Source: Spiroplasma corruscae
GTDB taxonomy: Bacteria > Bacillota_I > Bacilli_A > Mycoplasmatales > Mycoplasmataceae
Direction of reading: 5' to 3'
Length of the DNA: 64,000 nt
Assembly: GCF_002237575.1 (NCBI RefSeq)
Contig: NZ_CP022535.1
Span: 186,001-250,000 of the forward strand
Shown here: positions 1 through 64,000 of the stretch, piece after piece
How the letters are laid out: each line of letters opens with the position of its first letter
How positions within the stretch are numbered: position 1 is the stretch's first letter
Position numbers and translations under genes: made by a program
The notes under the pieces: model-generated
Database searches by the model: none
Seen by the model: the letters and a program-made list of their open reading frames with translations, nothing else
What the model was told of the DNA's origin: nothing

Positions 1-1
1 A

Positions 2-1054
2 TTAAAAGAAGAAGAATATTTCAAGAATATCAAAAAGTTAGAAGCAATAGGGCTTTTAAAAACATTAATAAATGTTAAAAAAGAGTACTATGTATTTAAT
101 CTAAATTCACCATTAGAACCTTCACTATTTTTTGAAAACGAAACACTTAACAATCATCTATATAAAAAGCTTGGTAATTATGATTATGAAGTATTAAGAT
201 TTATTTTTAGGGATGATAATAAAATAATTACTTCAGAAAGTGAATGCGTTGATATTTCTTCTTCATTTACTGATGTATTTGATATTTCAAATCTTGGTAT
301 TGATCTATCAAATAAATCTTTTTTAAAACCTAAACCATCAAAATTGTTTACTCTTAATGAAAAGGATTTGAATGATATAATAAATAATTTGGAAAAAAAT
401 GGAGTTACTTGTGAGTTAGGAAAAGAATTAATGTACTCATGATTAAATGAAATATTTCTACTTTATAAAATTAGTAAGGATTTATTTATTAAGTTAGTAG
501 TAAAAGCAGGTTTAAAAGTAATAACAAAAAATAATAGAACCATTATAAATAGTCTAATATTAACTGAACTAAAATATAAAAATAACTTATTGAGAAATCA
601 ATTATTTGACGTAAATGAGAGTATGATTGAAAAAAGAAATATTAAAGTAAAAGAAATGGAAACAATTAAATGCGACTTATATTTAAAAGCTTTGATTAAT
701 GTAGATAATTTATTAACTTCTCAAAAAGACTTATTAAGAGAATTAACAATGAAATATAAATTAAGAGATGGAGTTATAAACTGTTTATTAGAGTTTTCAT
801 ATTTAAAGAATGAAAAGATAATTGTAGCAAATTATATATATAAAATAGCTCGATCATTAAATGAAAATAATATTAAAACAGCTGAAGAAGCTATGGAATA
901 TCTAATAATAGCTCATAAAAACTCAAGAGTTTTAAAAAATAATATCAAAGATAGTGATGCATTATCAATCAATAAAGAGGTAAAAAATATGGGTTATGAA
1001 ATAAAAGTAGAGAATGATATTAAAGTAGACTTATCTGGTTGAGGAGATTTATAA
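2..1054 (+). CDS. dnaB: Replication initiation/membrane attachment protein DnaB, 3' part
   Basis: The gene runs in from the left edge, so its start is not visible; 350 codons are present. In Gram-positive bacteria and mollicutes DnaB (a DnaD/DnaB-domain protein) works with DnaD and DnaI to load the replicative helicase. The visible part is helical and charged. Its C-terminal third (roughly 590-1000) has the arrangement of the DnaB/DnaD C-terminal domain: a KDLLRELTMKYKLRDGVINCLLEF stretch in which helices alternate with short loops, followed by an AEEAMEYLI segment. TGA codons at 439 and 1040 are read as Trp. The stop overlaps the start of the next gene (TAATG), so the two are translationally coupled. 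The dnaB-dnaI order supports the call, which otherwise rests on weak sequence conservation. Confidence 0.75.
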
Positions 1055-1953
1055 TGAATGATGACTTAGTCAAGAAATTTAAGTCTAACCCAAAACTTAA
1101 AGTTTTAATAGATAAGTATGACATAGATGATAGCGTCTTACAAAATAATTCATCTATAATTCAGGAGTTTTTAAATGATTACACTTATTGTAATTCTGAT
1201 GAACCGTTAGTTGATTGCAAACAAGCAATAAAAGGAGTACAGCAAAAGTTGTTATATAGAAATAAACTTTTTTATATAACAACAGAGAAATGTAATCATT
1301 GATTATTTGAAAATAAGTATTATAAAATTGATAAAAATATAATTTATTGTGATTACGATAAAAGAGAAATTAGACAAACAATTGGTGACTATATTGAACA
1401 AACTAAGCTAGTTGGTTGTGATGCAAGTATTATAAAGTTCTTTGAAGAGTTTAAAAAAACATTCAACAATAAAATAATGAAAGGTTTTTATTTATATGGA
1501 AAACCCGGTATTGGTAAAACATTTTTGTTAAAGTTGTTAGCTAATACTATGGCGACAAAGGATAATAGGGTTATTTTTGTTTCCGTTAATAAGTTCTTAA
1601 AGATCATTAAAGATACTTTTAATAACAACTATCATGATGATGCAAATTATTTTTATGATAAGTGTTGTGATGTTGATGTTTTAATATTAGATGATATCGG
1701 CGGAGAAGTTGTAACAGATTGAAGTAGAGACGAAATTTTATTTGGTTTATTAAACTATAGAATGGAAAAAAATTTAAGAACATATTTCAGTTCTAACTTT
1801 TCATTAATACAGTTAGAGGAAAATTATCTTAATAAAAAAGCTGTCAGTTCTAAGTTAAAAAACTTTGACCTAATAAAAACAAGAAGATTTACCGAGAGAA
1901 TCAAAGCATTGTCTTATGTAATTAATATAAAAGGTGAGAATAAAAGATATTAA
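1054..1953 (+). CDS. dnaI: Primosomal protein DnaI-like AAA+ helicase loader
   Basis: 299 residues. It starts at the ATG overlapping the dnaB stop, with GAGGAG 7 nt upstream. A helical N-terminal region of about 110 residues carries cysteines (residues ~50-60 and CNH near 87) that could match the zinc-binding N-domain of DnaI. It is followed by a AAA+ ATPase core with Walker A GKPGIGKT near residue 149 and Walker B VLILDDIGGE near 210. An Arg-rich sensor-like stretch (TRRFTERIKAL) lies near the end. Known role of the family: it delivers the DnaC-type helicase to the fork in an ATP-dependent way. Coupling to dnaB fits this. TGA codons at 1302 and 1720 are Trp. Confidence 0.85.
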
Positions 1954-1978
1954 TGGAATTTTTTCCATTATTATTTTT
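1952..1978 (+). terminator. Rho-independent terminator after dnaI
   Basis: A perfect 7-bp stem (AATGGAA / TTCCATT) with a TTTT loop begins inside the dnaI stop codon and is followed by a T-rich tract. Confidence 0.8.
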
Positions 1979-2070
1979 TTTATTAAAATATATAGAAAAA
2001 ATTATATTATATCTAATATAAAGTCTTTATTTTAGGGTGTAAAATATGAAAGTGAAAGGAAATTAAAACA

Positions 2071-3084
<1,014 letters not shown>

Positions 3085-3095
3085 TTAATACAAAT

Positions 3096-3150
3096 AAGCA
3101 TATTTCTTTTAATTCAATTAATTATTTAGTTAAAAGGGTATGCTTTTTTT
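3096..3150 (+). terminator. Terminator between gap and pgk
   Basis: Stem arms AAGCATA (3096-3102) and TATGCTT (3139-3145), extended inward by weaker T/G and A/T pairs, then a T7 run. It lies upstream of the pgk ribosome binding site, so it probably separates or attenuates the two glycolytic genes. Confidence 0.75.
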
Positions 3151-3178
3151 GTTAATTAAAAATCGAAAGGAAAATTAT

Positions 3179-4375
3179 ATGAAAAAAACTTTAAAAGATG
3201 TAAATGTTAGTAATAAGACAGTTCTTGTAAGAGTAGATTTTAATGTACCTATCAAAGATGGTGTTATAACTGATGATAATAGAATTAGAGCAGCATTGCC
3301 AACAATAAATTACTTAATTGAAAAAAATTCAAAAGTTGTTTTATTTTCACACTTAAGCAGAATCAAAGAAGAAGCAGATAAAGCTAAAAAATCATTAAGA
3401 CCTATTGCAGAAAAATTAGAAGAATTACTTGGAAAAAAAGTATTTTTTGTAGATCAAACACGTGGAAAAGAACTTGAAAATTCAATTAACAATTTAAAAA
3501 ATGGTGAAGTTTTATTATTTGAAAATACAAGATTTGAAGATGTTAAGGATAATGAAGTCGTTAAATATGAGTCAAAAAATAATGAAGAACTTGGTAAATA
3601 CTGAGCAAGTTTAGGAGATTTATTCGTAAATGATGCATTTGGTACAGCTCATAGAAAACATGCATCAAATGTTGGTATAGCTTCAAATATATCAGAAAGT
3701 TGCGTTGGTTTCTTAGTTCAAAAAGAGTTAGAAATGTTAGCTAAAGGAATAGATAATCCAGAACATCCATTCATAGCTATAATTGGTGGAGCAAAAGTTT
3801 CAGATAAAATTGGTGTTATAGATAATTTATTAACAAAGGCAGACAAAATTATTATTGGTGGTGGAATGGCTTATACTTTTTTCAAAGCACAAGGTCATTC
3901 AATAGGTAAATCACTATGTGAAGAAGATAAAGTTGAACTTGCAAAAAGTTACCTAGAAAAATCAAATGGAAAAATAGTGCTTCCAGTTGATTCAGCAACT
4001 AATAACGAATTTAAAGATAGTCCTGCAAACTTTGCTGGTCTAGATTTACCAGAAGATCAAATGGGATTAGATATTGGTCCAAAATCAATTGAATTATTCC
4101 AAGATTTATTAAAAGGTGCTAAAACTGTTGCCTGAAATGGACCTATGGGAGTATTTGAATTTGAACATTACAAAAAAGGTACTGTTGGAGTGTGTGAGGC
4201 AATCGCTAATTTAAAAGATGCATTTACTTTAATTGGTGGTGGAGACTCAGCTGCAGCAGCAATTCAGTTAGGTTACAAGGATAAATTTACTCATATTTCA
4301 ACTGGTGGTGGAGCATCTCTTGAATACATGGAAGGAAAAGTACTTCCAGGAATAGACATTATACAAAATAAATAA
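3179..4375 (+). CDS. pgk: Phosphoglycerate kinase
   Basis: 398 residues, full length. It transfers phosphate from 1,3-bisphosphoglycerate to ADP in glycolysis. The signature [11 protein letters not shown] is at residues ~18-28, the substrate-binding HLSR near 58 and [10 protein letters not shown] near 115. The hinge and nucleotide-binding parts follow: [19 protein letters not shown] (with TGA as Trp) and the terminal GGGDSAAA ... [14 protein letters not shown]. The ATG at 3179 follows GAAAGGA at the usual distance; an upstream TTG in frame at 3140 would add residues not seen in the family. Confidence 0.98.
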
Positions 4376-4385
4376 TAATAAAAAT

Positions 4386-4411
4386 AAAACTTGCATTGCA
4401 AGTTTTTTTTG
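4386..4411 (+). terminator. Terminator after pgk
   Basis: A 7-9 bp stem AAAACTTGC / GCAAGTTTT around an ATT loop with an 8-T run, 10 nt after the pgk stop. Confidence 0.9.
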
Positions 4412-4463
4412 ATGTTTATTCTAATATATAATTAAATTAATGTTCTAACTTAAAGAGGTGTAT

Positions 4464-5234
4464 ATGAAAATAAGAAAAATTGATAATACTTATTGAGTCA
4501 AAAATATATTTGTAGATTCTAATTATTTGTATTTAACAAACTCAGAACCGAATAAGAGTTGTTTTTTAGGGAGAATACCATTGGTTATTTTAAAGGAAAA
4601 TCTTAAAATTAAGAGTGATTTAGAGAGATACTTTTTATCAAACCCTAATCCTATGGAGTTTGATGCAGTTTTAGGAGCTAATAGTGACGTTGAAATTATT
4701 TATAATTCAGATAAGTATATACAAAATTTTTTTACTATTGATAAAAACAATTACATTACATTTATTGATAATGAAAATAATATAAAAACAATTGGTTATA
4801 ATGGGTACAATATTGAGAAAATAAAAGATTTCTTATTCCTTAACAAAATAAAAGATGATTGCGTATTTAAAAATAAGAATAAGATATTTTTATTAAAGAA
4901 AGATGACTATATAAATATAGATGCTGTTAATATTATTTATATAAATAATCAGTATATTATTCAAGATTCATTGGAAAAAATATCTATTTATGACTTAAAT
5001 TTTAATTTTGTAAAGTATATCGAAAAAAGTAATGAATTTAAAAAAATATATTTTTTAAACAAAAAAAATATATTAATATCTTTTCTAAATAATAATAAAA
5101 CATATATGTATAATTTAGATACAAATAAAAAAGAAATATTTTGTGATTTCTTCATTAATAGAGCAGTATTAGTTAATGAAGAATTGTTAATAGCTAAGTC
5201 AAATATGAATGATAACCTTTATTTTATTGAATAA
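4464..5234 (+). CDS. Hypothetical beta-strand-rich protein
   Basis: 256 residues, not recognised. It starts at an ATG with AAAGAGG about 6 nt upstream; earlier in-frame codons lack a site. Visible pattern: no signal peptide or membrane segment, and at least four stretches of 30-40 residues alternating hydrophobic/aromatic strands with Asn/Asp/Lys turns (for example YITFIDNENNIKTIGYN, YIIQDSLEKISIYDLNF, ILISFLNNNKTYMYNLD). This resembles a small beta-propeller or beta-sandwich with a cytoplasmic location. It is a single-gene unit between the pgk terminator and its own bidirectional terminator, so context gives no functional hint. Confidence 0.75.
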
Positions 5235-5258
5235 AAAAAAACCAAATTGGTTTTTTTA
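5235..5258. terminator. Bidirectional terminator between convergent genes
   Basis: An A-run, CCAA...TTGG core and T-run form a hairpin with U-tracts in both directions. It serves the rightward gene ending at 5234 and the leftward gene whose stop lies inside the T-run. Confidence 0.8.
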
Positions 5259-6182
5259 TCTATTCATTTCATAATTTCTTTGTTTTTCAGATAAATTTGT
5301 ATATACTCCGTATTCGAAGCTATCGCTTTTGGCCCATAGACCTTTGATTGTTTTAATTATAGTGAATATAATAAATAGTTGCATTGCTATTCTTAAAGGA
5401 GCAAGTAATGCATTTATAAATGACATACTATTTCCTCTTCTACCAACAAGGTCTGAAATAATTGTAATAATTGATCATATTGAAATTATTATTTGAATCA
5501 TAAGAATTATAGTAGCATATATCATATTTATAGTAGCAACTAAATTCATAAAAGTATATTGTGATCCTTTTTTGTTTCATGCTTCCTTTGAGTTTGGCAA
5601 TGCAAACAGCATTATATTTAATACTCCTCAAAACATCATTAATCCAATAACTGAATAAAATATAATACTTATTTGATTTAACTCATAACCTAAATTAATT
5701 GCTTTAGTAAATAATAAATAAAACGCTAATCCTCCTAGTGGAGCTATCAAAGCATTAAATCCATAACCTTTTGATATTGTAAATTTAGGACTAATTGTTG
5801 ATTTCACATTAACATTAGGCATTTGAGCTAATACAATTGGTGTGAACACACCTCCAACTGATAATGAGAAAACCGCTAATATTCAACGGTTATTAATAAG
5901 TGTATCATCATCTGATTTTCTTATAAAGTTTATTAGAAATGCACAGTAATATATATTACCGATTGATACAAAACCAATAAATCCAAATAAGATAGGAATA
6001 TATTTAGCATCAATATTATCAAAAATATTTTTTAAGTCTTCGCTCGATACACCTTGCTTAAATGTCATTTGTAACAAATAAATAAGAGCACCTATTCCAA
6101 AAACTCCTGCAATAATACCAAATATATTTGCTATTACAAGCATGAATCTAATAGAACCCATAGATCTTCCAGTTCTAACCAT
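5256..6182 (-). CDS. Multi-pass membrane protein, unknown function
   Basis: 308 residues. The ATG at 6182 has a strong GGAGGTG site. Hydrophobic spans lie near residues 13-38, 62-88, 101-120, 150-170, 176-205 and 230-260, so about six membrane helices. The N-terminus (MVRTGRSMGSIRFMLVI) is positively charged before the first helix. Loops are short apart from a hydrophilic segment around residues 43-60. The tail is charged (WAKSDSFEYGVYTNLSEKQRNYEMNR). No catalytic or transport motif is visible. Continuous only if TGA is Trp (5883, 5628, 5577 among others). Monocistronic; the 1.3 kb upstream holds no gene. Confidence 0.8.
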
Positions 6183-7390
6183 ATTTTCACCTCCTAATGT
6201 TTATATTAACATTTATTTAAGTAAAAAATGTTTCTAAATAAAGTATTCTACCAGATTTTATATGCTTAATAAGCAATTATGCTACATTTAAAGTTTAGTC
6301 TTAGGAGCTTGTGTGAAAGGACAGCTTTATACTTAATAAACATTTAAAATAAAATTGATAGATACCTATTAAATAAATTAATAGTAAAGAAAATTTGAGC
6401 AACTACTTTGGTGTTCTAAGTATATATGTAAAATTTAAGAGTATAGACTATTTAGCATATTGTTTTATATTTAAAAAATAATGATAAAGTATTAAAAATA
6501 AAATTAATATAAATGCTATAGATCAAGTTATAATACTTTGTAATGAAAGTATTTGACCTTCGTACGTTTATTTATTAAAGATTTTAGAAACTAAGAGTTG
6601 GTTATAGCACTAAGAAATATAATAAAAGAAACTAGCAAAACCATATTTACAATCAATAGAAAAATGGAAATAATTTAAATTAAGACATAGTACTTAGATT
6701 TAATAATTTATTTACATATTAATTTATCACATATACTTATTTTAAAAAATCAACATCCAACTTAAAAAGAACAAAACTTCGATGTTGATGCATTAAATTA
6801 TGATTTAATAAAGTGTTTAAAATAAATATAAAATTTAAAGACTATATTGAAGCTTGTAATCAATTGCAATTTACTTTTATTTTTAAAAGTACTACACAAA
6901 AAATTTTAAATAGTAAAATAAAAATTATGTTTAATGTCATTAGGAAAGTGCTATATGCTGTAACAAAATGATTTATAATAAAAAAACAATAGAACAAATG
7001 AAGATTTGATATCATTTCTTTCATTACTTATTAAGGAAAATTATAATTATTTTTTACTCATATCAATTATTTAATAAGTTATTTTGAAGATTAAAAATAT
7101 TAATATCGTTTTCTTATATAGATCAACAAGAATTTTTATAATTGTTTAAGCATTTATTTTGATGATGAAAAATATTTGTTATTTTAAGTTTTATCCATTT
7201 TATTTAAAACCTAAAACAAAAGTTTCGAATTTAAAAAATAAGATATAAATTTTATTATTCCATTATGAATTATGTTTTTACTTTATTGAAATTATCGATA
7301 CATTAATCTATGTAGAAAAAGTAATTGTCTATAAAAAAGACTATGTTAAAAATGCATAATCATAAAAGATTAGTAACTAATCTTTCTTTA
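6183..7390. other. Long gene-free AT-rich region, possibly decayed DNA
   Basis: About 1.2 kb without a credible gene on either strand, even with TGA read as Trp. Stops (TAA/TAG) are dense. The longest stretch noted is ~38 codons at 6488-6606, rich in hydrophobic residues and using TGA, but with no start or ribosome binding site; it could be a remnant of a membrane-protein gene. An inverted repeat (ATCAACATC / GATGTTGAT) spans 6749-6789 and a 10-bp hairpin lies at 7365-7385. No resemblance to rnpB, tmRNA, SRP RNA or tRNA was seen. Confidence 0.5.
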
Positions 7391-7427
7391 AAAATAAAAA
7401 AACAAGAAGTGTTATTAAATTCTTGTA
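7391..7427 (-). terminator. Leftward terminator after the 7485-8495 gene
   Basis: On the minus strand, arms ACAAGAA (7426-7420) and TTCTTGT (7408-7402) are followed by a T7 run. It lies about 60 nt beyond the stop of the exported-protein gene. Confidence 0.7.
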
Positions 7428-7484
7428 TTTAATGTCATATTTGCTTATTATTTAAAGTCGCTAATAAAGTATTATATCAAACTT

Positions 7485-8495
7485 TTATTTAGCATCATTT
7501 TTCAATAATATATAAAATTCACCTTGAACTTGAGACTTAGATGTTATTTTTGCATAAAAATAATCTCTATTTATTCCTGCATTATTATCTGTAAAAGCAT
7601 CTCCTACATCAAATTTACCATCAGGTGTTTCTACATAGTCAAAAATCGTTTCAAGCTCAATGTTTTCTCCACCTAATTTATCTAAAGAACTTAATGACTC
7701 AACATCACAAATTGTTTTAATATATTTCAATATTTGATATTGGAATCTTTGTTCATCAATTGTATTTTTATATTGTTTTAAAATAATACCCACAATGTTT
7801 GATGTAAAAATTATATTTGAACTAAATTCTGTATCTTTATGTTTGATGCTTGCTACATAATATATTGTTAAATCGAATGTATTAACAAGGATACTTTTTA
7901 TGTCATTTAAATTTGTAAATGGTTTATACGATTCGATTCCATAAATTCTAATATTGTTTTCTTCCTTCTCGCCATCATTATCATCTTTATAAGTAATATC
8001 TAATAATACATTAATATAATATTGAGTTCCATAAATGTTATTATTATGTTTTTCAATTATTATTTTATGTTTAAGACTAGTTATCTTATCCAACTTTTTA
8101 TTTAAGCTAGTAAATACAGTATTTAATCTATCAGTGTTTTTTGTGTCCAAGTTCTTTCTGTTATTCTTAAAATTGGTCAGTACTGAGTTAATTTTAAAAT
8201 CATTTGTATCATATTTATCTAGAATATCAAATAGTTTTTTTAATTCAACATCTTTGAAATTTTTATCTAACTCATCGCTTTCAACTTCAGCTTTTCATAT
8301 TGCTCCTACTTTTATAAATTCTAAATCATCTAAATTAAGCATATTAAAATCAAGATTCATATCAAGTTTTTGTTGCTTAGTAATTTGTGGAAGTTTTTCA
8401 TCTTTAAAAACTTTATTCTTGTAACTAGACACAAAAGGAGTGGTTGAACCAGTTAACCCAAGTGTAGTCAAACATATTGCAAGTAATTTCTTCAT
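7485..8495 (-). CDS. Exported protein of unknown function, no lipobox
   Basis: 336 residues. The ATG at 8495 has AAGGAG 7 nt upstream. The N-terminus MKKLLAICLTTLGLTGSTTPFVSSY looks like a signal peptide (basic start, hydrophobic core, small polar end), but the only Cys is at position 8, inside the core, so it is not a standard lipoprotein. The rest is hydrophilic, Lys/Asp/Asn-rich, with alternating helices and strands and a short C-terminal strand pair (YFYAKITSKSQ...FYILLKNDAK). Design, length and signal resemble the gene at 37442-38332; the two may be distant paralogs. Probably secreted or anchored by an uncleaved signal. No enzyme motif seen. Confidence 0.75.
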
Positions 8496-8537
8496 ATAAC
8501 TCCTTTTTATAATTATAACATTTATATGATTATGCAT

Positions 8538-8560
8538 AAAAAAAAGCATAAAATGCTTTT
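8538..8560 (-). terminator. Leftward terminator after the permease
   Basis: Stem AAAAGCAT (8542-8549) / ATGCTTTT (8553-8560), overlapping the permease stop codon and followed on the minus strand by a T-run. Confidence 0.85.
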
Positions 8561-10097
8561 AATTATCTTTTTGTAAAACAATTGTGAATAACTTTTCGTA
8601 TTCTTCTAACTCCTTCATTTCTATTTCATTATCCTTAATTTTTTCTAATACTTTTTTATTATATACAAAGTAAAGTAAAAGAGTTATTACTATTAATGAG
8701 AATATATATATTAATTGGAATGAACTTGACAGAATTGATTGAATATCATTACTTTTCATAAATCCTTTTAATAGATCCGTAAAGTACATAACAAAGAAGA
8801 ATGTTAGTAGAAGCATGGTTATGCATCAACCGACGTATTCTCAAATTCTAACTTTTATTTTTTTTCTAATACCTTGAACAATTGCGGTTGGTATTACTAG
8901 ATAATAAATTGATAGCAATAATATTGACGCGACGTTTGCTATAGTACCATAATTAAATGGTGAAGGTTGCTTAATGGTTCCTTGTACAATATCAGGAATA
9001 AACAAGAAGAAAAATCCAGTTATTGATATTATTAATATTGTAGTTATAACACCAGCAACTGGTACATTTTCTTTATTTTCTTTTTTAAATTTTTTTGATA
9101 TAAATCTTTGTGATGATAATGGTTCTAATACAGCTCCACCAAATAGAGTTACTTGTAAAGATGAGTTAAATCTCATAAGAACTGTACAGATTATTATTAA
9201 TCAAGGTCCAAAGTTTTGAAGAAATCTACTATCAAATTTTTTAAAAACTTGTAGATTAGGGTTACCAATAAATCTATCGTTAACCGCAAACATAATTATC
9301 AAACTAAATAGGATATAAAATATTGTTGTAACAATCATAATTACTATTATAGCAATAGGCATGTTTCTGCTTCTTTTTTTAATATTCTTACCAGTTGATA
9401 TAAATGTCTCTATTCCAGCGAATGCAAAGAAAACAGTTGTAAAAGTTTTGCTAAATGAACCAAAACTTAGTTTTGAATTGCTTATGTAATAGTCTAGACC
9501 TGATGATTCACTTGTGAATCCAGCTGCTAGTCCAAAAATCATAATTGAAATAGTTATTCCTCAAGTTAAATATGCTATTACTACAGAAACGTATTTATAT
9601 TTTTTAATTCCAAAAAATATGATTGTTCCAGCGAACATATATAATCCAAATGCAATCAAGTCAAGATATAGACTACCTCAAGGTCCTCAAGAACCTCAAG
9701 AACCATCTTTGTTATATCCAACTAGATTATTGTCTCCGCCATCAAAATTTTGACGTACCATTGATACAATAAGTCCCATTCCAATTAATGGAACTACGGA
9801 ATAATTCATTATTCCCATTAATAAACCTCAGAACTTACCAAATGCAGTTCTGACATATTGACTTCCACCACCATTTGCTTGGGGATGATATTTTACAAGT
9901 TTGGCAAATGCTCACGCACACATAAATGCAACAGCACCTTCCAATATAAATATCCAAAGTATATGTATACCAACACCATCCGCTTCATTTGAAGCGACTA
10001 CTGTTGAGAAACTTGCAGTAAATGTTATTCCTGCAATAAAACTTACTCCTATTCATATAAGTGAAGGAAGGCCAACCTGATCTTTCTTAGTTTTCAT
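8559..10097 (-). CDS. APC-superfamily amino acid permease
   Basis: 512 residues. The N-terminus MKTKKDQVGLPSLIWIGVSFIAGITFTASFS leads into the first helix. The pattern (about 12 hydrophobic helices; GxG in helix 1; HPQANGGGSQYVRTAFGKFWGLLMG in the helix 2-3 region; the FAGIETFISTGKNIKKRSRNMPIAI motif in the middle) is typical of the amino acid/polyamine/organocation family. The FAGIET...KN..RNMP block is the clearest family mark. Import of an amino acid is expected; the substrate cannot be read from sequence. The ATG is one base beyond the rnjA stop, so the gene is probably co-transcribed with rnjA. The best ribosome binding match (GAAAGG) is rather far upstream, about 17 nt. A charged C-terminal tail (EKIKDNEIEMKELEEYEKLF) is cytoplasmic. 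Confidence 0.9.
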
Positions 10098-10098
10098 A

Positions 10099-11877
10099 CT
10101 ATTTATTTTCAGCCTTTCTGTTTAGTATGACTGGTATAATTAAAGGATTTCTTCTCTTACATCTAAAAATAAAAGGAGATAATGACTCTTTAATTGAGTT
10201 TTTAATAGCACCAAAGGTAGGTTTGTTAGAATTAAGAACTGTAAGAACAGCATTGGTAACTATATTAATTGCTTCAGCAATCACATTACCACTTTCTCTG
10301 ACATAAAAACTTCCTCTTGATACTATTCTTGGTTGTGAAGATAATTTATTAGTTTGTGAATCTATTGAGATTATTACAGCCATCAAGCCATCGTGACTTA
10401 ATATATTTCTCTCTCTTATGACGTTGCTAGCCTTACCAGTCATATCCTTACCATCAATGAAAATTGCATCAGCTGGAACTCTCTTTCCCAATTCAGCTGT
10501 ACCATTGTGTAATAAAATTTGATCTCCGTTAGCAACAACAAATACATTATCTTTTTTTACATTAACAGAACTTGCAGTTTCTCCATGCGTTTTAAGCATT
10601 CGATACTCTCCATGCATTGGCATAAAGAACTTTGGTTTAAGTAAAGTAAAAAGTAATTTTTGCTCTTCTTGACTTGCATGTCCTGATGTATGTATTTTAT
10701 TTTCGCCACTGTTTTCAATAACGTTGGCTCCAATTTTTGTTAAATTATTGACTACATTTTCTACGTCTGCTCTATTACCTGGAATAGGAGATGATGACAT
10801 AATCACTGTATCTCCTGGAATTATCTTAATTGTTTGGTGTTCCAGTCTAGAAATTCGTGAAAGCGCAGCCATTGCCTCTCCTTGACTTCCAGTACACAGA
10901 ATCATAATCTGATTTTTTGGGTAATTGTCAATTTCATTTGGTTTAATAAACATTTTGTCATTAATATTCAAATGACCAATTTGTCTAATGATTTTTATAA
11001 TTCTTTCAATACTTCTTCCAATAACTATTATTCGTCTACTATATTTATTAGCTAATTCGATAATGTGTTGTAATCTATGGACATTAGAAGCAAATGAAGC
11101 AATTATTATACGCCCTTTAGCTTTTAAAAAATGTACATCGATATTTTGAATTATTTTTTTCTCACCAATTGTATATCCTTCAACTTCTGCATTAGTTGAA
11201 TCAGCCATTAAAAGTTGAATACCTTCGTTACCTCATTGAGACAATCTTTGGATATTTGCATTATGACCCAATGGAGTTCAATCGAATTTGTAATCTCCAG
11301 TCGAAAAAATAGCTCCATTAGGAGTATCTACATAAATTCCAAATGCATCAGGGATTGAGTGGTTTACAGCCGCAAACTCTAATCTAAAGTATTTTGTAGC
11401 ATATACATCATTTTCAACATATTCTTTAACTACAGTTTTATTTTGTAATTTAAATTCTTTCAAACGATCTCTAATTAAAGCTGCTGCTAATTCAGGTGCA
11501 TATATAACTGGTACATCAACCTGTTGCAATAAGTAAGGAATACCTCCTATGTGGTCTTCGTGACCGTGTGTAATGAATAGTCCTTTTACTTTTTCATTAT
11601 TTTCAACAAGATAACTAAAATCTGGTATAACTGCAGTAATACCTAATTGAGTATTATCTGGAAACTTTACACCAGCATCTAAAATTATAATCTCATCGTC
11701 ATGTTCAATACAATATGTGTTTTTTCCTACTTCTTCAAGTCCACCCAAAGCAAATACTTTAGTAGGGTACTCAGAGTACGCAACTTTTTTTCTTTCTGGA
11801 TTTTTATTATCTTTTAATTTCCTAACCTCAATTTTTTTTTCTAAATTAGTTACTATATTTTCTTTATTATTTTCCAT
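10099..11877 (-). CDS. rnj: Ribonuclease J
   Basis: 592 residues. RNase J is a metallo-beta-lactamase/beta-CASP nuclease with endo- and 5'-3' exonuclease activity that matures and degrades mRNA and rRNA. Zinc ligands HGHEDHIGG at residues 104-112; further motifs NHSIPDAFGI, FSTGDYKFDW, beta-CASP IVIGRS...LCTGSQGE, and HTSGHASQEEQKLL ... PMHGEYRML. The tail has the usual C-terminal domain (IDGKDMTGKAS...). The ATG at 11877 with GAAAGGA is chosen; it gives a 35-40 residue Lys/Glu-rich N-terminal extension before FALGGLEEVGKN, longer than in most bacteria. TGA Trp codons at 11209 and 11275 join the two halves. First gene of a leftward unit with the permease. Confidence 0.95.
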
Positions 11878-12003
11878 TTTATTCCTTTCGATTTTAAATA
11901 TATTATTTATACAAGTAATATTTTTCAAGAGCATTTTAAATATTATAACAAAATAAAAAAATTAATCTATTATAATACATTTTTTTAAATGAAATAAATT
12001 TTA

Positions 12004-12036
12004 AAAAAGATGACTAAACAAAGTACCAGTCATCTT
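12004..12036 (-). terminator. Leftward terminator overlapping the def 3' end
   Basis: On the minus strand AAGATGACT and AGTCATCTT form a 9-bp stem whose loop includes the last def codons; a T-run follows. Confidence 0.8.
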
Positions 12037-12655
12037 CTGAATAATAATTATTGGTTTTATTAATATGATCATAGTATAATTTTCCATTATTATGATCTAA
12101 TTCGTGTTGAAAAACAATGGCTTTATATCCTCTCAAAGTAATATTTATATTTTCTTTAGTTAATCAATTATAACCTTCAACTTGTATTTTGTAACTTCTT
12201 GGTACCAAACCTTTATAGTTTTTATCAACACTTAAGCAGCCTTCGCCTCCATCTAAACATGCTATTTTTGTACTTCTAGCTGTAATTTTGGCATTAACCA
12301 TTGCATATTCTTCTGCTTGAATTACTTTTTCTTTTTCATTAGTTTCAGGATTTGTTATAGTTTTCTTTCATTCAAATCTAGCAAAAAACATATTTTTATT
12401 TGCTCCTATTTGTGGAGCTGCCAAACCAACAGCGGGTCTTAAATGATCAATACTTTCTTTATCGTTAATTATTGGGTCTTGGCTAAATCTCACAAAGTCG
12501 ATAAGTTTTTTCATAATTAATTCATCCTCACTAGATAAAGGAAGATTAACATCTACAGAAATGTTTCTTATAACTTCGGGTTGAGTGTCCTTCCATAACC
12601 ATTTATTTGTTGGGATTTCTGCTTGTAAAAGATCTTTTTCTAAATTAAAGTTCAT
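12014..12655 (-). CDS. def: Peptide deformylase
   Basis: 213 residues. It removes the formyl group from nascent proteins; metal-dependent. All three motifs are present: VGLAAPQIG (residues ~77-85), EGCLSV (metal-ligand Cys) and QHELDH (the other two ligands and the catalytic Glu). The N-terminus has about 30 residues before the conserved domain, as in Gram-positive (type II) deformylases. The ATG at 12655 is followed by [19 protein letters not shown] and preceded by a modest GAGGTAA site. Divergent from rsmD, sharing a 57-bp promoter interval. Confidence 0.97.
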
Positions 12656-12673
12656 ATAATTACCTCAAAATGA

Positions 12674-12702
12674 TTATATAATAAAATTAATTTATTATAT
12701 AA
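12674..12702. promoter_or_regulatory. Symmetric divergent promoter between def and rsmD
   Basis: A perfect 12-bp inverted repeat (TTATATAATAAA / TTTATTATATAA) with a 5-base spacer. The left arm holds a rightward -10 (TATAAT, 12677-12682) and the right arm a leftward -10 (TATAAT, 12699-12694). Both predicted start sites fall near the centre. No good -35 element is seen on either side. Confidence 0.6.
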
Positions 12703-12712
12703 AAGAGGTTTT

Positions 12713-13276
12713 ATGAAGGTTATTAGTGGTAAGTATAGAGGGCGTAAGTTACAAGTGTTAGATGGTAAAAATACTAGACCAACTTTAACAAGAGTAAAAG
12801 AAGATATGTTTAATGTTTTAAACAATTATTTTATATACGAGGGTAAAAAATGTTTAGATCTATTTGCTGGTAGTGGTGCACTAGGTATAGAAGCTTTATC
12901 AAGAGGCATTGATCACGTTTATTTTAATGAACATAACAAAGAAGCTTTAAAAATAATTAAATCTAATTTAAAGAATATAGATAAAGAGTATTATACATTA
13001 TTAAGTCTTGATTATAATGTAGCATTAAATTTATTGCATTCAAGTAGTGTTAAAGTTGATTTAATATTTTTAGACCCACCATTTATAGAAAAAGAATACT
13101 ACGTAAAATTCTTTGACTTCATTAGAGTCAATAAAATACTTAATAATTATGGTATATTAATAATAGAATCTCAACAAAAGTTAAAAAATGAATTATTAAT
13201 AGGTTTTACTAGCTTAAAATACAAAGACTATAAGAATAAACATCTATATATAATAAGATTAGAGGAAGATAACTAA
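12713..13276 (+). CDS. rsmD: 16S rRNA (guanine966-N2)-methyltransferase RsmD
   Basis: 187 residues, normal length. S-adenosylmethionine-dependent enzyme modifying G966 of 16S rRNA during small-subunit assembly. N-terminal family motif MKVISGKYRGRKL ... TRPTLTRVKEDMFN. The SAM site is CLDLFAGSGALGIEALSRG (residues ~52-70). The catalytic LDPPF (family D/N-PPY/F) is at residues 122-126. Strong AAAAGAGG site. The next gene follows with no gap, so it is the first gene of a coupled rsmD-gmk-rsmB unit. Confidence 0.95.
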   Translation: MKVISGKYRGRKLQVLDGKNTRPTLTRVKEDMFNVLNNYFIYEGKKCLDLFAGSGALGIEALSRGIDHVYFNEHNKEALKIIKSNLKNIDKEYYTLLSLDYNVALNLLHSSSVKVDLIFLDPPFIEKEYYVKFFDFIRVNKILNNYGILIIESQQKLKNELLIGFTSLKYKDYKNKHLYIIRLEEDN

Positions 13277-14149
13277 ATGAAAAAAGGAAAGATTATAATT
13301 TTATCAGGTCCTTCAGGAGTAGGAAAAGGGACTATTAATAAGGAACTTGCAAAAGATCAAACGCTAAACCTAACTCAATCAATATCAATGACAACAAGAG
13401 AACCCAGACCTGGAGAAGTTGATGGAGTAAATTACTTTTTTGTTGATAAAAAAACTTTTAAAGATGCAATTCAACATGATGAATTAATTGAACATGCTGA
13501 ATTTATTGGTAACTATTATGGAACTCCAAGAAAATATCTTTATGATAAAATCGAAAAAGGTGAAAATGTAGTTCTTGAAATCGAAGTTATTGGAGCTACA
13601 CAAATATTAAAAAAAGAAGAACCTATTAACTTGGTTTCAATATTTTTAATGCCGCCAAATTTAAAGCAACTTGAAAACAGGCTAAGAAATAGGGGAACAG
13701 AAAATGAAGAAGTTATCAAACAAAGATTAGATAAGGCATTACTTGAAATACCTTTAAAACATAAATATCAATATGTAATTACAATAGATAGTGTTGATGA
13801 TGCTGTTAAAAAAGTCAAAGATGTTTTGTTAAAAGAAAACACTTTAAGTATGGACTGAAAAGAAAGTAAGTATTATAAACTTAAAGAAGATATAAAAAAA
13901 GTAATTATCGATCAATATATGTTCTTGGTTAATAATTGAAAAGATAATGTTATCCATTTAGATGACTTTAAAGAAGATAAAGACTTCAACTTTGAAGAAT
14001 ACCTTGTTAACTTCTTGACCGAAAAAATTTATAAATATGTTTTAGCATTTAAAGAAATTGAGTACTTAGATAATTTTACAAATGTGCAATCTATTGCAGA
14101 AAAGTTTATGCTTGATTTTAATTTCTTTACAATAAAACAAGATTTGTAA
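13277..14149 (+). CDS. gmk: Guanylate kinase with a ~97-residue C-terminal extension
   Basis: 290 residues against about 200 for typical Gmk. It phosphorylates GMP to GDP. P-loop SGPSGVGKGT (residues 10-19), GMP-binding SISMTTREPRPGEVDGVNYFFV, then EHAEFIGNYYGTP and the lid RLRNRGTENEEVIKQRL. The canonical enzyme ends near residue 192 (TLSMDW). The frame then stays open through TGA-Trp codons into a Lys/Asp-rich helical tail (YYKLKEDIKKVIIDQYMF ... FFTIKQDL). The tail matches no domain I know. If TGA were a stop the enzyme would end at a normal length, so the tail depends on Trp decoding. Abuts rsmD and is separated from rsmB by one base. Confidence 0.95.
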
Positions 14150-14150
14150 T

Positions 14151-15407
14151 ATGACTCCAAGACATATTGCATTAAATATTTTAAATAAGGTCATTTATAA
14201 CAATCAATTTTCAAATAAGTTATTAAATAAGTTAAAACAAAATTCAAAACTATCCAATAGTGATATTTTTTTTATTTTCAAATTAGTATATGGCGTAATT
14301 CAGTACAAAATTTATTTACAGTATGTTTGTGATAAATTGATTAAAAAAGAAATTCCTGAAAAGAAGATATACTTAATTATTTGAATGGCTCTATATCAAT
14401 TAAATTATTTAAAGGCGGAGCCATATTATGTTATTAATGAAGCTGTTAATTTATGCAAAAAAATTAATATAAAGTATGTTGGATTAGTTAATGCTACTTT
14501 AAGAAATTGTATTCAAGAAAGCGTTTGAGAGATAAATATAAAAAATAAAAAAAACATTAAACCATTAAGTCAAGGTATTCCATATTGATTATATTCACAA
14601 ATTAAAAACCAATATGGTAATGAAGTCTCTGATAAATGGCTATTAAATATTAACGATGAAACAAGTTTGTATGTAAGAGTAAATACGTTGAAAGTTTCTA
14701 ATACCCAATTTTATTTAAGTTACAAAGATGAATTATCTTTAGAAAAGGTTGATAAAGTAAATGATTTTTACAAGAGTAGCTCAAAAATCTTTCAAATTAA
14801 ATTAATTGAAGATGGTATAGTATATATTCAAGATCCATTAAGTGGATTAACTTGCCAATTACTTAATCCAAAAAAAGATAATTACATACTTGATATGTGT
14901 TGCGCTCCTGGTGGAAAACTAAGTTATATTTATCAGTTGGTTAATGGAAAAGCTAATATTAAAGGTATCGAATTAAATCTATTGAAAAAAAATATACTAT
15001 TAAATAATCTAAAAAGATTAGGTATTAAGAACATAGATATTGAGTTTATTGATGCTTTGAATTTTGAAACAAGTGATGTTTATGATTATATCTTATTGGA
15101 TGCACCTTGTTCTGGTTATGGAGTAATAAAAAACAAACCTGAGATTAGGTTAAAAAAATATTCGGATGAAGAAATGAATAAATTATATGATATACAATTA
15201 TCATTATTAAATAAAGCTTATGATTTATTAAAAGTTAATGGTTCATTAGTTTACTCAACGTGCACTATAAATAAAAAAGAAAACGAAGAAATGATAAAAA
15301 ACTTCTTAGCCTTGCATAAAAATATCAAAATTGTATTTGAAAAACAATATTTTGGTTATGAATTTAACACAAACGGGTTCTACATGTGCAAACTAATTAA
15401 GTTGTAG
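14151..15407 (+). CDS. rsmB: 16S rRNA (cytosine967-C5)-methyltransferase RsmB
   Basis: 418 residues. N-terminal NusB-like RNA-binding domain (MTPRHIALNILNKVI ... ~130 residues), then the Rossmann methyltransferase: SAM site LDMCCAPGGKLSYI; motif IV DAPCSGYGVIKNKPE with one catalytic Cys; and motif VI YSTCTINKKENE. It methylates C967 of 16S rRNA. The start ATG follows the gmk TAA by one base, with no strong separate ribosome site, so translational coupling is likely. TGA-Trp codons lie at 14382, 14526 and 14586. Confidence 0.95.
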
Positions 15408-15427
15408 AAAAGTATTATTCCACAATA

Positions 15428-15436
15428 TGGTATAAT
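15428..15436 (+). promoter_or_regulatory. Extended -10 promoter for the rlmN-thiN run
   Basis: TGGTATAAT, an extended -10 (TGnTATAAT), about 17 nt before the start of rlmN in the 45-nt rsmB-rlmN gap. No convincing -35; extended -10 promoters can work without one. Confidence 0.6.
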
Positions 15437-15452
15437 TACTAATGGAGTTTAT

Positions 15453-16523
15453 ATGAAGAAAAGTATATTTAATTACACACTTGATAAGTTAGGTTTATTT
15501 TTAGAAGAAAATGGTTTTAAAAAATATTCTGCTAAACAAATTTTTAATTGATTATATGTAAAAAATGTTTTAGATTTTGAACAAATGACAAATTTAAGTA
15601 AAGATCTAAAAGTTTTTTTATCAAATAATTTTATTATTAACCATCTAAATATGTTGGTTTCAGAAGAATCTCATGATGGTACTATAAAACTTCTGTTTAT
15701 GTTAGATGATAAGAGAACAATTGAAACCGTTTTAATGTCTCAAAAGTATGGACAATCTGTTTGTGTTACAACACAAGTTGGCTGCAAAATGGCTTGCAAG
15801 TTTTGTGCTTCTGGTTTAATAAAAACTGAAAGAAACCTAGAAATACATGAAATGGTTTTACAAATTCTAACTATTAATAATATTTTAAGGGAAAAATATA
15901 AGGATGACCCAGATAATCCAAGATCTAGAGTAAGTCATATTGTTGTAATGGGTATAGGGGAACCTTTTGATAACTTTGATAATGTTTGAGACTTTGTAAA
16001 TATTGTGAATAATGACCATAGTTTCAATATCGGTGCTAGACACATAACAATATCAACTTGTGGCGTTGTTCCTAAAATAATTGAGTTCGCAAATCTTAAC
16101 TCACAAGTAAACTTAGCGATATCACTACATGCTCCTAATAATGAAATAAGAAACAAATTAATGCCAATTAATAAAGCGTATCCAATTGAAAAATTATTTG
16201 AAGCAGTAAAATACTACATTAATAAAACTAATAGAAGAATTACTTTTGAGTATATTTTAATAGAAGATATAAATGATTCAGAAGAAAATGCAAGGGAGTT
16301 AGCAAAATTAATTAAAGGAATAAACGGTTATGTAAATTTAATACCTTATAATGAAGTAGAGGAAAATCCTTTTAAGAGATCTACTAAAATTAGTCAGTTT
16401 TTTTCTGTATTAAGAAAATTAAATGTCAATGCAATATTAAGAAAAGAGTTTGGTAATGACATAAATGCAGCTTGTGGTCAGTTGAGAGCAAAAAGAGAAG
16501 GAATAATAAAAAATGAAATTTAG
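15453..16523 (+). CDS. rlmN: Dual-specificity 23S rRNA/tRNA adenine-C2 methyltransferase RlmN
   Basis: 356 residues. Radical SAM enzyme that forms m2A in 23S rRNA and some tRNAs. The 4Fe-4S cysteines are in CKMACKFCASG (CxxxCxxC). Other marks: QVGC before them, VVMGIGEPFDNFDNVW, ISTCGVVP, NLAISLHAPN, and the C-terminal catalytic Cys in INAACGQL. The ATG at 15453 follows TGGAG. The 3' end overlaps the start of prpC by 11 nt. In-frame TGA at 15549 and 15987 are Trp. Confidence 0.96.
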
Positions 16524-17271
16524 ACATACAATGCTATCAGACATAGGAAATTATAGAAAACTAAATCAAGACTACGCTGGTTTTTTGGAAAGTAATGAAG
16601 GATATGCTTTTGGTATTGTTTGTGACGGAATGGGTGGACATGCCCATGGTGAAGTCGCTTCTAAAATTGCTGTTGAGAAATTTCTAGACATATTTAAAAA
16701 TCAAAATTTTGATGGTATGAATCAAAGAGATATTAATCGATGGTTAAGAAATAGTGTTAATGAAATATTAAATGAAATGGTTGAATATTCAAACGATCAC
16801 TTCGAAACTAAGGATATGGGCACAACTCTAACTGCGATACTTTTTACAAAGATTGGTGCATTTGTTGTAAATATTGGAGATTCAAGAACCTATAAACTTG
16901 TTAATGATGAGTTACATCAAATAACTCAAGATCAAAACTTATGAAACTCAACACCGGAAGCTGAAAGAAATGATATGAAAATGTCAGGAATTTACAGCGA
17001 AGTGAATGAGGTAACATTTTGAAAAGTACTAACTAGTGCGCTAGGTCCTCAAAAAACATTAAGGATTGATACTTATTTTATTGAAGATATGAAAGGTTTG
17101 TATATTCTAACAACTGATGGTATTCATGACTATATGGATAATGACTTAACTACTTCAACATTAGAAAATAATAGAATTAAATTAAAGGATAAAGCATCAT
17201 TAATAATTGAAGATGCAAAGGAAAATGTATCGACAGATAATTTGACTATACTAATAATTGAGGTGGAGTAA
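16513..17271 (+). CDS. prpC: PP2C-family Ser/Thr phosphatase, partner of PrkC
   Basis: 252 residues, the full PPM/PP2C core. Motifs in order: D20 in NQDYAG, VCDGMGGHAHGE (metal-binding D38, G39), DMGTTLTAIL, NIGDSRTYKL, TDGIHDYMDND and STDNLTILII with the last metal Asp. Known role: manganese-dependent dephosphorylation of targets of the neighbouring Hanks-type kinase. Overlaps rlmN by 11 nt and is followed 41 nt later by the kinase. This prpC-prkC-rsgA-rpe-thiN order is conserved in Firmicutes. Confidence 0.95.
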
Positions 17272-17312
17272 AATCCATTTTTTTTGTTATTATATAGATA
17301 AATGAGGTTTGA

Positions 17313-18326
17313 ATGCAAAATTACGTTAGAGGAGAAATACTAGCTGAGAGATATGAAGTCATCGAAGAAATTGGAAAGGGTGGAATGGCTTCAGTTTTTA
17401 AAGCGAAAGATATATATACCAAAACAATAGTCGCTGTTAAAGTAATTTCTCTTGATATAGTTACAAAGCCAGTAGGACAAGAACGATTTGAAATAGAAAA
17501 AGAAGCTTTTGCTAAGTTGGGTAGTAGTCCATATGTAGTAAAACTTTTTGATGTTATTCAATCAGGAAGCGAATGATTAATCATTTTAGAAAATATTGAT
17601 GGTGGAACACTAAAAGATAAATACCAACAGTTTGGTGCCATGACACTTTCGGAAATCAAATATTATTTCCCAAAATTATGTGATGCTTTGGAATTAGCCC
17701 ATAAATTAGGTATTATTCACAGGGATATAAAGCCAGATAATGTATTACTAACTAAAAGTGGTCAAGTAAAACTTTCAGATTTTGGTATTTCTGTTATGGA
17801 AGGATTTAATTCGGAATTAGAAAAAGCAATTGGTACTCCTAAGTATATGCCACCCGAGATTATCGCAGCGCAAAAACCAACTCCACAAAGTGATATTTAT
17901 TCATTGGGTATAATGCTTTATGAGTTTGCAACCGGTATTGCACCATTTATCCATAAAGAACCAAAAAAAATTGCAATTAAGCACATTAATGATTTACCAA
18001 CTTATCCAAGACTAATTAATCCTTCCATTCCTCAAAGTCTTGAAAATATAATATTAAAAATGATTGAAAAAGAACCAAGAAATAGATATACATCAGTTGC
18101 AGAAGTTAAAAGAGATATATTAAAAATTAAATCAACAGATATTGTTAAACAATATAATTATCATAATAAGGCGTCTATCTCAACTGGGCAAAGAGTAAAA
18201 AAAGTACGAGTAGGTACTTATTATAGTAAACTTCCATTTGTCGCAAAAAATAGGTTCTCAATACTTTTATCCTTATTTATTTTGGCTTTTATAATAGCAT
18301 TTGTTTCTGTCTTAGTGTTTGTTTAA
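17313..18326 (+). CDS. prkC: Hanks-type Ser/Thr protein kinase, single TM, no PASTA repeats
   Basis: 337 residues. Kinase core: glycine loop GKGGMASVFK (21-30), ATP lysine AVKV (K43), catalytic loop HRDIKPDN (136-143), DFG (D156), a MPPE version of APE, and DIYSLGIMLYEF. A basic juxtamembrane stretch (GQRVKKVRVG) leads to one terminal hydrophobic segment of ~23 residues (FSILLSLFILAFIIAFV), and the protein ends there. Firmicute PrkC/PknB usually continue outside the cell with PASTA domains that sense peptidoglycan fragments. Their absence fits a wall-less cell and means signal input must differ. Confidence 0.95.
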
Positions 18327-18327
18327 A

Positions 18328-19215
18328 TTGAAATTAGGAATAGTTCTAAAAATACTAAGTGAATTTGTTTATGTATTTTTTGAAAACACAATATACATAT
18401 GTAATACAAAAGGGAATCTAAGACATAACAAGGAAATTCCAATAACAGGAGATCAAGTGTTTTTTGAAATAATTAATAAAGATAAAAATCAAGGTATGAT
18501 ACAAAAAATTAATCCAAGAAAAAATCAACTATATAGGCCTAAAATTGCAAATATTGATCAAGCAATTATTGTTACATCTCTAAGAGAACCTAATTTTAAT
18601 ACACTTACACTTAATAAATATTTGTTTTTTATTGAGACTTTATCAATCGAACCTGTATTATTATTCACAAAGACGGATCTCTTAAATAAAGATGATAAAG
18701 ATTATTTAAAAGCATTAGAGTATTTCAAACTAGGTTATAAAACTATATTCATTAGTAATGTATTTAAAGTAGATGAGGATTTTCATTCATTAGAAGAAGT
18801 TGTTAAAGATAAGGTGTCGGTATTTACAGGTCAAACCGGAGCGGGCAAATCTACAACTTTAAATAACTTAATACCAAATTTATTTGAAAAGACACAGGAG
18901 ATATCAAAGTCTTTAAATAGAGGTAAACATACCACAACTAAAAATGAATTATTTCATTATAATAGTGGTTTAATAGCAGATTCACCTGGTTTCTCATCAT
19001 TTCAATTAAAAGATATAAGTCCAATTGATATCACAAATGGCATTCGTCTTTTTAAAAATTATAGAATGAAATGCAAATTTAATAATTGCATTCATATTAA
19101 CACGCCTAAATGTGAGGTCATTAAGCAATTAGAATTAAATAATATACCTAAATTTATTTATAATGATTATGTAAAAGTCCAAAATGAATTAAAAGATTCA
19201 TTTAAGAAAGGTTAA
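18328..19215 (+). CDS. rsgA: Ribosome small-subunit GTPase RsgA
   Basis: 295 residues. Circularly permuted GTPase that checks 30S maturation. OB-fold N-terminus (GIVLKILSEFVYVFFEN), G4 TKTD, then G1 GQTGAGKST (about 168-176), switch region GKHTTTKNE and G3 DSPGFSSF. The C-terminal zinc ligands are in CKFNNCIHINTPKC. The start is taken as TTG at 18328, two bases after the prkC stop, giving MKLGIVLKILS as in relatives. A TTG at 18319 overlapping prkC is the alternative. Neither has a clear Shine-Dalgarno, so coupling to prkC is likely. Confidence 0.93.
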   Translation: MKLGIVLKILSEFVYVFFENTIYICNTKGNLRHNKEIPITGDQVFFEIINKDKNQGMIQKINPRKNQLYRPKIANIDQAIIVTSLREPNFNTLTLNKYLFFIETLSIEPVLLFTKTDLLNKDDKDYLKALEYFKLGYKTIFISNVFKVDEDFHSLEEVVKDKVSVFTGQTGAGKSTTLNNLIPNLFEKTQEISKSLNRGKHTTTKNELFHYNSGLIADSPGFSSFQLKDISPIDITNGIRLFKNYRMKCKFNNCIHINTPKCEVIKQLELNNIPKFIYNDYVKVQNELKDSFKKG

Positions 19216-19216
19216 A

Positions 19217-19900
19217 ATGAGTAATAAAATAGCTGCAGCTAGTATTTTAACAGCAAACTTTTTAGAATTAAATAAAGAACTAAATAAATTAAAAGATTCT
19301 AAAGTTAAATGAATTCATTATGATGTAATGGATTATAATTTTGTACCAAACTTATCTTTTGGTACAAAAATACTCAAAGACATTTGTGATAATTTTAATT
19401 TTAATATTGACATTCATTTTATGGTAAGGCTTGATGATAAATGATGTGTAAATAATTACCTAGATTCTTTCTATCATAATAATGTAAAACAATTTACTTT
19501 TCATATTGAATCAATCTTAGAAAATAAAATGAAACTAATTTCTAATTATTGTAAGGAAAAAGGCATAAATTTCTCTATTGCTATTAACCCTGATACAGAT
19601 GTTCAAAAATTAACAAGTTATTTAGAAATAATTGATAATGTTTTAGTAATGAGTGTAAATCCTGGTTTTGGTGGACAATCATTTATAATTAATACATTAA
19701 AAAAAATTGAGCAATTATATAAAATTAGACAAAAAAATCATTTAAGCTATTCAATCCAAGTAGATGGCGGAATTAACAATCAAACAATTGATATAGTGAA
19801 GAAAGCAGGCGCAGATGTATTGGTTGCTGGTAGTTATTTGTTAAATAATAATTTGAGTATTGATGAAATTAAGAAAAGAGTTATAGAAATTGAAAAATAA
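19217..19900 (+). CDS. rpe: Ribulose-phosphate 3-epimerase
   Basis: 227 residues, a TIM barrel interconverting ribulose-5-P and xylulose-5-P in the non-oxidative pentose phosphate path. Marks: SILTANFLELN; metal ligands in WIHYDVMDYNFVPNLSFG; HFMVR; MSVNPGFGGQSFI; VDGGINNQT; ADVLVAGSYL. The ATG follows the rsgA stop by one base and has AAAGG upstream. The end overlaps thiN by 11 nt. Confidence 0.96.
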
Positions 19901-20510
19901 AGCATTAGTTGTATGTTGTGAATCTGAAATTGATATTACTAAGTTTAGTGACACTCATTATCTTGTTGGTGTTGAAAGAGGTTGCTTAGATATAATAAAG
20001 AAAAAAAGGAAGATTGATTTAGCTGTTTCGGATTTTGATAGTGTTACAAAAGATGAATTGAAATTAATTGAAAGTAACTCTAGTAAGTTAATTAAATTAG
20101 ATTGTGAAAAAGATAATATAGATGGAATTGAAGCAATGGATTTCACTACAGAAATTCTAGGTGTTAGTGACATCACAGCTATAATTAAACCAACCAAAAG
20201 AATTGATTTTAATTTGTCGGTAATAGAATTAATAAATAAATATAATGTAAAAATTATTAACGATTTTTCAATTTTGTTTAAATTAAAAAAAGGAATAACC
20301 GAATTGAATTACTTACAATATGAGTCTTTTACTTATGTTTCTTTATTTCCGTTGGAAAAAACAAATATCACAATTAAAAATATGAAATATAATGTAGAAA
20401 ATCTTATTATTGACAAATTATCTACAAGAGCTTACTCTAATGAAATGTTATATAACGTTAATCCAATATTAGAGATTGATAATGATTTAATAATAATTTT
20501 TACAAAATAA
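19890..20510 (+). CDS. thiN: Thiamine pyrophosphokinase
   Basis: 206 residues; makes thiamine diphosphate from thiamine and ATP. The N-terminal domain has VGVERGCLDIIKKK and the metal-binding LAVSDFDSVTKDE. The next motif, LDCEKDNIDGIEAMDF, corresponds to the family KD-TD motif but reads KDNID. The beta-rich C-terminal part (YESFTYVSLFPLEKT, IIDKLSTRAYSNEM) matches the thiamine-binding domain. TTG start inside rpe. The position after rpe is the conserved Firmicute arrangement. No thiamine synthesis genes are seen here, so salvage is implied. Confidence 0.88.
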   Translation: MKNKALVVCCESEIDITKFSDTHYLVGVERGCLDIIKKKRKIDLAVSDFDSVTKDELKLIESNSSKLIKLDCEKDNIDGIEAMDFTTEILGVSDITAIIKPTKRIDFNLSVIELINKYNVKIINDFSILFKLKKGITELNYLQYESFTYVSLFPLEKTNITIKNMKYNVENLIIDKLSTRAYSNEMLYNVNPILEIDNDLIIIFTK

Positions 20511-20533
20511 AAAACCTAGTTTAACTAGGTTTT
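20511..20533. terminator. Terminator between thiN and tRNA-Leu
   Basis: Perfect 10-bp stem AAAACCTAGT / ACTAGGTTTT with a TTA loop, immediately after the thiN stop and just beyond the 3' end of the leftward tRNA, so it can serve both. Confidence 0.85.
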
Positions 20534-20544
20534 AATTTCTTTGT

Positions 20545-20627
20545 TGGTGCCCTCTGTCGGACTCGAACCGACATGATTTCTCGGCAGATTTTGAGTCTGC
20601 TGCGTCTACCAATTCCGCCAAGAGGGC
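20545..20627 (-). tRNA. tRNA-Leu (anticodon CAA)
   Basis: 83 nt with the 3' CCA encoded. Acceptor GCCCTCT / AGAGGGC; T-arm GTCGG-TTCGAGT-CCGAC; anticodon stem GCAGA/TCTGC around loop CTCAAAA, giving anticodon CAA (codon UUG). The region between anticodon and T stems is longer than in class I tRNAs, as expected for leucine. Lies 18 nt downstream of rpmB on the same strand and probably shares its transcript. Confidence 0.95.
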
Positions 20628-20645
20628 ATAATTAAATAATAATTA

Positions 20646-20846
20646 TTATTTAACTAGTTGACTATTTTTTTTCAATGTTCTTAAAGTTCTTGCAGAAACT
20701 TTAGTTGTAATTAGTTTTCCGCTTTCATCAATAAGTTTTACTTTTTGTAGGTTAAGGTTTCATTTTTTCTTATTAGCATTCATAGCATGTGATCTTGAGT
20801 TACTAAAAATTGGTCCTTTACCAGTTAATGAATCTTTTCTTGCCAT
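20646..20846 (-). CDS. rpmB: Ribosomal protein L28 (bL28)
   Basis: 66 residues. [35 protein letters not shown] is the typical L28 start, apart from the Cys residues found in zinc-binding versions, which are absent here (a C-minus form). The tail is [22 protein letters not shown] ribosome site. One TGA-Trp (20760 region, KKKWNLN). Confidence 0.97.
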
Positions 20847-21050
20847 TTCAATCACCTCAAATTTTATTAATTTATTTATGTTATAATTTTACGAGCATTA
20901 TAATTATACATTATTTATAGAATTTATAATAATTATTTAAAAAACTTAATAAAATTTATTTTAATATATATGTTATTGGGGTAAAATAAACTTGTACATT
21001 AAAATTTAAATTACTTAGTAACAATTTTAAATAATTTGGGGAGTGATATT

Positions 21051-21350
21051 GTGGAAACTAATATAATTGATACTATTAAAAATACAATATATACTATTCC
21101 AGGAATTGCATCTTTTGCAAATTATCTAATTGATTCATATGATGTTGTAACTGATGATGTTACAAAAGCAGTTGAAATATCAATATTTGAAAATATCTAT
21201 AAAGTTAAATTACATCTTGTGTTATTCAATGGTGTCAACATTAAGGATGTCTTATCAGAAGTTCAATCACGACTTAAATATGAGTTAGAAAAGAAGTATA
21301 ACTTTAAAAATAATTTTATTATTGATGTAGTTGTTGATGACTTAAAATAA
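21051..21350 (+). CDS. Asp23/Gls24-family envelope-stress-type protein
   Basis: 99 residues. The GTG at 21051, 7 nt after GGGGAG, is the best start; the upstream TTG in the same frame has no site. Family features: N-terminal DTIKNTIYTIPGIASFANY and the central IFENIYKVKLHLVLFNGVNIKDVLSEVQSRLKYELEKKY. Asp23 proteins of this small type (YloU-like) nearly always sit just upstream of a DAK/FakA-like gene, as here. Role not well defined; a membrane-linked cytoplasmic scaffold is proposed in staphylococci. Confidence 0.88.
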   Translation: METNIIDTIKNTIYTIPGIASFANYLIDSYDVVTDDVTKAVEISIFENIYKVKLHLVLFNGVNIKDVLSEVQSRLKYELEKKYNFKNNFIIDVVVDDLK

Positions 21351-21411
21351 ACTTCTTAATTTGAAATCATTTTTTTAATTTATTTATAAATTTAAGTAGA
21401 AAGCGGAAATT

Positions 21412-23055
21412 ATGAAAAAATTGCAAACCTTAAAGAACATGATAACTAGTGGAGTTAATAATATTTATAATAATTATCCTAAAATTGATAAACTAAATGT
21501 TTTTCCAGTTCCAGACGGAGATACAGGAACAAATATGAATTTAACCTGTACAAATGGTTTAGCCGAAATAGAAGATGTAAACTTTGAAAATGCTTATGAG
21601 TTAATGTCAAAATTTTCAAGAGGTTTAATAATGGGAGCCAGAGGAAATTCTGGTGTAATTTTTTCACAAATAATTAAAGGATTCTCAGTAGGATTTAAAG
21701 TTGATGATAGTCAATCTGTTGCTTCTTGAAAAAATGCGTTTAAAAATGCAAAAGAGGTAGCGTATAGTGCTGTTATGAAACCTGTTGAAGGTACAATTTT
21801 AACAGTAATTAGAGAAACTAGTGATGCAGTCAATTTATTAGAAGATAATTTAAAAATAGAAGATTTTTGATTAAATGTAATAAAAGCTTCTAAACAATCA
21901 TTAGATAAAACACCTGAATTACTTCCAGTTCTTAAAGAAGTTGGTGTAGTTGATAGTGGTGGATATGGGTTAGTTAAGTTTTTTGAAGGAATGGAAAACT
22001 ACATTCGAGTAGGTAAGATAATAACAAGAACAAAAAAACTTGAAGAAAATACAGGTAATAATATCGAACTTGATAATATTGATGAGTTTGGTTATTGTAC
22101 TGAAGCAATAGTTAACCTAATGGATGATTATATTGATTCTTTAAATGTTGATGTTGTTAGAAGTACATTAGAAGGATATGGTAATACTTCAATAGTTGTT
22201 GTAACTGATTCTGATATTCTAAAAATACATACACATGCTCTTATGCCTGGACAAGTTTTGACTTTCTTGCAACAATATGGAGAATTTAAGTCTATAAAAG
22301 TAGAAAATATGACTTTACAAGCAGAAAAACATACAACTGCAAAAGCTAAGAAAAACTCTTTAATCAATGATAATGATAGAAAAAGAGAGTTAAAAAACGA
22401 AATAGCATCAATTTCAGTTGCTAGATCAAAAGGTATCGCTGATTATTTTAAAGAACAATTAGTTATTGATTATGTTATTAATGCAGGTTCTAAAATGAAC
22501 CCTTCAACAAATGATTTTTTAGAGGCAATAGAAAAAGTCGATGCAAAAACTGTTTATATATTCCCAAATGACTCAAATGTCTTACTAGCAGCTAAACAGG
22601 CAAAAGATTTAGAAAAACATTCAAAGGTTGTTGTTATTGAAACAACAACAATACCCGAAGGAATAACAGCTTATTTAAATTTAGACCCAGATGAGACAAT
22701 CAAAAAAAATGAGTCTTCTATTAATAAAGCATTAAAAAATGTTACTTCAATCGCTGTTAATAAAGCAGCGAGAGATGCAAAAATTGATAATGTTGAGATT
22801 AAGAAAAATCAATATATGGCATTGGTTAATAGAAAAGTTGCAATTGCTACTGATAATTTAAATGAAACATTAACAAAAGTGTTATCAAAAAATATAAACT
22901 CTAAAACAGAGATTTTAACTATCTTTACAGGTATTGATGCAACTTATAAAGATGTTAGTAATTTAAGAAAATATCTTGATGAAAATTTTGACGTTGAATA
23001 TGAATTAGTAGATGGTGGACAAGAAGTGTATACTTTTATCATAGGTATTGAATAA
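21412..23055 (+). CDS. fakA: FakA/DhaL-type fatty acid kinase subunit
   Basis: 547 residues. The N-terminal DhaL (DAK2) kinase domain binds ATP and Mg through FPVPDGDTGTNMNLT (31-45) and GARGNSGVIFSQI; the helix pair around VMKPVEGTILTVIRE is also typical. A linker and C-terminal region (YCTEAIV ... TDSDILKIHTHAL, then VINAGSKMNPSTNDFLEAI ... ) match YloV/FakA. With a FakB (DegV-fold) protein, FakA phosphorylates exogenous fatty acids, feeding PlsX/PlsY; no fakB is in this window but plsX is 4.7 kb downstream. TGA Trp codons at 21728 and 21868 join the two parts. Confidence 0.93.
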
Positions 23056-23067
23056 AATAGGTGAAAT

Positions 23068-23562
23068 ATGAAAGAAATAGTATTAGGTGCTGGCTGTTTT
23101 TGGGGAACACAAGCATTTTTTGATAGGATAAAAGGTGTAAAATCAACTTTAGTTGGCTATGCTAATGGTAATTTAGATAACGTTACTTATGAACAAGTAT
23201 GTAAAGGAAACACTGGTTTTATTGAAGTATGTAAAATAAGTTTTGATGAAGGTATATTAAATCTTAATACAATATTAGAAAAGTTCTTTAGAATCATTGA
23301 CCCAACAATTGAAAACCGACAAGGTAATGATTTTGGAACACAGTATCAATCTGCAATATTTTATAATTTAATGGATAAGGATGAATTTGTTCCAGTTATA
23401 AATAGTTTTTTTAATAGTGTAAAAAGTAACTATAATAACGAAATAAAAACTAGAGTTGATGTTCTAAAAAACTTTGTTAAAGCCGAAGAGTATCATCAAA
23501 AATATTTAGATAAAAACCCAAGTGGATATTGTCATATTGATCTTAATAAAGCTAATGATTAA
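23068..23562 (+). CDS. msrA: Peptide methionine sulfoxide reductase MsrA
   Basis: 164 residues. Reduces Met-S-sulfoxide in proteins. Catalytic GCFWGTQAFF (C10), VGYANG, YEQVCKGNTGFIEV, and the substrate-binding DPTIENRQGNDFGTQYQSAIFY. The C-terminal HIDLNKAND keeps HIDLN but lacks the recycling Cys found in longer forms. Its Trp codon is TGG, so both Trp codons are used here. Starts 12 nt after fakA with a weak AGGTG site. Confidence 0.97.
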   Translation: MKEIVLGAGCFWGTQAFFDRIKGVKSTLVGYANGNLDNVTYEQVCKGNTGFIEVCKISFDEGILNLNTILEKFFRIIDPTIENRQGNDFGTQYQSAIFYNLMDKDEFVPVINSFFNSVKSNYNNEIKTRVDVLKNFVKAEEYHQKYLDKNPSGYCHIDLNKAND

Positions 23563-23588
23563 GAGAATTTGAATGAGAGAAAAAAATA

Positions 23589-26500
23589 ATGAAAAATATT
23601 TTAAAGTCATATTTTAAGTTATTTATAAAGTTATGAGTGGAAACAATTGGTGTAATTGCATTTTTAACAATTTTTACTATGCTTGTAGTAGGTATGTTAG
23701 CAACGCCATTACAGTTAACTATGAAAACAAGTAGTATTGAAAATAAAACAAATTTATGAAACCAACAAAGACAAACTATTCCAGCTCTAACAAATGATTT
23801 TATAAATAATTACTTTATTAACTACGATGTTAATACCGATAAAGAAATTAAACTAAATAACGAAAATTATTCTATAACTATAAACACCCCTGAAGGTGGT
23901 TTTTTTACTAAGGATTCATTAACTAGAATTGAAGAGTATGCTGAGTATTCAAAGACACATGATGCTAAATATTTTTGTGAAGAAACAAGTGTAGGTAATG
24001 AAAATCAAGATTGTATTAATGAGTTTGTAGAGTCATCTAAAATAGATCTTGCAAGAAGTTTAATTGATTCTTTTTATTATTATGGAGATGAGCATAGTCT
24101 AACAATTGCTGATGGTAGTGATATTGAACCATTACTTGTAAAAGATATTTTTACTAATAATGGAAGTTGATTAAATATTAATAATTGATCAACAAGAAGT
24201 GTAGAAGATTTTATAATTTACAACATTATAAAAAACATTGATGATGATAAAATGGATTATAATTCTTTTATGAATGTTGTTTATAATGAACCAATACAGG
24301 GAACTGAAAATCAATCATACGAGTTTCTTTTAACTTCATCAACAAGTCTTGAATATGATTATCAAACTTTGAATAATTTAATTTTAGAGGATATCAATAG
24401 CAGACTACCAGAAATAAATTCAGAGGTAGTGGTAAGTGATAGTTATGCAAAAAACTTTAATAAAAAAATTGGTGATGAGATAGAGATAAAAGGTAAAAAC
24501 TTTAAAATAGTAGGTTTTGGTAATAAGTATTCAACTTTAACACCAACATACTATTCTCCTTTTAGTACTTCAATTGAAAATTATGTACAAGTGTATATGA
24601 AAAATAGTTTTTTTTATGAAACAAATGATAGTTATTCTTTTAAAAATCTTTTCCTAACAAATAACTTTGAAACTAGTAATATAAGTGGAAAAATGTTTAG
24701 ATATTATTATGAAAATTATGTAAATTTTAATGATAATAATATTAATTTAAACAATCTACTAACAAATTATATTGAAAATGGTAAACCTTCTTTAGAAAAT
24801 GAGTTAAAAGGCACATCAATATTTTCACCAGGAGCTAGTCCCTTTAAAGATATTTCACAACACAAAAATATTAGTGAACTTAATAATTTATTTATTATGA
24901 CCTATATTTATTTAGCTATAGGAGTTATACTTTTTGTATTAGGTTTTTGTTTTGTGATATTTATTTTAAAAAAAGAAATAAACAATACAAGAAATCAATT
25001 AGGGGTTTTTAAAGCACTAGGTTATAGAACAAATCAGTTAACCTGAATATTTGCTCTAAAAAATTTTGTATCTATGTCAATTTCTATTATTATTGGATAT
25101 TTATTGTCATTTCCATTTCAAATAGATTCTGCAGAAAAACAGTTTAAATCATTGGTAACATTTAAGTTCGATTATATTTATCATGATCCAATATTTATAA
25201 TTCTTCTTGTAGTGTTAATACCATTAACATTCTCACTATTCGCTTACTTTATAATATTTAGGGTCTTAAATGCAAGTGCGTTAGATTTAATTCAAAAACA
25301 GACTAAACGTAATAAGAAAAGCTATTTTATTCTTTCGTTGCAAGTTTTATTCTTTCCATTTTTAATATTTACATTAATAAATTACTTGATTTTGAATTAT
25401 TCAAAAAAATATAATAAGTGATTCTCTTTTAAACTTCAAAATGCATTTGTGAGTGATAATAAAGGAAAGTTTTTATTAATTGTTTCATTATTTGGTATAA
25501 GTGCATTCTTATTTACAACTCAGCTTAAAGCAATCCCGGTTCTTAAAAATATGTTTGAATCTGGATATAATATATATAACAAAGATGTAAATCATTACTA
25601 TAATTTTAGAAAAGTTAATAATGTGAAGTATTCAGATAGTGGATTAATGAGAAACAATATTTTACCTGATTATAAAATTTCATATAGTGACATTGAAGAG
25701 GATAAAGAAAAATATATAAAAGAAAATATATTATATAGTGGAAAAATATCATTACTAGCAGATTCAATATCAAATTTTAGAAATAAAGTACTTAATAATG
25801 AAGATTTAAAAGAGTATAAAGCATATTTAAATATTCTTTGCAATACCACATTTTTAATGTATCCTTTAAACTTCGATGATACTAGTATAGATGTTGAAAA
25901 ATGAATAAAAGAAAATCTACTTCCATTATTATTAACAAGTGATGAAAACGAAATAAAAGAGAAAGTTGACAAAATATTAATATCTAGTCCTAACTTATTA
26001 ACCATTAAACCAATCGAAGGTGATAAAAATACAGGTATATATACAAATGATATTGCAAAATATGTTTGTGTTTCACTACCTGATTATAATGGTGATTGTA
26101 ATAACGTCAATGAATTTAGAACTTATGCAAAGAATATAAATAATAAAACTAGTTTTAACAATTTTAATGAACAAGCTAACACTAATGAGCAGTTTCCAGT
26201 TATTAGTACAGCATTAAGGGATTGGATATCTGCTTTTATATTAAGTGATAGTTCAATCAACCCTTTTATAGCCGCTAATAAAGTACTCTTTGATAAGCAA
26301 AGAGAATTACTTACATTAAACCTTAAATTTTTTGTAGAAAATAATCAAGATGTAGATGTAACTGGAGCAAATATAATTCTTACTGATACAAATAATAATT
26401 ATGGTAATCCTAAAATTATTTTTAACTGATCTTCAATAAGTGATGATGCATATAAAAGTCTATTGGAAGATAATAAAAATTATACAAATGGACTAATATC

Positions 26501-27425
26501 TTATAGGTTATCAAGATTATTAAATTTAGGTGTCGGTGACACTTTTGAAATAAATGTTGGTCAAACTACGCATAAAGAATTAATTAAAGTATCTGGTATT
26601 ATTGATGACAATACATTATTAGAAGAAATATATGTTGATTATAATGTGATGATGAATAAAGTTGGTAAATCTATTATTTCTAATAGAGTAGTATTTTCTA
26701 ATTTGTATAGCACAATGGATGCTAGTGAAGGTGAGATTGATTTAACTAATATAAGAAAATCAATAGATACTTTTAAAAATAAAAGAGATCTATTCTCATA
26801 TGCTTCTACTACTAAAAAGCCCTGATTAGCTTCTAATCTAGATCTTTACTTAAATCAAATATCAAAAACAAGTAATAGTTCTAATTCTATATTTGATAAT
26901 TTAAAGAAAGCAGCAAAATATATTAATGATAATTATTTGGAAGCACCGTATAACCAATCATTCTTTATTAATCCTGGAGTAATAACTTTACCAATATTAA
27001 AAGAGTTAATTGATAGTATATTGGGTGAAGTACAAAAATCATTACTTACTTATGTAATAATAGACATATTCTTACTCACAATTCTATTAATAGTTTTAAT
27101 GAATGTAATAATTAATGATGCAATAAATATAATTACTGTTATGAGATCAATGGGTTATACTAACAAAAAAATTAATTGAATGATAATGGGAAAATATATA
27201 GTCTACTCCTTTATTGGGTTTTTAATCGGCTACGGAATGTCCGTTGTGTTATGATATTTAATACAGTACATTGTTTGAATGAAATTCAAAGTTGCAGTTA
27301 TAATACCAACTTTAGTTTGGATACCATTTGTCTCGGCAATAGTTCTTGGTACCATATTATATATAGGGTGACTTGCAGCAACAATCCAGATTAAGAAAAA
27401 ACCACTAACATTGCTAATAACATAA
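23589..27425 (+). CDS. Large FtsX-type ABC transporter permease
   Basis: 1,278 residues. A first membrane helix near residues 16-40 (WVETIGVIAFLTIFTMLVVGMLA) is followed by a large extracellular region of ~390 residues containing a MacB/FtsX-like subdomain (VVVSDSYAKNFNKKIGDEIEIKG). A block of several helices (about 430-460, 490-515, 530-560, 580-605, 625-645) starts with the FtsX signature KKEINNTRNQLGVFKALGYRTNQLTW. A second extracellular region and a second FtsX block (VMRSMGYTNKKINW near residue 1190) end the protein. This is a duplicated permease of the lipoprotein/peptide-export type. No ATPase adjoins it. It needs many TGA-Trp codons to stay open. The ATG at 23589 is the only start that stays in frame. 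Confidence 0.88.
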
Positions 27426-27459
27426 AAATTGTTTAAAATCTTATAAAGGAGATATATAT

Positions 27460-27675
27460 ATGCCATTACCTAAGAATAGTTCGTCATCTAATGATGCTTG
27501 TTGTCCTGGAGGAGCACATAATTGCTACACTTGTAGAGTTTGTAGTGGATCATTTCATGGCTGTAAAAGTTGTATGAAATGTATTAGTTGTGTAGTTTGT
27601 TATGAAAAAAAATGTCCATGTTGTATCGATGGTAGCTCAAAACAAAAGGAAAATAAAGCAAAATATAACAAATAG
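27460..27675 (+). CDS. Small cysteine-rich protein with CxxC periodicity
   Basis: 71 residues, 13 of them Cys. After a Ser-rich start (MPLPKNSSSSNDACCPGG) come C-x2-C-x2-C, then five Cys spaced exactly three apart (GCKSCMKCISCVVC), then KKCPCC. The tail is Lys-rich and hydrophilic. There is no signal peptide, and the region is too polar for a membrane segment. It has a strong AAAGGAGA site 7-8 nt before the ATG, its own terminator, and lies 34 nt after the giant FtsX permease, so it is clearly a maintained gene. A metal (Zn/Cu/Fe-S) binding role or an exported peptide substrate are possible; neither is shown. No family recognised. Confidence 0.85.
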   Translation: MPLPKNSSSSNDACCPGGAHNCYTCRVCSGSFHGCKSCMKCISCVVCYEKKCPCCIDGSSKQKENKAKYNK

Positions 27676-27677
27676 AT

Positions 27678-27705
27678 AAAAACAATGTTTAAACATTGTT
27701 TTTTT
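27678..27705 (+). terminator. Terminator after the Cys-rich gene
   Basis: Perfect palindrome AAACAATGTTTAAACATTGTTT, flanked by A and T runs and ending in T7. Confidence 0.9.
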
Positions 27706-27747
27706 GCGTAAATAATATTACGATATTATTATATTGGAGATTAAAAT

Positions 27748-28755
27748 ATGTGCTATAAAATAATTGCATTTGATGTTATGGGTTCAGATAATGGCCTTAT
27801 ACCAGCTATAGAAGCAACGGTTCAAATATTAAAGGAAATAAATGATTTAAAAGTTATACTTGTTGGTGACCAAGAAGAAATAAAGAAAATTCTTCAAAAC
27901 CTTAAATATAACTCAGATAGAATAGAGATTGTTAACACTACTCAAGTTATTAATATGAACGATGGTATATTAGAATTTAGAAGAAAAAAAGATTCAAGTA
28001 TGGTGAGGGCGATTGAATTAGTTAATGAAGATAAAGCGGATGCTATTGTTACTGGAGGAGCAACAGCTCCCTTTATTGCCGCTTCTCATTTTATTTTAAA
28101 AGAAATGAAAGGTGTATCAAGGCCGGCATTTATGCCAGTTATACCCACTATTATAAAAGATAAGGTAACCTTATTATTAGATGTTGGTGCTAATATTGAA
28201 TGTGATATAAATGATTTAACAACTTTTGCTATTTTAGCAAGCGCATATTCAAAAGTTATTAATAAAATTAATGAACCACTAGTTGGTTTATTAAATGTAG
28301 GGGAAGAAAAAACAAAAGGACAGGAACTTCATAAGGAAACTTACGTAGAGTTAGAAAAAAATAAAAAGATTAATTTTTATGGAAACATTGAGGCTAGATA
28401 TATTACATCAGGATATGTTGACATAATTGTAACTGATGGTTATAGTGGAAATATTGCATTAAAATCTGCTGAAGGAATGGGAAAAAACTTACTAAACGAA
28501 ATTAAATCAGCTTTAACAAAAAATATTTTTAGAAAGTTGGCTGCCTTAAGATTAAGAAAAGCTTTTAAAGAAGTATCTGCAAAATTTGATTATAAAAACC
28601 ATTCAGGTGCATTATTAATTGGTCTAAATAAAATTGCATTTAAGTCTCACGGTTCAAGCGATAAAAGATCATTTTATGGCACATTAAAAATGACATATAA
28701 TGCCATTAAAAATGATGTTGTAAATAAATTGAAAGAAGTATTAAAAAATGAATAG
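27748..28755 (+). CDS. plsX: Phosphate acyltransferase PlsX
   Basis: 335 residues. It makes acyl-phosphate, the acyl donor for PlsY in phospholipid synthesis. Family marks: IAFDVMGSDNGLIPAIEA; DGILEFRRKKDSSMVRAIEL; DAIVTGGATAPFIAASHFIL; PAFMPVIPT; LLDVGANIE; GLLNVGEEKTKGQELHKETY; NFYGNIEARYI; DIIVTDGYSGNIALKSAEG. Small changes stand out: the N-terminal GGD of other PlsX reads GSDNG, and the usual SAGNTGA reads TGGATAP. Overlaps rnc by 8 nt. Confidence 0.95.
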   Translation: MCYKIIAFDVMGSDNGLIPAIEATVQILKEINDLKVILVGDQEEIKKILQNLKYNSDRIEIVNTTQVINMNDGILEFRRKKDSSMVRAIELVNEDKADAIVTGGATAPFIAASHFILKEMKGVSRPAFMPVIPTIIKDKVTLLLDVGANIECDINDLTTFAILASAYSKVINKINEPLVGLLNVGEEKTKGQELHKETYVELEKNKKINFYGNIEARYITSGYVDIIVTDGYSGNIALKSAEGMGKNLLNEIKSALTKNIFRKLAALRLRKAFKEVSAKFDYKNHSGALLIGLNKIAFKSHGSSDKRSFYGTLKMTYNAIKNDVVNKLKEVLKNE

Positions 28756-29446
28756 TATAAAGAAGTTTTTTGAAAATTTAAATGTAATAGTTAATAATCA
28801 AAGTATATATGAAGAAGCATTAACTCATAACTCATTTGCTAATGAAAATAGATTATCAAGGAATTATCAAAGATTAGAATTTTTAGGTGATGCTATTATC
28901 CAATTAAAAGTTAGTGAGTATTTGTTTAATAAGTTTGATAAAGCCAATGAAGGAGTTCTTACTAAAACTAGAAGCGCTGTGGTAAGAGAAGAATCATTGG
29001 CAATAATTTCAAGGTCAATTGGTTTAGGTAAATTAATAAGACTTGGAATTGGTGAATTAGATTCTGAAGGTTATAATAAGGACTCAATATTATCTGATGT
29101 CTATGAATCTATAACTGCTGCAATTTATTTAGATAGTGATAGCGAAAGTCTAAACAATTGGCTAAGTAATACGTTATTTAAAGAGATTAATTTAAACAAT
29201 TTTTTAGAAGAAGTATCTGATTATAAATCTGAATTACAAGAATTAATACAATTAGAAATGAGAAATGAATTAGTTTATAAATTATTCTCACAACAAAAAG
29301 ATAACAACAATCAAATTGTATTTACAGCCCACGTTATGATAGATAATATGTTATATGGAGTCGGAAAGGGCACAAGTAAGAAAAGGGCTGAGCAACTCGC
29401 AGCTAAAGATGCATTATCAAAAATAAAAAAAAGTAAGACACAATAA
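28748..29446 (+). CDS. rnc: Ribonuclease III
   Basis: 232 residues; cleaves double-stranded RNA, including rRNA precursors. Catalytic signature RLEFLGDAII (E44, D48) and the second site DVYESITAAIYLDS (D and E). The C-terminal double-stranded-RNA-binding domain (DYKSELQELIQLEM ... GKGTSKKRAEQLAAKDAL) is complete. Start overlaps plsX; smc follows after a terminator. plsX-rnc-smc is a common order. Confidence 0.97.
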   Translation: MNSIKKFFENLNVIVNNQSIYEEALTHNSFANENRLSRNYQRLEFLGDAIIQLKVSEYLFNKFDKANEGVLTKTRSAVVREESLAIISRSIGLGKLIRLGIGELDSEGYNKDSILSDVYESITAAIYLDSDSESLNNWLSNTLFKEINLNNFLEEVSDYKSELQELIQLEMRNELVYKLFSQQKDNNNQIVFTAHVMIDNMLYGVGKGTSKKRAEQLAAKDALSKIKKSKTQ

Positions 29447-29464
29447 CGTATGTTATTGTTTTTT
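29440..29464 (+). terminator. Terminator after rnc
   Basis: Stem ACAATAAC / GTTATTGT with loop GTAT and a following T5, overlapping the rnc stop. Confidence 0.85.
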
Positions 29465-29499
29465 ATTAATATAAAAAAATAAACAAAATTTTAATTTGT

Positions 29500-29557
29500 T
29501 TGGTATTTTTTAATAATTAAGTTTATAATAAAACCAGTTATATAGGACGGCTATATA
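29500..29557 (+). promoter_or_regulatory. smc promoter and leader inverted repeat
   Basis: TTGGTA (29500-29505), 18 bp, then TATAAT (29524-29529). Ten bases later lies a 7-bp inverted repeat TATATAG / CTATATA (29539-29545, 29551-29557) with loop GACGG, spanning or just after the expected transcription start. It has no U-run, so it is more like an operator or a leader hairpin than a terminator. Confidence 0.55.
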
Positions 29558-29575
29558 CAAATACAAGAGGTAAAA

Positions 29576-32527
29576 ATGATATTTTTAAAAAGAATAGAAG
29601 CTATTGGCTTTAAATCTTTTGCTGAAGAAATTAAACTGGATTTCGATTTCTCAATGACAGGAATAGTTGGACCTAACGGTAGTGGTAAATCTAATATTAA
29701 TGATGCCATTATGTGAGCACTAGGTGAACAGTCATATAAAACTTTACGTGGAGATTCAATGGAAGACATTGTATTCTCAGGAAGTAGCGAAAGAAAAGCT
29801 CTAAACTTAGCAGAAGTTACACTTGTATTTGATAACTCAAACAGATCATTTAGTTCTTTAGAATTTAATGAAGTAGCCATTACTAGAAAATACTTTAAAA
29901 ACACAAAAGAATCTGAATATTACATTAATAATTCAAGAGTAAGACTTAAAGACATTCAGGATGTTGCATTAGAAACAGGATTGACAAAATCAAGTTTAGC
30001 AATAATATCACAAGGTTCAATTAGTAACTTTGTAGAGTCAAAACCTGAAGAAAGAAGAAAACTTTTTGATGAAGCAGCTGGTGTTGCTAGATATAAAAAA
30101 AGAAAAGATGAAGCTATCAGAAAACTTAGTAGAACACAAGATAATCTAGATAGAATTAACGATATAATAAATGAAATTGAAAGAAAGCTTCCAAGTTTAG
30201 AAAAGCAATCTAAGAAAGCTCAAGAGTATCAAAAGGCATTTGATGAACTAAAGTCAATTGAAGTTTCGGTACTGCTTAATGACATTAAAATATATACATC
30301 AAAATTAAATGATTTAGAAAATCAAAAAGCAGATTTAAAAAATGAAATGAATAGTTTACAAAAAATTATTACTAAAAATAATTTAGAATATAGCCAGTTA
30401 GTCTCAACTAGTAATGTTAACGACAAAGATCTTTCAAAACTTAATAAAGATTTCACAAAAGCAGTAGAAAAAATAAGTGAACTTAAAGTTGCTAAGATTA
30501 CTTTAGAGTCAAAAAAAGATAAAACAAATATTGATGATAGTGAATACAAAATTTCAGAACTAAAAAATCAAGCTAAATATTTAGAAATTGAAATAGAATC
30601 TGAAGAAAATCACTTAACAAGTCTTATTAATTCAAAACATAATAAAAAACTTCAAATAGATAATTTATCATCTGAAAGATATAAATTAAATAATGAATTA
30701 GAAGCATTAAATAAAAATATTAATAAGATTGAAATTCAATTGGAAAACTTGCAGGCGAAAAAAAGCTCATTGGATAATTTATTTGATGGAGTAAAAAATA
30801 TATTAGAAAATAAAAATATCTTACCAGGCATTGAAGGCACTGTATCTGATTTTATAAAAGTTAATAAAGACCATGAACATGCAATTTCAACAGCATTACA
30901 AAATAATTTACAAAACATTATTGTAAAGAATACATCAAATGTAAAAAATGCTATTGAATTTCTTAAGAACAATAAAGGTGGTTATGCAACTTTCTTACCT
31001 TTAGATACACTAAAAGCTAATTATATTAATGATCAAACAAAATTTATTATTAAAAATACAGATGGTTTTATTGGGTTTGGTAATGAAATAGTTTCTATTG
31101 AAAAAAAATATAAAATCGTTTTAGATTATTTATTATCAAATTATTTAATTGTTGATAATTTTGACAATGCAGTAAATTTATCAAAAGTAACGAATGCAAA
31201 GTTTCACATTATTACCTTAGATGGTCAAAGAATTTTACCATATGGAGCAATTGTTGGTGGAAGTAAGAAAAATAAAAATACAAATTTATTTGATAGTGGT
31301 TCAATTGAAAAGTTTGAAACAGCTAAACAAGAGTTGCTTTCAAAGCAAGAAAGTATAGAAGCAACAATCTTAAAAATTTCAGAATCAATAGAAATTCAAA
31401 GAGAGCATCATAATGAAATTCAAGCATCTATAGCAACTTCTAAAAAGAACTCAGAGAATTTGGAAAAAAACCTAAACACTATTAAAGATGAATTTAGAAT
31501 TTTAACTGGTAATGAGTTGAATAGTGAATCTATAGAATATAAATCAATTGATGAACAAATAATAAAAGTTATGGAACAAATTACAGCTGCAAATAATTTT
31601 AAACTTCAAATTGAGCAAGAAATAAATGTAATTCGTTCATTGAAAGATCAATCTAGTCAAAAACAAAATGATTTATTTAAAGCACTTGAGGTTGATAGAA
31701 ATATGTTAAGTGTATTAAAAGAGAAGTTTTCAAGTTTAAATGGTGATAGTAATTTATTAAGAGAAAAGCAATCTAATGCAAAAGACAGGCTTGCACAAGA
31801 TTATAATATGACTTATGAAAATGCATTAAAACTACAAGAAGTAGAAATAGAAAATGAAAAAGAAGTAAGAGAAAAAATTAAAGAACTAAGAAGTCAAATA
31901 AATTCACTAGGAAGTATAAATGTCGATTCTATTGAAGAATATAAAGAAGAAAATGGTCGATATGAATTATATTTATCTCAATCAAACGAGATAATTGAAT
32001 CAATAAAAAACCTAAAGAATGCTATAGTTGATATGGATCAACAAATGATAGACCAGTTCAAAAAGATTATTTCAGACGTGAATAGAGTTCTTCCTGAAAC
32101 ATTTGCAACTCTGTTTGGAGGAGGAACGGCTTCTATAATCTATACTGACCCTGATGACATACTAAACACTGGTATTGATTTAAAACTTGCACCACCTGGA
32201 AAAAAAATTTCAAATCTTAATTTATTAAGTGGTGGAGAAAAATCAATGGTTGCTTTATCAGTATTGTTCTCAATCTTAAAAGTTAGGCCAATACCATTAG
32301 TTATACTTGATGAAGTTGAAGCGCCATTAGATATTGCAAATGTTGAAAGATTTGCTAAGTATATAAAAACTTTTATAAGCAATACTCAATTTATTATTGT
32401 AACCCATAGAATAGGAACAATGGAAAATTGTGACAAGCTTTTTGGGGCAACTATGGAACAAAAAGGAATTACTAAAATTGTACAGATTAAACTAGTTGAT
32501 GCTAAAAAAATTACAAGTAGCAATTAA
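29576..32527 (+). CDS. smc: Chromosome partition protein SMC
   Basis: 983 residues, shorter than the usual ~1,190 mainly through shorter coiled coils. Walker A GPNGSGKSN at residues 32-40; N-head signature RVRLKDIQDVALETGL; coiled coil ~170-420; hinge around 424-545 (NILPGIEGTVSDFIKV ... LPYGAIVGGSKKNKN); second coil; then C-head with LNLLSGGEKSMVALSVLF (ABC signature) and Walker B IPLVILDEVEAPLDIANV. Forms the condensin ring with ScpA/ScpB, which are not in this window. AAGAGG ribosome site. No terminator separates it from pstS 22 nt downstream. Confidence 0.97.
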
Positions 32528-32549
32528 CGGTTAAAGGAGAATATTTTAA

Positions 32550-33725
32550 ATGAGTAAAAAAATTAGTATATTTCTAATTTCATTCTTATTAATTATGTTA
32601 AGTTTTTGAATTTGAACGATTGCAACAACAAAAGATTCAATTGTTATTGGTGGTAGTACGAGTGTTAACCCGTTCATGCAACTAGCAACAAAATCATATT
32701 CCAAAAATGATTTCGTTTATAATTCAACTGGTAGCCAAGCAGGTGTTAGTGGGGTTGAAAAAGGAATGTACGAGGCTGGTTTCATCTCTAAAGATGCTGT
32801 TGATGGAGAAGGTAAAAGCCAAACATTGTCAAGTGGTAATAGTTTTATTAAAGATGGTTATTGAGAAGTTAATAAAGATGGAAGTTTCACCGATTATAAA
32901 AAACAGCTTAAAGAATATAGTAATAGTTCAAAATCAAATAGTTTTTTATCAATAACAATTGCTATTGATGCAATTGGTATTATATTTAATTCACCTAGTT
33001 ACTGATCAAAACAAGTTAATGGAACTTCTATAAATGATCTCGTAAATTTTAATATTAATGAAAAAGATGATTTATTAGCTTTATTGTATGAAGGTAATAT
33101 AACATGATATGATTTAGCGTCAAAATTTTTAGCTAAGTTAAATAAATCTAATTTAGATTTATTAAAAACATGAAATGAAGATAATAAAGATGCTGGAAAC
33201 AATAAAGTTCCAACATTTACTAGAGAAGACGGTTCAGGAACTAGATCTGCATTTTCGGATTTAACTAAAATTAAAAAAATGCCAAACTCTAATGTAGTTA
33301 ATTCAAATGGTGCAATGATAGAACAAATCAGATCATCGACTGGTTTTGGATATGTTTCCAATGGTTTTATACAAAATCTTTCAAAAGATAGTGGAATATA
33401 TTTAGCTGGAATAGAATGACAAAAATTAGCATCTCCATTAACAGAGGGAAATAATCCTTTCAAGTTTAGCGATGAAAGTTTATCTTGAGAGAAGTCAGAT
33501 ACATATAATAGTAATAATGAGTTCATAATAAACAGCTACTCATTTAAAAGACCATTTATATGCATTGCTAATATTAAAAGTAAACATTTTGAAGAACTTT
33601 ATAATTTTATTGAATTTCTTTACTTGTGAAATGAAGATGATAAAGAGAATCCTTTTAATATAGAAGGGTTAGTAAAATCAATAATTTTTAATGAATTACA
33701 CAAACAAGTGGGGAACCAGGAGTAA
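32550..33725 (+). CDS. pstS: Phosphate-binding PstS-like protein, membrane anchored without lipobox
   Basis: 391 residues. Binds external phosphate for the Pst ABC importer. Phosphate-loop motifs: GGSTSVNPFMQLA, NSTGSQAGVSGVEKG and REDGSGTRSAF (GSGTR at about 228-232). The N-terminus MSKKISIFLISFLLIMLSFWIWTIATT is hydrophobic but contains no Cys, so it cannot be lipid-modified as PstS lipoproteins usually are; an uncleaved membrane anchor is the simplest reading. Starts with AAAGGAG, 22 nt after smc, and its end is joined to pstCA by a 1-nt gap. Confidence 0.9.
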
Positions 33726-33726
33726 G

Positions 33727-35829
33727 ATGAAAGAAAAACATAGATCAATGAAGCAATATAAAACAAGATCTAAAAAGATAGATATTGCATCAAAGAATTT
33801 AATTATTTTTATGACAACAATTGTCATTTTAATTCTGACAATTCTTATATCATTTATTCTTTATAAATCAGTAAACTTCTTTAAAGAATTCTCATTTTTT
33901 AAATTTATATTCTCAGGGGATTGATCCCCAGGTAAAGATGGAGCATCTGATTCAAGCTATGGAATAGGTAGAATAATTGCATCAACGTTAATGATGTTAT
34001 TAATATCATTAATATTCGCTATTCCACTAACAATTTTTAGTTCATTATTTATTACAGAATATTTATCTGGACGACTAAAAAAATTTGTAATTCTATTTAT
34101 TCAATTACTTGCTGGAATACCATCTGTTGTATTTGGATTATTTGCAATAGATCAAATAGGACCAATGTTTGTTAAAATGGGTGCACCAACAGGTGCAAAC
34201 ATGATGACAGCAAGTTTAACATTATCATTTATGGCATTGCCAACTATGATTGCTTTATCAATAAATGCAATAGAAGCTGTTCCGGAAGGTCACAAATATG
34301 CGTCATTAGCATTAGGGATGACAAAAGAGAGAACTACTTTTAGTGTAGTATTAGTTTCTGCATCACCTAAAATAGTTACTGCAATTATAACTGGAATTGC
34401 AAGAATTGTTGGAGAAACTATGGCCGTTATATTAATAGCAGGAAATTCAACCAGAGGTTTAAATGTTGATGATGGATTTACAGGGTTCTTATTCTCTTCA
34501 ATAAAAACTTTAGCAGGAACTATTGGGTTAGAAATGCTGGAGAATAATGGTTCAATTCATGAATCATCATTATACGCAATTGGATTAGTTTTATTTTTTG
34601 TTGTTATAATTATTAATTTATTGATAATGGCTATTGGAAATATTAGCAATAGTAATAGAAACAGACATAAAAAAAATAAAAAGTTTGCTTCTATTGGTTA
34701 TAATAAAAACTATACATATAATTCACATAAATTAGATGTCCTTGTTCAAACAAATACAGAATCTAGATTTAGAAAAAAAGTTCACTCAACAGTGCTACGG
34801 GCATTCATGATATCTTCAACAGCTATAATAATAGGATTTATATCTTGAATACTTATAACAGTAATAGCTAATGGATTAATTAATTTTAACTATTATTCAT
34901 TTGTAGAAATAACAGGACAAAGATCAGGTATATTCGCATTGCTATTAACGACAATATTATTAGTTGTATCAACAATTATTATTGCAATTCCTTTATCTTT
35001 ATTTATTGCACTTTATTTAGCTGAGTATGCACATAAAGATAGTAAGTTTGCTAAGATCATTAGATTTTGTATAAATGTTCTTGCTTCTACTCCAAGTATT
35101 GTATTTGGTGTATTTGGTCTAAGTTTATTTGTAACTGCGATGGGACTTCCAATGTCTATATTTGCTGCTAGTTTAACTATGACAATTGTGATTATGCCTA
35201 CAATGATTACTTCGTTTGAAGACTCAATTACATCAGTCCCAACATTATACAAGGAAGCTGCTTATGGAATGGGAATGTCAAAGTCGGGAGTTATGTTTAA
35301 AGTAGTTATTCCAAATTCATTAAAAGGATTTATGACTACTGTTATTCTATCTGTATCAAGAATAATTGGTGAATCAGCTCCTGTTTATTTAACACTTGGT
35401 ACAGCTGTAAGAATGCCATCAGATGGTTTCTTTTCTTCAGGTGCAACACTAACAACTGAAATATACATGCTAGCTTCAGAAGGAAGTACTGCTGAACTAC
35501 TAGGAACTGCTTATCAAATAGCGTTTGTAGCAATATTATTAGTTTTAGGATTAATAATTTTGAGTAGATATATAAGTAATAAGTTAGATCCACTTCATAA
35601 AAATGTAACTTGAAAAAGTAAGTTTATAAATCTATATAATTCAATTTTTAAATTTCATTATAGAGCTTGATTTAAAAAATTATTTAAAAATATAAGAAGA
35701 AAGTTCAAGAAGTTATTTAGAACAATAAGTTATAAAAATATTAGAATTTATTATAAAAATAGTAGGATTAGAAAAAAAGTTATAAAAGATATAATTAAAG
35801 ATGCTAAAGGACCAAGAAAAACTAATTAA
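33727..35829 (+). CDS. pstCA: Fused phosphate ABC transporter permease PstC-PstA
   Basis: 700 residues, about twice one permease. Two homologous halves each have about six helices and an EAA loop: [20 protein letters not shown] near residue 195 (PstC part) and [20 protein letters not shown] near 511 (PstA part). Each half repeats [10 protein letters not shown] / [10 protein letters not shown] and IVGETMAV / IIGESAPV. The halves are joined by ~60 basic, hydrophilic residues ([15 protein letters not shown]...), and the C-terminus has a ~70-residue very basic tail ([18 protein letters not shown]). The start at 33727 has AGGAG upstream; an ATG at 33691 inside pstS is a less likely alternative. 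Confidence 0.93.
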
Positions 35830-35843
35830 AAAGAGGGGTAATC

Positions 35844-36725
35844 ATGGCAAAGTTAAATAAAATAAAAACTACTAATGTAGATGAAGAACTTAATCAAGAA
35901 GTTATAGAAGAGATTTCAGAAGATCAACTTTATGTTAAAAATACTCACAATGTTCCGATTAGCAAAAGACCTGAAGTAATTAAAATAAGTGATTTTAATT
36001 TCTATTACAATAAAACAAAGAAAGCATTAAAAAATATAAATATGAATATTAAGCAAAACACTGTTGTAGCCTTCATTGGACCATCAGGTTGTGGTAAGTC
36101 AACTCTTATTAGATCAATAAATAGAATGAATGATTTAGTAAATAATATTTATCTTGAAGGACAAATTGAGGTTAATGATATAAAAATTTATGAAAAAGGG
36201 GTTGATGTAGTTAAATTAAGAACTAATGTTGGTATGGTATTTCAAAAAGCAAATCCGTTCCCAATATCAATTTATGATAATGTGGCTTTTGGGCCAAGAA
36301 ATCAAGGTGTAAAAGATAAAGCTGCCTTAAATCAAATAGTAGAAGACTCTTTAAAAAAAGCTGCATTATGAGATGATGTAAAAGATTACTTAAGAGATTC
36401 TGCACTTAGTTTAAGCGGAGGCCAACAACAAAGGTTATGCATTGCAAGAGCAATTGCAATGAAACCAAAAATTCTTCTAATGGACGAACCAACAAGTGCA
36501 CTTGATCCAATTGCCACTTTAAAAGTGGAGGAATTAATACTAAAATTAAAAAAAGAGTTTACAATTGTAATAGTTACCCATTCAATGGCACAAGCTACAA
36601 GAATAAGTGATTATACAGCATTTTTCTTAAATGGTGAGTTAATTGAATATGATAAAACAAAGAGAATATTTACTAACCCAAAAAACAAAAAAACAGAGGA
36701 CTATATTTCAGGTAGATTTGGATAA
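35844..36725 (+). CDS. pstB: Phosphate ABC transporter ATP-binding protein PstB
   Basis: 293 residues. ATPase of the Pst importer: Walker [10 protein letters not shown] near residue 79; Q-loop [20 protein letters not shown], typical for PstB; signature [17 protein letters not shown]; Walker [14 protein letters not shown]; and H-loop [18 protein letters not shown]. About 45 acidic N-terminal residues precede the domain ([14 protein letters not shown]). AGAGGGG site; 14 nt after pstCA and 19 nt before phoU. Confidence 0.97.
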
Positions 36726-36744
36726 GAGAAAGGAAGCAAGCAAT

Positions 36745-37431
36745 ATGTCATACAATAAAATATTAGACAGAGACATTGAAGTTATTAAAAAAGATTTGCT
36801 ATCAATTATTGAATTAACTAAAACACAATTTGCAAGTACATTTGAAGCTTTAAAAAACCAAAACTATGATATTGCACAAGAAGTTATTGATAATGATGTT
36901 AGAATAAATGACATGCAGAATAACTTTACGAGAATGGCTCTTTGAAAAATTGCGAAACAACAAATGGTTGCTGGTGATTTAAGATTAGCGGTTGGAGGAG
37001 TTTTAATTTGTAGAGAGGTTGAAAGAATAGCGGACGTAGCAAAAAATATTTGTTACTTCTCATTGAAATATAAACCAGAGACAATCGAATTACAACAAAT
37101 TTCTAAAATGTTTAACTTAGTAAATAAAATGCTGAATATAATATTGAACCTTGTTGAAAACTATAATGAAGATCAACACCAAAAGGTTATAAAAGTAGAA
37201 GAACAATTAACTAATGAATTTAATGATATTAATAATGCGCTTGCAGAAAAAGTTCTTGATTCAAAAAGTAAGGAAGAAGCAGTTAAGATTATAACTATTG
37301 TAAAACAATTAAAAAATCTGGAAAGAGCCAGTGAACAACTATTAAATATTGAAGAAACAGTTCAATTCATTAGAACAGGTAAGTTTGAAGAATTACAAGA
37401 ATTTATAAACAAAAAAAACGAAAAAAAATAA
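36745..37431 (+). CDS. phoU: PhoU-family phosphate regulator
   Basis: 228 residues, all-helical. Two tandem PhoU repeats with metal-binding style motifs: NDVRINDMQNNFTRMALWKIAKQQMVAGDLRLAVGGVLICREVERIADVAKNI in the first, and VKQLKNLERASEQLLNIEETVQFI in the second. PhoU restrains phosphate uptake through PstB. No phoR/phoB two-component genes are nearby, so its signal is likely transporter-only. Last gene of the smc-pst run. Confidence 0.95.
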
Positions 37432-37449
37432 ATCTTATGATTTATTTTT
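37424..37449. terminator. Bidirectional terminator between phoU and the convergent gene
   Basis: Perfect 11-bp stem AAAAATAAATC / GATTTATTTTT with loop TTAT. It contains the stop codons of both flanking convergent genes. Confidence 0.9.
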
Positions 37450-38332
37450 CATTTAATGTAATTATTAAAGATTTATCAAAATACTTTTTGTTAAGTGTAA
37501 TGGTAGTATATCCCTTTTTATAATCAATAGATTCAATACTAAAGAAATTAGCACAATCTTTATCATAGGGATTTAAATAAGTATGTTTTGATAACCACTT
37601 TAATATATTGAATGTCATTACTGATTTATCCTTTGAAAAAAATATTTTTTTATCTTCACTATTTCTTAAACTTTTAATGTCACGTCTAAAATAAAACTTT
37701 AAATTTGTGCTACACAAATAATCAGCTTTTATGTAGTTTTTTGATTCTAATGTTGTTTTAATAGCATCAAAATCTAAAAAATCATAAAATTCGTTTATAT
37801 TATTCAAGTATAATAACTCAAAACTGTATCAATCAATAAAGTTTTGATATCTTGCTTTTAATTTATCTTCAATTTCGAGTTGAATGTAATTATTCTTATC
37901 AATTATCATTGGGTATAGCTTCAAATAATCTTGTGTATTTTTGATAAACTTATCAATATTGTCATAATTATACAAAATTAGTGTAAAACTTTTAATTATA
38001 TCTTCTGATATAATTGACTTATTTTTTTTATTAGAGAATTGAACCTTTAATTGATCACCAACAAGTGACAAAAATTTTATATTAGCATCTTTAAAAATAT
38101 CTATAAATAATGGGTCGTCTCCAAGATTATCTTTTACAATACTTTTTATATTTTTTTTAACATAATCTGTTTCAGATGATGACATATCATATCTATAATA
38201 TAAAAATTCATTTCATGATTGGATAAAATTTTCATATTTTGATTCATTAACACTTGCTTTTTTAACAGTTCCTAGAGTTGAAGGAACAACAGTTAATCCT
38301 AATGCAAACATCATCTGTAGTATTTTTTTCAT
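37442..38332 (-). CDS. Exported protein of unknown function, no lipobox
   Basis: 296 residues. The ATG at 38332 follows GGTGG. Signal-like N-terminus MKKILQMMFALGLTVVPSTLGTVKKASV without a Cys. The remainder is hydrophilic and rich in Lys, Asp, Asn and Tyr with an alternating helix/strand look, ending in ITLNKKYFDKSLIITLNEK. General plan (signal, size, C-terminal strand pair) is like the 7485-8495 protein, suggesting distant paralogy, though identity is low. It overlaps the phoU terminator. No known family recognised. Confidence 0.72.
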
Positions 38333-38401
38333 AAATTCCACCTTAAATAATTTTAGTATCAAAAATATTATACAATTAAATAAGAAAAATGGAGAAATAA
38401 A

Positions 38402-39397
38402 ATGGGATTTTGAAGTAGTTTAAAAGAACGTAGAATAATAAAAAAGCAAGAAAAAAAACACAAAAAAGAGCATAAAAATACCCTTACATTCTCAAGTGAT
38501 ATAAAAAAACTTACAAAAAAATATAAAATACCTAATAATGATTTTTATGAAGAATTGGAAAATGTGCTAATAAAAACAGACATGGGAATGAAAATGGTTT
38601 TAGAAATATCTAATAATGTGCAAAAAAGAGTAAAACCTAAGTACGGATTTAAAGAAGTTAAAGAAATTTTAGCTGAAGAGATATACAAATCTTACACAAA
38701 TTCAGGAAAACCAAAAACAGAACTAAACTACAAAGAAGGTAGATTGAATATATTTTTAATTGTTGGTGTTAATGGGGTTGGTAAAACTACTAGTATTGCA
38801 AAGATTGCAAATTTCTATAGTATACAAGATAAAAAGGTACTAATAGCAGCTGGTGATACTTTTAGAGCTGGAGCAGTAGAGCAACTAGAACAATGATGTA
38901 TTAATAGGTTAAAAAATGTTGATTTAATGAAACCACAAAATAACACTAAGGACCCCGCTAGTGTTGTTTACGATTCTATTAAAGTTGCATTAGAAAAAAA
39001 ATATGACCTATTATTAGTTGATACAGCAGGTAGACTACAAAATAAGGAACATTTAATGAGAGAACTTGAAAAAATAACTAAAATCATTCAAAAAAGTGTA
39101 AAGGATGGTCCGCATGAAAGATTATTAGTTATTGATGCACAGACTGGTCAAAACGGAGTTAATCAAGCAAAGGCTTTTTCAGAAGCAACTGACGTAACGG
39201 GAATAGTTTTAACAAAAATGGATGGAACAAGCAAAGGTGGTATAGCACTTGCTATAAAAGATATTTTAGGAATACCAGTTAAACTTGTTGGAACTGGAGA
39301 AAAAGTTGATGATATTAAGTTATTTAGTGTTGATGATTATATTTATGAATTAACCGCAGATTTTATGGAAGATGATGACGATAATAATGAGCAATAA
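38402..39397 (+). CDS. ftsY: Signal recognition particle receptor FtsY
   Basis: 331 residues: the N and G domains only, preceded by ~25 very basic residues ([19 protein letters not shown]) instead of the long acidic A domain of E. coli. GTPase motifs: [13 protein letters not shown] (from about residue 122), [36 protein letters not shown] and [10 protein letters not shown]. Docks SRP-ribosome complexes at the membrane. Overlaps ylxM. Confidence 0.97.
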
Positions 39398-39710
39398 TGA
39401 TTTAGAAAAAACAATGTTAATATCAGAATATTTTGATTATTATAAAAATCTATTAACAGATAAACAAAAGCAATACTTTGAACTATATTTTTTTGAGGAT
39501 TATTCATTTCAAGAAATCGCAGATGAATTAAAAATTTCAAAAAGTGCTGTACATGATAGTTTAACAAAGACTGTTAGTTTTTTGAAAAAGACAGAAGAAA
39601 AATTAAACTTTGTTTATAAACACAATAAAATAAAACATTTAATTGAAAGTTTTAAAAACAAAGATATATCAGTTGATAACTTATTGAACTTAATTGAAAA
39701 GGAGATTTAA
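39387..39710 (+). CDS. ylxM: YlxM/p13-like helix-turn-helix protein
   Basis: 107 residues. SigA region 4-like HTH: FEDYSFQEIADELKISKSAVHDSLTKTVSFLKKTEEKL. The YlxM family is normally next to ffh and is linked to the SRP pathway; here it overlaps the end of ftsY by 11 nt, which keeps the SRP link. The start is taken at ATG 39387 ([15 protein letters not shown]); ATGs at 39372/39375 would add five residues. No strong ribosome site, so coupling to ftsY is likely. Confidence 0.88.
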   Translation: MSNNDLEKTMLISEYFDYYKNLLTDKQKQYFELYFFEDYSFQEIADELKISKSAVHDSLTKTVSFLKKTEEKLNFVYKHNKIKHLIESFKNKDISVDNLLNLIEKEI

Positions 39711-40474
39711 TGAATATTTTATTTATTGGAGATGTATTCTCATCTTCTGGTAGGGAAATAATTAATTTAAAATTAAAAGATTTAGTAAAAAAATATAAAG
39801 TCGATTTTATAATTGCTAACGGTGAAAATATAAGTCATGGAAAAGGTATTAATAATAATCATTATAATTTTTTAAAAGAGCAAGGTATAAATGTTATAAC
39901 AAGCGGTAATCATATTTTTAGGCAAAAAGATACTTGCAATTTCATTAATGAAGTTGATGACTTATTGAGACCCCATAATATGTCTAGTTATTTACCAGGA
40001 AAAGGAAGTTACTTGTATAATTGTAATAATAAAAAAATAAGAGTAACAAATCTTATGGGTAGAATGTTTATGGACCCTGTTAATAATCCTTATGAATCAC
40101 TTGATAGTATTTTAGAAAATGATAATTCAGATATTCATATTGTTGATTTTCATGCAGAAGCAACCGCAGAAAAAGCTGCATTTGCATTTAATTATGATGG
40201 TAAAATAACTGCATTGCTTGGCACACATACACATGTTCAAACAGCAGATGAACAAATTCTTGAAAAGGGAACCGCATTTATAACCGATGTTGGTATGACT
40301 GGACCACTTAATTCAATAATTGGAGTTAATCCAGATGAGGTAATTTTAAAAGAAAAAACCGGACTACAGGCAAAGTTTATACCATCATCAAATAGCGGAC
40401 AATTATGCGGAGTTTTACTTAAAATTTCTTCTAATAATAAGGTGGAAGAAATAATAAGGATAAAAGAAAAATAA
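39710..40474 (+). CDS. ymdB: YmdB-family metallophosphodiesterase
   Basis: 254 residues. Dinuclear-metal phosphoesterase: MNILFIGDVFSSSGREI; IIANGENISHGKGI; VITSGNHIFRQKD; VDFHAEATAEKAAFAF; LLGTHTHVQTADEQIL; and TDVGMTGPLNSIIG. B. subtilis YmdB hydrolyses 2',3'-cAMP and affects development and RNA turnover; the mollicute role is not known. TAATG overlap with ylxM and GGAG upstream, so ftsY-ylxM-ymdB form one coupled run. Confidence 0.95.
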   Translation: MNILFIGDVFSSSGREIINLKLKDLVKKYKVDFIIANGENISHGKGINNNHYNFLKEQGINVITSGNHIFRQKDTCNFINEVDDLLRPHNMSSYLPGKGSYLYNCNNKKIRVTNLMGRMFMDPVNNPYESLDSILENDNSDIHIVDFHAEATAEKAAFAFNYDGKITALLGTHTHVQTADEQILEKGTAFITDVGMTGPLNSIIGVNPDEVILKEKTGLQAKFIPSSNSGQLCGVLLKISSNNKVEEIIRIKEK

Positions 40475-40495
40475 ATACCTATTTTTTTCTATCAA

Positions 40496-40524
40496 TTGTA
40501 AAAATTTACATTATTAGGTATAAT
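40496..40524 (+). promoter_or_regulatory. Promoter for the 40553 gene
   Basis: TTGTAA (40496-40501), a 17-bp spacer, TATAAT (40519-40524); 28 nt before the start codon. One of the clearest two-element promoters in the window. Confidence 0.7.
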
Positions 40525-40552
40525 TAAAAATATTACAACAGGGGGATAGACT

Positions 40553-40918
40553 ATGAAAAGACATGATAAATTAAGAAATTTACATGAGGCTCTATTCGCT
40601 TTAGATAAAGAAATAAAAAATATCTGTAGAGGAATTGAACAAAGATTAAGAAATAATACTAAATATATGGATACCTATGAAAGGGTTCTAACAGAAGTTG
40701 AGTTTGAAAGAAAAAATGAAATGTATGGTAGATCAACTATATATGACTTCGAAAGAATGAGAATTAATTTAGAACAAGATGCTGGTAATTTAATTTATGA
40801 AGCAATTAATGTAATGGGTAATGATGAATTTATAATTAGAAGACAAAATGTTATTTTTGCTTTCTGATTTATGGGTCAATTTGATGTCTACGCTCTAGAC
40901 TTATCAAGAGGAGGATAA
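40553..40918 (+). CDS. Small charged protein, unknown function
   Basis: 121 residues, no family recognised. It begins MKRHDKLRNLHEALFALDKEIKNICRGIEQRLRNN and is mostly amphipathic helix with many Arg, Glu and Asp. It ends GQFDVYALDLSRGG. GGGGGA ribosome site and a good promoter. No signal peptide or membrane segment. Codons for the terminal Ser-Arg-Gly-Gly (AGAGGAGGA) form the only Shine-Dalgarno available to the next gene. One TGA-Trp (40867). Confidence 0.8.
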
Positions 40919-40947
40919 ATTATTAATATTATTATTAATAATTTTTT
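40907..40947 (+). promoter_or_regulatory. Shine-Dalgarno plus 11-bp hairpin ahead of the hydrolase-like gene
   Basis: AGAGGAGG (40907-40914) is 33 nt from the next start, too far to act directly. Between them lies a perfect 11-bp hairpin, AATTATTAATA (40918-40928) / TATTAATAATT (40933-40943), loop TTAT. Folding leaves about 7 unpaired bases between GGAGG and ATG. The hairpin is followed by only four Ts and then the ATG, so it could instead be a weak terminator. Confidence 0.6.
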
Positions 40948-41898
40948 ATGAAAATGTTCAAGGATTACAATCTAAACTTAATATTAACAATAGTGATTGT
41001 ATCAATCATTTTTTTATGTCTGTTAATAGTTAATACAAGATTAATTCTTGTAAAAAGAATAAAAACAAAAGTTAAACCCTTAGTTAAGTCAGAGCTTGTA
41101 AAGAAAAAGTTTTTCAGAACAAGTGATAATTACCAATTAAAATGGTTAGGTGAAATTAAAAAAGAGTCAAGTCATATTATATTAGGTGTTCATGATTTTG
41201 GAATGAGTAGAAAAAGTTTTATAGATACAGAAATGTATATTAATAAATATTATAAAAATATATCATTTCTATCATATGATCAAAGAAACTTTGGAGAAAA
41301 TGAAAATTGTAATAAATTTAATTATGGATATCTTATAAATGATTTAAGAGAAATAATTATTTATTTAGAAAATAAATATCCTGATAAAAAACTTATATTA
41401 TTAGGCGAGGGATTTGGATCTTCTTTATCTTCATATTTTGTTAATCATAGTTATGTTAATAAAGTAATATTAAGTTCAATTTATGTAAAACAGTTTAATA
41501 AAATTAGTTTTAGTATAATTATTAAATTCTTGTTTAGTTTTTTATTCACTTATAATATAAAAATAAATAACAAACTTTATGGAGAAGATTGCACAAACAA
41601 TAGTCAATACGCAAAAAAATTAGGCGAATTATTACAACGAAAAAAGAGCATTAAAGAGTTTATGCAGATTAGCAAGATAAATAAGAAATTAGCTTCGAAT
41701 ATAAATAAGAAAGAAAAGAGTGTTGTATTTCTCTTACCATTAAATGATGTATTTATTTCAAAAAAATGATTATTAACAAACTTAAGAGATATATCAAATA
41801 AAAAATTTCAAATAATAAAATTTGAGAAAAATAAACATTTTTTATTAAATGATCTTAACAATAAAGAAATTGTAGAAACAATATTAAAAGATATTTAA
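40948..41898 (+). CDS. Membrane-anchored alpha/beta-hydrolase-like protein lacking the nucleophile
   Basis: 316 residues. N-terminal membrane anchor (LNLILTIVIVSIIFLCLLIV, residues ~9-28), then a basic stretch and an alpha/beta-hydrolase fold: ILGVHDFGMSRKSF (HG-type oxyanion strand), SYDQRNFGENE, LRDIIYLENKY and the nucleophile elbow LLGEGFGSSLSS. The normal GxSxG reads G-E-G-F-G (153-157), so the catalytic Ser is Gly155. A possible acid (LPLNDVF, D267) and His (KNKHFLL, H297) remain. Closest in layout to serine-aminopeptidase/lysophospholipase-like mollicute hydrolases. Likely a non-catalytic relative, or one using another residue. Confidence 0.82.
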
Positions 41899-41943
41899 AA
41901 ATTTGTTATTATTAATATGCTATGAAAATTTAAGGAGAATTTT

Positions 41944-43077
41944 ATGAAAAAGTATTTTACAAGTGAGTCAGTTTCAGAAGGTCATCCAGATAAAATCTGT
42001 GATCAAATATCTGATGCTATTTTGGATGCTTGCCTTGAACAAGATGAAAATTCTAAGGTAGCTTGTGAAGTTTTTGTGACGGGAAGTTTTTTAGTGATAG
42101 GTGGGGAGATCACTACAACTGCCAAAGTTGATTACAAAGAAATCGCGAAATGAGTTATTAATAGGGTTGGTTATAATGACGAAAAAACTGGTATAGATCC
42201 TAATCATTGTGATATAGTAGTTAAAATTAATGAACAATCTCAAGATATATCAATAGGAGTTAATAAAGATGATATGGGCGCTGGTGATCAAGGAATTATG
42301 TTCGGTTATGCAACAAACGAAACTTCAAATTATATGCCTTGCGCAATACAATTGGCACATGATTTAGTACATTTAGCTTCAAAATTAAGAAAAAACAATA
42401 AGTTTAAATATGCTCAACCAGATATGAAATCACAAGTAACTATGGATTATGAAAATTATAACAATCCAAGAATTGATACTATACTAATGTCAGTTCAACA
42501 TGATGATAATTATAATGAAGAAGAGTTCAAAGAATTCATTAAATCTAACATAATGAATGTAATTGCTAAAAAACATAACCTTAATACTGACTTTAATGTA
42601 TTAATTAACCCAACAGGAAGATTTGTAATTGGAGGTCCTAAAAGCGATACCGGACTTACAGGAAGAAAAATTATTGTTGATAGTTATGGTGGATATTCTA
42701 GACATGGTGGAGGTGCATTCTCAGGTAAGGACCCTTCAAAAGTTGATAGAAGTGCCGCGTATATGGCGAGATATGTTGCTAAAAATATTGTAGCAGCTGG
42801 ATTAGCAGACCAACTCGAAATACAGTTAAGTTATGCAATAGGTGTTTCAAAACCGATATCAATTTTTATAGAAGCATTTGGTACAAATAAAGTTCCATAT
42901 GCCATTATTTACAAAGCAATTGAAGAAAATTTTGACTTTAGAGTTCAATCAATTATTGATACACTAGATTTAAAAAAACCTGTTTATTTCAGAACTAGTA
43001 AATATGGGCATTTTGGAAAAAAAGAGTTTAGTTGAGAAAAGTTAGATAAAGTTAGAGTATTGGAAAAATACTTATAA
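41944..43077 (+). CDS. metK: S-adenosylmethionine synthase
   Basis: 377 residues. Makes SAM from methionine and ATP, the methyl donor for RsmB, RsmD and RlmN encoded nearby. [35 protein letters not shown]-type [41 protein letters not shown] and [32 protein letters not shown] site. Nothing like a SAM riboswitch is present in the 46 nt upstream. The stop overlaps the cutC start (TAATG). Confidence 0.98.
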
Positions 43078-43748
43078 TGTTTTTAGAAGTAATCGCAAAA
43101 TCAAAACAAGATGTTATTGATATAAATGATTCATTAGCAAATAGAATTGAACTATGTAAGGATTTGGAAGTTGGTGGGTTAACACCCCCATATGATTTAA
43201 TTGATGAAGTTACTAGTATATCTAAAATTCCTGTAAATGTGATTGTTAGGCCAAGTTCAAATAGCTTCGTATATTCAAAAGCTGAAAAAAAACAAATTTT
43301 AGAAGACATTAAATTTATAACGAGTACAAAAGCAAGCGGAATTGTTTTTGGTGCACTTACTTCCAAAAATAATATCGACATAAAATTTCTAAAAAAAGTA
43401 CTAAAATTTAAAAAAAATCTTACAATCACTTTCCATAAAGCTTTTGATGAAGTAAATAATTTTACTAAAAGTTATAAGAAGTTAAATAGTTTGGAGATAG
43501 ATTATATCTTGACTTCAGGTGGATTGGATTTAGAAACAGGTCTAAAGGTCATTGACTTATTAGTAAATCTTAATTTAAAGACAAAAATACTAATTGGTGG
43601 TGGCATTAATAATAATAATATTAGTCATGCTTATTCAATATCAAATTATATTCATATTGGTAGATTAGCAAGAGTTAACAATTCATGAGATCAAAAAATT
43701 GATAAACAAAAAATTAATGCCATTTGTAAAATAAAGTTAGAAAAATAA
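43077..43748 (+). CDS. cutC: CutC-family protein
   Basis: 223 residues, TIM barrel. Family marks: FLEVIAKSKQDVIDIND at the start, NRIELCKDLEVGGLTPPYDLI, VNVIVRPSSNSFVYS, ASGIVFGALTSKNNID, TFHKAFDEVNNF, DYILTSGGLDLETGL and ILIGGGINNNNI. Originally linked to copper homeostasis, but the biochemical role is unsettled. Coupled to metK by the 1-nt overlap; no copper genes nearby. Confidence 0.93.
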
Positions 43749-43758
43749 ATCAATTCAT

Positions 43759-43783
43759 TAAGTCTATAAAGGACTTTTTTTTG
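43759..43783 (+). terminator. Terminator after cutC
   Basis: Arms AAGTC(T) / (G)GACTT around a 5-6 nt loop, followed by T8. Confidence 0.75.
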
Positions 43784-43929
43784 CTTTTTAAAGATTTTTT
43801 ACATATATTTATAGTTTAAAAATGGTAGTTATGTATTATTAAGTATTAATAAATTTTTGTATTATTTTAGTTATTTTAAAAATTTTTTTAATATATATAC
43901 AAATATAATTAAGCAAAGGAGAATAAAAT

Positions 43930-45498
43930 ATGAAAAAATTACTATGTTTATTAACGTCAATGAGTTTAGTTGCAACAACAAGTGCAGCAGTTGTATCTTG
44001 TGGAAATAGCGAACCTGCAACTGAGGAAACAAATACAGATAAAAAATCTGATTTAAGCACAATTACTGGAGATGATTTAAAATTATCACCAGCTGCAAAT
44101 GATGAAGCATCAGCAAAAAAAGCTGTACTCGATGCTGTTAATAAGAAGTTTAGCGGAAAGAACTATGTTGAAAGTGATTTATTATTTAGTGGGTTTAATG
44201 CAGCAACAAGCACTAGTAACCCAGGGTCAATTAAAGTTGAACCTGCTGCTAATAGCACAAAGTTAAAAGGATCTGCATCTTTTGAATTAGCTTATAATGA
44301 TACGTTATCTGATTTAAGCACAATTACTGGAGATGATTTAAAATTATCACCAGCTGCAAATAATGAAGCATTAGCAAAAAAAGCTGTACTTGATGCTGTT
44401 AATAAGAAGTTTAGCGGAAAGAATTATGTTGAAAGTGATTTATTATTTAGTGGGTTTAATGCAGCAACAAGCACTAGTAACCCAGGGTCAATTAAAGTTG
44501 AACCTGCTGCTAATAGCACAAAGTTAAAAGGATCTGCAACATTCTCACTAATTTTTAGAGAAGTTGTAGATTTAAGTACATTACCAGAAACTTCAAAAAT
44601 TGCACCTGTAGAAGATGAAAAACAAAGTAGTGCAGAAAGTTCTATAATCAAACAATTATTAATTAATGATAATTTAAGTGTTGAAAAAGACATAGATATT
44701 ACCTTTAGTAGCTTCGTCGCTCCATCAAAAAGCGATAAAAAAGATGGTTCTATAAAAGTTGTTGCTACTAGCACAAGTAAGTTAGTAAAAGGTGAAGTTA
44801 CTTTTACATTAAAAGAAGTAAAAGAAGTGGATTTAAAATTAGTTGATGATTTAATAAAAGGTGAAGGCGATTATGCAATGTTTAATCCAGCTATTTATAA
44901 AAAAGGCATAACAGTACCTGAAACAGAAGTTGGAACTAAGGATGGAGTATTTAAATTAATTAAATCATATACAGAAAAACTCCTATTATTAGCTTCATTA
45001 ATAGGTATAAAAATAACTATTGATCAATTAGTTAATTTAGTTGATATAAATTATTTTGATGATGATAATGGCACTGTGCAACATGTTGAAGGTACTCAAA
45101 TTAAACTTGCAAAATTAACTGTTAAAAGTGGAATGGCTTATTCGATTGATGGGTATTATGTAAGAGGTGAGATAAACGCGAAAATTTTCAAACAAATTGA
45201 TATAAACACAGTAATAACTGATAAAACATTAAATATTAGTTGTGAAAAAGATGCAGAATTAGATGTGTTAGAAGAAGTATTAGCTGAAAAATATAATGAT
45301 TTTATTACAAGCAATAATGCTACCGTTGATATTTTTGGTTTAAGTGGTAATGATACTCTTAATTATACTAATGGTTCTCCAGAAAGTGGTGGGACTGCAA
45401 CAGTAATATTATTAGATTCTGAAGATGACATAAATAACTTTAACAATTTATTATCAGGTCCAATAACATTGACACTTAATGTTACTATAACTACTTAA
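43930..45498 (+). CDS. Surface lipoprotein with tandem 87-residue repeats
   Basis: 522 residues. Lipoprotein signal MKKLLCLLTSMSLVATTSAAVVSCG, lipid-attachment Cys at 24. After an acidic linker come two almost identical repeats beginning DLSTITGDDLKLSPAAN and a third diverged copy beginning DLSTLPETSKIAPVEDE; each covers 80-87 residues and ends in a strand such as GSIKV...KLKGSATFSL. The remaining ~240 residues are non-repetitive, helix then strands (GSPESGGTATVILLD). Unknown function; likely an exposed surface antigen or adhesin-like protein. Monocistronic with AAAGGAG site and its own terminator; flanked by gene-poor DNA. Confidence 0.88.
   Translation: MKKLLCLLTSMSLVATTSAAVVSCGNSEPATEETNTDKKSDLSTITGDDLKLSPAANDEASAKKAVLDAVNKKFSGKNYVESDLLFSGFNAATSTSNPGSIKVEPAANSTKLKGSASFELAYNDTLSDLSTITGDDLKLSPAANNEALAKKAVLDAVNKKFSGKNYVESDLLFSGFNAATSTSNPGSIKVEPAANSTKLKGSATFSLIFREVVDLSTLPETSKIAPVEDEKQSSAESSIIKQLLINDNLSVEKDIDITFSSFVAPSKSDKKDGSIKVVATSTSKLVKGEVTFTLKEVKEVDLKLVDDLIKGEGDYAMFNPAIYKKGITVPETEVGTKDGVFKLIKSYTEKLLLLASLIGIKITIDQLVNLVDINYFDDDNGTVQHVEGTQIKLAKLTVKSGMAYSIDGYYVRGEINAKIFKQIDINTVITDKTLNISCEKDAELDVLEEVLAEKYNDFITSNNATVDIFGLSGNDTLNYTNGSPESGGTATVILLDSEDDINNFNNLLSGPITLTLNVTITT
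44047..44538 (+). repeat. Tandem near-identical 231-bp repeats (261-bp period)
   Basis: Copy 1 spans 44047-44277 and copy 2 44308-44538. By eye they differ at only about four or five bases, two of them changing the protein (D/N and S/L near NDEASAKK vs NNEALAKK). The 30 bp between copies is not repeated after copy 2. The 261-bp period keeps the reading frame. Confidence 0.95.
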
Positions 45499-45533
45499 TT
45501 ATTTTAAAATTAATCAAAATAAAGTTTATAAAT

Positions 45534-45568
45534 AAAACCTTTAACAATTACAAATGTTAAAGGTTTTT
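45534..45568 (+). terminator. Terminator after the repeat lipoprotein
   Basis: Perfect 13-bp stem AAAACCTTTAACA / TGTTAAAGGTTTT with an 8-nt loop and a T run. Confidence 0.9.
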
Positions 45569-46058
45569 AAATTAGCTATATATAATATTTAACTCATCGT
45601 ATTCTAAAACACCATTAATTATATGCTATTATTTAATAAACTATGTAAATTGATTATTTAGTTATTAAGTTAAATCAAGATTAATAATTAATTATATACC
45701 TAATTTGTTCTATAATAATTTACTTATTCTATATTAAGTTGATAAATTTATTTTACCTCATTATAAAAAGTACAATAATAGTTCAATAAATATATAATTT
45801 ATAATTAACATATAGTCTTGTATAATAGTAAAATAATAACCTACAATATTTTGTTAATAACCGTGTATTTTAATAAAGATTAATAATTATATTTTTAATT
45901 TGTTTGAATAACGATTATTATATCGTTAGTAAATTTCTGCAATAAAGCATTGTAAATATTTTATATTTATATACTATTATGCAAAATAATAAAAATACTT
46001 TATTTAAACTATTTTTTTAGTTAAAATAGATATATTAATACCAGAGGTGAATAATATA
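45569..46058. other. AT-rich intergenic region without recognised features
   Basis: About 490 bp, almost entirely A/T with stops in all frames. No gene, RNA or strong hairpin seen. It includes the leader of the next gene; no -10/-35 pair is clear. Confidence 0.6.
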
Positions 46059-46508
46059 ATGAGTGCATATGAAAAAGTAGATTGACTCTTAAACAAAGGT
46101 GATGGAGTTCTTAATTATACAAAAGAAATGATGGATGACTACTTCTTAACAAAAAGTGAAAAAGGTATTATGGTTAATAAACTATTAAAAAAGAGTTTAT
46201 TAAATTATAATGGTCTGAATATTGATGGAATGTTATTAGTTGAAAGCTTCCCTAGAGATTTTATGTTTTCTAAAAACCCTTTTATCGACAAAGTTTTAAC
46301 TAAATTTGTAAAAGATTTTAAATATGATTATATAAATGCAATTTCTTATTTAGACTCACTTGAAATTAGACAAAATTTCTTGAATTTATGAATAAGACCA
46401 AAATCAGTTAACTTCATAAGAAACATGATCTATGAAATACTTGAAAATGAAAAGAATTCAAAAAAAACTAAAAAAGTACAAGAATTAGAGTTTAAGTTTA
46501 AATATTAG
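46059..46508 (+). CDS. Hypothetical helical protein
   Basis: 149 residues, unrecognised. ATG with AGAGGTG 7-8 nt upstream. It begins MSAYEKVDWLLNKGDGVLNYTKEMMDDYF and ends with a Lys-rich tail (EKNSKKTKKVQELEFKFKY). Probably an all-helical cytoplasmic protein; no signal or membrane segment. It has its own terminator and a clear ribosome site, which support it as a real gene. TGA-Trp at 46082 and 46388. Confidence 0.75.
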
Positions 46509-46529
46509 TGAATATTCTAATATTTTTTT
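46500..46529 (+). terminator. Terminator after the 46059 gene
   Basis: Stem AATATTAG / CTAATATT overlapping the stop codon, followed by T7. Confidence 0.85.
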
Positions 46530-46608
46530 CTATGAAATAGTTTTTATTTTATTCTAATAGATAATAGTGTAAAATACTAATATGTATAGCGTAAAAGGGG
46601 CATAAATC

Positions 46609-48102
46609 ATGGAATTTATTTTATTTAATAATAGTAAAAACTTAAAAGGTATAGTTGATGATGTCTTCGTTAAAGAAGGCCAACCAATAAATAAGGGCGA
46701 TTTATTGACTACTATTTCAACTCAGTTAGAAAAGGTAGAAATAAAATCTCCAATTAATGGAGTTGTAAAAAATATATTTATAATTGATTCATTGATTGTT
46801 TCTTGTAACGATAAGTTATTTGAGTTAGTTACTCATGATGAACTAATGGAACTTGTTAGAGAACCAAAAAATATTAATGATACTCTAAAAGAAGGACTTG
46901 ATGAATTTAATTATTTTGATAATTATGAAGAAGTTGAAACAACACCAGCTGTTGAAAAACTAGAAAAAAAATTAGAAGAACAAACAATTGATACAAATAA
47001 TAAAAATAATGACCAATTAACATTTGATTCAAGTAAATTTAATAAAAAAAGTTCTGAAGTTAGTGGTATTGAAAGCCATATTTTGAATAAAAATAAAGTA
47101 CAAATAAATGATTCTATCACTCAAGAATTAAGTTTTTTTAATAACACATCATTAGGCATGGGTGAAAAAGTAATTAAAGAAGACACTAACAATTTTTTAG
47201 CAAGATTTAGAGATAATCAAGAAAATAAAGAAGCTATTAAAAATGATAATAATAATGAAAAAATTAAGTTTATAGAAAAATTGCATCAAAGACAGAATGA
47301 AAACTTTGATAAAAAGCAAGAACATCAAGAGTTTAGAAAATCAGTTGATAGTATTAGTTCTCATGAAAAAATAGTATCAAATGAAGAAACTGGTGTTTTG
47401 AAAAATTTAAACTCATTAAACGAGTTCTCTAAAAATAATGTCAACTTAGATGATAAGAAAATTAACAATAATAATCATAAAGAAATTAATAGTATTGATT
47501 TAACAACAAATAATATTGAGAAAGTATCAAAAGAAGAAATAATTAAAACAAGTATAAGTAAATCTTCAGTAAGTTTATCATTAGATATAAATCAATTACT
47601 AAACCTTCAAGACATATTATATAAACCTTCAATTGATAAAGATGTAGAAATTAATGTATCAACACTTCTTACAAAAGCGATAGTTTATTCAATGTCTTCA
47701 TCTGGTGCATTCTTTAAAAACAACCAAAAATTTATAAATATAATGCAAAAGTTTAAAAATAGCCAAAAAAGAAAATGTACGTCAATAAATAATTTAGGTA
47801 TTAGTATATTTAATTTTAAGAAAGAGCTTGATAAATCTAATAATTTTAATCTAGAATCAAAATACATGATATATGACTTTCTTAACTTTAATAACTATAT
47901 ATCAAGTTGTTTATTAAATGATGAAACGATTTTTAGTATATCTTTAAATAACATAAATCAATTATTAAAAAATGATGGACTCTTATATAATTCTTTAAGC
48001 ATAAATATTTCTTTTGATAATAATGAATTAAGTTTTGAAAATATAATGTCCTTTATAGATAGTTTTACAGAAGTAATTGAAAATCCAGGATATTTAATCT
48101 AA
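46609..48102 (+). CDS. Degenerate E2-like protein (lipoyl-domain and acyltransferase folds, active residues lost)
   Basis: 497 residues. Residues ~10-75 read as a biotinyl/lipoyl domain (GIVDDVFVKEGQPINKGDLL ... VEIKSPINGVVKNIF). At the lipoyl-lysine site TDKATVEIPSP becomes TQLEKVEIKSP, so the modified Lys is Leu40. Residues ~85-315 are low-complexity and charged. The last ~180 follow the E2 catalytic domain: SLSLDINQLLNLQDIL, VSTLLTKAIVYSM, NNLGISIFNF, and at the end LSINISFDNNELSFENIMSF ... VIENPGYLI, where the catalytic HRxxDG is NNELSF. It therefore looks like a structural relative of 2-oxo-acid dehydrogenase E2, not an active enzyme. Other PDH subunits are not adjacent. Confidence 0.8.
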   Translation: MEFILFNNSKNLKGIVDDVFVKEGQPINKGDLLTTISTQLEKVEIKSPINGVVKNIFIIDSLIVSCNDKLFELVTHDELMELVREPKNINDTLKEGLDEFNYFDNYEEVETTPAVEKLEKKLEEQTIDTNNKNNDQLTFDSSKFNKKSSEVSGIESHILNKNKVQINDSITQELSFFNNTSLGMGEKVIKEDTNNFLARFRDNQENKEAIKNDNNNEKIKFIEKLHQRQNENFDKKQEHQEFRKSVDSISSHEKIVSNEETGVLKNLNSLNEFSKNNVNLDDKKINNNNHKEINSIDLTTNNIEKVSKEEIIKTSISKSSVSLSLDINQLLNLQDILYKPSIDKDVEINVSTLLTKAIVYSMSSSGAFFKNNQKFINIMQKFKNSQKRKCTSINNLGISIFNFKKELDKSNNFNLESKYMIYDFLNFNNYISSCLLNDETIFSISLNNINQLLKNDGLLYNSLSINISFDNNELSFENIMSFIDSFTEVIENPGYLI

Positions 48103-48121
48103 TTCATAAAAAGGAGTAATT

Positions 48122-49087
48122 ATGATAAATGAATTAAATTTAGAAAATAAAATTGTCAATTTAACAGCAAGGATTGAAAGGGTTGTACTATCAACAGGTA
48201 ATAATGGTTTAAATTATTTGATTTTACATCTAATTGATCGAACTGGAAGAGTTGAAGGTAGACTATGAAATGTAAATGATGAAGATATTTGTAATCTTAA
48301 GGCGGGTACTATCATAAGAATTGATGCCAATATTAACAGTTATAGGCATCAACTTCAATTAAAAATTAACAATTATGTAGTAATAAACGAAGAAGAGTTT
48401 GAAGAGTACAAATTATCTCACGATATGTTCTCAATTAATGCTCCTCTTAATATAAATGATAAGTTTAAAGAGTTGCTAGGCTTTGTAGAATCGCTTAAAA
48501 ACCATAGTTATAAGAAAGTTACCTTAGAGCTTTTAAAAGAGCATGAAGAGCATTATAAAACCTATCCAGCAGCAGTTAGTATACATCATAATGTTGTTGG
48601 CGGTTTATTTTGACATAGTAGTTCGATGCTGGAAGCGGCAAAGGCACTTAATAAAGTTTATACATTTATTGAAATAGATTGAGATTTAGTATATTGTGGG
48701 GTTATTCTACATGACATTGGTAAGGTTGTTGAATTAGAAGGAAAGAACGCTAGTGAGTATACTCCAATTGGGAAACTTATTGGACATATTTCAATTGGTA
48801 ATAATTTTGTATTTGAAAAAGCAAGAGAGCTAAATATTGAAAGTGATGATATTGTTAAATTACAACATGTTATATTATCAAGTCATGGTAAAAATGAGTT
48901 TGGTTCACCAATTGAACCATTATTGGTTGAAAGCATAATAATTTCTACATTAGATAGCCTTGATGCAAGATTATACAGAGTTAATGAAGAAATAAAAAAG
49001 GTATCTCATAATAATTGGACACCAAGAATATTATCTGAAGATGGAAGAAGTTTTTTAAGACATTTTGAAAACGTCAAAAAAAATTAG
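48122..49087 (+). CDS. yhaM: 3'-5' exoribonuclease YhaM
   Basis: 321 residues. N-terminal OB-fold (NLTARIERVVLSTGNNGLNYLILHLIDRTGRVEGRLWNVND), then an HD hydrolase domain: SIHHNVVGGLFWHSSSMLEAA, CGVILHDIGKVVELEG and QHVILSSHGKNEFGSP with the metal-binding His/Asp residues. The C-terminus is SLDARLYRVNEEIKK. Known activity: a 3'-5' exonuclease on RNA and DNA with Mn2+. AAAGGAG site 7 nt upstream. Converges with the HIT gene, overlapping it by 4 nt. Confidence 0.95.
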
Positions 49088-49503
49088 TTTTCTTGAAATT
49101 CAGATATTTTTTTTATAATTTGTTCAGTTTCTAAATCATCAATTTGTTTATTAATTTTAAAAGTATATCCATGCTCTTTTTTATATTTAGGAATAATATG
49201 TTCGTGATAATGAAACACTGTTTGAAATGCTTCACTACCTTGATTTGAAATGTAATTATATCCAAGTGGATTGAAAACTTTATTTAAAATTTTAATTACG
49301 TGTTTTTTAGTTTTTAAAACTTCAATAGCGTCATTTAAGTCTACTTCTTCAAAGTTATCATAATGACTCTTAGGAATAACTAAGCAATGTCCATTGGAGT
49401 TGGGTGATAAGTCTAAGAAAGCTATTGTACTTTCATTTTCATATATTACATTTGATTTTATTTCCTTGCTACCGATTTTACAAAATATACAATTATTTTC
49501 CAT
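49084..49503 (-). CDS. hit: HIT-family nucleotide hydrolase
   Basis: 139 residues. Begins CIFCKIGSKEIKSNVIYENE, then FLDLSPNSNGHCLVIPKSHY. The histidine triad is HYHEHIIPK at residues 98-106 (H98, H100, H102). Splits AMP- or NMP-linked substrates such as AMP-lysine or Ap4A-like molecules; substrate unknown here. ATG with GAGGTGT site. Monocistronic; its stop overlaps the yhaM 3' end. Confidence 0.95.
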   Translation of the reverse strand: MENNCIFCKIGSKEIKSNVIYENESTIAFLDLSPNSNGHCLVIPKSHYDNFEEVDLNDAIEVLKTKKHVIKILNKVFNPLGYNYISNQGSEAFQTVFHYHEHIIPKYKKEHGYTFKINKQIDDLETEQIIKKISEFQEN

Positions 49504-49530
49504 AATACACCTCGAATAAATTTTATAATA

Positions 49531-49558
49531 AAAAAAACCTTTTAAAAAGGTTTTTTTT
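49531..49558. terminator. Hairpin downstream of the paired lipoproteins
   Basis: A-run, CCTTT...AAAGG stem, T-run, next to the stop of the leftward lipoprotein gene. It lies in the HIT gene's upstream region, so HIT transcription must start inside or left of it. Confidence 0.75.
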
Positions 49559-51389
49559 ATTCATCGTAGTCATCTTCATTCTTGATATATTTACCAATTT
49601 CATTATATAAACCAGCATAGTATACTAAATCTTTATCTAAATATAATGAATATAGTGATGTTTTAGCTAGTTCTGAAGAAGTTGAATCATTTGAAACCAA
49701 ATATTTTAATTGGTTCAACATTGAATCCCTTTTTGAACTATCCGCAATTAAGTCTTGAATATCTTTTGTATGTAATTTTTCGTTAATTGGTCTATCTCAA
49801 ATATCTTTAAATTCAGTTTTGTTTGATACTGATTTACCCAAGTTTATATCTATTGTATCTGCTTGATCTTTACCTTTTATTTGGTATATATTAGCACCAC
49901 TACCACCCAATAGTTCAATCATATAGACTGGAAGTACAACGACTATTTCTTCGTAGTTACCATTATCCTTATCAGTAAATGAGTACTTTTCTGGGCTTTT
50001 TAAGATAATTCCAGGACCATTATTTCAACTTTTTACAGCAGACTCGTAATTAGCTCCAGAAATAGGCGAATCACCAATAGAACTATCATTATTATAAATA
50101 GTAAATCCTTTAAAACCACCTTGACCAAAATATGGATCATATGAATTACTATCATCTATAACAGGGTTATAAGGGTTAGTAGGTGTTTCTTCTTTTGATT
50201 GTTCTCCTAATTTTGACAATATCTCTAATATATCGGTAATACTTGTTTCACTTGGACTTAACATTTCACCATTGGCAGGGTTAATAAATTTCTTTAACTT
50301 AGTTTTTATTTCACTTTCAAGATCTAAATCCTTTTTAGTATTATCATATTTTACTGTTCAAACCATTTTAACATTTGTTTTTAACTTTTCATTAGTATTA
50401 TTACTTCAAGATTGTGTTTTAGAGAAAATTGGTGATGCTGTATTTAAATATACACCATTTTTAACCCCGCTTTCACTAGTGCCTTCAGATTTAATTTTAA
50501 ACATATTGGCATCTAAGAATGATTTTGTAAGTAGGTTAGTATTAATATCTTCTAATAGTTTAGACTCAAAATATTGTTGAAATCTAATAAATAAAGCAGT
50601 TTTTGCAGACACTCTTTTTGTACAATCTTTATCAACATAGAACTTAGTTTTATCTTCTTCTTCTATTTTTGAATATTCGGCTGTCAAATCATTAATAGTT
50701 GGTAAGTTTGATGTTTGTATATCTTCATCTTTATCTGTAATACCAGGAACTATTTCACCTGAGTATTTTCAAAGAAGCGATTTACCTTTACCATTTTTTT
50801 TGAAATAAATTGCTTTATCATTTACATTAGAAGGGTCTAATTCAGCAGTTTTACCACTTAGCTTACCATCATTATCATTTAGAAGTTTTACGCTTGTTTT
50901 GCTTACTAGATTTAAATCATATAAGTATTTTGCTTGAATATTAAAGTCATAATTTTCATTGCTTGAAAGGGCTTTAGTATATTCTAAAAATAAATTATCT
51001 TCAGCAATTGATCTAGTATCTTCTGAATACAAATCTCTAAATGATTGTTCTATTGAACCATTATCTTCTTTACCGTATTTTGAGCTTCAACCTAAGTCAC
51101 TTATTTGTTTATTTTTTGAATCAAAACTATATTGTCTAGATATCAATTCATTAATCATATTTACAACAATTTTAGTTGCATCATCTGAACTAAAGAATGA
51201 GCCAAAATCAATATCCGCAAGAGAAGAATCACCAGAAATACTTGCTAATAGTTTCTTAGCAAGATTTGAATCTAGTTTTGGTTTATCTGGTCTAACATCT
51301 CATGAGTTATCTTTATTACAAGATACTACCATTGATGATGATGAACCTATTATACTTAATGCAGTAAGTCATCCTATTAGTTTTTTCAT
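49557..51389 (-). CDS. Large lipoprotein, second of a coupled pair
   Basis: 610 residues. Signal MKKLIGWLTALSIIGSSSSMVVSCN, lipid Cys at 24. The mature part is hydrophilic and helical early (ANLAKKLLASISGD ... EQSFRDLYSEDTRSIAEDNLFLEYTKAL), with a central strand-rich part and a C-terminal block (EEIVVVLPVYMIELLGGSG, ADTIDINLGKS). The architecture, including N-terminal helices, resembles the upstream lipoprotein at 51389-53656, so they are probably ancient duplicates. Its start codon overlaps the upstream stop (TAATG) and its AGAGGTGATG ribosome site lies inside that gene. Exposed on the outer face of the membrane; function unknown. Confidence 0.88.
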
Positions 51390-53656
51390 TATTCATCACC
51401 TCTTATAATAGTAGTATTTTTAAAATACATACTAACTAATTCATTATTAATTAAGTTTATAGAAACGTTACTTCTTGTAGTGGGTGTTTCATCACCTGGT
51501 TTTCAAAACTTTTCATTAGTTTTCTTTTTCAAATTATCATTAAATGTATCACCATTTTTAATTATTTGTTTTGGATATTTTGATTTATCTGATTGTTTTA
51601 ATATTTCTTTATTTCTTTTATTAAATTCATTAACAAATGCATTGCTTGGAGCGGAACTTATTATTGATTTTATAGTTGAAAGCATTGAACTAAATTTATC
51701 ACCTAAGTTATAAGCATTTCCATTAGAATCATCAATTGAGTTAAATACTATAAATCTATTTATGAAATCTCTCTGGTCTTTAGCTTTATCTGTACTTATT
51801 GTATAGAAGTAATCAAAAACAGATGAAGATCAACTATATTTTGAAGCATCAGTTGATGATTCGATTTTAACTCAGTCTTTAACTTCTGACATTGCATCAA
51901 AGCTAGTAGCGGCACCGTCTAAACCTTTGATTAATGATGTGTTTACTAAATATTGCTCATAAGGATTTGTTATATGACTGTTAAGTTTTGTGAAGTAATT
52001 TTGATCATTTTCAACTTCAGATTGGATATATGCTATTTTTTCATTATTTGTTAATTTGTGGAAATTCTTAAACTTTTCTAATTCAGATAGTGTATCTTCA
52101 TTAATTATTCCATCTTCGACATTGACACCTTTAGTACTTTCTAATTTACTATCAATATTATCTTTTAAATACTTGTAACCGTCAATATTAATGATGTGAA
52201 GTCCTGATGTATCAACTAAAATTAATCTTCCATCATTTAAAACACCATAAAAGTTTTTGCTCTCACTTGCGCTTCTATTAATTTTTGATATAAAATTTAG
52301 TTCGTTTGTTTGCTCGTCACTTCTTAAATCCACACCGCTTATTTTATCGAGTTTTCCCTCTTTATCAATATTAAGAACATAATCATAAACAGCACTTCTT
52401 AAGTCTTGAGTAAAGTCTGATGAATCAGATAATGTTAATAATTTATCATACTTTTTAATAGTTCCTTTACCATCTAATAACCCTGATATAGAACCTTCTG
52501 ACATGTATTTTCTTCATTTAGAATCTGTAACACCTTTGTCTTCTTTACCTTTTAATTCATTAAATAACTTTGCAATATCTGCTTGGTAGTCTGTATAAGT
52601 TTTATTTTCAAAGCTACTTGCACTAACACCATCATCAAATTTATGATCATCAGCAAAAGGGATTGTGATTTCACTAATTGCTAATGGTGCTTGAGTAGTA
52701 TATCATTGATCTAAAAAGAATCTTTGAGAGTTACTTACAAATCCTTTTCTTGAAGTAGCATCAGTAACACTTAATTTTGTTAAATCTAATGGCACATCGG
52801 TTTTCATTTCTGTATAATTTTGACCTATCTCACCTTTTAATTTATCTCAATTTGTTTTATTAGCAACCATTGTGTTGGTTCATTTCTTTGAACTATCTTG
52901 TTTTGAGTTAAATATTTGGTTTAAAACATTAGGATCTGAATTAAAAATTGAGTTTAATTTTGTCTCATCATCTCCTGCGAGATATAAGTTTTTATACTTT
53001 TCTTGAACTGTTGTTTTTGAAACTCAAGTTACACCTTGTTGGTCTGTATTTAATAATATATCTAATAATATTTTTGACACATTATTAGATGAGTCGCTTA
53101 AAAGGATATCAGCTTTGTATTTTTGTTCTAAAAAGTCTCTATCCATATCTTTTGTGTCAGTTTGATAAACACTATACTTATTAACAAGCATTTTATTTCA
53201 TTCTTCTTCTCACTTACCTGCATGTTCATTTTTGTATTTATCTTTTTCATTTTGTATTTGTCTATCAACGTCAGCTGATAAAGTTTTAAATCTATCAATT
53301 AAAATATTTTCTAAATTATTTAAATAATATGGATTATTTTGGTCTAATTTATATTCAGTTTTACCATCAGCACCATAATTAGTACTTGCATTAGCCATAA
53401 CCGATAAATTAAACATTTTTAATAAATCTATTGAGAATTTTTCTCTGTTTTTTACTCCTGAACTAGCATTAATTAATTTATCTAAAACGTCATTAGCTTT
53501 AATTTGTGCTTTCCCGTCCAAACTATTTAAAAATTGCACCAAAATAGAGTTACCATCAACATCTTTTTGGTCATATTTTGAAGTACACGCAACTACAACT
53601 TGTGCAGTTGTAACTATCATTGAAACACTGCTTAATAGTGTTAGTAACTTTTTCAA
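51389..53656 (-). CDS. Large lipoprotein, first of a coupled pair
   Basis: 755 residues. The TTG start at 53656 gives MKKLLTLLSSVSMIVTTAQVVVACTSKYD with lipid Cys at 24; AAGGAG is 8 nt upstream. A GTG five codons earlier would overlap the ribosome site. The mature protein is hydrophilic with long helices rich in Asn, Lys and Asp (YYLNNLENILIDRFKTLSADVDRQIQNEKDKYKNE) and later strand-like segments (FYGVLNDGRLILVDTSGLHIINIDGY). No known domain identified. A short inverted repeat (53668-53673 / 53679-53684) covers part of the ribosome site. Multiple TGA-Trp codons. Confidence 0.88.
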
Positions 53657-53747
53657 ATCTTTCACTCCTTGATTTTTTATCAAGATAATTATAATAAAAA
53701 AATAGTCCAAATATTATATTATTTAAATTTAATTTTTTTAATAAAAA

Positions 53748-53776
53748 TGGTTAAATAGTTTTAGAATAATTATAAT
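53748..53776 (+). promoter_or_regulatory. Probable promoter of the suf operon
   Basis: TATAAT (53771-53776) 21 nt before sufC, with a weak TGGTTA (53748-53753) 17 bp upstream. No recognisable iron-responsive operator. Confidence 0.5.
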
Positions 53777-53797
53777 ATCAATGCAAAGGAACATAAT

Positions 53798-54541
53798 ATG
53801 CACAAATTAGAAATAAAAAATTTATATGTAAATATTGAAGATAAAGAAATACTAAAAGGGGTAGATTTAACCATTAACACCGGTGAAATACATGCCTTAA
53901 TGGGACCGAATGGTAATGGTAAATCAACATTATTGATGTCAATAATGGGTCACCCAAAATATGAAATTATCTCTGGGGATATATTAATTGATGGTAAGTC
54001 TATTTTAGAATTGCCAGTTGATGAAAGAAGTAAATTGGGGTTGTTTTTAGCAATGCAAAACCCTCAGGTTATACCAGGGGTTACAAATTTAGAATTTTTA
54101 AAATACATTGTAAACGCACATAAAGACAAACCTCAAAAACTTAAAGAAATATATAAAGATATTAAAGATCAAGCTGAAGAATTGAAGTTTGATTTACACA
54201 TGTTAAAGAGATTTGTTAACGATGGATTTAGTGGTGGTGAGAAGAAAAAAAATGAAATACTTCAACTTAAAATGCTTAACCCAATATTTAGTTTAATTGA
54301 TGAAATTGATTCAGGGCTTGATGTGGATGCTTTAGAAGTTGTAGCTCAAAATTTAAACTCAATAGACTTATCAAAAAGTGCATTAGTTCTTGTATCACAT
54401 TATGACAGATTCTTTAAAAAAGTTGTACCAACTCACGCTCATGTAATTATTGATGGAAGAATTGTTTTGAGTGGAGGTAATGAATTGGTTGAGAGAGTTA
54501 ATAATGAAGGTTACTCATGAGTTAAGGAATTAAACAAATAA
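53798..54541 (+). CDS. sufC: Fe-S cluster assembly ATPase SufC
   Basis: 247 residues. ABC-type ATPase: Walker A GPNGNGKST (from residue 36), FLAMQNPQVIPGVTNLEFLKY (SufC-type Q-loop), signature FSGGEKKKNEILQL, Walker B IFSLIDEIDSGLDVDAL, H-loop LVSHYDRFF. Works with SufB and SufD in the SufBCD scaffold. AAAGGA site. First gene of sufCDSUB, coupled by overlaps; TAATG into sufD. Confidence 0.98.
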
Positions 54542-55320
54542 TGAAAAAAGATTTTACAAATAATAATGTAAACTTTATTGATTTACGTAACTCAAGAGTT
54601 GAAAAAGTTGAAATTACAACTGAAGATGAATATTTAATATATTTAGAAGAAATTAATAATAATATCAATTTTAATTTTAAAGAAGATATTGTGGTAAAAG
54701 TAACGTTAGTTTTCTTTAATTCTAATAAGAAAATCAATAATATTAACTATAATATTAATTTTAATTTAGAATACAGTACTAAATTAAATCTTTATATTGC
54801 AAATCTTGGTAACTATAATGTTAATGAAGTTTTAAAAATTAACTTATTAAAAGAATATGCTAGAGTAGAATTCTATTCAGCGACAATTGTTAATAAAGAT
54901 TTTGACAAGAACACAGTTGTTCAAGTTGAACATTTAGCAAGAAATACTTATTCAAATATAAAAGTATATTATGTATTAAAAGATACTTCAAAAGGATTTG
55001 TAAGATGTATTAGTAACATATTAAAAGGTTCATCAGGGTCTGAAGCACATCAAGAACTAAGGTTATTATTATTAGATGAAAAAGTAAAAGCAAACTCTGA
55101 TCCAGTTTTATTAATTGATGAGAACGATATTGTTGCAAGTCATGCTAATGCAATTGGTATGCTAGACCCAGACCAAGTATTTTATTTATTATCAAGAGGT
55201 TTAGATAAATCATCTGCTCAAGAGTTAATAATAAATGGTTACTTTACACCAATATTTAATAATATTAGTAATGAAGAGCTGAATAACAAATTATGAGAAG
55301 TTTTAAAAGGAATGATTTAA
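54541..55320 (+). CDS. sufD: SufD-like Fe-S assembly protein, short form
   Basis: 259 residues, far below the ~430 of Bacillus SufD. The C-terminal beta-helix and helical end are recognisable: LRLLLLDEKVKANSDPVLLIDENDIVASHANAIGMLDPDQVFYLLSRGLDKSSAQELIINGYFTPI, equal to the SufB/SufD HxxxxG...YLxSRG motif. The N-terminal part (~100 residues) is strand-rich but poorly conserved. In SufBC2D, SufD pairs with SufB. Position between sufC and sufS supports the call. ATG and TAA overlap both neighbours. Confidence 0.9.
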
Positions 55321-56534
55321 TGAACTACAAAAACCTTTTCTCTTATTTCAAGAATAACGTAGAAGAAATATATTTTGATTCTGCTGCAACTTCAATAAAG
55401 TTCGACGAAGTTATCAAAGCACAATCCGAGTATGATTTAATTTATGCTGCAAACGCACATAACAATTTATTTAAAAACGCTTTTTTATCTAATCAAATGA
55501 TTATTGATACAAGGATTAAAATAAAAAATTTTATTAATGCTACAGATGAAAAAGAAGTAATTTTTACAAGCGGCACTACTTATTCACTAAATCAGCTAGC
55601 CTTTGGTCTAAAACCATATATAAAGGAAAATGATGAAATATTATTAACAGAACTTGAACATTCTTCAAATTTGTTACCTTGAATGGTTGTTGCCAAAGAA
55701 AAGAAAGCACAGATAAAATATTTAGCACTAAATAATGATTATAGTATTGATGAAACAAATTTAATTAATCAACTTAATAAGAATGTTAAGGTTATAAGTT
55801 TTGCGGTTAATTCTAACACGCTTGCTATAAAAAATAATGTTGAAAGAATTGTAGAAGTAGTTAAAACATATAATAAAAATATTTTAGTAATATTAGATTT
55901 AGCACAATCAATAATACATTGTAAAACAGATGTTGCTAATTGAAATGTTGACGCCATAGCATTTTCAACACATAAAATGTTTGGACCATTTGGATTAGGT
56001 GTACTATGAGCTAAAAAAGATCTATTAAATAGTATAGAACCATTATTGTATGGTGGTGGAAATAATATTGATATAAAAAAAAATGATTATAAATTAGCAC
56101 AAATACCAGAAAAGTTTGAAAGTGGAACTTTAAATTTAAGTGCAATATATGCCTTCAATAAATGTTTAGATATAATTAATGAAATTGGTTTAGATAACTT
56201 AATTGAGTATCCTAAAACATTGAAAGATTACTTTAGAAATAATATAAACGATATTATTAAATCAAAGTTTAAGTTTTATAATTTAGAAAATGAAGAACCT
56301 ATTATTCTATTTAATTTAATTAATGTTAATTCACAAGATTTTGGCGCTTTTCTAAATAAAAAATACAATATTTCAGTAAGGGTTGGTAAACATTGTGCTA
56401 GATTAACAACAAATGTTATTGGAGCACATTCAACAATTAGAATAAGTCTTTCAATATATAATACAAAAGAGGATATTGACATACTTATTAAAGCATTATT
56501 GGATTATGATAGTTGAATCGAAGAAATGATATAG
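55320..56534 (+). CDS. sufS: Cysteine desulfurase SufS
   Basis: 404 residues, PLP-dependent class-V aminotransferase fold; removes sulfur from Cys for Fe-S clusters. PLP site: FSTHKMFGPFGLGVLW with Lys219. Substrate contacts: FDSAATSIKFDEVI, FTSGTTYSLNQLAFG, LLTELEHSSNLLPW, LDLAQSIIHCKTDV. Active-site Cys: RVGKHCAR (C359). Overlaps the sufD stop (TAATG); sufU follows 13 nt later. Confidence 0.97.
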
Positions 56535-56547
56535 TTAGGATAAAAAA

Positions 56548-56985
56548 ATGATTGATAAAAATGACAAAATATTGTTAAGACAAATTATCATGGAACACTA
56601 CACAGAACCAGATAATAAAAAATTGATTAATGATAGCAATTCCATAATACAAAAGCAAGATTCTCCAACTTGTAGTGATGAAATTGATGTGCAAATCCTA
56701 TTTAACAACGATTTAATTATCAATTGTCGATTTGATGGCACTGCCTGCGCAATCGCAACTGCTGCAGCTGATATTTTATGCAATGGGTTAAAAAATCTTA
56801 ATCTTAAAAAATCATTGGAATATTTAAATAATTACCATAGTTTAATAACCGGAGAGAAATATGATGAATCATTATTAGAAGAATTAATAGTTTTTTCTGA
56901 CATATTTAAACAAGGAAATAGGTTAAATTGTGCTTTATTAGCAGCTGATGGTTTTAAAAAAATAATAATGAATGAGGTTAAATAA
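56548..56985 (+). CDS. sufU: SufU zinc-dependent sulfurtransferase
   Basis: 145 residues, IscU-like fold. Zinc/sulfur ligands: SPTCSDEIDVQI (C42, D44), FDGTACAIATAAADIL (C67) and NRLNCALLAADG (third Cys). In Gram-positives SufU accepts the persulfide from SufS. The 18-20-residue insertion that marks SufU versus IscU is present between the second and third Cys. Coupled to sufB by the overlap TAATG. Confidence 0.95.
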   Translation: MIDKNDKILLRQIIMEHYTEPDNKKLINDSNSIIQKQDSPTCSDEIDVQILFNNDLIINCRFDGTACAIATAAADILCNGLKNLNLKKSLEYLNNYHSLITGEKYDESLLEELIVFSDIFKQGNRLNCALLAADGFKKIIMNEVK

Positions 56986-58397
56986 TGAAAAAATTAAAAC
57001 AAGAAAAAGAAATAAAAGAAATTTCAAATTATAAATATGGATTTAATGAAGGGGAGCTTTCTTCTTTTAAAGTGGAAAAAGGAATCAACAAAGAAATAGT
57101 TACACAAATTTCTAAGTATAAAAACGAACCCCAATGAATGTTGGATTATCGTCTAAAAAGCTTAGAGCTGTTTGATAATTTTGATCAACCTAGTTTTGGA
57201 CCTGATTTAAGTTGAATTAATTTTAATGATTACTATTACTATACAGAGGGTAGTGAAAATATTTCAAATAATTGAGACGATGTTCCTGCAAATATTAAAA
57301 AAACATTTGAAAGACTTGGTATTCCAGAAGCCGAAAAAGAATTTTTACTTGGAATAAATGCGCAATGAGATGCTAAGCCGGTCTATGAAAACTTAAATAA
57401 AGAATTAATTAGTCAAGGTGTTATATTCACTGATTGTGATACAGCACTAAAAAAATATCCAGAAATATTTAAGAAGTATTTTGGTACTTTAGTAAAAAAT
57501 GATGATAATAAATATGCAGCTCTTAACTCAACAGTCTGAAGTGGAGGTACCTTTATATATGTACCAAGTGGAGTAAAATTATCAAAACCATTGCAGGCCT
57601 ATTTTAGAATTAACTATCAACTATCTGGACAATTTGAGAGAACTTTAATAATAGTCGAAGATGACGCTCAATTGCATTACATAGAAGGGTGTACAGCACC
57701 AGTTTATTCAAAGAATAATTTACATGCAGCAATAGTTGAAATATTTGTAGGAAAGAGATCTAGTGTTAGATATACAACTGTGCAAAATTGAAGTGATAAT
57801 GTATTAAACTTAGTTACAAAAAGAAGTTTAGTAGATGATGATGGAAGAATGGAATGAATTGACGGTAATATTGGGTCAAAAATTAATATGAAATACCCGT
57901 CTTGTATTTTAAAAGGTAATCGGTCACAAGGAGATACCATTTCAATTGCAGTAGCAAAAAACGGCGTTTATCAAGATGCTGGAAGCAAAATGATTCATTT
58001 AGGAAAAGATACAAAATCTAAAATAGTTTCTAAATCAATAACCTTTCAAGGAGGAACAGCAAATTACAGAGGTTTAGCATACATTGGACCAGATGCAATT
58101 AATTCAAAGGCTAGAGTAGAGTGTGATACTTTAATTTTAGATAATAAATCACATTCTGATACAATACCACAAAACAAAGTACATAATAATAAATCACAAA
58201 TAGAACATGAAGCTACTGTATCAAAAGTTAGTGAAGAACAATTATTTTATCTAATGTCTAGGGGTTTAACAGAACAACAAGCATTAGAAATTATAGTAAT
58301 GGGATTTTTAGAGCCATTTACAAAGGAATTACCATTGGAGTATGCTGTGGAATTAAATCAATTAATTAAAATGGATATGGAAGGTTCCGTAGGATAA
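56985..58397 (+). CDS. sufB: Fe-S assembly protein SufB
   Basis: 470 residues, full length. Family marks: [18 protein letters not shown] near the start; [44 protein letters not shown] with the conserved Cys; [43 protein letters not shown]. Scaffold on which clusters form together with SufC and SufD. Last gene of the suf operon. TGA-Trp codons at e.g. 57136 and 57214. Confidence 0.98.
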
Positions 58398-58687
58398 ATA
58401 TTATATAAAATAGAATTAATATTTAAAGTAATATTATTATTAAATTAGTTATTAAGAATGTTAAATTGGAATTTAATTTTAAAAAAATAATGGCGGAGAC
58501 TAAAAGAAAAAGTGCTTCGTCATTTTTAATATTAAAATGATTTTTTTATAAGGTAGTTATGTAATTATTAAAAAGTAGTTGGTTATCATCACATGATTAA
58601 AGAAGTCTAATGTATACTATTGAACTAAACCCCTTATGTAATTTTTATATAATAGATTTTTTTACGTGAATAAATCATTTAAATACA
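58398..58687. other. Non-coding interval after sufB
   Basis: About 290 bp with no gene. It contains the suf terminator candidate (58489-58530) and otherwise AT-rich DNA with no recognised element. Confidence 0.55.
58489..58530 (+). terminator. Probable terminator of the suf operon
   Basis: AATGGCGGAG (58489-58498) pairs with CTTCGTCATT (58515-58524), including two G-U pairs, loop 16 nt, then a T-rich tract; flanking A-run/T-run extends the stem. It lies 90 nt after sufB. Confidence 0.65.
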
Positions 58688-58720
58688 AAAAAAACTCCAT
58701 ACTATATTTGCATGGAGGAA
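58688..58720 (-). terminator. Leftward terminator after the CxxC membrane protein
   Basis: On the minus strand CTCCAT and ATGGAG arms around an 11-nt loop are followed by T8. Confidence 0.8.
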
Positions 58721-58759
58721 GTATCGTATTTATTGTTCATTAATAAATAATTAATTTAC

Positions 58760-59224
58760 TTATTTAGATTTTTTCTTTTGCTCTTGAGTCATAACTTTTT
58801 CTACACCATCACATTTTTTACAATAAATTACTGTTAATTCATTTGAAAAAAATAATTTTGATGCTTTAAGAGAGAAGTTATTTACTTCTGGTAGTTTCTT
58901 TTTAGCTTTTTCAAAATATAGCATATAGTCTGTTGGTTGATATTTTCTTTTACAATTTAAACAAAGAATATGATTAATTTGGAATTTTAATACTATTGAT
59001 CTTACTTCTGCAATATATCACTCTGTGTCATTTTTTGGATATTCTTCTGAGAAATATTTGTCAAATGCGTCAGCTAATTCTCTTTCACCTGCGTCTGTTC
59101 ATTGTTTTTTATCATTATATTTTTTTACATAAATTGGTAGTATTACTAATGTTAAAAATGTAATTATTGTATTTAAACCTGTAAAAAACACTCCAATTAT
59201 AGAAACTAATAATGCTTCATTCAT
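58760..59224 (-). CDS. Small membrane protein with two CxxC pairs
   Basis: 154 residues. One or two N-terminal membrane helices (MNEALLVSIIGVFFTGLNTIITFLTLVILPIYV), then a soluble part with CLNCKRKYQ and, near the C-terminus, YCKKCDG: a typical zinc-ribbon or metal-binding pair of CxxC motifs separated by ~45 residues. It ends KKKSK. Ribosome site GAAGGA. Starts 24 nt after the Nfu gene on the same strand, suggesting a shared transcript. No known family recognised. Confidence 0.8.
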
Positions 59225-59248
59225 AAATTTCCTTCTTTCTTGAATCTT

Positions 59249-59488
59249 TTATAACACAATTTCTACACCATCAATATCATAGGGGAATTCCTCTATTAAT
59301 ATTGATTCTACACCTTCTTTAAAGGTAATTTCAGTTAATCCACAACCAACACAATTCCCTTTTAATCTAATATATACAATTTTATCTTTGATTGCAACAT
59401 ATTCCATATCACCACCATCTTGATTAATATAAACCTTTAATTGGTCTAATACATCTTGAACTTTTTTTTCTAAATTATTTTTTTCCAA
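59249..59488 (-). CDS. nfu: Nfu-type Fe-S scaffold (NifU C-terminal domain)
   Basis: 79 residues, a single NifU C-terminal domain. MEKNNLEKKVQDVLDQLKVYINQDGGDMEYVAI then the CxxC motif KGNCVGCGLTEITFKEGVE (C46, C49) that holds a 4Fe-4S cluster in a dimer. Passes clusters from SufBCD to target proteins. TTG start with GAGAGGA upstream. Divergent from the S1/pgi operon and only 0.85 kb beyond sufB on the opposite strand. Confidence 0.95.
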   Translation of the reverse strand: MEKNNLEKKVQDVLDQLKVYINQDGGDMEYVAIKDKIVYIRLKGNCVGCGLTEITFKEGVESILIEEFPYDIDGVEIVL

Positions 59489-59576
59489 AATTTATTCCTC
59501 TCTTAAAAAAAATTTCATTTATAACTAAAATTTTTATAAATTAAGTTTATAATTTTATTGTTAGGAGAGCAAGAAA

Positions 59577-59897
59577 ATGGTAGAAAAAGGACAAAAAATT
59601 ATTGCTAAAGTAACTGCTATTGTTAATTATGGAGCATTTTGCGAAATAATTGATGATGAACAACCAGTAAAAGGTTTAATCCATATTTCAGAAATATCAG
59701 ATTTTTATGTAAAAAGTATTTCAGATTATCTAGAAACTGGTATGGAATATGAAGTTCAAGTCATAGATTTTTTAGAAGATAAAAAACAAGTAAAACTTAG
59801 TTACAAAGCATTGAGACCAGAATTATTAAAAACAGAAGATTCTAAAATCAAAGAAACAACAAATGGTTTTGATAACTTAAAAAGAAGTGTAAAATAA
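59577..59897 (+). CDS. S1 RNA-binding domain protein (YugI/GSP13-like)
   Basis: 106 residues: one S1 domain (GQKIIAKVTAIVNYGAFCEIID...VKGLIHISEISDFYVKSISDYLETGMEYEVQVIDFLEDKKQVKLSYKALRPE) and a short charged tail. Similar single-S1 proteins (YugI, CvfD) bind RNA or ribosomes and affect stress responses. Ribosome site TTAGGAGAG; a TATAAT at 59548-59553 lies 23 nt upstream. Pgi follows 31 nt later without a terminator. Confidence 0.93.
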   Translation: MVEKGQKIIAKVTAIVNYGAFCEIIDDEQPVKGLIHISEISDFYVKSISDYLETGMEYEVQVIDFLEDKKQVKLSYKALRPELLKTEDSKIKETTNGFDNLKRSVK

Positions 59898-59928
59898 AGT
59901 TTATAAATTAAAAATATAGGAGATATAA

Positions 59929-61209
59929 ATGATTAAAATAAACCTTAAACATATCGAATTTGAAAGTGAAGTTAGCTCATTTGATATGAAACTAATTCAA
60001 GAATTAGAAGATAAAATTATTAATAAAACAGGTAAAGGATCAGATTTCTTAGGTTGATATAATTGACCTAATGATTATGATAAAAAAGAATATTCTTTAA
60101 TGCAAGAAACAGCAAAAGCATTAAGAAATGAAATCGAAGTTTTGCTTGTAATTGGTATTGGAGGAAGTTATTTAGGAGCGCGTGCTGCTGACAATATGAT
60201 TCGTGGTCTTTATAGTAAAGATAAAGTACAACTTATTTATGTTGGAAATACAATGTCATCAACTTATATAAATCAAGTATTAGAGTATGTATCTGATAAA
60301 GAATTTGGAATTGCAAATATTTCAAAATCTGGAACAACTACTGAACCAGGTATTTCATTTAGAGTATTTCAAAAAAAATTAGTTGAACTAAAAGGTAAAG
60401 AAGTAGCAAAACGAAGAATTGTAGCAATAACCGATAAAGCAAAAGGAGCTCTTAAAAGTTTAGCGACAAAAGAAGGTTATGCAACTTTTACTATTCCAGA
60501 TGACATTGGAGGAAGATTCTCAGTTTTTACTCCAGTTGGATTATTCCCATTAATGGTAGCTGGTGTTGATACAGATGCATTAATGAAAGGTTCTCAGAAA
60601 GCCTTTAATGACTTAAAGTCAATTAATAATGATGCTTATAAATATGCAATAACTAGATATTTATTAAATGTAAAATATAACTACAAAACTGAGTTTTTAA
60701 TTAGTTATGAATTACAAATGCAAATGTTTACTGAATGATGAAAGCAGTTATTTGGTGAATCAGAAGGTAAAGATAATAAAGGTTTATTACCTTCAAGTTG
60801 TATTTTCTCAACTGATTTACATTCATTAGGTCAATTTATTCAAGATGGAACAAAAAATGTTTTATTTGAAACTATCATAGATATTAAAAAACCACAAGTT
60901 GATTTAGAAGTTCCTAAGGATGATGAAGATTTAGACGGATTAAATTATTTAACAAGTAATTCGTTCCATGAAATAAATCAAACTGCACTTGAAGGGGTTA
61001 TTGAAGCCCATGTAAATACAGGTCAAGTTCCAAATATTATTTTAGAATTTGATAAAATGGATGCTGAAATGTTCGGTTATTCAATTTATTGATTTATGAG
61101 AGCTTGTGCAATAAGTGGGTATTTATTAGAAATTAACCCATTTGACCAACCAGGAGTTGAAGTTTATAAAAAAAATATGTTTAAGTTATTAAAAAAACCA
61201 GGTTATTAA
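59929..61209 (+). CDS. pgi: Glucose-6-phosphate isomerase
   Basis: 426 residues, the short Firmicute form. Glucose-6-P to fructose-6-P. Motifs: [71 protein letters not shown] and [20 protein letters not shown] site 8 nt upstream. TGA-Trp codons at 60057, 60066, 60738 and others. Shares a transcript with the S1-domain gene. Confidence 0.97.
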
Positions 61210-61213
61210 AAAT

Positions 61214-61240
61214 AAATCACTTTTAAAGTGATTTTTTTTA
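61214..61240 (+). terminator. Terminator after pgi
   Basis: Stem AAATCAC(TTT) / (AAA)GTGATTT followed by T7, 4 nt after the stop. Confidence 0.88.
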
Positions 61241-61258
61241 CAAATATTAGTTTAAAAT

Positions 61259-61267
61259 TGTTATAAT
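61259..61267 (+). promoter_or_regulatory. Extended -10 promoter for the 61291 membrane gene
   Basis: TGTTATAAT (TGnTATAAT) 24 nt before the ATG; no strong -35. Confidence 0.55.
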
Positions 61268-61290
61268 AACTTTAATAAGGAAGTTATTCA

Positions 61291-61935
61291 ATGTTTATTA
61301 TAAATAAAATTTTCAAATTAATTAAGATTTTAATACTTCCAACAATTGTATGTATAATTGCTTTTATTTTTATTAATAATGACAAATTATATGACAAAAA
61401 TAATTATAATTTAATCAATTGAATTACATTAATTGGAACTGAAATAATAAGAGTGAATGCTTTCTTAGTGTGTTTATTAATAATTATTTTTAATTTACAA
61501 AGCTTAAAAACCAATAAGATCTTTAATTTTGATCACTATGATTATGTAAAATGAAATCTTAACCAAATATTTGCTTTAACAATAACTTTTTTTTGATCTT
61601 ACACACAATATGATTTCGTATCAGAAAGAGTCATTTCAATGGATATATTTATAGTTTTATTTATAAGTATTTACTCTATATTATTTTTATTTAAACAAAC
61701 TATAAATTTAAAAACATTTATAAAGGGATTAACTTATCTTAAGGCTTTTTTATTTAAAATATTTTATTTAGTAAAATTGTTTGTTTGAAGTTTTATCAAT
61801 ATAATAAAAATTTTATTAAAAAAAATTAGAAAAGATTTTATTGAAAAACTCTGACTAATATCAAATTTTAATAATACTTCCAAAATTAAATTTAACACTA
61901 TCAATTATGGTGATAAATACAAACTAGTTAAATAA
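61291..61935 (+). CDS. Multi-pass membrane protein, unknown function
   Basis: 214 residues. ATG with AAGGAAG upstream. Hydrophobic spans near residues 7-28, 50-70, 88-105, 115-135 and 150-175, so four or five helices, separated by polar loops with Asn and Asp. The C-terminus is basic and hydrophilic (KKIRKDFIEKLWLI ... KYKLVK). TGA-Trp codons are used several times. No motif recognised; a single gene between the pgi terminator and the ABC genes. Confidence 0.75.
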
Positions 61936-62040
61936 TATCAAGGATATTTATGTCTATTAAACGTTTACATAAATAATTTTTTACGTACAAAAATAAAAAC
62001 TTAATATAATTTTGTTTTAAAAAAGAATGGAGAATACAAA

Positions 62041-63621
62041 ATGACAAAAATTACTAATAAATATTGGTATTTAATTTTTATTTACTCTCTAATTGCTTTG
62101 GTATCAAATGCTGGTTTAGTATATGGTGGAGTTCGATTATCGAATGTTCTAGAAGATGTCTTTAACAGTGATATGGATATGGCCATAAAAGATACTTTAA
62201 TAGTAATGGGAAGTTTTATAGTTGGAATTCTATTTTATTATTTTGCAGAAATAACAAGTGTTGGGATAACTAAAAAACTTAATGTAAGTTTAAAAATGTA
62301 TATAACTGCAAAAATTAATTCTTTATCAGATGAAGAATTTAGTAAATTTAAAAAAGGGGACTTTATTTCATGATATACAAATGATATTGAATCAATTGGT
62401 AATATGGTCTTTACAAGCGTATTTAATATATCTAGTGGAATATCTAGCGTAATTCTATCGACTTATGCAATATTTAGATTCCATTGAATTATTGGGTTAT
62501 CATTATTTGGAATTACATTATTAATGATTATATTACCTTCGATTTTTCAAGGTTTGGTATCAAAAAGAGCGCAAGTTATGTCTAAAAATCAAGAAGAGTT
62601 TTCAAATAGAGTTGAAAATTTATTAAATGGATATCGTTTATTTTCATACATTAATAAAAAAAGAGTTTTTAAACATTTGATTAAAAATAGTACATTAAAA
62701 GTTGAGAAATCAGTGGCTTCATATGGAAATGCTAAATCAACTCAACAATCAGTATTGTTTGCTTTAATGATAGCTAGCCAATTAATAATGATGTTTGTTT
62801 CAATTTTTCTGGCGTTAAATAATAAAACAGATAAAGGTACAATGTTATCTGTCGCAAATATATCTGGTACATTTTTCCAAGGAGTGAATGCTTTATTTGG
62901 TTCAATGTTCACAATTAGAGCTGGTGTGATGATATTTAAAAAATTTGTTTTTAAAAATACTCAAAACGAGTATGTATCAAAAAATATAAAGTTTAAAAAC
63001 TTAGAAGTTAAAAACTTAAAATATAAAATAAATAACAGTGTTGTATTTAATGAACTAAATCTTACTATCGAAGATAGTAAAAAATATTTAATTGTTGGTG
63101 AATCTGGTAGGGGTAAAACCACACTTTTGAAACTAGTATTTGGTTTAATAGATGATTATCAAGGAGATATTATATTAAATAATAATCTTAGTTATAAAGA
63201 ATTAGATAAAAACGATATAAAAGATATTATATTTTATATTCCTCAAGAAACTTTTATTTTTAATGATACTTTAAGAAATAATATAACTTTATTTGACGAT
63301 AGTATAAGTGATGAACAAATAATGGATGTAATTCAAAAAGTAAATTTAACAAAATGAATCAAAAAAAATAGTTTGGACACAATTATAAACAGTGAATTCA
63401 AAAACTTGTCAGCTGGAGAAATGCAAAGAGTTTCATTAGCTAGAGCATTAGTTTCAAATAAACAAGTTCTATTATTTGATGAATCAACAGCAAACTTAGA
63501 TGCTGAAAATAGAGGGTTAATTGAGAATCTATTTGGAAGTCTTAACAAAACAATTTTATTTATTTCTCATACAGCATTAGTCGAAAATAATAAAAACTTT
63601 TATCAAGTAATAAAAATATAA
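62041..63621 (+). CDS. ABC half-transporter (membrane domain + ATPase)
   Basis: 526 residues. N-terminal membrane domain (~320 residues) with six helices beginning KYWYLIFIYSLIALVSNAGLVYGG, then the nucleotide-binding domain: Walker A GESGRGKTT (353-361), Q-loop YIPQETFIFNDTLRNNITLF, signature LSAGEMQRVSLARALVS (LSAGE for LSGGQ), Walker B VLLFDESTANLDAEN, H-loop ISHTA. The ABC-B type with fused domains exports peptides, lipids or drugs as a dimer. Its stop overlaps the start of the next ATPase. Substrate unknown. Confidence 0.93.
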
Positions 63622-64000
63622 TGATTATATTAAAAAACATGAACAAAGAAATAGATAAAAAAAATATATTTGAAGATATTAGTTATAAATTTTTAGTTAA
63701 TAAATTTACAGCAATTGTTGGAAGTTCAGGTGTTGGTAAAACAACATTATTAAACATTATATCTGGATTAGATAAAGCAACCTCTGGTGAAGTTTTTGTT
63801 AATGGTTATTCAATAAGTAAACTTAAAGAACCTAAGATCACGAAGTTCAGAAGTGTGAATATTGCATACATTTTTAAAATTATAATTTAGTAGAATATTT
63901 AAATGTTATAGAGAATATATTATTAACATGCAATATCAATAAAGAAAAAGTTAATAAAGAGAAATTAGATAAGATATTAAATATATTAAATCTAAAAGAA
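63621..64000 (+). pseudogene. ABC transporter ATPase with a -1 frameshift, partial at the window edge
   Basis: Starts at ATG 63621 overlapping the half-transporter stop. Walker A AIVGSSGVGKTTLLN at about residues 32-46, then SGLDKATSGEVFVNGYSISK, normal for LolD/MacB-type ATPases. At 63873-63879 the frame reaches ...YIFK III stop (63888). The preceding F plus AAT TAT AAT TTA GTA in the -1 frame gives the expected FxNYNLVEYLNVIENILLTCNI and runs open to the window end. The Q-loop Gln codon (expected CAA) appears to have lost one base. Either a pseudogene, a rare frameshift or a sequence error. The ATPase plus an FtsX permease beyond the edge would be the usual pair. Confidence 0.8.

Follow-up and report, generated by a model that had tools for sequence, protein, structure and literature searches.

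The window, a stretch of 64,000 nucleotides from Spiroplasma corruscae, carries a short open reading frame (ORF) encoding a cysteine-rich mini-protein. The features considered here are as follows.

21412-23055, + strand: fakA (fatty acid kinase A), a conserved upstream neighbor
23068-23562, + strand: msrA
23589-27425, + strand: FtsX/MacB-like permease, 1278 aa, 34 bp upstream of the mini-protein ORF
27445-27451, + strand: ribosome-binding site AAAGGAG, 8 nt 5' of the ATG
27460-27675, + strand: Cys-rich mini-protein ORF, 71 aa with 13 Cys
27680-27705, + strand: hairpin with T-run 3' of the stop codon, intrinsic-terminator-like, -6.5 kcal/mol
27748-28755, + strand: plsX, the next downstream gene
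53798-58397, + strand: genes for SUF Fe-S assembly, not adjacent to the mini-protein

The cysteines of the 71-aa product lie at positions 14, 15, 22, 25, 28, 35, 38, 41, 44, 47, 52, 54, and 55, giving the core motif CCPxxxHxCxxCRxCx6CxSCxxCIxCxxCx4CxCC, which is followed by a basic tail; the segment from C35 to C47 is an exact CxxCxxCxxCxxC. The cysteine count, this block, and the ribosome-binding site had all been reported by a first-pass annotation of the DNA and were confirmed in the ORF, and most homologs are preceded by a similar ribosome-binding site. The terminator proposed in the same annotation is present as a hairpin with a T-run, but it is absent from the output of a stricter terminator consensus scan; a 3' hairpin below -3 was found at 14 of 31 homologs.

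Cysteine makes up 0.73% of residues in the 59 long ORFs of the window (143 of 19,558), and the single-frame binomial probability of at least 13 cysteines among 71 residues is 7 × 10−15. Among the 137 ATG-initiated ORFs of at least 40 aa in the window, two minus-strand frames reach 15 to 20% Cys; cysteine richness is therefore insufficient as proof of a gene, and gene status rests on conservation. A lack of homologs, or of conserved Cys positions among them, had been named as what would count against the gene; relatives were found in 36 of the 60 genomes of the family, and the Cys columns are kept across 31 homologs. Together with the dN/dS values given below, these results prove that the ORF is a real gene.

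To map the distribution of the gene, which is present in a single copy in its own genome, we used tblastn at the family and order levels. Beyond the 36 positive genomes of the family, only one more was detected in the order (37 of 320), a genome of another family designated G306. All 20 genomes of the window's own genus (g1) carry the gene, as do the single genomes of g4, g5, and g6 and 13 of the 14 genomes of g8, referred to here as the citri clade, which includes Spiroplasma phoeniceum and presumably S. melliferum. The same search found no homolog in g9 (0/3), g7 (0/7), or g2, g3, g10, g11, and g12 (0/13 combined). A profile built from 24 members matched 16 of 395 genomes in a class-level sample and 33 of 392 in a phylum-level sample, all of the same family except G306. 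In a scan of genome contigs only S. phoeniceum gave a match, phages and viral contigs gave none, and plasmids gave one, in S. citri. This last match, an unannotated homolog of the shorter type described below (form B), lies near the fibril gene fib on the 123-kb "plasmid" NZ_CP047429.1 (L070:5001-5123), and is flanked by phosphatase and endonuclease IV genes in an order similar to that on the chromosomes of other citri-clade genomes.

Two forms of the mini-protein can be distinguished: form A, of 62 to 72 aa, carries a conserved basic tail (GSxRQQENKxKYxK), and form B, of 49 aa and found in the citri clade, lacks it. In an alignment of 31 extracted homologs, ten Cys and Pro16, His20, Arg26, Ser37, and Ile42 are identical in every row; Cys38 and Cys47 are each retained in 30 rows and Cys54 in 27. 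The array is the same throughout, with 11 to 13 Cys per homolog. The mini-protein is under purifying selection, with dN/dS values of 0.03 to 0.21 in 13 of 14 homolog pairs and an outlying value of 0.44 (G015-A/G306). Form B copies in G021, G025, and G026 (L130, L127, and L128) appear damaged, which makes form B dispensable in some species; in G020 (L187), ispG is present and form B is gone. All the damaged, fused, or lost copies of form B belong to a single clade, in which the remaining copies are conserved. G306 and G021 share, at 88% identity, a 1.6-kb segment (L048:8988-10552; L131:3938-5509) that encodes form A together with a membrane protein of 275 aa; this membrane protein, as encoded in G306, has no Pfam match. 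The identity points to a recent horizontal transfer of form A.

The surroundings of the gene differ between clades. An FtsX permease lies directly upstream in all 20 genomes of the window's genus (19 within 68 bp and one at 405 bp), where the two genes probably share one transcript. The first-pass annotation had proposed a test of synteny with the FtsX gene; the synteny holds throughout the genus but fails in three other genera, which have no FtsX beside the mini-protein: in g4, g5, and g6 the order is fakA, mini-protein, plsX, with one 172-aa ORF before plsX in g4. The permease in the window matches Pfam FtsX twice and MacB_PCD; no ATPase gene lies beside it. Giant FtsX-like permeases match in every one of the 60 family genomes, whether or not the mini-protein is present, and reach 13 matches per genome. 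The next gene downstream, plsX, probably forms a separate transcription unit; it lies within 200 bp 3' of the mini-protein in 14 of 20 genus members and has moved or split off in 6. In the sampled genomes of g9, g2, g3, g7, and g10 to g12, plsX is in place and has no mini-protein homolog beside it. A redox link through msrA, which the first-pass annotation had placed in the same run, was rejected because, of the 20 genus members, only three (the window genome, G037, and G046) have msrA at the locus.

In the citri clade, form B lies within 200 bp 3' of ispG (GcpE) in 11 of the 13 genomes that have it, G017 being included by coordinates with a broken ispG; the distance is 1.2 kb in G026 and about 6 kb in G021. 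By eye, TATGTTATAAT is found between ispG and form B in G014, G016, G019, and G027, which may mean that form B is transcribed from a promoter of its own. In G015 (L052), ispG and form B make up one open reading frame. We did not use this fusion as evidence, since it depends on a single-base difference in the length of an A-run and may thus be recent or an assembly error.

The distribution of the mini-protein was compared with that of Fe-S metabolism across the family. The MEP pathway, ispG included, is carried by S. melliferum, according to PMC3563533. In the window, two SUFBD_core matches in G000 fall at about 54.7 to 55.2 kb and 57.6 to 58.3 kb, and the other suf genes of the block were recognized by eye. 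Of the 60 family genomes, 39 encode both SUF and IspG and 38 encode IspH. Ferredoxin matched with E no worse than 0.011 in all but one of the 39 SUF-positive genomes; flavodoxin matched at E ≤ 0.1 in 2 of 60, one of them over the cutoff. Of the 39 genomes with SUF and IspG, 35 also carry the mini-protein, as does 1 of the 21 in which neither was found. That one, G006, is 85% complete, and searches of it returned no SUF, IspG, IspH, or ferredoxin. The three g9 genomes (L183, L184, and L185) keep SUF, IspG, IspH, and ferredoxin without the mini-protein, which makes them a natural comparison for its role. On a PlsX+Rnc tree covering 40 of the 60 family genomes (G028, G031, and G044, whose plsX lay outside the stretch taken, and 17 unsampled genomes are left out), both traits change three times, giving only two or three independent pairs. 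The shared distribution is not significant on this basis, and we rejected it as proof of an Fe-S link, because with at most two or three independent contrasts the association may reflect shared ancestry alone. A role as sole electron donor to IspG and IspH was likewise rejected: of the 39 SUF-positive genomes, 38 have an ordinary ferredoxin, and the three g9 genomes without the mini-protein are among these.

The first-pass annotation recognized no family, and the searches bore this out. None of the 24 members matched Pfam or NCBIfam at E ≤ 1, and 1 of 24 matched PHROGs (E = 0.71). Searches of the PDB by sequence gave nothing beyond chance; the profile search returned only viscotoxins and one kinase (E of 0.81 to 4.6), with no relation to a solved metallothionein. 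The profile PF02069, which we take to represent the SmtA/BmtA-type bacterial metallothioneins, matched none of the 24 members at E ≤ 1, nor the query protein alone. An AlphaFold model of form A was of middling confidence (mean pLDDT, 66.8) and gave no Foldseek hits; that of form B (mean pLDDT, 58.2) was too weak for a fold search, and neither model has metal-site geometry. Among the papers listed on Spiroplasma together with cysteine-rich proteins, metallothionein, FtsX, or iron-sulfur/ferredoxin, titles and abstract openings do not describe the gene.

We favor, with moderate confidence and from sequence evidence, a spiroplasma-specific cytosolic multi-zinc thiolate mini-protein that acts as a metal buffer or donor. 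The mollicute cytosol is reducing, and mollicutes have, to our knowledge, no classic disulfide machinery. Given this cytosol, a polar N terminus, and no export gene among the named neighbors, the cysteines would most likely stay reduced and bind metal. Cys at CxxC spacing and a conserved His make up a ligand set common for zinc, and the 12 near-invariant Cys (Cys54 being variable) and His20 are compatible with binding several Zn or Cd ions. The metal-binding role raised by the first-pass annotation fits this pattern. Bacterial metallothioneins bind about 3 to 4 Zn through Cys and His, as described in PMC10612145. By our model, the chain would fold with about three to four Zn(II) bound by the 12 Cys and His20, and the mini-protein would hold zinc, buffer it, or donate it. 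G006, 85% complete, keeps the mini-protein although its SUF, IspG, IspH, and ferredoxin were not found, which favors a metal independent of Fe-S assembly. A stand-alone housekeeping role suits a gene whose neighbors vary by clade (FtsX, fakA/plsX, or ispG). Several observations count against the zinc reading: the distribution follows the Fe-S/MEP genes in 35 of 39 genomes, CxxCxxC is also a classic [4Fe-4S] motif, and no zinc-linked genes were found adjoining the mini-protein. The invariant non-Cys residues and the basic tail of form A exceed the needs of a simple buffer.

The mini-protein could instead be a new Fe-S protein, a small multi-cluster carrier of electrons or clusters for IspG/IspH and other spiroplasma Fe-S enzymes, which we judge unlikely. 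The proximity of form B to ispG in the citri clade, the 35 of 39 versus 1 of 21 distribution, and the division of twelve near-invariant Cys into three sets of four all point this way. They are offset by the ordinary mono-cluster ferredoxin already present in nearly all SUF-positive genomes, by the occurrence of IspG without the mini-protein in the three g9 genomes and G020, by the 85%-complete G006, and by G306, which has an 11-Cys copy and lacks IspG; in addition, the co-distribution is not significant, no CxxCxxCxxxCP motif is present, and no Fer4 profile in Pfam matches at E ≤ 1. The Fe-S cofactor carrier suggested by the first-pass annotation thus has circumstantial support in the ispG neighbor and the shared distribution and is not required by the data. 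A structural zinc mini-protein, serving as an FtsX partner or regulatory subunit or, through its basic tail, binding nucleic acid or membrane, is slightly less likely still. The permease is directly upstream in all 20 genus members although plsX has moved or split off in 6, and the tail of form A is conserved and basic; however, three genera carry form A without an adjoining FtsX, form B has no tail, and FtsX-like permeases occur in every family genome regardless of the mini-protein. We consider quite unlikely a new class of small multi-cluster metal/Fe-S carriers that would serve IspG/IspH and lipid-membrane enzymes in wall-less bacteria and whose coupling would be to FtsX or to ispG, depending on the clade.

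Many Cys in a short chain suit Cu(I) clusters, and with its 13 Cys the mini-protein could be a thiolate protein that binds Cu(I) to store or detoxify copper; the His is invariant and the CxxC spacing fixed, however, features more typical of zinc, and no copper gene is among the named neighbors, making this reading improbable. The exported peptide also raised by the first-pass annotation found no support, and the precursor of a modified, bacteriocin-like one is highly improbable. Heterocycloanthracin precursors do share Cys-Xaa-Xaa repeats and a similar length; according to PMC2674419, their repeat number varies between strains and a cyclodehydratase is encoded in the genome. The Cys array of the mini-protein is instead constant over deep divergence (the same in 31 homologs), the Pro, His, Arg, Ser, and Ile within the Cys block are invariant, the N terminus is short and polar by eye, and no cyclodehydratase, dehydrogenase, scaffold, or other processing gene occurs among the named neighbors.

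Spiroplasmas are wall-less bacteria of insects and plants, and most of the very reduced spiroplasma genomes examined keep this unannotated, strongly constrained gene of 49 to 72 aa. Its coupling to FtsX (20/20) and to ispG (11/13) offers direct, testable partners. If its metal were defined, bacteria whose metal biology is little known would gain a minimal example of a metal buffer or Fe-S carrier, and genome pipelines equipped with a model of the family could call an easily missed gene.

Compared with known systems, the mini-protein resembles small [4Fe-4S] ferredoxins in size, in its CxxCxxC spacing, and in genome distribution, but it has 13 rather than about 4 Cys, no CxxC..CP motif, and a different sequence; the same genomes carry both the mini-protein and a spiroplasma ferredoxin of 59 to 83 aa (ten ferredoxin loci read). 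It shares a count of 13 Cys with the copper storage protein Csp1; Csp1 and Csp3, however, are four-helix bundles of roughly 120 aa with CxxxC, whereas the mini-protein has 49 to 72 aa with CxxC and no family match. Like the heterocycloanthracin precursors described in PMC2674419, it is a short ORF with Cys-Xaa-Xaa repeats; unlike them, it has no leader/repeat split and no maturation genes among its named neighbors. In its short length, very high Cys content, few aromatics, conserved His, and expected 3 to 4 Zn, it resembles the bacterial metallothioneins. These have a mixed CxC pattern, whereas the mini-protein has CxxC arrays and a CCP start; moreover, its non-Cys residues are unusually conserved, and among the genomes searched it is restricted to one family and G306.

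Follow-up and report, generated by a model that had tools for sequence, protein, structure and literature searches.

An old paralogue of pyruvate dehydrogenase E2 in Spiroplasma that lacks both catalytic sites and possibly works as an oligomeric scaffold

Background

E2 subunits of pyruvate dehydrogenase (PdhC) combine a lipoyl domain (PF00364), a peripheral subunit-binding domain (PF02817), which binds E1 and E3, and a catalytic core (PF00198). The closest described protein in which this plan has been turned to architecture rather than acyl transfer is E3BP (protein X) of mammalian and fungal pyruvate dehydrogenase, an E2 paralogue carrying a degenerate E2 domain after a flexible linker (PMC2880790, PMC10156792). 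Known pseudo-E2s of this kind remain members of the dehydrogenase complex and still carry the lipoyl arm; E3BP retains both its lipoylated domain and the subunit-binding domain. In the human complex, hydrophobic ball-and-socket contacts join the E2 trimers, and E3BP lacks these inter-trimer anchor residues (PMC2880790). A precedent from the same kind of organism as ours is fibril of Spiroplasma, described in PMC9710875 as a nucleosidase turned structural protein. No described pseudo-E2 of Spiroplasma was found in the literature.

We analysed a stretch of 64,000 nucleotides from Spiroplasma corruscae (contig NZ_CP022535.1, positions 186,001 to 250,000), hereafter 'the window'. One of its genes belongs to a family of E2 paralogues, 'family 3', in which both catalytic sites are lost in every orthologue while the two end domains are under selection. 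It shares with PdhC common descent and the order of lipoyl-like domain, linker and core, but lacks both catalytic residues and PF02817, lies outside the pdh operon and forms its own clade; none of the three marks of an active E2 (lipoyl-lysine, HxxxDG, PF02817) was found in it. With E3BP it shares the inactive core, whereas the lysine and PF02817 that E3BP keeps are missing, and the C-terminal tail, at the place of the anchor residues that human E3BP lacks, varies less than anything else in the core. Here, two old paralogues devoid of both catalytic sites and of the partner-binding domain stand beside a normal PdhC. We consider it somewhat probable, on the comparisons reported below, that the window gene is an ancient non-catalytic E2 paralogue that works as an oligomeric scaffold.

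The gene, its lipoyl-like head and its linker

The gene occupies positions 46609 to 48102 of the plus strand (ATG at 46609, stop codon included and ending at 48102) and encodes 497 amino acids. Under code 4 the frame needs no TGA codon, and the clean frame reported in an earlier, sequence-only reading of this DNA was borne out. The good expression signals that it also proposed are not supported: a Shine-Dalgarno-like stretch, AAAAGGGG, can be read 5' of the ATG (46593 to 46600, plus strand), but promoter-like matches around the gene (20, compared to 22.1 expected) showed no excess over chance.

Residues 1 to 84 (46609 to 46860, plus strand) correspond to an N-terminal lipoyl-like head, assigned to the barrel-sandwich type from its sequence. 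Residues 14 to 73 match PF00364 (Biotin_lipoyl) with an E value of 1.3e-6, above the curated cut-off, and the same model matched all 31 orthologues scanned; HlyD-type models matched more weakly. Within the window genus, g1, the head is the best-conserved part of the protein. At the lipoyl-lysine position the alignment places Leu40 (codon 46726 to 46728, plus strand), as the sequence-only reading had it, in the context TQLEKV instead of TDKVSS. Lysine is found in this column in none of the 38 aligned orthologues (L in 18, N in 10, V in 3, S in 3, and M, G, R and F in 1 each).

Most members of family 3 have a lysine or arginine one or two residues beyond this site, and a hairpin lysine shifted in this way could in principle still be lipoylated or biotinylated, the protein then being an acyl or carboxyl carrier. 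We regard this as very improbable: lysine is invariant at no position, members reading TQLETF, TQLESV or TQVESF have neither residue at +1 or +2, and the acyltransferase site is gone as well. Moreover, a review of lipoyl-domain mutants holds the correct position of the lysine at the tip of the turn to be crucial (PMC6270654).

The head is followed, from about residue 85 to residue 312 (46861 to 47544, plus strand), by the long charged linker that had been noted at the outset. It is probably disordered, and its length and sequence vary between orthologues; in the window protein, residues 89 to 312 (224 residues) comprise 34% K, R, D or E and 73% polar residues. The peripheral subunit-binding domain PF02817 was unmatched in all 31 orthologues scanned at E 0.01, yet it is readily found in the PdhC of the same genome (2.2e-13). 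The proposal that the protein could serve as a binding core for E1 and E3 is therefore not supported, and binding through a subunit-binding domain was rejected because these 31 orthologues showed none.

Descent of the C-terminal domain from E2

The C-terminal part, from about residue 313 to residue 497 (47545 to 48099, plus strand), is a degenerate E2 catalytic-type domain, as judged from hhalign comparison to PdhC and from the tree. PF00198 was unmatched by the window protein itself, and Pfam and PDB sequence searches with this protein alone returned no E2 core, so that the E2 reading first given to this part needed relatives. The two AlphaFold models obtained from the window's own single sequence were of poor quality, with mean pLDDT values of 35.5 and 53.4. 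Through the orthologues, the reading proved correct: PF00198 matched 20 of 31 (best 2.2e-43), and a profile of the C-terminal domain from genus g1 aligned with genuine PdhC over most of the domain length with a probability of 97 to 98% (E 7e-11 to 4e-13), compared to 0.1 to 0.3% for reversed-profile controls. A g1 profile built without the three sequences of the window trio recovered the window protein at 5e-26. The three-sequence trio profile alone gave no match to family 2, the second pseudo-E2 family described below, and the E2 claim for the window protein thus rests on its orthologues. By profile comparison, the descent of the window family from the E2 family is supported.

In place of the catalytic HxxxDG motif, residues 471 to 476 (48019 to 48036, plus strand) read NNELSF, as had been pointed out from the sequence. 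Among the 38 orthologues, the histidine and the glycine of the motif are never present, and the aspartate is kept in 14, mostly of genus g8. The share of PdhC-invariant positions still kept is 60% in family 2, 41% in family 3 of g8 and about 20% in family 3 elsewhere. The positions kept include core-fold sites: in family 3, the core F, K and A are retained at 88 to 100% and the C-terminal Pro and Leu at 96 to 100%, compared to 0% for the catalytic His and Gly, two residues that family 2 has lost as well.

The protein ends in NPGYLI (48082 to 48099, plus strand; NPGxLI/L family-wide), positioned where E2 cores have their inter-trimer anchor. In all 38 orthologues the last residues are [NS]P[GA] and three hydrophobic ones, and PdhC and both pseudo-E2 families share the proline without exception. 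Judging from its position and from what is generally known of E2 cores, this tail is presumably the same inter-trimer anchor as in those cores.

Orthologues and selection

Orthologues were collected by a protein search over 60 genomes of the window's taxonomic family. They were found in g1 and in genera g4, g6, g8 and g9, and the alignment comprises the 38 found by homology. The relatives were taken to be spiroplasmas from their use of code 4, their numerous MreB genes and their gene content. A thirty-ninth, in genome G005 (genus g5), was missed by profile searches and recognised by position: because the slot upstream of the exoribonuclease gene yhaM holds a diverged member of 740-odd residues (L151:751-3003), with DQSELIV at the turn of the head and a long coiled-coil-like linker, it was counted as a positional orthologue. 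Family 3 is absent from genomes G050 and G051, and in G025 its copy is broken (L098:5500-6650), next to an unbroken family 2 gene elsewhere in the genome. These MreB-bearing lineages can do without the gene, and G025 amounts to a natural knock-out of family 3 in an MreB-bearing genome.

The ratio dN/dS (omega) was calculated for 13 pairs with a C-terminal dS above 0.05, the two closest pairs being uninformative. For the C-terminal domain, omega was 0.01 to 0.22 in 10 of the 13 pairs and 0.34 to 0.47 in the other three; for the head it was 0.03 to 0.33, except for one pair at 0.42, and for the linker 0.16 to 0.56. For the most part, the two folded domains evolve under purifying selection. In the lineage to which the window belongs, the head remains constrained (omega 0.12 to 0.15 in the window's closest pairs) and the core changes quickly, its omega being about 0.46 at a dS near 1.

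The loss of both active sites and the fast evolution of the C-terminal domain in this lineage are also what a recent decay of a duplicated pdhC might produce. This explanation has next to no probability, and it was ruled out by the orthologues together with dN/dS. The loss is fixed, neither catalytic site being kept in any orthologue; the frame is open in 38 genomes, and the family is an old monophyletic clade under purifying selection and with a constant tail. True decay looks different, as exemplified by the broken copy of G025. The conserved structural or regulatory role suggested by the sequence-only reading stands, both sites being lost while the domains are kept under selection.

A second pseudo-E2 family and the pyruvate dehydrogenase complex

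Elsewhere in the same genome there is an active-type pdhC with intact motifs and a subunit-binding domain, clustered with E1-beta-like and E3-like genes. The third E2-type gene of this genome lies outside the window (C1:154258-157218; L102:5259-8216) and represents family 2. Its product, of 986 aa, has a lysine-less lipoyl-like head, a Q-rich linker of about 650 residues and an E2 core with the motif DQRIIDA. The head is only weakly assigned: PF00364 matched a single member, at 0.0079, and an hhalign comparison with family 3 gave a probability of 15.5%, with reversed controls at 0.2%.

Family 2 resembles the window family in its lysine-less lipoyl-like head, long linker, inactive core and nearly identical set of genomes. 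It differs in being longer (about 890 to 1075 aa, shorter in G050 and G051), in having a highly conserved core (about 80 to 98% identity across g1), in keeping the Asp and Arg of the motif, and in occurring in every MreB-rich genome. In a FastTree of core domains, family 2 (support 0.90) and family 3 (0.997) are separate from PdhC, and a split supported at 0.956 sets the two together apart from PdhC. In G050 (L100:5543-7510) and G051 (L101:5454-7052), the family 2 protein begins only beyond the point where the head would be. That the two genomes without family 3 also lack the family 2 head is as expected if both families act together.

The window protein might instead belong to the pyruvate dehydrogenase complex as a regulatory or architectural subunit, its degenerate core co-assembling with PdhC trimers, as E3BP does, and tuning the size or activity of the complex. 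The common fold family, the intact PdhC in the same genome, the example of E3BP with its degenerate E2 domain, and the proximity of family 2 to pta-ackA-like genes in some genomes all agree with this idea. We nevertheless find it unlikely, as the gene stands outside the pdh operon and none of the 31 orthologues scanned has a subunit-binding domain. In addition, 16 related genomes keep PdhC without any pseudo-E2, and the retention of PdhC-invariant positions outside g8 is low. The annotation 'E2 subunit' in these genomes is no evidence of an extra dehydrogenase complex.

Distribution, MreB and a possible scaffold

Family 2 was detected in 42 of the 298 genomes of an order-level sample, all within the window's taxonomic family; in a class-level sample beyond that family, one weak partial match was the sole result. 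Genomes with 4 to 9 matches to MreB models reaching E < 1e-120 were called MreB-rich, and are probably those of helical spiroplasmas; in the other 18 genomes of the taxonomic family the matches were weaker (best 2e-61). Family 2 is present in 42 of 42 MreB-rich and 0 of 18 MreB-poor genomes, and family 3 in 39 of 42 MreB-rich genomes, the positional orthologue of G005 included; both paralogues are kept in almost every MreB-rich genome of that taxonomic family. In the YhaM tree, the 18 MreB-poor genomes come out as a single clade nested among the others. The link with MreB therefore amounts to about one co-loss, unreplicated, and the co-occurrence is suggestive only.

If the window gene encodes an oligomeric scaffold, its C-terminal domain would still assemble into trimers or larger bodies by means of the kept tail, with several pseudo-lipoyl heads extended on flexible linkers. 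Each head, no longer carrying acyl groups, would bind a fixed partner. That the core assembles in this way is hinted at, in the sequence, by the conservation of the C-terminal tail. As to the partner, the confinement of both pseudo-E2 families to MreB-bearing genomes hints, more weakly, that it belongs to the cell machinery of MreB-bearing spiroplasmas.

A more specific and doubtful proposal is that helical spiroplasmas turned two duplicated E2s into a paired non-enzymatic scaffold of MreB-based shape or motility. If true, fibril and the pseudo-E2s would be two cases in which metabolic enzymes were taken into cell architecture, fibril being the first. Their folds are unrelated, and fibril has been found in the ribbon, where a pseudo-E2 has not been reported: in proteomic work on the S. 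eriocheiris ribbon and cytoskeleton, which covers the main gel bands only, no E2-like protein figures in Table 1 of PMC5289999 or Table 2 of PMC9582952. Nor do these tables contain the sizes of the family 3 and family 2 proteins of genome G016 (621 aa and about 1000 aa), which may be that of the same species. When PF01048 was used to trace fibril, the matches listed all lay in nucleosidase-sized frames. As scaffolds, the two families would offer gene targets for work on the construction of wall-less helical cells, or on the organisation of their RNA decay.

The yhaM neighbourhood

The last of these possibilities arises from the gene next door. Starting 19 bp past the pseudo-E2 stop, yhaM (48122 to 49087, plus strand) encodes a 3'-5' exoribonuclease with an OB fold (PF01336) and an HD domain (PF01966); the NCBIfam YhaM model gave 253.8 bits, below its cut-off of 460. 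In 35 of the 38 family 3 loci, and also in G005, yhaM is the next gene downstream and shares the strand; the gap is 9 to 126 bp in all but one of the 35. The upstream neighbour is often trmFO in g1 and g9, and phosphoglucomutase in g8. Names of neighbours come from sequence reading and BLAST clusters, YhaM alone having been checked with family models.

Such an arrangement could mean that pseudo-E2 and YhaM are co-expressed and physically associated, with the E2-like core as a platform that presents or tethers YhaM or RNA. The adjacency persists across genera with differing upstream genes, and in G081, from another family of the order, phosphoglucomutase adjoins yhaM with nothing in between. 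RNA binding by an E2 has a precedent in DLA2 of Chlamydomonas (PMC3570535), but in that protein the proposed RNA-binding region overlaps with the site of E3 attachment, a site that was not found in family 3. Furthermore, yhaM is also present in genomes without a pseudo-E2, and adjacency can be inherited synteny. A scaffold of RNA turnover is, in our estimation, quite unlikely.

Other open reading frames were seen on either side of the two genes. A frame of 153 aa (46047-46508), with a GTG start and two TGA codons, gave a faint thioesterase-like match (E 0.038) and had no relative among neighbour loci; it is possibly no gene at all. A lipoprotein-like frame (43930-45498), located between the pseudo-E2 and a cutC-like gene, has two near-identical tandem modules (DLSTITGDDLKLSPAAN...), and no relative of it was found in the compared loci. 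Beyond yhaM and a HIT-like gene, two adjacent lipoprotein-like frames of 610 and 773 aa lie on the minus strand (49557-53710), and their order is kept in most g1 loci.
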